Shown here one piece after another: positions 1 through 23,803 of a stretch of 23,803 nt of DNA. The stretch covers positions 1-23,803 of the IMG/VR virus record IMGVR_UViG_3300014050_000139; one strand, written 5' to 3'. Both the position numbers and the translations under genes were made by a program. Under the pieces are notes generated by a model. The model was not told the DNA's origin and ran no database searches. It saw only the letters and a program-made list of their open reading frames with translations. Origin of the DNA: a virus. The number at the start of each line of letters is the position of its first letter. Positions within the stretch are counted from its first letter, which is position 1.

Positions 1-584
1 CTTAGTTGCGCATCGGTTAACGGGCCGCTCACAGGTTGCGTCGCAGGAAAATTCGACACGCTCACCGACCCACTCACAGGTTGAGTAGCAGGGAAATTCG
101 ACACACTAACAGAACCGCTCACAGGTTGCGTCACACCGCTACCATCCACAGGAACACGCCCGCCAACAGAAGCAGGAACCCTGCTAAGTAACGTCGTCCA
201 GTTCTGCATGGCACGTTTAATGAACGCAATGATGCCAAACGTACCCGTGTCGCTCGATGCCGCTGAATCAGCAGGCGCACCAATACCCGTATTCGTAACC
301 GTGTCGCGACTGAACACAGGATAGTCCGCTGTGCTGTCATAGATAAACTGCAACAAGTCCCCGCTGTTATGCCCTACGGTTGAATACTCCAAGGTGATAA
401 CATCACCAGCCACATTCGTGTATCCTCGACCCGTCAACGACGGCCAATAGATAACCGTTTCACGCGTTATGTTTATGATGCCAACAAGCAGCTTAATGTC
501 GAAGTTGGCGATGTTGGTGTCCACCGTGCCAACGCCTGACGCACCCGGTGTAAACGTATAGAAGGGAGTGATGTAGTTCTTCAT
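1..584 (-). CDS. Tail fibre / receptor-binding structural protein, N-terminal part (runs off the left edge)
   Basis: The reading frame is open from an ATG at 584 to the left edge of the window, so about 194 residues are visible and the C-terminus is missing. The start overlaps the stop of the upstream wedge gene as ATGA (584-581). The first 130 residues give no recognisable domain. From about residue 150 the protein becomes a tandem 15-residue repeat of the type TQPVSGSVSVSNFPA, with 45-nt DNA copies at 25-69, 70-114 and a partial one from 115, followed by PVSGPLTDAQL. This QPVSG/SNFPA repeat is typical of phage tail fibres and related surface proteins. Its place after the baseplate genes fits a tail fibre. 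The function is inferred from repeat type and position; the receptor-binding tip would lie outside the window. Confidence 0.72.
   Translation of the reverse strand, partial: MKNYITPFYTFTPGASGVGTVDTNIANFDIKLLVGIINITRETVIYWPSLTGRGYTNVAGDVITLEYSTVGHNSGDLLQFIYDSTADYPVFSRDTVTNTGIGAPADSAASSDTGTFGIIAFIKRAMQNWTTLLSRVPASVGGRVPVDGSGVTQPVSGSVSVSNFPATQPVSGSVSVSNFPATQPVSGPLTDAQL
25..131. repeat. 45-bp tandem repeats in the tail fibre gene
   Basis: Copies start at 25, 70 and 115 (the last incomplete) on the plus strand. Each begins with CC(G/A)CTCACAGGTTG and differs from its neighbours mostly at third codon positions. The repeats are protein-coding on the minus strand and encode the TQPVSG repeat of the fibre. 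The synonymous drift shows that the array is kept for its protein sequence. Confidence 0.85.
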
Positions 585-1081
585 CCGAATAATAATGACA
601 ATGCAATAACCTGTTCATCTGTTATGCCGGGGCCAGCAGGGCCAGCAGGGCCGGGTTGACCGTCCTCTCCGGGAGGGCCAACAACAGCCACCACCTGAGT
701 AAAGATGTTACCCGCCACGAATGACGGTGTGCTTATGGTTGTGCCACCTGATACGAGAGTAGTGCTGGGCAACGCCATCAAGGTGCGCTCACTCTCTACG
801 CTCAGGTTCAGCTCGTTGTTAACGTAATCAATAAAGGCAAGCACGTTGGCATAGCCATCGGCTTGTAATTGTTGGTTTACAATAGAGCGTAGCTTCTGCT
901 CCTGCGGTGGCCCGCTCTGGTACTCTTGTATGCCCACGCCCACGGCAGGGAACTCCCGCCATGCACCCGCCACGCTTATGATGATGTCGTCGATGTGCTG
1001 GCTGTCCGATGGGCCTACCGCGTAGTCGCCATTCAGAATCAGCTCGTCGCCATCTTCATCGACAAGAAAATCATTAACCAT
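581..1081 (-). CDS. Baseplate wedge protein (gp25/GPW or Mu gp46-like) with collagen-like C-terminal segment
   Basis: 166 residues. Residues 4-100 look like the small acidic baseplate wedge family: DEDGDELILNGDYAVG followed by QHIDDIIISVAGAWREFP, where the -DI(I)xxxxGEW- region is characteristic. This protein forms part of the inner baseplate ring linking hub and wedges. Residues 135-152 are six Gly-X-Y triplets (GPP GED GQP GPA GPA GPG), a short collagen-like stretch that can trimerise. A short hydrophobic tail, VIALSLLFG, follows. The gene sits after the spike gene, with which it overlaps by 8 nt, and before the fibre gene, which it overlaps as ATGA. Position and the first domain make the baseplate call good. 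The collagen-like tail may be a connector to the fibre. Confidence 0.78.
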   Translation of the reverse strand: MVNDFLVDEDGDELILNGDYAVGPSDSQHIDDIIISVAGAWREFPAVGVGIQEYQSGPPQEQKLRSIVNQQLQADGYANVLAFIDYVNNELNLSVESERTLMALPSTTLVSGGTTISTPSFVAGNIFTQVVAVVGPPGEDGQPGPAGPAGPGITDEQVIALSLLFG

Positions 1082-1619
1082 GCTTGACGTTTTGGTTCTG
1101 CAAATCTACACTATTTATAGGTAATAGGGCCGCAACAGAACTATTAAACGCAGCTAATGAAGCCCCGCTATCCAAGCCCGACAAAGCACCAAAAGCGGCA
1201 GCACACGCCTGCTTTAATATATCAATGTTGTTGTTGACCTTTGAGGCAATCTCATCCGCAATAGGCACACCGCCATACGTGGTGTCGTTAAGCACAACCT
1301 CATCCGCTACAATCTTCCACTTCGCAAGGTCGCTGAACTTCACCACATACGAATCTTGCTTTATGAACCTCGCAACCAACACCACGCTGCCAATCTCAGG
1401 CTTCGCATATTCGCCATCATTAGGAGCCGCAGATAAGTTAACGCCCGGAATCACAGTCTCCGTAATATCGTTTACAGGCTTCACATCGCACGTTCGCGCA
1501 TCCTCGTCAACGGACACCACCTCGCACAACAGAAAGCGGCCATAATCAACCTGCATGGGGTTGGCTATGCGCTCAATAGCTTCTTTAATCTCATTCGCGT
1601 AACCGTTCGTTCCACTCAT
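1074..1619 (-). CDS. Baseplate assembly protein V / tail spike-like (OB-fold)
   Basis: 181 residues. Residues 28-100 read as the OB-fold of the gpV/gp45/gp5 spike family: LCEVVSVDEDARTCDVKPV, then a GVNLSA strand, then KPEIGSVVLVARFI, matching the usual 'G-x-V-x-x-(V/I)-D...G..V.V.F' pattern. In this family a trimer forms the membrane-piercing spike beneath the hub. The C-terminal third is alanine-rich and predicted helical (residues 125-165), not the usual beta-helix tip, so the tip may be short or supplied by another protein. The start at 1619 overlaps the hub gene's stop as ATGA. Gene order hub-spike-wedge is that of P2 and Mu. Confidence 0.8.
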   Translation of the reverse strand: MSGTNGYANEIKEAIERIANPMQVDYGRFLLCEVVSVDEDARTCDVKPVNDITETVIPGVNLSAAPNDGEYAKPEIGSVVLVARFIKQDSYVVKFSDLAKWKIVADEVVLNDTTYGGVPIADEIASKVNNNIDILKQACAAAFGALSGLDSGASLAAFNSSVAALLPINSVDLQNQNVKHG

Positions 1620-2812
1620 AACCCTTCGCTTATTGTTTTGGCATCTAACGTATCCACTCGCATATCCAAGGTAACCGCCTGCCTGTATCCTCCAACGCCA
1701 AACGTCTTCACCACCTTGCGCACCTTATACGTGCCGTTCCTATCAGGCATAACCTCATCTATCAACTGCGCATTGTCTCCATGCGTAAGCGATGGCAACC
1801 CAAACGTAGTGAAATTGCCCTGCAAGCCCGTGTATATCAGCTTGTAGGCATTAGCCCGCACCAGCTTCTTCAACTCGTCCAAGCTCTCCGCAGGTAGGTT
1901 CATCGTCCTTAGTTCTCCCTCCCATCCTTGCGGCTTCGCATCGTAGATATTCAACACACCTCTGTTATATATAGCGAAGCACTCATACCGCTTTAGCTTG
2001 GTCTTGGGCCTGTTGTCCTTGGTCGTGCCGTTCTGAAACTTGCCGAAACTGTACGCCTGAATCCCAAGTATCACATCGTCCGTCCTCACAAAGTCAAGGT
2101 TGTCTGCAATGACGTTGTACTGAAACCTAAACAGCCGTGTTCGCACGTCCTCCGGCCAGTAGCGGAAGGCTGCTGCGTACAATATATTACCTCGAAAAAA
2201 ACACTCTAACTTATAGTTGCGCTGAATCATATCCAGCACCTCGGCCACCGTTTGGTTCTGCGTATAGATGTCCGGCTTCACCTTCGTGGTGATAGGCTTG
2301 CTGTTCATCGTCTCCTTTAGCGTGAACCCTGTGCCTTGTAACATCTCTTTTATCACGCCCTGAACCGTGTACCCCGTCCATGTCTTATTCGGAGCCTGAA
2401 CCTGCGTGAGCTTGTACATATTGTCAACCGCGTATATCGTCATCGGCTTTTTTGAACGCACACCGCTAACCCACCCTTCAAACTCGACGTTCAGCTCGGT
2501 GACGCGCATCTTCTTTGCCTCATCGTAATAGTTGTATCCCAACTCAACGGTGATTTTATCGCCCCGAAGTATTACAGGAGCTGTCGTTTCACCGCCTCCG
2601 ATATTCTTGCCCTGCCACGAGAACAAACTCCCATCAGACTTTCGGAAGTACACCTTCTGAGGCACAATTATCTCGCACGTATCGCTCAGGTTCTCCCACG
2701 AGGTAACAATCTCGACGTTATGCACGAAGTCAAACGAATAGGTATCCGACCTCTGAGGATAGTCCACCGTCGGCTGTTGCTGAATCGTTATGCGAGATAC
2801 CAGTTTAAGCAT
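1616..2812 (-). CDS. Late control D-like baseplate hub protein (gp27/gpD family)
   Basis: 398 residues, the usual size for a gpD/gp44-type hub. The middle region (about 75-215) has the family's pattern: GDKITVELGY, FEGWVSGV, then TVQGVIKEMLQGTGF and the TVAEVLDMIQRNYKLECFFRGNILY segment, where the '(S)v.evl..ia...gl.....g..l.' motif is the gpD signature. The C-terminal part contains GLPSLTHGDNAQLID, the typical HGD turn of the last hub domain. The trimeric hub bridges tube and spike. The gene starts 8 nt inside the upstream gene and is followed by the spike gene. Confidence 0.85.
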   Translation of the reverse strand: MLKLVSRITIQQQPTVDYPQRSDTYSFDFVHNVEIVTSWENLSDTCEIIVPQKVYFRKSDGSLFSWQGKNIGGGETTAPVILRGDKITVELGYNYYDEAKKMRVTELNVEFEGWVSGVRSKKPMTIYAVDNMYKLTQVQAPNKTWTGYTVQGVIKEMLQGTGFTLKETMNSKPITTKVKPDIYTQNQTVAEVLDMIQRNYKLECFFRGNILYAAAFRYWPEDVRTRLFRFQYNVIADNLDFVRTDDVILGIQAYSFGKFQNGTTKDNRPKTKLKRYECFAIYNRGVLNIYDAKPQGWEGELRTMNLPAESLDELKKLVRANAYKLIYTGLQGNFTTFGLPSLTHGDNAQLIDEVMPDRNGTYKVRKVVKTFGVGGYRQAVTLDMRVDTLDAKTISEGL

Positions 2813-3479
2813 TCGGGAGTAGGTTCACGATAAACGGAGCGTCACTTCTTGCCTCAATATTAAACCGTTGCACGCTGTACTGCCCTTCGGTTTGCCAGAA
2901 GCTGAAATCGGTGATAACAATCTGGTTGATATTAAACAGATTGGTCAAGTACCATGAGTAAACGGTTAGCTCTTGGTTGCTATCCGATGCCTTGATGAGG
3001 TCTTCCACCGTGTTTTCCGTCGATATGCCGCTGCCAAACTGCGCACCGTTGTACTTGTCAGGGTAGCGACCGTTATCGCCTGCTATAACCCCGTTAATCG
3101 TGATGCGGTAATCCGATGCACCTATGTACTCCTTCACGCTTCCATCCTTGCCTTGGATGTCTGTATAAACGATGTTTTTTGGCCTGTACACTTGGAATAG
3201 CACCGCATCGAACTCCATGTCACCAAACCGCACGACGGTTCCGTCGCCTCGCGTGTAGGTGTCACCACCTATGCTCAGGTTGCTCACGACGATGCCACCG
3301 AGATAGCTACGTGCGTTCGGCCCCAGCTTGCTCTCTTGTCCGCTCGACGTGGGTAGGTAGGTCTTGATGGCACTCGTGGCCGCAGCGTTTAATCCAATCG
3401 CACTCGCTATCTGATACGCTCGCTTAATCTGAGCCTGTGGCGATGGTGGGAAGTTGAGGTTGATGTCTTGTAGTGCCAT
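2805..3479 (-). CDS. Baseplate/tail protein, DUF6046-like
   Basis: 224 residues, beta-rich, no signal peptide or membrane segment. The region from about residue 60 to 200 (SNLSIGGDTYTRGDG... FDAVLFQV... YRITINGVIAG... FWQTEGQYSVQRFNIEARSD) looks like the DUF6046 family known from Bacteroidota phages. It lies between tape measure and hub, the slot of Mu gp43 / P2 gpU / LysM tail proteins that cap the tube and seat the hub. The start is the ATG at 3479, 4 nt after the tape measure stop. The family name is from memory of the pattern; the role is inferred from position. Confidence 0.65.
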   Translation of the reverse strand: MALQDINLNFPPSPQAQIKRAYQIASAIGLNAAATSAIKTYLPTSSGQESKLGPNARSYLGGIVVSNLSIGGDTYTRGDGTVVRFGDMEFDAVLFQVYRPKNIVYTDIQGKDGSVKEYIGASDYRITINGVIAGDNGRYPDKYNGAQFGSGISTENTVEDLIKASDSNQELTVYSWYLTNLFNINQIVITDFSFWQTEGQYSVQRFNIEARSDAPFIVNLLPNA

Positions 3480-3483
3480 AGGT

Positions 3484-5172
3484 TTAGTGCACGCTCATGC
3501 GTTGCGCGTCGTTTAATGCTCCCGTAATCATCTCCATAACCTTATCTGCCACCACTCGATAGTTGGGGTCTTTAACGTCGCTTATCTCGATGTTCTCAGC
3601 CGCTTTCATCTCGGCAATGTTAATGTGTATCTGCGTGTACTTCGGTGCGCTTGCTCTTGCTGCCGCCTCGGCTGTTGTTGCACCTGTGGGTGTAGATGCA
3701 CCAGCGGGAGCGGTTGGATTCCCTTTCATGTCAAACGTCCTCGCAATACCTCCAAGTTCTGAATAGCTTTGCAAAAGAACGGCAGATATATTGCTAAACT
3801 TTTGAAAGTCTATCTCTCCTGCCTTGTATTGCCTTCGGATGTCCTGTAACTGCTTGCTGACGGCTATCTTTTCAGTCAATGCAGACATCTTGCTCTTTGA
3901 TGCTAACTGCGCACGTTGATTGGCTTGTGTTTGATAACCCAACACTTGTGATATTTCATCGGGCGAACCCATAGCAGAAGCCAACTGCTCCAAACCTACA
4001 TACGAAGCAAGGTTGTGTATGTTCCTTACGACAGCACTATATCCTACGGCCCCATACTTGCTAAAGGCCGCGTCCATCTTATTAGCCAAGCTAATACTGG
4101 AACCCATAGCATCAATTAAATAATTTAATGCCGATGTGATACTGTTTATTTCACCTGTCTGCGACTGCCCAATACTAACCTTTAGCTGTTCCCAACTGTC
4201 TCCAAGCATACTAATCTGGCCGCCCGTTGTTTTGGCTTGCTCCTGCATCATGTTGAAGAACATCCCCCCTGATGCAGTCATAGACTGGAAGGCTTTCTCA
4301 ACGTCACTAAACCCAACCTTGCCCTCTTCAACCATCTTCATCACCGCCTCCTCAGTCACGTTGAACTGCTTCGCCAACTCTTTTAATATCGGAATACCGC
4401 GTATAGTGAACTGGTTGATGTCGCGGGTATATGCACGTCCTTGGGTCTTTAACGTGCCATAGGTATAAGCGATGTCACTAAACGGAATTTTCAATGCCGA
4501 TGCCACGTCGCCCAACATCCGAATGTTCTTAGTTACATCTCCCGCGCTGAACCCATAAGCTATAAGCTGTTTGGTAGCATCTTGAACCTCCACAAGGCTA
4601 AACGGGGTTTCCTTTGCCAAGGACACAAGCTGGGTCTGTAACGCTTGCGCCACCTGCTCGTCGCCACGCATCAATGTGCGGAGGCTCGCGCTGAAGTACT
4701 CATAATTAACAAGGCTATCCACAACAGCCTTGCCAAACCTAACAACCTCATAAGTCCCAAAGCCTATGCCTAAAGCACTCAGGGCTCTTGAACCATAAGC
4801 ACCTAACCCTGCAAACCTTGACGCTTTGCCTTTCCCGAAGTCTGAATCGCTGGCCGTTTGCTGAAACTCAGGCGGAACAAACCCACCACGACCGCCACCA
4901 CCAGCACCACCAGAAAAGCCGCCACGCCTACCGCCACGACCGCCACCGCCTCCGTCATCGCCAAAGCTAAAACCACGTCCACCGCCACGTCTGCCGCCTC
5001 CTCCAGATGATTGTCTCTTTTCAATCCGCACAAGGCCACGCTCAACGTCTTTGAGGTCTTTCTCAACGTCTTTGAGATTCTCGTCGAGCTTCTCAGCCTC
5101 CTTGGCCGCGTCCTTTATAGCCTTTGTGAAATAATCGCGCAGGCTTAGCGTGTACCTAATCTCTTTATTCAT
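3484..5172 (-). CDS. Tail tape measure protein
   Basis: 562 residues. Residues 18-54 form a charged heptad-like coiled coil (KEAEKLDENLKDVEKDLKDV). Residues 55-98 are a Gly/Arg-rich low-complexity linker with few other residue types. From about residue 150 to 345 is the conserved tape-measure N-terminal domain: LRTLMRGDEQVAQAL, TPFSLVEVQDATKQLIAYGF, GRAYTRDINQFTIRGIPIL, GKVGFSDVEKAFQSMTASGG. The protein sets tail length and is packed inside the tube during assembly; its small size implies a short tail. The ATG at 5172 overlaps the stop of the frameshifted chaperone (ATGA, 5172-5169), so translation of the two is coupled. A degenerate -7-like element (TACCTTTA) lies 4 nt upstream but sits in coding sequence. 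Confidence 0.93.
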   Translation of the reverse strand: MNKEIRYTLSLRDYFTKAIKDAAKEAEKLDENLKDVEKDLKDVERGLVRIEKRQSSGGGGRRGGGRGFSFGDDGGGGGRGGRRGGFSGGAGGGGRGGFVPPEFQQTASDSDFGKGKASRFAGLGAYGSRALSALGIGFGTYEVVRFGKAVVDSLVNYEYFSASLRTLMRGDEQVAQALQTQLVSLAKETPFSLVEVQDATKQLIAYGFSAGDVTKNIRMLGDVASALKIPFSDIAYTYGTLKTQGRAYTRDINQFTIRGIPILKELAKQFNVTEEAVMKMVEEGKVGFSDVEKAFQSMTASGGMFFNMMQEQAKTTGGQISMLGDSWEQLKVSIGQSQTGEINSITSALNYLIDAMGSSISLANKMDAAFSKYGAVGYSAVVRNIHNLASYVGLEQLASAMGSPDEISQVLGYQTQANQRAQLASKSKMSALTEKIAVSKQLQDIRRQYKAGEIDFQKFSNISAVLLQSYSELGGIARTFDMKGNPTAPAGASTPTGATTAEAAARASAPKYTQIHINIAEMKAAENIEISDVKDPNYRVVADKVMEMITGALNDAQRMSVH

Positions 5173-5360
5173 GACTTAAAGGTATAACCTTTTTGTTTCA
5201 TAATAAACTTGCATTGTGCTATCAACTTGCCCACCTCTTCCGGCTCCTGCTTCATCAAGTCCATGCTAAAGAAGTACCTAACCCAAGCAGCCCATTGCAT
5301 AATGCCAGCCTCCCCTCCATCATTGATAGTCTTCCACGCTACTTCGTAGCTGTCCCAGAC
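5169..5360 (-). CDS. -1 frame extension of the tail assembly chaperone (GT-type product)
   Basis: The -1 frame relative to the 115-residue chaperone is open from the A9 run (5361-5369) to a TGA at 5171-5169. It adds 63 residues beginning VWDSYEVAWKTINDGG and ending KQKGYTFKS. There is no gene in frame 0 here, and the frame stops exactly on the tape measure start. A shift at A_AAA_AAG (5366-5360) gives a 172-residue fusion: 109 residues of frame 0 plus 63. Long-tailed phages commonly make such a G/GT pair, where the T part binds the tape measure. The extension's own composition (W, Y, charged helices) looks like real protein. Confidence 0.85.
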   Translation of the reverse strand, partial: VWDSYEVAWKTINDGGEAGIMQWAAWVRYFFSMDLMKQEPEEVGKLIAQCKFIMKQKGYTFKS

Positions 5361-5366
5361 TTTTTT
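5338..5366 (-). promoter_or_regulatory. Programmed -1 ribosomal frameshift site with stem-loop
   Basis: On the minus strand the heptamer A_AAA_AAG (5366-5360), in frame 0 of the chaperone, lies at the end of a run of nine A. It is the same slippery heptamer used by E. coli dnaX. Nine nucleotides later a perfect hairpin GCTAC-GAA-GTAGC (5350-5338) follows, and the frame-0 stop TAG lies within its 3' arm. Slippery site, spacer and hairpin are all at standard distances for -1 frameshifting. Confidence 0.83.
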
Positions 5367-5686
5367 TTTACATCTCCAATATAGAACTCAACAAGCTCCT
5401 CCGCCTTCATGTAAGCACCCAACAGCAACGCCTCATCGGCCTCCTTGCCACTCCAGAATCGCGGGTCGCTATCCTCCACAATCGCGCAAGCATCAAAAAG
5501 ATACTTCGCACTAAACGCCCTACTCTTCACCCACTCATCCCATGCCAGCATCTTGGTCTCAAGGCTGGGGTTCTTCAAAAAAAGAACCGCGTCGCCTTCC
5601 GGGGTGCGGAAAACGTACGCGGTAACTTTTCTATTATGCTTCGCTGTTAACTCAGCTTCTTTAGTTTCAATGTCCTGTGCAGTCAT
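5339..5686 (-). CDS. Tail assembly chaperone, short form (G-type)
   Basis: 115 residues, start ATG at 5686. Mostly helical and acidic (KYLFDACAIVEDSDPRFW, EADEALLLGAYMKAEELVEF), with a lysine run just before the end where the frameshift site lies. It sits between tube and tape measure, the fixed place of the tail chaperone pair in lambda, P2 and Mu-like phages. The short form is the product of normal termination at TAG 5341-5339; the long form arises by frameshift. A consensus TAnnTTTG element ends 5 nt upstream of the ATG, so the gene may also be expressed from its own transcript. Confidence 0.85.
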   Translation of the reverse strand: MTAQDIETKEAELTAKHNRKVTAYVFRTPEGDAVLFLKNPSLETKMLAWDEWVKSRAFSAKYLFDACAIVEDSDPRFWSGKEADEALLLGAYMKAEELVEFYIGDVKKKSGTATK

Positions 5687-5691
5687 AGCTG

Positions 5692-5699
5692 CAAAGGTA
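5692..5699 (-). promoter_or_regulatory. Bacteroidota -7 element (TACCTTTG) 5 nt upstream of the chaperone start
   Basis: Minus-strand TACCTTTG matches TAnnTTTG fully. The expected transcription start is at or next to the ATG at 5686, which would give a leaderless mRNA. No TTTG is seen 19-21 nt upstream, so the -33 half is missing or degenerate. Confidence 0.5.
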
Positions 5700-5703
5700 G
5701 TTA

Positions 5704-6126
5704 TTAAATCGAAACTATATCGCCAATAACAAGCTCAATCTCAACGTCTATCGAGGTGTCGCCTTGGTTTGTGGTCATGTCAAACCCTTTGAACTCCACC
5801 ATCTTCAACGTATCCTTCCGAGGTTGTAAGCGTGTACCATCGCTGAACACAACCGGAATATCAAACGGAGGAATCTCCTCGATATTCTTGTTGGGAGCCG
5901 CGTCGATGAGCCTGTTCAGCTCCTCGCGCTTAATGGTGATGCTTCCCTCGTACTCCTTGTTGCCATACCCACGACTAACAGGCGCATAGCCCGCTCCGTA
6001 GATATTTTCTTTCATCTGCGTTTTCTTATAGGCTATCTTGGTGATGCCCACGATAGGCAGGCCACCCGCTACAAAGGAAACGCTGCCCCAGTTGTAGCTT
6101 ACGCCATTGATTAAAGTTGTAGCCAT
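5704..6126 (-). CDS. Tail tube protein
   Basis: 140 residues, directly after the sheath gene (2-nt gap) and before the chaperone, which is where the tube protein of contractile-tailed phages lies. It begins MATTLINGVSYNWGSVSF and contains alternating beta strands (GITKIAYKKTQ, YEGSITIKREEL, FDIPVVFSDG, TSIDVEIELVIGDI), consistent with the gpFII/Hcp-like tube fold. Hexamer rings of this protein form the inner tube through which DNA passes. The size is normal for the family. The assignment rests on size, position and strand pattern rather than a catalytic motif. Confidence 0.83.
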   Translation of the reverse strand: MATTLINGVSYNWGSVSFVAGGLPIVGITKIAYKKTQMKENIYGAGYAPVSRGYGNKEYEGSITIKREELNRLIDAAPNKNIEEIPPFDIPVVFSDGTRLQPRKDTLKMVEFKGFDMTTNQGDTSIDVEIELVIGDIVSI

Positions 6127-6128
6127 GA

Positions 6129-7643
6129 TTATGCTAAGGTTACGGTGAATCGGTTTGTAATGGTGATGTAATCGGCCACGCCCACAGGTAACAACGCTAC
6201 GCTGATGTCAACAGACGAGGTGGATAGCACGTTCTGAGCAGGGTTGATGGTAACAGCGTAGTTGCTCAGTTCACCTGCGCGAACCATAACATCAAGCTGT
6301 TGACCAATAGCACCTGAGAAGATCTCTATTGTAACGTCTGTCATCGTCCCGTCGCTGTTCAAGATGATAGGGCTTGACTGGAAAGGAATCATCGCTATGC
6401 GCTCCACGCGGCCCGCCTTCTGTATAGTACGGTTGTTGTAAAGGAAACGGTAGTCGCTGGTCTCCAAGGTAGCCGTGTTGGGCGGGGTGTTGTAGGTTCC
6501 AACGTAATCGGTAATCTTGCGCAGGAAGCAGTACCCGTAGGTTGTAAGCTGGTCAAGCACGTTATTCGTTTCGGCTGTTGCGTAGGTCGTGCCGTTGCTG
6601 AAGCCGATGCTGTTAAGCTCGGTTCCGTCGGTCATGTTATACGCACCTACCCACGCCCATGAATCGCTCACCTTTGACAAGGAAAGCACTCCGAGCTTCG
6701 CGCCCAAGTCGCTGATGGACTTGCCATTAGCCTTGAAGAGCCATGCACCCGTGCCTCCTGCATCCTGTCCAATCTGAACTGATACCATCTCGGAATCCAA
6801 TCCGCTAAGATCAGCCAATGTGCTGAGGTCAGCCGTGCCGCTAATCTCAGGAGCAAACAAGGCAACCATAGGACGATACGCGGCAAAAGCGGAATCCATC
6901 TGGGCTTGTATCTTGGTTACCTGAGTGGTGGCAAACGCGGTAGCAAGGTCGTGCATGATAGCCACCTGACGAATCTTGCCTTCGGCAAAATTGCGCAAGG
7001 TGGTAATCTCCTCGAAGTTCGTGCCGTAGGTAGACCCCGGAATATGCACGTAGAGGCTTCCGTTTGGTATGATACGGAAGTACTCCCCGATGTGGTAACG
7101 AAGCACCGCAATAGGGCTTACAGAGCCGCCTGTCGCTTGTGTTATAGATGTGGTAATCGCTCCCGTTATAACGGTGCTGATAGTGCCGGGTGATATGCCG
7201 TTGAACTTCGGGATGGTGATGGTCACGTTGGACGTAGCCGCAGAAGCGGTGTATCCGTGTACATTGGTTCCCGCGTTGATGACAGCGGCCACAGCGGTAG
7301 CCACAGCGTTGGCGTTGGCTTGAGATGCACTCTTGGTGAAGGTTCCAAGGTTTACGCTCTCTCCCTTAACATTCAAGTGAAAGATGGTAAGCGTGTCGCC
7401 ATTGCTACCGGCGGCAGTAATCTGCACAACGCCCGTCTGAGCGGTGGCATCCGAGTAGAGGTAGTTGATGCCCAAGGCTTCGGCCTGAGCAACACTATTA
7501 ACAATCTTTGTGCGAGCGGTGGAAGTAAACCCGCTGGGCAACGTGGTCATGTAGGCAATTAAGCCGCTGATGAAGTCGCTCCCTGTGGGTTGCCTTTGCA
7601 AGCCGCCCTGTCCGTTGACAATCTTTACGAATGGTAGTTGCAT
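6129..7643 (-). CDS. Contractile tail sheath protein
   Basis: 504 residues. The C-terminal 300 residues carry sheath features: ILNSDGTMTDVTIEIFSG, the late 'R.....IQKAGRVERIAMIP' region, and SDYRFLYNNRTI. Residues about 70-173 look like an extra inserted domain (GVVQITAAGSNGDTLTIF, NLGTFTKSASQANANAVA, GYTASAATSNVTITIP), a Ser/Thr/Ala-rich beta module that probably projects from the sheath surface. After it the core resumes at LRYHIGEYFRII. The gene shows that the phage has a contractile tail. It begins 15 nt downstream of a strong terminator, so it needs either read-through or a promoter not recognised here. Confidence 0.9.
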   Translation of the reverse strand: MQLPFVKIVNGQGGLQRQPTGSDFISGLIAYMTTLPSGFTSTARTKIVNSVAQAEALGINYLYSDATAQTGVVQITAAGSNGDTLTIFHLNVKGESVNLGTFTKSASQANANAVATAVAAVINAGTNVHGYTASAATSNVTITIPKFNGISPGTISTVITGAITTSITQATGGSVSPIAVLRYHIGEYFRIIPNGSLYVHIPGSTYGTNFEEITTLRNFAEGKIRQVAIMHDLATAFATTQVTKIQAQMDSAFAAYRPMVALFAPEISGTADLSTLADLSGLDSEMVSVQIGQDAGGTGAWLFKANGKSISDLGAKLGVLSLSKVSDSWAWVGAYNMTDGTELNSIGFSNGTTYATAETNNVLDQLTTYGYCFLRKITDYVGTYNTPPNTATLETSDYRFLYNNRTIQKAGRVERIAMIPFQSSPIILNSDGTMTDVTIEIFSGAIGQQLDVMVRAGELSNYAVTINPAQNVLSTSSVDISVALLPVGVADYITITNRFTVTLA

Positions 7644-7658
7644 TGTTTTGTTGTTATT

Positions 7659-7689
7659 AAAAAGGCCCCCATTATGAAACGGGGGCCTT
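7659..7689 (-). terminator. Intrinsic terminator between head and tail operons
   Basis: A perfect 9-bp inverted repeat, AAGGCCCCC (7662-7670) and GGGGGCCTT (7681-7689), with a 10-nt loop. On the minus strand the stem is followed by T5 (7663-7659), as for a terminator of the capsid operon. It lies just after the stop of the 66-residue gene (7695). Confidence 0.88.
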
Positions 7690-7694
7690 CGTTA

Positions 7695-7895
7695 TTACTT
7701 GTTTTTGCGCCCTCTCTTTGGGCCTTCGCCACCTTCGGAGGTATCGTCTGGGCCATCCTCCAACGCCAGTATGTCGGCCTTGGACTTGTACTCATAACCC
7801 TCGAAAGGGCCACCGACCCACTCCCCGGTGCTAAGGTTTACATACAACCCACCTAACTCGGTGGAGTTGATATGATTCTTGAGGTTTTCAAACAT
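7695..7895 (-). CDS. Small hypothetical protein at the end of the capsid operon
   Basis: 66 residues, starting MFENLKNHINSTELGGLYVN and ending in a charged, glycine-rich tail (GGEGPKRGRKNK). The first 45 residues contain LSTGEWVGGPFEGYEYKS and may form a small folded domain; the rest is likely disordered. Small proteins after the capsid gene are often head-completion or minor tail proteins. No family is recognised. It is the last gene before the 7659-7689 terminator. Confidence 0.65.
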   Translation of the reverse strand: MFENLKNHINSTELGGLYVNLSTGEWVGGPFEGYEYKSKADILALEDGPDDTSEGGEGPKRGRKNK

Positions 7896-7899
7896 AAGG

Positions 7900-8346
7900 T
7901 TAAGGTTGTATGGTTTTGCCAGTCATAACGAACTTACTGCCATTGAACACAAAATTGAATACGGCAGATTTGTTCGCGGCTATGGTGTAACGGTTCGCAG
8001 CCACATCGCAGATAAAAGAAGCTGATGGGAAGCGGATAGCACCTGAGCCAGTACCCTTTGCAACAGCCACCACGAGCTTGTCACCAGCGTATGCGCGAGT
8101 GATAACGCACTTGATGTTCACGCTGTCAGTGATGTTAGCGGTAGGACGAAGCAATGTCTCATAATCGTGGATGAACACGGTGATAGAGTCGTTGCCTGCG
8201 GCATCGTTGCCAATAACATAACCATAGGTTAATACCCGTCCGGTGTTGTCCTCGTTTTCGGTAATTCCATAGCGAGGAGCGGTAGACTGTGCGCTAACAA
8301 CCAATGAGGACAAGGCACAGAGTAAAAGGAAGATGAGTTTTTTCAT
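7900..8346 (-). CDS. Secreted protein of unknown role with Sec signal peptide, next to the capsid gene
   Basis: 148 residues. The N-terminus is a textbook Sec/SPI signal: KK at 2-3, a hydrophobic core LIFLLLCALSSLVV, and a V-S-A cleavage motif after residue 19. There is no lipobox. The mature part (about 129 residues) is beta-rich: GRVLTYGYVIGNDAAG, ITVFIHDYETLL, VNIKCVITRAYAGDKLVV, then GSGAIRFPSASF, resembling small virion decoration or fibre beta-domains. It starts 5 nt after the capsid gene stop and belongs to the same operon. Virion proteins are assembled in the cytoplasm, so a signal peptide here is unexpected. It may be an exported effector, or a decoration protein that has acquired a signal peptide. 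Confidence 0.72.
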   Translation of the reverse strand: MKKLIFLLLCALSSLVVSAQSTAPRYGITENEDNTGRVLTYGYVIGNDAAGNDSITVFIHDYETLLRPTANITDSVNIKCVITRAYAGDKLVVAVAKGTGSGAIRFPSASFICDVAANRYTIAANKSAVFNFVFNGSKFVMTGKTIQP

Positions 8347-8351
8347 GGTTA

Positions 8352-9371
8352 TTATGCGGTTTGGGTTGTGTACAATACTACTTGGTCGAAGAAGCCGAAG
8401 GTCACGTCGGTCTTGAAAAGACCTTTGATGAAGTACAACTCGGAGTTGTTCTGCAACTTCTGAAGGTTCAAGGTGTTGTCATCAACGGAGTTGATACCAA
8501 TCCAAGTGTTCGACTGGTTGTCAGGACGAGCCACAACAACGAAGAAGGTGTTCTCAGGCAAGCCAGAAAGAACCACGATGTCGTAACCGCGATACTTGTC
8601 GTAACCGGGTTCGTTGGACATGATGTTCTTGTAGGTGTCGGTACGAAGAGCCTCATCGTACTTAGCCTTATCTTGGTAAGACATAAGGATGCGGGTTCCT
8701 CCTGCTCCGAACTTGAAGAGCAATGCCTTCGGAAGTTTAGCAAGAGCCTCAGTCAGTTTGTCGCGCACGTTTCCAGAGGTCAAAGCCACAGGAGACGTCA
8801 CCTTCACGGTTGCGGTGCTGTCGATAGCCTTCTTGATGAAGCCATTCCAATAGTACATGGATGGGGTTCCATCGCTGTCATAGAACGGTGAACCGCTCTC
8901 GTTTACACCCTTAGTGGTAGGGTTTACGGCAGAGCCAACAGGGTTGAACTCGGTGCGTGATTGCCAAAAGGCCATCTCAAACCACTCGTTCAAACGCTTC
9001 ATCATCTGCAACATGATGAAGTTCTCAGCGGTTGCTGGAAGAGTTTCATCAATCAAACGATTTTCCAACTGCGTTGCAAACCAGTGGGCTTCGAAGTCGC
9101 GGGGATTGAACTCCACGTACATCATATGGTTAGCAGTCTCCAAGCTGGCGGCATCTACGGTGATAGAGCCTTTAGAGGTTGGAGTAGCAACACGAGGCTG
9201 CATGAAGTTGCCCACTTCTACGCGGGGGATGGTGAACTTCTTCTTGATGCCATCTTGCACCATAGCAGCACCCTTCTGAACGGTGTCTGCTCCTACCACC
9301 GCGCGGACAAGCATATAGCTTGCGTGTTCACCTGCGTAGGTGGTGTCGTTAATTACTAAGGCGTCGGCCAT
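8352..9371 (-). CDS. Major capsid protein
   Basis: 339 residues, in the expected slot directly after protease and scaffold (3-nt gap). It shows HK97-fold-like features: an N-terminal arm, a strand-rich region (KKKFTIPRVEV, GSITVDAASLET), a long helix (MLQMMKRLNEWFEMAFWQSR), the A-domain segment GYDKYRGYDIVVLSGLPENTFFVV and a final strand LFKTDVTFGFFDQVVLYTT. No separate decoration gene is obvious other than the neighbour at 7900-8346. Called from position, size and strand pattern. Confidence 0.88.
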   Translation of the reverse strand: MADALVINDTTYAGEHASYMLVRAVVGADTVQKGAAMVQDGIKKKFTIPRVEVGNFMQPRVATPTSKGSITVDAASLETANHMMYVEFNPRDFEAHWFATQLENRLIDETLPATAENFIMLQMMKRLNEWFEMAFWQSRTEFNPVGSAVNPTTKGVNESGSPFYDSDGTPSMYYWNGFIKKAIDSTATVKVTSPVALTSGNVRDKLTEALAKLPKALLFKFGAGGTRILMSYQDKAKYDEALRTDTYKNIMSNEPGYDKYRGYDIVVLSGLPENTFFVVVARPDNQSNTWIGINSVDDNTLNLQKLQNNSELYFIKGLFKTDVTFGFFDQVVLYTTQTA

Positions 9372-9374
9372 TGT

Positions 9375-9839
9375 TTAGTTGTTTTTGGTTTTGTTTTGGA
9401 TTTTTTCAAGTTCAAGGTGCACCATGCCGGGGCCGTGAGGTATAACCGTCTTGCCTTCGGTTTGGATGTTGGTTCCGTTGGCTTTGTTAACTGGAGCCAG
9501 CTCAAAGATTGAACGGAACGCAGAGGGGTTAGCAACATAAGACGCAACGCTGTTCTGCAATGCTTCTGCGGCTGTGCTGATTTTACCCTCTTTTTGTAAT
9601 TTCTCACAGAAGGTTTTCGCTTCTGCTTCGAGTGAGGCAGCCTGCTTGGCCACTTCCTCTTCTTTAATTTTGTTGAGGGCTGATTCAAGGTCGGTGACCT
9701 TGTTCTGCAACGCCTCAACCTCTGCCTTGGCAGATGTAACCTGCTCTTTGTACAGGTTCTCCATCTCGCTAACCTTTGCCAGCACCTCTGTCTCGGTCGC
9801 TGATTCAGGCAGGCTGAAATGATTCAGGATTGATTCCAT
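9375..9839 (-). CDS. Possible separate scaffold protein from an internal start
   Basis: Met214 of the protease-scaffold (ATG at 9839, protein begins MESILNHFSLPESATETE) lies exactly at the join between protease domain and coiled-coil scaffold, after an A-rich leader. Internal re-initiation to make free scaffold in the same frame is known for lambda C/Nu3 and Mu I/Z. It is likely but not proven here; no strong ribosome-binding site is visible. Confidence 0.5.
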   Translation of the reverse strand: MESILNHFSLPESATETEVLAKVSEMENLYKEQVTSAKAEVEALQNKVTDLESALNKIKEEEVAKQAASLEAEAKTFCEKLQKEGKISTAAEALQNSVASYVANPSAFRSIFELAPVNKANGTNIQTEGKTVIPHGPGMVHLELEKIQNKTKNN

Positions 9840-10478
9840 TTTATTTGTTTTGGTTGTGAAATTGAGTTGATTGTTGATGCTTTGCCATATCTCTAATGCC
9901 GAGTTCTTTGGGTAACCTTTGGGCATATTGATGGTGTTGGAAGCCTTGCACTCGTCGCAGAATCCGAGAGTTAAACACTCCGCGCCTGTGAGCCATGTCT
10001 CTTTGCTCATCATCGAGCGGATGTCGCGCTCAGGCTTGTTGGTCTTGCGTGATAGCATGGTGCATACGGCTGAATTGAACTTCTCTATAACCTTCTGTTG
10101 TGCCGCGTCGCTTCCGTTGTATGCGTTGTGCATCATGGTTAGGGAGTAGTCGTAAGCTATGCGCTTGCGTCCTGCTTGGAAGATGCACGCGGCTATGGAT
10201 GCCGCTACTCCGATGTTCTCGGTGTTAATCTTGCAGGGTGCGTCGAGGATAGCGTTGTAGATGCTCATCCCGTGTGTGATGGAGCCGCCCGGACTGTTTA
10301 TCTTGATAGTGATTTCTTTGGCTCCTTCATCACACAGGTTGTATATCTCGGTGGCGAAGTCGCTGCCGTTGATGCCGTATCCCATCTTCTCGTCGAAGCC
10401 GATGTGCTTGTCGAGCATCATTATGGGGTACTCGGTGTCTTTGTTGACGGTATAGGTCTTGGGTGCGATGCCAATCAT
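9375..10478 (-). CDS. Prohead protease (ClpP fold) fused to scaffolding domain
   Basis: 367 residues from the ATG at 10478. Residues 1-200 are a ClpP/S14 serine protease: NSPGGS (61-66), nucleophile Ser94 in GVAAS, His117 in MMHNAY and Asp175 in GFCDE, with ClpP-like spacing. Residues 214-330 are a helical coiled-coil scaffold (SEMENLYKEQ, EALQNKVTDLESALNKIKEE). It cleaves the scaffold and probably itself during head maturation. The ATG at 10478 was chosen because the longer frame begins with TTG at 10553, inside the divergent promoter region. A degenerate -7 element (AACCTTTG, 10490-10483) ends 4 nt before this ATG. Confidence 0.88.
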   Translation of the reverse strand: MIGIAPKTYTVNKDTEYPIMMLDKHIGFDEKMGYGINGSDFATEIYNLCDEGAKEITIKINSPGGSITHGMSIYNAILDAPCKINTENIGVAASIAACIFQAGRKRIAYDYSLTMMHNAYNGSDAAQQKVIEKFNSAVCTMLSRKTNKPERDIRSMMSKETWLTGAECLTLGFCDECKASNTINMPKGYPKNSALEIWQSINNQLNFTTKTNKMESILNHFSLPESATETEVLAKVSEMENLYKEQVTSAKAEVEALQNKVTDLESALNKIKEEEVAKQAASLEAEAKTFCEKLQKEGKISTAAEALQNSVASYVANPSAFRSIFELAPVNKANGTNIQTEGKTVIPHGPGMVHLELEKIQNKTKNN

Positions 10479-10508
10479 AATACAAAGGTTGGCATATAGT
10501 ATGGGTGG

Positions 10509-10539
10509 TTTGGGTGTATTGTAAAAAACTGTAATTTTG
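10509..10539 (+). promoter_or_regulatory. Consensus Bacteroidota promoter (TTTG-N19-TAnnTTTG)
   Basis: TTTG at 10509-10512 and TAATTTTG at 10532-10539, separated by exactly 19 nt, match the primary sigma consensus of Bacteroides. It points to the right, toward the only plus-strand gene. The ATG at 10544 lies 4 nt beyond the -7 element, so transcription would start at or beside the start codon. Confidence 0.8.
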
Positions 10540-10543
10540 TTGC

Positions 10544-10765
10544 ATGGGAACAAAAAACATAAGACGTAAGGGTGTGATGTGGTATCCGCGCAACCCTAAG
10601 ATGTTGCATCTGTTCAAGGGCTATGCGTTGGACAATGAGATGAGCGACACGGGGCTGTTGAATGCCGCGTTGAAGGCTTACTTTGCCGATATGAACATGA
10701 ATCCCTCACGGGAGGCGTACCTGTCCAAGATTGGTCAGGCACACTATGCGGAAAAGAAGGGTTAA
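10544..10765 (+). CDS. Small ribbon-helix-helix-like regulator on the opposite strand
   Basis: 73 residues. Residues 18-45 (KMLHLFKGYALDNEMSDT then GLLNAALKAYF) fit the ribbon-helix-helix pattern: one strand, a helix, a turn and the 'xLLNxALxxYF' second helix. This suggests an Arc/MetJ-type DNA-binding dimer. It is the only plus-strand gene and is divergent from the protease-capsid operon, 65 nt away. Its stop overlaps the stop of the fibre gene (shared 10763-10764). Either the ATG at 10544 is used on a leaderless message or the internal ATG at 10577 (Met12) with a leader of about 30 nt. It could control the head operon, or be a moron expressed in the prophage. RHH assignment is moderate. Confidence 0.7.
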   Translation: MGTKNIRRKGVMWYPRNPKMLHLFKGYALDNEMSDTGLLNAALKAYFADMNMNPSREAYLSKIGQAHYAEKKG

Positions 10766-11535
10766 GGCAGGTTAAACGGGATGTATCCGTTCATACCACT
10801 AAGGTCGTATAAATCTGTTGCTGTTGAGTTTGCGGTCGCATCAGAGAAAACTATTTGGAAGCCATCTATATTTGCGCATACCATCTTTGATGCGTTAGCA
10901 GTGGCAATAAGAAGCCTACGGCCTATCTGAGTGCCAATTACTAATGTATTTCTTAAATAAGTGGGTATTATTACCGTAGGAAACGTACTTGTTGTTCCAT
11001 TGATATATCCCTTGAACACATAACGCCCTCCAAGTAGACGATATGACGCATTGGTGAAGCCTGTTGTGAGCGATATCCAAGGGCTATTCCAGTACGGCAC
11101 ATTTTCCCAGTCAACCGTGCCAGTACCCGATGAACCGGCACTTATTGTCATTGTGCGTAATTGATGCACGTTGTGAGAACTGCCATCGGTAAACGTAACA
11201 GGGTCGCTATCTGCACCCATGACATAATTAGTAACAACGGTCAATATCGGTACGTTTCCACCCGTTACACTTATGGTTGCGGCAGGAACGGAGAAAAATT
11301 CACCGTAATAGAAAACAACGCCAGCAGTAAAAGCGTATGATGTACCTGTTATGGTAGGAACCAAGCCGTTAACAATAGCAGAGTTGTTGGTTATTCCTGA
11401 GCCAATCTTACCAAACATTTGGCCCGTATAGCTTCCAAGCAGTTGGAACTCATTGTTAATCAAGTCAATACCGCCCTTCTTTAATGGCATCCCTGCCGAA
11501 GACGTGATGTCCGTTGTTTTAATCCTGTAGCTCAT
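10762..11535 (-). CDS. Putative tail fibre / receptor-binding protein
   Basis: 257 residues, beta-rich and low in charge with many Gly/Ser/Thr/Asn. It begins MSYRIKTTDITSSAGMPLKK and contains SYTGQMFGKIGSGITNNSAI and SAGSSGTGTVDWENVPYWNS, as in phage fibres. The C-terminal third (RYVFKGYINGT..., GFQIVFSDA) looks like a beta-sandwich tip. It follows the J-like and second baseplate genes with a TAATG overlap, the place of the fibre in Mu (after gp47-gp48). No enzyme motif is seen. The host receptor cannot be inferred. Confidence 0.6.
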   Translation of the reverse strand: MSYRIKTTDITSSAGMPLKKGGIDLINNEFQLLGSYTGQMFGKIGSGITNNSAIVNGLVPTITGTSYAFTAGVVFYYGEFFSVPAATISVTGGNVPILTVVTNYVMGADSDPVTFTDGSSHNVHQLRTMTISAGSSGTGTVDWENVPYWNSPWISLTTGFTNASYRLLGGRYVFKGYINGTTSTFPTVIIPTYLRNTLVIGTQIGRRLLIATANASKMVCANIDGFQIVFSDATANSTATDLYDLSGMNGYIPFNLP

Positions 11536-12227
11536 TAGTACGTTGTTATGATGTAGTTAACACTCTGTAAGTTGCGCGGGTTCACCTGAGCCTTTATCTT
11601 CGCCTCACGCTCCGCAAGCGTAGAACCCAAGGCCGTAAACAATGCCGATGGAACCCACACCTTGAAGTTATACGGCAACACCGTAATGTTATCCGCAAAT
11701 ATAGCACCGTTGATGTTATCGCCCAGATACGTTACCGCGCTGCTGCCCTGCTCAGTAAGCCCAACAATAAAAGCCCCATCGTCAGCAGGAACGGTCTCAA
11801 TGTAGATGTCACTAACAAGCGGAGGCTGGCGGTACACGCTGAAAAAATACAGGTTCAAGTAGTACTCCAGCTTCAACTTCTCAGCCGTCGCTTGCTGTTG
11901 GTACACACGACCCACCCAGTTAGTCGACAAGATCCGAAAATAGGCCTCATCCGTTGGCAACGTACCTACGGGTGGGGTAACACCCTCCAACACCTGATAA
12001 AGTTGCTTATTCGCGTTGTAAACGACCTTATTCAGTTGGTTATATTGAACGGTTGCATCCCACTTGACTGCACCCGGCCCTGTTGACATCAAGTCCGTGA
12101 ACACCAGCTCACGCAGCCACACCAACGGGCGGGTGTACACCTTGCCCCGCGCATTACGCTTAGGCTTGCGCCTCTGCGTAGGGGTGTTGTTAACCCAAAA
12201 CTTATAGAAGTCAATATCAAATAACAT
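11535..12227 (-). CDS. Baseplate-associated protein (gp48/gpI-like position) with carbohydrate-binding-like module
   Basis: 230 residues. Residues 15-40 are basic (RRKPKRNARGK). Residues about 55-102 form a module with the CBM5/12-type chitin-binding pattern: VKWDATVQYNQLNKVVYNANKQ, LYQVL, and a later aromatic, i.e. 'W....Y..G..V.Y.g..Y'. The C-terminal part (VPADDGAFIVGLTEQGS, LGDNINGAIFADNITVLPYNF, LAEREAKIKAQVNP) is unassigned. It lies between the baseplate J-like gene and the fibre gene, where P2 gpI or Mu gp48 would sit, and overlaps J by 11 nt. The module may bind a surface glycan. Confidence 0.6.
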   Translation of the reverse strand: MLFDIDFYKFWVNNTPTQRRKPKRNARGKVYTRPLVWLRELVFTDLMSTGPGAVKWDATVQYNQLNKVVYNANKQLYQVLEGVTPPVGTLPTDEAYFRILSTNWVGRVYQQQATAEKLKLEYYLNLYFFSVYRQPPLVSDIYIETVPADDGAFIVGLTEQGSSAVTYLGDNINGAIFADNITVLPYNFKVWVPSALFTALGSTLAEREAKIKAQVNPRNLQSVNYIITTY

Positions 12228-13086
12228 CGGAAGCGGTGAAGGTCAAAGTGGAAGCGAAGTCGTAACCCGTGCTATCCTCCTGCACGATGTAGCCCGCATA
12301 AGGCTTGTACTGCGCAAGGTTCACACCGTCGGCAAGGTTGTACACCTTCGTGCGGCTCACATACGCCACCGCGTCACGCCTCGCGGCTATCTCGTTGGGT
12401 ACAAAGTCAACCACACCGGCAACGCCCTGTATCACATCAATGACATCGTTAACGGTGAAGCTCTGATTGAAGTTGCTCTGACTTACCGTAGCCATCCAGC
12501 TATCCAAGGCCGCGATAACATCGGCCTCAATAGTCGCGCTGTACTGCCCCTTATATAACACCGTGCCTATAATACTCAGTTTGTCAGGCTCTTCCGACAC
12601 CACCGTGTAGGTGATGCCCGCAAACCCCTTGGTGTACAGATAACTGAGCAGACTGGTCTTCTCAGGCGTGGTCAACGGCTCAGGCGGTTCGCTCTTCGCG
12701 GCCTTCACAAGCACGGTCTTATTCACCATCGTCTCCACACCGCACCGCGTAATAATCTGAAGGTCGGTATTCACAACAGGGTATTCAATCGTGTTATTGG
12801 TCGCGTTGTATTGCACGTACTGAGGCGTAGTAGAGCTGTACTGAAACTTAAACACCTGCTTTGCAATCCATTGTGAGCTTCCGGGGTAGCTGGCCGATGT
12901 CAGCGCATCCCACGTCTGAGTGTACCAATCGAGGATAGTCTCGAAGGTAACAATGGCAGCGGCCACGATGAACAGATACAGGTTCCAGAACGCTGTCTGA
13001 GAAGGGCTATCCAATGAGGATAGCTCTGTTAGCGCATTCTTCTGCGCAATCATCTGCGCTTTTACTTGCTGAATCGTCCGTGCCAT
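12217..13086 (-). CDS. Baseplate J-like protein
   Basis: 289 residues. The C-terminal part shows the baseplate J (gp47) pattern: ITYTVVSEEPDKLSIIGTVL, KGQYSATIEADVIAALDSWM, then FTVNDVIDVIQGVAGVVDF, matching the family's 'V.....P.i.i.a.l' strand, helix and '.v....i...I..v.GV..v'. An unusual hydrophobic helix occurs at about residues 35-55 (NLYLFIVAAAIVTFETILDW). J proteins build the outer baseplate that connects hub and fibres. The gene lies 10 kb upstream of hub, spike and wedge genes, in the head/neck region, where it is not expected. Confidence 0.72.
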   Translation of the reverse strand: MARTIQQVKAQMIAQKNALTELSSLDSPSQTAFWNLYLFIVAAAIVTFETILDWYTQTWDALTSASYPGSSQWIAKQVFKFQYSSTTPQYVQYNATNNTIEYPVVNTDLQIITRCGVETMVNKTVLVKAAKSEPPEPLTTPEKTSLLSYLYTKGFAGITYTVVSEEPDKLSIIGTVLYKGQYSATIEADVIAALDSWMATVSQSNFNQSFTVNDVIDVIQGVAGVVDFVPNEIAARRDAVAYVSRTKVYNLADGVNLAQYKPYAGYIVQEDSTGYDFASTLTFTASDVI

Positions 13087-13595
13087 TACTGAAAATTATT
13101 GTCTATGTCAAATGAAATAGGCGGTTGCAAAGTTACGCCATTTATCGGGTCTCTGCCAATGTGGTCTACCAACGTGGTGGTGTATATCTGCTTCCACACG
13201 TAGAGGTTATTATGCCCGTAATCTGCCGTCTCCGAGGTGCGAATCATCATCCCGCCCTGCGTTGGGTACTTCTTCTGCACAGCTAAAAAGATGCTGTTTT
13301 TCAACGGTATTATGATATTGTTCTGGTCAAGGTATCCGTCGCCCGAATCAAGCTGTTGGCATACGATGTGGAGGGTAACGCGCACGGGTTCATATAGCTG
13401 ATAGCCCTGTCCCATCTGCTTCACCTCGCTGAAGTCAAAGTCCACGAACACGGCAGGCATGGCAAACAGATAACCCGCTTCTCCCGCCTCGTCGCCTTGG
13501 TTGATGCGCTCATACTGCTGGTTATAGACAGCCGCGTATTCCACACCGGGAACGGCCCGAAGCCATGATAAGATGTCGTTTATGAACTCGTTCAT
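13086..13595 (-). CDS. Tail terminator / neck protein (Mu gp37-like position)
   Basis: 169 residues from the ATG at 13595, which overlaps the upstream stop as ATGA; a TTG nine bases earlier is less likely. The pattern, with helix NEFINDILSWLRAVPGVEYA, strand AMPAVFVDFDFSEV, strand VRVTLHIVCQQLD, a helix and then TTTLVDHIG, fits tail-terminator/head-tail joining proteins. These cap the tube and join it to the head. It follows the gpG-like gene, as gp37 does in Mu-like phages. Assignment is by pattern and position. Confidence 0.62.
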   Translation of the reverse strand: MNEFINDILSWLRAVPGVEYAAVYNQQYERINQGDEAGEAGYLFAMPAVFVDFDFSEVKQMGQGYQLYEPVRVTLHIVCQQLDSGDGYLDQNNIIIPLKNSIFLAVQKKYPTQGGMMIRTSETADYGHNNLYVWKQIYTTTLVDHIGRDPINGVTLQPPISFDIDNNFQ

Positions 13596-14176
13596 CGGAA
13601 GCAATACTTTATGGTGTTGTCAATTACTTGCTCCTGCTTCTTCTGAAGCTCTACGCTATGCCCCATGAATTGACGCTGTGGGATGTTCATCTTTCTGCTG
13701 TACCCTTTTATGCTTTGCTTATATTGCAACTGCACCCGCTTCTCCTTGCGCGTCTTCACGTTGTATATTCCCGTTCCCGCATAGTCCCCTTTGCTCTTCA
13801 TCCATCGGTCATGTCCTTTCACGCTCACCGTGCCTTCAAACCCTTCGTTGTGAACCTTTGCATAAGGCATACTATTAGCTATCTGAATAATATCCAGCCG
13901 TTTGATGCGGGTGTAGAACCCACGACGCAACGCACCGGACTGAACAAGGATAGCGCGGGTACGGGATGCCTTCCGTGCGGAGTTATATGCCGCTGTGCCG
14001 GGTGTCCTGCGCTGAACCTCTGGCCAAGGGTGTAGGCCATTGTCCACCCATCCCTGCACCCGCCATGAGTTGACGAAGTGGGTAGTGGACACCGCCTCCA
14101 GCTCGGTCATAAGCTTGGCCTTGCGCTCGTGCAAACGACGAACCACCTTGTCGAGGTCGAAGCGGCTCTTAGGCAA
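13592..14176 (-). CDS. Phage virion morphogenesis protein (Mu gpG-like tail completion)
   Basis: 194 residues. The family signature is visible: RTRAILVQSGALRRGFYTRI, then IANSMPYAKVHNEGFEGTV and NIPQRQFMGHSVELQ, the usual 'L..sG.L..s......v...yA..hq.G......P.R.FlG' order of PF05069. It joins tails to heads. No ATG lies near the N-terminus; the TTG at 14176 gives an 8-nt overlap with the ferritin gene and is the best start. The central segment is basic (VKTRKEKRVQLQYKQSIKGY). Confidence 0.85.
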   Translation of the reverse strand: MPKSRFDLDKVVRRLHERKAKLMTELEAVSTTHFVNSWRVQGWVDNGLHPWPEVQRRTPGTAAYNSARKASRTRAILVQSGALRRGFYTRIKRLDIIQIANSMPYAKVHNEGFEGTVSVKGHDRWMKSKGDYAGTGIYNVKTRKEKRVQLQYKQSIKGYSRKMNIPQRQFMGHSVELQKKQEQVIDNTIKYCFR

Positions 14177-14657
14177 GGCTACCCATGTATTGGTCGAAGG
14201 CGTAGATGTCGCCTTCTTGGTTCAACCGTGCGATAAGGTCTGCGTACCCCGCCACCGCTTTGCGCTGAATCTCCACGAAGGTCAAGGTCAACTGCATGAT
14301 AATCATGCTGTCGATATTACATTCCTTGTATAGCGATTCGTAAAAACCCAACAGCTCAAGCTCGGTCTCATAGGCAAGGTTAAGCATAGCAATAAGCCGC
14401 TCAACGCTCGACACATCCACCGCAGGGGTGTCGGGAACCTCATAAGACGCGCCCATGTCGTTTAAGAACTCGCATAGGTTGCCGAAGTGTTCTGCCTCAT
14501 CCTTGGCCTCGTGCTTGAAGTACGCCTCCGCGCCAAACAGGCCCGCATTGTTACACTTGATGGCAAGGTTGCGGTAGAGCCGCTCCGCTTTAAGCTCAAA
14601 CGCCATCCGCTTAATGATGGCATCAATACAAAGAGGTGGTAAAAGTGAGGGTTTCAT
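14169..14657 (-). CDS. Ferritin (non-haem, FtnA-like)
   Basis: 162 residues, full length for a bacterial ferritin. It aligns along its whole length with E. coli FtnA. Helix A is FELKAERLYRNLA, helix B FKHEAKDEAEHFGNLCEFL with an ExxH, helix C AYETELELLGFYE and helix D LTFVEIQRKAVAGYADLIARL. By my alignment the di-iron ligands E17, E50, H53, E94 and Q127 of FtnA correspond to E21, E54, H57, E99 and Q131. The third-site (C) glutamates E49, E126, E129 and E130 are changed or lost. It should oxidise Fe(II) and form a cage. It lies between MuF and gpG genes, starts as ATGA with MuF and is therefore co-expressed with head proteins. Whether it ends up in the virion is unknown. Confidence 0.87.
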   Translation of the reverse strand: MKPSLLPPLCIDAIIKRMAFELKAERLYRNLAIKCNNAGLFGAEAYFKHEAKDEAEHFGNLCEFLNDMGASYEVPDTPAVDVSSVERLIAMLNLAYETELELLGFYESLYKECNIDSMIIMQLTLTFVEIQRKAVAGYADLIARLNQEGDIYAFDQYMGSLA

Positions 14658-15442
14658 TCTTCTGTCTTATTAGGGTCTTTGGGTAGGCCAAAGTTAGTCT
14701 TTATTTTTTTTCTGTCCTTTTTCGGGACATTGTAATACGGGTGTGCCTTTGTGAATACCTCCCCCGTCTTGCCGGGGTTGTTCATGAACGAATCATCCAT
14801 CTTAGGCGTGGTCTCTTTATACGCGCTCTGCACGTCTTTCTTTGGTGTGGGCTTGCCTCCTACCTGCTTGCGCAAGAAGCATCGGCAGTTGAAGTGGTTA
14901 AGCGGCCCGTGAGTGTCCCAGAACTTATCATTAACGGGTAATGTAATCCCATCGAGCGGTCGGCAGATGTCCGAGGTGTTCTCATCAAGAATAGCATCGT
15001 ACACAAGGTAGTCGAAGTTCTTCTCGTCGTTCTCAAATTCGGCCCACTTAACCGCGTTCTGCGATTGTCCTACCGAGGTGTTGTACTCGGTGCGGAGGTA
15101 GTTATCATAGAACTGGTTTAATACCTTCTGAGCCTCTTTTTTGTACTCGGAATAAGTTGCCACCCGCCCGTCCTTCACCAAGGCACGGGCAAGCTGCTGC
15201 ATCTGGCTCACGCTCTGGTACGTCTTGGCCGCGCTGAACCGATACACGCTCGTCTGGAGTTTTATCAACAGCTCCTCGTCTGGGATGTATGCCGTTTCGC
15301 TCACAAACCCCTCCTTCACACCTTTAGCAAGGTAATCCGCTGTCTTCGCATACAGCTCAGGCGGCAGGTCGTCCACCGTTACGATGCCCGAAGCTATCGC
15401 ATCCATCAACGCATCCCAGTCGTAATCAAAGGGTGCGTCCAT
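14654..15442 (-). CDS. Minor head protein (Mu F-like)
   Basis: 262 residues from the ATG at 15442, which overlaps the upstream TGA by one base (TGATG). Residues 107-188 are the MuF domain. The distal part carries the diagnostic set TSDICRPLDG (156-165), then W175 and GPLNHFNCRC (179-188), with Cys160, His183, Cys186 and Cys188 suggesting a metal-binding site. The protein is a minor capsid component at the portal and may accompany DNA ejection. The C-terminus (200-262) is lysine-rich. No toxin domain is fused to it. Confidence 0.88.
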   Translation of the reverse strand: MDAPFDYDWDALMDAIASGIVTVDDLPPELYAKTADYLAKGVKEGFVSETAYIPDEELLIKLQTSVYRFSAAKTYQSVSQMQQLARALVKDGRVATYSEYKKEAQKVLNQFYDNYLRTEYNTSVGQSQNAVKWAEFENDEKNFDYLVYDAILDENTSDICRPLDGITLPVNDKFWDTHGPLNHFNCRCFLRKQVGGKPTPKKDVQSAYKETTPKMDDSFMNNPGKTGEVFTKAHPYYNVPKKDRKKIKTNFGLPKDPNKTEE

Positions 15443-15789
15443 CAATTAAGCTCCTTGTTCGGGGTGTAGTATTCAAACACCATAGGCGTGGAGGCGGTCA
15501 GCAACCCCGATGGGCCTATCTCAACACCGTCCAAGGTGAACTGCTGGGCCAGCACGATGTTTTGAAAATCATCCTCGGTCATCAGCTTTTCGTTTCGCTT
15601 CTTCTCAAGCCATTTCATTGCTTCTCCCCAATAATATGTGGACACCCGTATGGCTTTAAGCGGCAAGCCACGACGAACACGCTCATAATAGATGGCCGTC
15701 ATGCAGGCATCCATACATAGGTTACCCGTAGCCTCCCACCGGAGGCTGTTCATGTAGTTCTTTAATGTGGATTGACTAAAGGTGTGCAT
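15442..15789 (-). CDS. Hypothetical protein between portal and MuF genes
   Basis: 115 residues, start ATG at 15789, overlapping the portal stop by 14 nt. Residues 1-70 are helical with several aromatic and basic residues (TLKNYMNSLRWEATGNLCMD, YWGEAMKWLEKKRNEKLM). The rest is strand-like (QQFTLDGVEIGPSGLL, PMVFEYYTP). No signal peptide or known motif. It is an extra gene in an otherwise Mu-like head order and is translated with its neighbours, so it is probably a head or packaging accessory protein. Confidence 0.65.
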   Translation of the reverse strand: MHTFSQSTLKNYMNSLRWEATGNLCMDACMTAIYYERVRRGLPLKAIRVSTYYWGEAMKWLEKKRNEKLMTEDDFQNIVLAQQFTLDGVEIGPSGLLTASTPMVFEYYTPNKELN

Positions 15790-17137
15790 ATAGGTTTTGT
15801 ATTTTTTCTGCGTTGGTAGCGACGGTCTGGGCTTCGCTCTCGGTGGCCTCTACGGGGATGCCCGTGCGCTCGGTGAAGTACTTCCAGTCGGGGTCTCCTC
15901 CCGCGTCTTTTATTACTTTGAAGATGTCAGCCGTAGCCTTGTTGCTCTCATCTTCCTTGCGCCTGAACTCCTCGCTCTCCTTCACGTTGCGGAACTTAAA
16001 CACCATATCCTCTGGGATGGGGAAGCCTTGCAGACGTAGCTTGGGTAACACCTCCACGTTCATGCTATGCTCTACCGCCATGCAGTCCTTACTCTCGATG
16101 GTGCTGAGGGCCATCTGTACCTCGTTGCTCGCTCCGAGCTTGCCGGGGATGCTGCTCATGGCATCCTCGTGGCCTAATATCATCTTAGTGATGTTTTTCT
16201 CAAGATAGGCGATGAGGGAGGTGTAGACATCCTGTGAGCTTGCTCCGCTTCTGGTCTCGACAAACTCAATCATGTCGTTCACGTCCTTCACAATGGTGGC
16301 AGAGGAACCCGCGTTGTAGAGGTCATCAAAGAACTGGTCTCTCTCGTCGCCTGTCTTCATGGTGGAGCCGACACGCATCGGGGAGCCGTACAGCTCGACG
16401 AACGTCGCAAACTGCCCAAGGAGGTTGCGCAGGAGGATTTCATAATGCGCCACCTTGTAAAGCAGCCCATAGCCGCACTCGGTGATGCCGTTCTCGCTGG
16501 GCGTATCGAAATAGAACGTCCATTCGTATGGCTTGTTGCCGTTGCTGTCCACGTATTCTTGGTTCCTGAACGGTACACCGTTGAGGTTATACGGGATATT
16601 CGCCACCTTCAATCGGTCAGGCGACACCCAAGGGCGTGGGATGGTCTTGATAGGTGAAAGGTTACCCCAGAAGTCACGGGAATACAACTCCGAGTTGATA
16701 ATATCGCTGAAGTTGAGCAAGGTGTACCCAAAGAACTCCGCATCGAGGCGACCTTCGATAACGCGGAAGAACCAATCCTTCTTTATCAACTTCGTCAGCT
16801 CTTCATTCACGCTTCCATCGCTGTTGCACAGGTCGAACCCTTTTTGCAAGGTTAACGCCTTGCGGTAATTCATAACAGCATACACATGACCGTTGAGGAT
16901 GGTGTCGAGGTAGGTCTGTTGCATCCGTACGCGCTGGCGTATCTGCACGATGCCCGCCTCCGCCTCGGTGATGGCATCCCTCCACTTCTGAATGTCCTGC
17001 TTGGCCCGGCTGAACGTGATGGGCGCAATGGCCTTGTAGCGCAGGTCTTTTGCTTGCCCTTCATTGTTGCGCTGCTCCGCTTTGGCTGGCTCCACAACAG
17101 GGAACCAATAGTTTTTAATATCTTTTATCAGGCCCAT
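15776..17137 (-). CDS. Portal protein (DUF935, Mu gp29-like)
   Basis: 453 residues, normal for the DUF935 portal family. Motifs: GYGLLYKVAHYEILLRNLLG followed by QFATFVELYGSPMRVG, the family's 'f..fiE.fG.P.rvg' segment; then YLEKNITKMILGHEDAMSS with IPGKLGAS, the 'i..aiLGqtlt......gs.a' equivalent. The C-terminal helix ends SEAQTVATNAEKIQN. Twelve copies form the DNA gateway at the head vertex and bind the terminase. It follows the gp36-like gene by 1 nt. Confidence 0.9.
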   Translation of the reverse strand: MGLIKDIKNYWFPVVEPAKAEQRNNEGQAKDLRYKAIAPITFSRAKQDIQKWRDAITEAEAGIVQIRQRVRMQQTYLDTILNGHVYAVMNYRKALTLQKGFDLCNSDGSVNEELTKLIKKDWFFRVIEGRLDAEFFGYTLLNFSDIINSELYSRDFWGNLSPIKTIPRPWVSPDRLKVANIPYNLNGVPFRNQEYVDSNGNKPYEWTFYFDTPSENGITECGYGLLYKVAHYEILLRNLLGQFATFVELYGSPMRVGSTMKTGDERDQFFDDLYNAGSSATIVKDVNDMIEFVETRSGASSQDVYTSLIAYLEKNITKMILGHEDAMSSIPGKLGASNEVQMALSTIESKDCMAVEHSMNVEVLPKLRLQGFPIPEDMVFKFRNVKESEEFRRKEDESNKATADIFKVIKDAGGDPDWKYFTERTGIPVEATESEAQTVATNAEKIQNLYAHL

Positions 17138-17138
17138 G

Positions 17139-17963
17139 TTAATAGTTGTTTACGTTGCGGGGTAGTGACCCCATGCGGGTGCGGTATCCTTGCTTGGGTT
17201 GCAACCTTGGGATGTTCGCGCTTATGCCTCTGTTGTCTCCGCTGGCCGCGATGAGCCAGTTCACGGTGTTATCATAAGCTAAAAGGATGTTGGCAGGGAT
17301 GTTCTGAGGTGCTATGCGCTTGGAGGCGTAATACAGCACGATGTTAACTACGTACAGGACAAGCTGCTGGCTTCGGTTGTCGCCTTGGGTGAACACGGTC
17401 GTGTTGGTAGGTAGGGTGTTGGCAGTCGTCTGGTAGGCCGTGCCGTTGCCCCAATACGGGCTTGCTTGCGGGTCGTCGGGAGCCATGCCCGTGTATGGGT
17501 TGAGGCAGGTGTACACCTTGTCGTGCCACCATACTTGATTGCCGATAACGTACACCGTTTCAGCATCCCACACGGGTTGCGGAGGCTTGGCAAAAAAGAT
17601 ATCGTACTGATTGCCTAACAGCGTGGTGTTGTTGGTGTTCCAAGGCCCGGTCTTGTTCGCGGTCAGGATGTACACCTTGCTGTTGACCTCCACAATGTCG
17701 TTGGTTACATAGCTGTTGGCTGGCACATAGGTAGCCGCGTAGAGGTAGAACCGCCTTTGCGCTTTATAGGTTGCAGTATATGACCAAGGCTGCATATCGG
17801 TGAACTCGTATGCCGTGTCGTACTTCTGCAACAGGTAGCTGTTGGCCTCCTCGGTGGCCGTCGCTTCAATGGTGCTGAGGATGGACTGGTCGGAGCCGAT
17901 GAGCTGGTTTAGCTGAGGCAGTTGTATCTGCCGCAGGTAGTCTCGTTGGTATAGATATCCCAT
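17139..17963 (-). CDS. Mu gp36-like (DUF1320) neck protein with two inserted carbohydrate-binding-like modules
   Basis: 274 residues. Residues 1-60 (SDQSILSTIEATATEEANSY, LLQKYD) and 195-245 (QQLVLYVVNIVLYYASKRI..., YDNTVNWLIAASGD) together match the two halves of the DUF1320/gp36 domain, normally about 140 residues. Between them residues about 75-175 form two CBM5/12-like modules: TYVPANSYVTNDIVEVNSKV, YILT, then VWDAETVYVIGNQVWWHDKV, YTCL, with a later PYWG. The same pattern occurs in the gene at 11535-12227. gp36 proteins sit at the head-tail neck, so the inserts would be exposed there. A TAnnTTTG element ends 4 nt before the ATG at 17963. Confidence 0.7.
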   Translation of the reverse strand: MGYLYQRDYLRQIQLPQLNQLIGSDQSILSTIEATATEEANSYLLQKYDTAYEFTDMQPWSYTATYKAQRRFYLYAATYVPANSYVTNDIVEVNSKVYILTANKTGPWNTNNTTLLGNQYDIFFAKPPQPVWDAETVYVIGNQVWWHDKVYTCLNPYTGMAPDDPQASPYWGNGTAYQTTANTLPTNTTVFTQGDNRSQQLVLYVVNIVLYYASKRIAPQNIPANILLAYDNTVNWLIAASGDNRGISANIPRLQPKQGYRTRMGSLPRNVNNY

Positions 17964-17967
17964 AGCG

Positions 17968-17975
17968 CAAAAGTA
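17968..17975 (-). promoter_or_regulatory. Bacteroidota -7 element (TACTTTTG) 4 nt upstream of the gp36-like gene
   Basis: Minus-strand TACTTTTG is a full match to TAnnTTTG, 4 nt from the ATG at 17963, in the 17-nt gap after TerL. No TTTG is found 19-21 nt upstream, where TerL coding sequence lies. If active, it would start a leaderless message for the neck-portal-head genes. Confidence 0.48.
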
Positions 17976-17980
17976 ATCGT

Positions 17981-19369
17981 TTAATATGAATTTCGTTTTA
18001 ACGGACTTCGTGAGGCCATCATGGTTGAATCACCGGGGCCACGTTGATAGGCATCAAACTCGACGGCAAACGCGGAACAGAAGATATAGTCGGTGAGGTC
18101 GGTGAAGTGACCTACCTTCTGGAAGCGGGCCTTGGTGACGGGGTCGGTGGCCATCTCCTTGAGCTTGGTTCCGTCGCTGGCCTCTTTGAGCAGCACGAAG
18201 TCCTTGATGGTCTCCTTGCAGGAGGTGTCGACGGTGAATTTAATCCCTTTGTAGTTATGTTCAAGGCATGAGTTGATGAAGTTACCTCTTTGGATAACCG
18301 ACGGGTTGCTTGGTGTGACCCGCATTTTGGGCTGGTATTGTGCCAATTCCTGCGCGACAATGCGGTAGAAGCTCATGCCCTTCTCTATCTTCGTGTCCTG
18401 TTTTTCTGCCGTGGCATCACCATAGACAAACATTCCAGTATTATGATTTGGATATAATCTTTTAATCTCATTGCACACGGCTTTTATTGTGTTGTACGGG
18501 TTGATTCCTGTTATCTCGCGTATCATGCGCAGCTCCTTCCCTTGGATCTGGAAGATGCCGCAAGGTAGGTAAGGCACGACGTTATCATCCCAGCTTATGT
18601 GCAGAGGCAGGGCGGGGTCGTAGGGACAACTGCCGATGTGCTTCTCCATCTCAAATGACTTGTAAAACTCCCCGCCTACCTTTAGCTGAACGTCCCAGTC
18701 GCCCTCGACGAGGCTCATGTACTTATGCCTTGGAAGGTACTTGAGCTGCTCGAGGTAGTCCTCGGTGAGATGCGGGTTGTCGGTAACCTTAGCAGGGATG
18801 TATAGCCATTTGTCCGGCAATGTGCTTGCCCTCCAATGGTCATATATGCGGGTTTTTACCCAGTTGTTGGATGGGTTGCACGTGGCAAGGATAACGGGAC
18901 GCGGACGGGGTTCGCACTCCCATCGTCCGGCACGGCTGAAGGCGATGTCGAGGGTCTGCTCTTGGCACTCGTTTATCTCTTCAAACAGAAAGCCGTTGAC
19001 CTCCAAGCCGCGAAGCCAAAACCCCTCTTTGTCTTGGTCGTAGTTCTCGCCCTTGAATAATATAACACTACCGTTGGGGTGGGTGTACTCGAACGGGTTC
19101 TCCCTGAGCTTTCCCGATGGGTTGAGCTTGCGGAACGAGGGGATAGTGGTTGTGCGTATCTTTTCGGAGTTTTCGCGGACTACGCACCAGCGGGACTTGG
19201 GGAACAGTTGGCACATAATCAGAAGTGTGCTTAACCCCCATATAGTTTTCCCTCCGCCAATCGCGCCTCCGTACAACACAAACCTGTATTGCTCGGAAGC
19301 TATGGCGTCCATCGCCTCTTGTTGCTTTGGGCTTAATAGAATCAAATCGGTATCTCTTTGTCTCCCCAC
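17981..19369 (-). CDS. terL: Terminase large subunit
   Basis: 462 residues. ATPase: Walker A GGAIGGGKT (34-42), Walker B GFLFEE (126-131), coupling motif ATCNPS (162-167). Nuclease (RNase H fold): D261/D262 in HISWDDN, D318 in VYGDAT and D424/D427 in GHFTDLTDY, the equivalent of 'HxxDAxRY'. It cuts concatemers and pumps DNA through the portal. No ATG is available; the GTG at 19369 overlaps TerS by 28 nt, while a TTG at 19345 would give a TTGA overlap like the ATGA junctions used elsewhere in this phage. The start is therefore uncertain by 8 residues. Confidence 0.95.
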   Translation of the reverse strand: MGRQRDTDLILLSPKQQEAMDAIASEQYRFVLYGGAIGGGKTIWGLSTLLIMCQLFPKSRWCVVRENSEKIRTTTIPSFRKLNPSGKLRENPFEYTHPNGSVILFKGENYDQDKEGFWLRGLEVNGFLFEEINECQEQTLDIAFSRAGRWECEPRPRPVILATCNPSNNWVKTRIYDHWRASTLPDKWLYIPAKVTDNPHLTEDYLEQLKYLPRHKYMSLVEGDWDVQLKVGGEFYKSFEMEKHIGSCPYDPALPLHISWDDNVVPYLPCGIFQIQGKELRMIREITGINPYNTIKAVCNEIKRLYPNHNTGMFVYGDATAEKQDTKIEKGMSFYRIVAQELAQYQPKMRVTPSNPSVIQRGNFINSCLEHNYKGIKFTVDTSCKETIKDFVLLKEASDGTKLKEMATDPVTKARFQKVGHFTDLTDYIFCSAFAVEFDAYQRGPGDSTMMASRSPLKRNSY

Positions 19370-19806
19370 TTGATGACAGTACCCACCTTATCCCCGTCGG
19401 TCGTTACATCTGAGCGGTCAACAAGCCCTTGAAGCCTTGCGGCTAAGTTCGCGTTGTAAACCCCCGACATGGCCCCGTCTATGATGTTGGCAGAGGTCTG
19501 AGCCTTGATGTGTGATATGATGGGCAGATACTCGGTATAGGAACCGTCAGTATTTCGCTCATATTGTCCTAATTGTGATATGATTCCACGCTCTGAGAGG
19601 TATCCTTCAAAGCCTTGCCATGTGATAGGCCGTTGCTTTTGTTTGAACACCTCTACGGCATCCTTTCCCACAAAGTCGTGAACAAGGAACGGGTTCTCTT
19701 TTACCCATTCTTTGTACTCATTAAATAGTTGTAATAATTTTTGAGGGCTTTCGATATTTTTTATCGTGCCTCCTCCACCTGCTCCTGTCTTTCCCTTGTG
19801 TCCCAT
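19342..19806 (-). CDS. Terminase small subunit
   Basis: 154 residues. After a Gly-rich start (KTGAGGGGTIK) comes the pattern of Bacteroidota phage small terminases: SPQKLLQLFNEYKEWVKENP, RPITWQGFEGYLSERGI, then a long helix ending AMSGVYNANLAARLQGLVDR, the 'g.a.g..n..ia..ilgl.Dk' part typical of PF16677-like DNA-packaging proteins. It recognises the packaging site and regulates TerL. It begins with TAATG overlap after the nuclease gene. Confidence 0.82.
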   Translation of the reverse strand: MGHKGKTGAGGGGTIKNIESPQKLLQLFNEYKEWVKENPFLVHDFVGKDAVEVFKQKQRPITWQGFEGYLSERGIISQLGQYERNTDGSYTEYLPIISHIKAQTSANIIDGAMSGVYNANLAARLQGLVDRSDVTTDGDKVGTVIKWGDKEIPI

Positions 19807-20168
19807 TACTTCTGCCAGTTTCTGAGTTTTGTTTCCCCCCGCAAAAGTACGATTAAATCGCGGAACTCGTCGAAGGTGCGCACTACGTGGTATTCAATGA
19901 ACTGCTTTTCGGCCTGCTCTTGGAAGGCTCTCTGCTCAGGGCTTTGCTTGCCTTTCTCGGTCTTGAACTCGATGAACGCCACCTGCCCGTTGTCGGTCAT
20001 GAACACCAAGTCGGGTGCGCCTTTTCTTCTGCCCATCGCCTTCATTCTTGCACCGTTGACGGGGTTGCGCTGTCCCTCGTTGGGGATGGAGAACAGCCGT
20101 AGCCGCTCGGTGGCGTACTGGAGGTCGTACCATTTCACGCATGAGGATTGGAGGGAGGCTTCGGTCAT
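19806..20168 (-). CDS. VRR-NUC domain nuclease
   Basis: 120 residues, almost all one VRR-NUC domain (PF08774). Motifs in order: E3 and Q7 in the first helix, SIPNEG (27-32), GAPDLVF with D53, then the E-x-K core FIEFKTEKG (E67, K69), SPEQRAFQEQAE and a closing YHVVRTFDEF. This is the PD-(D/E)XK fold, here likely acting on branched DNA or as a resolvase before packaging. It is set between replication genes and TerS, joined by ATGA upstream and TAATG downstream. Confidence 0.88.
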   Translation of the reverse strand: MTEASLQSSCVKWYDLQYATERLRLFSIPNEGQRNPVNGARMKAMGRRKGAPDLVFMTDNGQVAFIEFKTEKGKQSPEQRAFQEQAEKQFIEYHVVRTFDEFRDLIVLLRGETKLRNWQK

Positions 20169-20446
20169 GTAAGGTTCTCAGGATTGCGCATATCGATGCC
20201 CGTGTAGGTGTGTATCACCTTCCAGATTTCATTGCCGCAAGCGGCAGCCATGTTGCCTCGGTCTTCTATGCTCATGCCTTCCGATGTCTGCAAGTCCCAC
20301 ATCTTGTTCATGATGGCATCTTGGAAGATGATAACCGCGTTGGCAAAGTCCCGGTTGGTGTAGTTCTCCTTGGTGTAGTTGCCGCTGGCGGCTTTCTCAA
20401 GCAGAATGTTGGCAAGATATTCAAGATGCTCGACGTGGGTGGTCAT
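20165..20446 (-). CDS. Small hypothetical protein in the replication operon
   Basis: 93 residues from the ATG at 20446, which overlaps the upstream stop as ATGA; other possible starts are an ATG at 20452 and a TTG at 20476. The sequence is helical, MTTHVEHLEYLANILLEKAA then NAVIIFQDAIMNKMWDLQ, with a C-terminal GNEIWKVIHTYTGIDM. No known family. Its location between a replication protein and the VRR-NUC nuclease suggests a role in replication or recombination. Confidence 0.68.
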   Translation of the reverse strand: MTTHVEHLEYLANILLEKAASGNYTKENYTNRDFANAVIIFQDAIMNKMWDLQTSEGMSIEDRGNMAAACGNEIWKVIHTYTGIDMRNPENLT

Positions 20447-21171
20447 GCACATGGTTGTGTTTGGTTGGTGATACAAAGGTCGAAATAATTTTGAAGCAGT
20501 AATAACTTGGCTTCATTGATAGCTCTGAGGTGCAGGTTGTCCGATTCGAGGAACCGCTTCAGCTCGATGCGTTTTAGGCGGTCACCTTCATGGCGTAGGC
20601 GGTGGGATGTGTCGGCCTTTAGGCGTTCGATGGCATTGTCGTAGGCTCGCTTGCGCTCTTCGGGTGGGTAGTCGATGCTTCCGATGCGGGTCAGGTAGTT
20701 GTATGCCGCATTGCCATAGTCGGTTAGCTGCTTGCTGGAGGCATACTCGGTGAACTTCTCCAAGGTGGTTGCCTTGAGGATTGCATCCGCTTGGGATTGC
20801 CCTACGGGAGGGAGTAGTGGTGTTGTTTGTGTTTGTGCGAGTTTTAAGAGCCGTAACCGCTCAGGATGGGTCTTGTATGCGTTCAGCATCTTTCCGACGG
20901 CCTGAGGGCTTAGGATGGCCCCGTACATGGCTCCGTCGATGCCCGTAAGCTTCCCGGCACACATCCAGTCAACAGCTTGCTTGAAGTCAACCATGCTTAG
21001 GTCGGGGAACTGAGTGCGGGTGAACTCGATGAGGATGGCGATGCCTTCGTCGTTAGGCATCTGGGACGGTGGCAAGCCGATGGCGGTTGCGAGGTACTTC
21101 ATAGCCCGGTTGATGGCGTGGGCATTGGCTTCCCTTAGCTTGGTGGTGGCGGTGGTGGGTGTTGTGTTCAT
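20443..21171 (-). CDS. Probable replication accessory protein following the initiator
   Basis: 242 residues, mostly helical. Residues 35-100 (LPPSQMPNDEGIAILIEFTR, FPDLSMVDFKQAVDWMCAG, and ILSPQAVGKMLNAYKT) resemble a family commonly found beside primosome genes in Bacteroidota phages. The C-terminal half is a long charged helix set (EERKRAYDNAIERLKADTSH...). No Walker A motif, so it is not a DnaC-type ATPase. It starts as ATGA with the DUF1376 gene. A helicase-loading role is a guess from gene order. Confidence 0.62.
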   Translation of the reverse strand: MNTTPTTATTKLREANAHAINRAMKYLATAIGLPPSQMPNDEGIAILIEFTRTQFPDLSMVDFKQAVDWMCAGKLTGIDGAMYGAILSPQAVGKMLNAYKTHPERLRLLKLAQTQTTPLLPPVGQSQADAILKATTLEKFTEYASSKQLTDYGNAAYNYLTRIGSIDYPPEERKRAYDNAIERLKADTSHRLRHEGDRLKRIELKRFLESDNLHLRAINEAKLLLLQNYFDLCITNQTQPCA

Positions 21172-21932
21172 TCGTTATACGAAGATAGTGCTTGTTGATA
21201 GAAGGCTTCGGGGTTCTGAGATAGCTGGGCTTCCCATCGCTTGAAGGTGTCCTGCACGGTTTCGGCTTTGGAGGTGGTGTTGGCCTTGATGGCTTGAGCT
21301 TGCTTCCGCGCCCAGTTAGAAAAGTGCATCTGGTAATCCTTTATGGTTTTGCCTTCGAGGTTTCCCGTTGAGGATTGAATCTCATAGAACACCTTGGCGA
21401 GGGTTGCTGCGCTGCCCGGTGGTAGGCCGTTGTGCATCTCTACGGTCTGGAGCAGGTTTGTGTTATCGGTCAGGGTGTTGGGCTTGGGTTGCACGGCCAA
21501 TGTTTTTTCCTTTCCCCCAGACCCCCTATCCTTTTTTTTAACTACATTTTCATTTTCATTTTCATTTTCCATACGCTTAAGCATATGCTTATTCATATGC
21601 TTATTGGTTTTTACCTTGTTAGAATCTTTGTTTTTTTCCTTAGAACCGTTGTTCCTGCGGCTTTCCGTGAACTTTGCACGCTTCTCTTTTTCTTGATTCA
21701 ATCTTTCATTCCAGTAAAAACCATCTTCAAAAATGAATTTTTCAACGAGGTTAGGCCAAGCTAACTCGAAGCTACTTCCAAGCATATGCTTCGCATGTGC
21801 TAAGGTGAATTTTCCTCGATTAAATTGGAGCATGAGCAAATCCATATAACAGCCTTTTTCAAGATGTGTCATGTGCATTGTGCCGCCCTGCCAATCGCCG
21901 GGGTAAAATAAAAATGCGGGGTCTTTTGCCAT
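21168..21932 (-). CDS. DUF1376/YdaU-type replication initiator
   Basis: 254 residues. Residues 1-80 show the DUF1376 winged-helix start: KDPAFLFYPGDWQGGTMHMT, LEKGCYMDLLMLQF and WNERLNQEKEKRAKF, as in YdaU and phage replisome organisers. Residues 90-150 form a Lys/Asn/Glu-rich linker with NENENENE coded by a CATTTT hexamer repeat. The C-terminal part (about 165-254: LAKVFYEIQSSTGNLEGKTI, YQMHFSNWARKQAQ) resembles a second helical domain. It likely binds the phage origin and recruits replication proteins. Candidate iterons lie inside this gene. Confidence 0.83.
   Translation of the reverse strand: MAKDPAFLFYPGDWQGGTMHMTHLEKGCYMDLLMLQFNRGKFTLAHAKHMLGSSFELAWPNLVEKFIFEDGFYWNERLNQEKEKRAKFTESRRNNGSKEKNKDSNKVKTNKHMNKHMLKRMENENENENVVKKKDRGSGGKEKTLAVQPKPNTLTDNTNLLQTVEMHNGLPPGSAATLAKVFYEIQSSTGNLEGKTIKDYQMHFSNWARKQAQAIKANTTSKAETVQDTFKRWEAQLSQNPEAFYQQALSSYNE
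21545..21568. repeat. CATTTT hexamer repeat (4 copies) in the initiator gene
   Basis: Four exact CATTTT units in tandem; on the minus strand they code Asn-Glu pairs in the flexible linker. The length is a multiple of three, so changes in copy number would alter the linker without breaking the frame. It makes the region AT-rich, which would also suit an unwinding element. Confidence 0.85.
21579..21602. repeat. Palindromic AAGCATATGCTT plus half copy (candidate iteron)
   Basis: AAGCATATGCTT at 21579-21590 is a perfect 12-bp palindrome, followed by CATATGCTT at 21594-21602. The same palindrome recurs at 21780-21791. Both are inside the replication initiator gene beside an AT-rich tract, as with the lambda origin inside gene O. 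Confidence 0.5.
21780..21801. repeat. Second AAGCATATGCTT palindrome with degenerate neighbour
   Basis: AAGCATATGCTT at 21780-21791, then GCATGTGCT at 21793-21801, one base off GCATATGCT. It repeats the arrangement at 21579-21602. Both encode Lys-His-Met-Leu, so shared codons are an alternative explanation. Confidence 0.48.
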
Positions 21933-21936
21933 GATG

Positions 21937-22161
21937 CTATTGAATAACCGTTTTATCTTCTTCCTGTTGTTCGGCTAATTCTGCCGCGTCCAAGATGAGC
22001 CGAGCCAAGGCACGGGCATCTGTGGAGGTTAGGATTGTAAGAGGTCGAAAAGCTCTACCGAATACACTGTCTGCAATGAGGATTTGTTTGTAATTATTGA
22101 CAATGACCTGTATTTTATCGCCACGCTCATCCAAAATTGATACTGTTGTTATTATTGCCAT
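21937..22161 (-). CDS. Small hypothetical protein at the start of the replication operon
   Basis: 74 residues, ATG at 22161, ending 4 nt before the initiator gene. Strand-rich first half (ITTVSILDERGDKIQVIVNN), helical second half (STDARALARLILDAAELAEQ). No family recognised. It is the first gene after the structured non-coding region; a hairpin with a T9 run ends 8 nt before its ATG, so its translation or transcription could depend on that structure. Confidence 0.65.
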   Translation of the reverse strand: MAIITTVSILDERGDKIQVIVNNYKQILIADSVFGRAFRPLTILTSTDARALARLILDAAELAEQQEEDKTVIQ

Positions 22162-22169
22162 AATGTTGT

Positions 22170-22227
22170 AAAAAAAAAGCCCATGCGGCCTTTCGGGGTA
22201 GCAGAACCCTACTCGGCCACATAGGCT
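22170..22227 (-). terminator. Intrinsic terminator/attenuator just upstream of the 22161 start
   Basis: Outer arms 22215-22227 and 22178-22190 form a 13-bp stem on the minus strand, with two G-U wobbles. On the plus strand the same two positions are C-A mismatches, which indicates that the minus-strand RNA is the functional form. An inner small stem lies at 22196-22214. Nine T follow the stem (22178-22170). Confidence 0.75.
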
Positions 22228-22271
22228 GTTTGTTGTTTTTTTTGTTTTTCCGAAGCTGCTACTCTTCGTTT

Positions 22272-22312
22272 AAAAAACCGGGAGGCTACGTGCGGCTAAA
22301 CACACCTCCCGG
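22272..22312 (-). terminator. Intrinsic terminator after the winged-helix gene
   Basis: Minus-strand CCGGGAGG (22312-22305) pairs with CCTCCCGG (22285-22278) and is followed by TTTTTT (22277-22272). The loop is long (19 nt). It lies 79 nt after the stop of the gene at 22391-22624 and would end the early transcript, unless transcription starts at the -7 element between them. Confidence 0.68.
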
Positions 22313-22332
22313 CTAATAATTAAATTCTATGG

Positions 22333-22340
22333 CAAAGTTA
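22333..22340 (-). promoter_or_regulatory. Bacteroidota -7 element (TAACTTTG)
   Basis: Minus-strand TAACTTTG is a full match to TAnnTTTG in the non-coding region between the early genes and the replication genes. Transcription would start near 22328 and run through the hairpins. No TTTG is seen at 19-21 nt upstream, so a phage activator may be needed if it is used. Confidence 0.45.
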
Positions 22341-22390
22341 ATCAAAACTGCGCATCAGTCTTACGGGACTTTTGCACAAGTTTTAATAAC

Positions 22391-22624
22391 TTACACCACG
22401 GGCTTCTTGCCCATGTAATAAACACCGTACCTCGTTCCGGTCTTGGACTTCACATCGAGGCGTTTAATCTTCATACCTCGGTTGTAGATGAGGTTGTAGA
22501 TGACGGCAGACAGGCGTGTACACTTGTACTTCTTGAAGGCTTCCATCGAGGTGATGGGCTGGTTGCTCTTCAGGTGTTGCGCGATTAGGTCGTGCTGGTT
22601 CATTGGTTTTTTTGTTGTGTTCAT
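22391..22624 (-). CDS. Small winged-helix DNA-binding protein (HTH_39-like)
   Basis: 77 residues. Residues 11-50 (DLIAQHLKSNQPITSMEAFK, KYKCTRLSAVIYNLIYNRGM) match the HTH_39 pattern 'i..~L.~g..iT~~eA~~~~g~~rL~~~I~~Lr~~G', and RYGVYYM closes the wing. Such proteins are common small regulators or accessory factors in phages. A pair of 22-bp dyad repeats lies 25 nt upstream of its start, which suggests autoregulation. The start ATG at 22624 shares its leader sequence with the gene starting at 22879. Confidence 0.8.
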   Translation of the reverse strand: MNTTKKPMNQHDLIAQHLKSNQPITSMEAFKKYKCTRLSAVIYNLIYNRGMKIKRLDVKSKTGTRYGVYYMGKKPVV

Positions 22625-22648
22625 GGTGTTTTGGGGTTAGGGTTTATT

Positions 22649-22701
22649 TTTTACTCAGTCTATTGAGTGATTTTACTCAGTCTATTGAGTGATTTTACTC
22701 A
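22649..22701. repeat. 22-bp tandem dyad repeats upstream of the winged-helix gene (candidate operator)
   Basis: Two exact 22-bp units (22649-22670, 22671-22692) plus a 9-bp partial third. Each contains ACTCA-N6-TGAGT (22653-22668, 22675-22690) with a further ACTCA half-site at 22697-22701, so the dyads are two helical turns apart on one DNA face. The second unit also supplies the TAG stop of the 65-residue gene (22682-22684). Confidence 0.72.
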
Positions 22702-22879
22702 ATGGTTTCAACTCTTCGGTTCCTTCGAGGAATCGCATCATGTTCGTGATGCGGTCGGTCGTTCCCAGCGGCCAGTCGGCCAAGGCGATGAACCGCTTCT
22801 GCATCTCGTTTAACAGGTCTCTGTTGCTTTCGCTGTGCGCGGTAAAGAAGTCAATGTACTCGCGTGGTAGTGTGTTCAT
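22682..22879 (-). CDS. Small hypothetical early protein
   Basis: 65 residues, ATG at 22879. Helical and soluble (EYIDFFTAHSESNRDLLNEM, FIALADWPLGTTDRITNMM). No known family. It ends inside the 22-bp dyad repeat. Early-region position suggests a host take-over or regulatory role, but nothing in the sequence shows it. Confidence 0.62.
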   Translation of the reverse strand: MNTLPREYIDFFTAHSESNRDLLNEMQKRFIALADWPLGTTDRITNMMRFLEGTEELKPLSKITQ

Positions 22880-22900
22880 GGTGTTTGTTTTTAGGGTTTG

Positions 22901-23380
22901 TTAATGTTCGTACCTCATTGAGTTGATGTAAAACATATCGCCTGCCTGCACCTCCAAGCCCACGAGCTTCACGGCATACATCACACATTCAATAGTAGCC
23001 TTAGCCGTCTCCCTCATGTTGCTCACTCCCATCAGGTACTGGGTAAGCATCGACTTGGTGCGGATACATTGTGTGTACACCGTCGTGCGGTGGTGCGTTT
23101 GCAGGTAGTGGCCGTGCTGCAGCTTCTTGTTCAATCCTCGCAAGCCGTAGACGTCCGCAAGAATGTAAAAGAACGCATTGCGGGCATATACAACCTCACG
23201 CTTATGGGTGTGCCTGTACAGGTCTTTGTCGCTGACTTTGAACTTCTTTGCGCAATAGTTGTGTACCTTCTCGATAGCCAAGTCTTGGTCTTTTATATGC
23301 CTAAAGTAATACGCTGGCAGTTGCGGGTCAAAGTAGTTGAGGCTGTGGGATAAGAACTTATCGTTGGTTTCCTTGTTCAT
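22901..23380 (-). CDS. DnaA domain IV-like DNA-binding protein
   Basis: 159 residues, ATG at 23380, overlapping the upstream gene by 23 nt. Residues 36-112 follow the DnaA C-terminal domain: VHNYCAKKFKVSDKDL, a basic helix KREVVYARNAFFYILADVYG, and HHRTTVYTQCIRTK (96-109), which corresponds to the DnaA-box-reading 'DHTTVLHA..KI' signature. The ATPase domain of DnaA is absent. It could bind host or phage DnaA boxes, either to start phage replication or to interfere with host initiation. Residues 113-159 are a phage-specific tail. Confidence 0.75.
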   Translation of the reverse strand: MNKETNDKFLSHSLNYFDPQLPAYYFRHIKDQDLAIEKVHNYCAKKFKVSDKDLYRHTHKREVVYARNAFFYILADVYGLRGLNKKLQHGHYLQTHHRTTVYTQCIRTKSMLTQYLMGVSNMRETAKATIECVMYAVKLVGLEVQAGDMFYINSMRYEH

Positions 23381-23558
23381 TGGTGTCGTTTAAGTATTGT
23401 TTCATCGCCTCCGCAAAGGTTATGGCCTTGTATTGCGGCTGGCCGTCCGCGCCTGTTACATAGGCTGAATGTATCACCGTTTCCGGTGCAGGGAGGGAGA
23501 CTCTCCCCCTCACCTGCTTCGCGGTCAGATAGTTTTCTAAAATTAATTTGTGCTTCAT
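23358..23558 (-). CDS. Small hypothetical early protein
   Basis: 66 residues, ATG at 23558 overlapping the upstream stop as ATGA. It has a strand-rich middle (VSLPAPETVIHSAYVTGADG) and a charged helical end (AITFAEAMKQYLNDTNEQG). No family recognised. Translational coupling on both sides places it in the early operon. Confidence 0.6.
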   Translation of the reverse strand: MKHKLILENYLTAKQVRGRVSLPAPETVIHSAYVTGADGQPQYKAITFAEAMKQYLNDTNEQGNQR

Positions 23559-23803
23559 ATTATTGGTTTAATACTAATCGATTCAGCCGTGTAACTCACC
23601 ATCGGGGTGTCGATGGCCTCGCCCGTTTCCGGGTCAACGCCTCCACCTGCCTTGGCAATGGTCTCGATATACTCCAGCTTGGCCTTGGCGGTCTTCCACG
23701 CGCTGATGCCCTTGAAGTCGTACATCCTACGTCCCGGAACCATCGTCACGGTGCAGCCGTTCATCTTGAAGGTATTCGTGCCGTGATTCGCTGCCTGCGT
23801 GAT
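23555..23803 (-). CDS. C-terminal part of a hypothetical protein (5' end outside window)
   Basis: The frame is open to the right edge, so the start lies beyond the window; an in-frame ATG at 23764 is probably internal. The visible 82 residues include FKMNGCTVTMVPGRRMYDFK and AWKTAKAKLEYIETIAKAGG, then a DPETGEAID linker and YTAESISIKPII. The pattern recalls Gp157/host-nuclease-inhibitor-like small phage proteins, but not strongly enough to name it. Confidence 0.55.
   Translation of the reverse strand: MTQAANHGTNTFKMNGCTVTMVPGRRMYDFKGISAWKTAKAKLEYIETIAKAGGGVDPETGEAIDTPMVSYTAESISIKPII

Follow-up and report, generated by a model that had tools for sequence, protein, structure and literature searches.

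A kissing pair of hairpins ahead of replication genes in Bacteroidota phages, a candidate attenuator leader

What does the structured stretch that separates a winged-helix gene from a replication operon do in a phage genome? The window in which this question arose, meaning the whole stretch of DNA analysed (23,803 nucleotides), corresponds to positions 1 to 23,803 of IMG/VR record IMGVR_UViG_3300014050_000139, a phage contig whose identified genes all lie on the minus strand. A preliminary description, made from the letters alone, had listed there a -7 element, a terminator hairpin, a small hairpin with an 8-nt loop and a second terminator-like hairpin, and had proposed either an attenuator or a free small RNA; all four components were recovered in place.

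Upstream of the leader lies p77 (22391..22624, minus strand), an HTH_39 winged-helix gene (Pfam PF14090, E 7e-13) used as a synteny marker and 56-57% identical to its counterparts in two related loci, L003 and L031. Immediately behind the leader is p74 (21937..22161, minus strand; ATG at 22161), a small gene with positional homologues in L003 and L031, for which a scan found no relatives, followed by p254 (21168..21932, minus strand), a DUF1376/DUF7833 primosome-type replication gene (PF07120; PHROG 9327, primosomal protein). The promoter element TAACTTTG (22333..22340, minus strand), a -7 element of Bacteroidota type, has counterparts at the corresponding position behind p77 in L003 and L031; at 22340-22333 it is the sole TAnnTTTG on the minus strand between 21000 and 23803, and transcription in the window would be expected to start at ~22328. 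It is followed, in the window only, by a GC-rich terminator-like hairpin (T1; CCGGGAGG..CCTCCCGG, then T6; 22278..22312, minus strand).

From 22268 to 22162, the minus strand carries two hairpins, a small one (H1) and a long, terminator-like one (H2), joined by an unpaired linker rich in A; a U-run comes after H2, and then the p74/DUF1376 replication operon begins. H1 (22251..22268, minus strand) is CGAAG-AGTAGCAG-CTTCG, with a 5-bp stem and the 8-nt loop AGUAGCAG; the linker (22228..22250, minus strand) spans 23 nt, and 12-38 nt (median 20) in relatives; H2 (22178..22227, minus strand), AGCCTATGTGGCC..GGCCGCATGGGCT, consists of a 13-bp base, an internal loop and an apical stem. The U-run behind H2 and the 8-nt spacer ACAACATT (22162..22177, minus strand) lead to the ATG of p74. 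The kissing bases of H1, GUAGCAG (GTAGCAG in the DNA, 22262-22256, minus strand), are exactly complementary to CUGCUAC (CTGCTAC, 22204-22198, minus strand), close to the H2 apex, which bears out the loop match of the preliminary description.

As regards the strand, the minus-strand fold reaches -81.9 kcal/mol (z = -6.6; 0/200 shuffles equal it) vs. -62.0 kcal/mol for the plus strand (z = -2.2 vs. shuffles), and two G-U pairs of H2 in the minus-strand RNA are C-A on the other strand, as had been noticed. The predicted folds thus support the functional minus-strand transcript that had been suspected. T1, which had been counted as a part of the device, is missing in L003 and L031 and was ruled out as a component of the conserved element. 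Moreover, H1 follows the -7 element immediately in most relatives; in the window, with T1 between the two, the start of the leader is therefore less certain than in the relatives.

Terminase relatives were taken from viral contigs, and L003 and L031 were picked by synteny, not by structure. Both have p77, then a small gene resembling p74, then a gene in the place of DUF1376, in the order of the window; their p77-p74 gaps hold the -7 element at the same place, directly followed by H1, an A-rich linker and H2, with no T1. A kissing hairpin pair was present in 3/3 of these gaps (window, L003, and L031), against 1%, 0.7%, and 0% of dinucleotide shuffles, and the kissing loops differ (AGGCAG/CUGCCU in L003, CGGCAC/GUGCCG in L031). 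In the L003/L031 alignment, 23/23 tested pairs, six of them kissing, form in both sequences, with none one-sided and none broken; seven pairs are changed on both sides, two of these in the kissing helix, and sliding the partner by 1-3 columns lowers pairing to 30-42%. Furthermore, among the phages filifjonk, morran, and mumin, 98.9% of cells are paired and six pairs are changed on both sides, three of them in the kissing helix; the counts of the two comparisons rest on two and three sequences, respectively, and shuffles reach the observed values in 2-3/500. Compensatory changes, whose lack in homologous phages was to have spoken against the preliminary description, were therefore found in both comparisons and argue that the loop-loop contact is real.

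Other features were observed around these loci. In the window, a further predicted hairpin (22337-22390) lies directly behind p77 and overlaps the -7 element; on the minus strand, p77 is closely preceded by an operator-like tandem palindromic repeat of ACTCA-GTCTAT-TGAGT units (22650-22705); and a 159-aa protein (22901-23380) matches the DnaA C-terminal DNA-binding domain (PF08299, E 2e-5, below the family cut-off). The protein at the DUF1376 position contains an ENENENEN-type low-complexity stretch (~21535-21570 in the window, a TTTTCA repeat on the plus strand), which recurs in the otherwise divergent homologues of L002, L003, and L031. On translation, the large-terminase match L003:3081-4469 gives one stop codon.

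Altogether, ~24 instances were identified in Bacteroidota phage contigs, five of them in one phage (G004). The search descriptor was a short-loop hairpin followed by a hairpin enclosing the complement of that loop; over 0.73 Mb it returned 26 matches vs. 10 in shuffles, and good matches share a -7 element just before H1, a U-rich tail after H2, and an ATG. With the promoter required, 14 matches score at least 50, vs. 2.6 in shuffles. Some instances were found without bias, by synteny or promoter motif, and others by the descriptor; the chance share of the latter is very roughly 20-40% before context is considered. Among candidates chosen by promoter, hairpin, terminator, and ATG, with no kissing criterion, 8/28 kiss over at least 6 bp, against 0.9 by loop permutation (maximum of 6 in 2000 permutations). 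A loose descriptor, with neither promoter nor tail, gave too many chance matches, and those lacking the context were dropped, e.g., L081 and L063/66/67/68, which fall inside genes. Scanning 14 further loci from bacterial assemblies yielded one convincing copy (L187), and 18 further contig pieces gave the known L175 copy plus chance-level matches, nothing else. In 0.8 Mb of one Pedobacter chromosome, three matches were found vs. 2.0 in shuffles, which is chance level, whereas the same scan of the phage loci gave 19 vs. 4.0.

Across the 24 retained instances, each loop pairs with its own partner over 7.1 bp, vs. 3.8 bp with foreign partners. The complement is centred in H2, at the apex, in 17/24 (2.0 expected), and this favours a kissing loop, which predicts exactly that position, over a chance match, which does not. 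A -7 element (6/6) lies within 40 nt before H1 in 13/24, against ~3% by chance, the instances being partly selected for it. No common sequence was seen among the elements, and for the linker as a matched spacer, no correlation of its length with that of H2 was found. In the H2 of L003, L115, L027, L129, and L101, a symmetric internal loop recurs (GGAU/UGAA, AGAU/UGAC or UGAC/CGAU), which in the modelled fold suggests tandem G-A pairs or a protein site; in a subtype (L002:3883-3988, L146:2282-2378), an extra small hairpin before the H2-loop kissing bases creates a three-way junction.

In G004, 5/8 copies of a 25-bp promoter motif lead into a kissing pair (four by descriptor, one by eye), vs. 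an average of 0.017 kissing pairs when the stretches are shuffled, and each of the five pairs has its own loop letters. The motif itself, TACTACGWWTTTNWTATNGTTAATA, occurs in this contig (IMGVR_UViG_3300048849_000134, the contig of L057) in eight copies on one strand (5908, 8952, 14180, 16947, 20166, 22548, 32547, and 51469), a set resembling a phage regulon under an activator or sigma-type signal of its own.

Cultured phages also carry the element: in Flavobacterium phage 11b (L102) it precedes gp62, and in Cellulophaga phage phi10:1 (L101) it precedes gp24; similarity searches from these led to phi19:1 and to the Flavobacterium morran/lillamy/mumin and elemo groups. The kissing pairs are GUGAGAAG/CUUCUCAC in morran, GUGAGACG/CGUCUCAC in filifjonk, GUGGAACG/CGUUCCAC in mumin, and UGAGAGC/GCUCUCA in elemoA_7-9A, as well as, read by eye, GUGAGAUG/CAUCUCAC in elemoA_2-5C, GUGGAGG/CCUCCAC in elemoF, and GUGGUGG/CCACCAC in Olleya phage Harreka_1. 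Homologous DNA is listed in 68 elemo-type and 46 lillamy/mumin-type records, RefSeq duplicates included, of which the named representatives were inspected. Tiny annotated ORFs that overlap or abut the leader in L252:367-510 (morran91_gp042), L263:106-201 (snusmum61_gp042), and L259:12-131 (elemo25C_phanotate19) are probably miscalled genes.

Behind the element there are mostly primase, helicase or DUF1376-type genes, with DUF5906, DnaB, Toprim primase-helicase, PriCT_1/BT4734-like, Prim-Pol/DUF3987, Lin1244_N, and DUF6291 among them. DUF1376 itself follows in the window and in morran9-1, a DUF1376-family homologue in L002, a replication protein and a primase-helicase in elemoA, and a DnaD-like helicase loader in phi18:3 (element read by eye); the exceptions, read from sequence, are endonucleases, an Xre-like regulator, and unknown small genes.

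The comparisons demonstrate, at the level of sequence and predicted structure, the two hairpins, the kissing pair, their strand, and their context of promoter, start codon, and replication genes. Since the match is kept while its letters change, the leader is very probably a working, uncatalogued switch. H2 looks like an intrinsic terminator because a T-run stands directly at its base (in the 8 nt that follow H2, T reaches 72%, vs. ~30% upstream of other genes, a statistic partly favoured by the search descriptor), and as a terminator downstream of the promoter and before the start codon it gives the layout of an attenuator; the attenuator-like terminator ahead of replication genes that had been proposed is thus supported by the predicted structures. 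The timing switch proposed along with it gained no support. In this context, our preferred reading, held with a confidence slightly above even, is that the element would be a 5'-leader attenuator of the phage replication operon, with an intramolecular kissing loop setting the terminator hairpin.

According to this reading, transcription would start just upstream of H1, and this 5'-terminal hairpin would fold first; while the upper half of H2 is emerging from the polymerase, the H1 loop would catch the apical loop of H2 in an intramolecular helix of 6-10 bp. Internal loops often break up the upper half of H2, and the kissing helix could therefore plausibly decide whether H2 completes in time and how efficiently it halts the polymerase at the U-run, a few bases ahead of the start codon. 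Termination would leave a leader RNA of ~110 nt, which would be exactly the free small RNA of the preliminary description, and read-through would yield the replication mRNA; if a factor, another RNA or polymerase speed occupied or broke the H1 loop, the ratio of the two products would change. We infer that termination occurs at H2, that kissing promotes it and does not impede it, and that the leader is regulated; no alternative antiterminator pairing was apparent. Against an attenuator count the weak U-tails of L114, L121, and G004:8996, the position of T1 between promoter element and H1 in the window, and L027, which lies immediately behind terS and lacks a visible promoter.

Such weak tails, which would be weak terminators, fit a leader acting on translation or mRNA stability, in which a compact kissing 5' end would protect the mRNA, or would hide or expose a U/A-rich ribosome-landing stretch between H2 and AUG, the U-run being the ribosome site and no terminator. 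The placement of H1 near the expected 5' end and of the H2 end only 7-39 nt from the ATG (24 instances) would suit this explanation too; we nevertheless consider it unlikely, given that T-runs at the H2 base far exceed the background ahead of other genes of these phages, and a ribosome site by itself needs none.

An improbable alternative is an antitermination RNA of the put type, in which the folded pair would bind the polymerase and let it pass H2 and later terminators of the long replication operon. In the lambdoid phage HK022, putL and putR are short (~70 nt) cis-acting RNAs of two stem-loops just behind an early promoter that act on transcription (PMC9378689), and the element likewise places two hairpins at the extreme 5' end of early-type phage transcripts. 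However, put sites have related sequences and, as far as that account goes, no kissing pair (PMC9378689), whereas the loops of the element pair and no conserved sequence offers itself as a candidate polymerase contact. In addition, the second hairpin of the element is itself terminator-like and stands before a start codon.

Among other known leaders, the purine riboswitch shows intramolecular two-hairpin kissing in a cis-regulatory leader, but has a ligand core and conserved bases, neither of which was seen here. Type III toxin-antitoxin (ToxIN-like) leaders place a short RNA and a terminator between promoter and ORF; the leader described here showed no tandem RNA repeats, and behind it lie mostly replication genes, with no toxin family found. 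ColE1 RNAI/RNAII and similar systems form loop-loop helices of 6-8 bp from hairpins whose loops measure 6-10 nt, intermolecular there and intramolecular in the element. In pT181/pIP501-type control, antisense RNA attenuates transcription in the rep leader; the likeness is replication-gene leader attenuation through loop-loop contact, but there the partner is transcribed from the opposite strand as antisense RNA, and here it lies in the same RNA. The pT181 system uses a kissing hairpin (PMC3753616). Control of this type was rejected, as an antisense -7 element (the type scanned) lies within 140 nt in 1/24, vs. ~10% at random.

The same count bears on a self-recognising RNA acting in trans, in which leaders would kiss those from other genome copies, so that termination rises with copies as in a plasmid-type copy-number brake. 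Loops that are element-specific, changing, and mostly orthogonal among the five G004 copies, together with the position ahead of replication genes, would agree with it; yet the complement lies in the same molecule, so that cis pairing should win, and two cross-matches of 6 and 8 bp occur in G004, which makes this explanation very improbable. Finally, a DNA-level site (replication origin or primosome-assembly hairpins) with incidental RNA is hardly credible, for although it adjoins primase and helicase genes and has an A/T-rich linker, the sense RNA folds better than the antisense in 21/24 (mean -4.0 kcal/mol, with some bias from allowing G-U and from the search descriptor), promoter and T-tail are strand-specific, and G004 holds five copies in one genome.

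Rfam covariance models were run at gathering and at loose thresholds; none of the families attains its gathering score at an element, and weak overlaps are at chance level (e.g., rli43, 14 bits vs. a cut-off of 100). No tRNA or tmRNA was found in the window, nor any match of the window region in a nucleotide search against phage records. The open-access literature searched yielded no account of a comparable kissing-loop leader in phages, and in a paper on Baltic Flavobacterium phages the words terminator, hairpin, and promoter are all absent.

In brief, the element would represent an uncatalogued class of phage regulatory RNA, one missed by standard homology search because loops and stems drift and the match alone is kept. 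A doubtful extension is that the sequence-free two-hairpin architecture is a general replication-operon attenuator whose loops diversify for self-recognition, possibly as a genome-copy sensor in trans; if true, Bacteroidota phages would have plasmid-like copy control without an antisense gene. Since the element stands ahead of replication genes in phages that are in culture (phage 11b and the morran/lillamy/mumin and elemo groups of Flavobacterium, phi10:1 and phi19:1 of Cellulophaga), control of these genes is directly testable, and the element is a source of natural kissing-loop parts with varied specificities.
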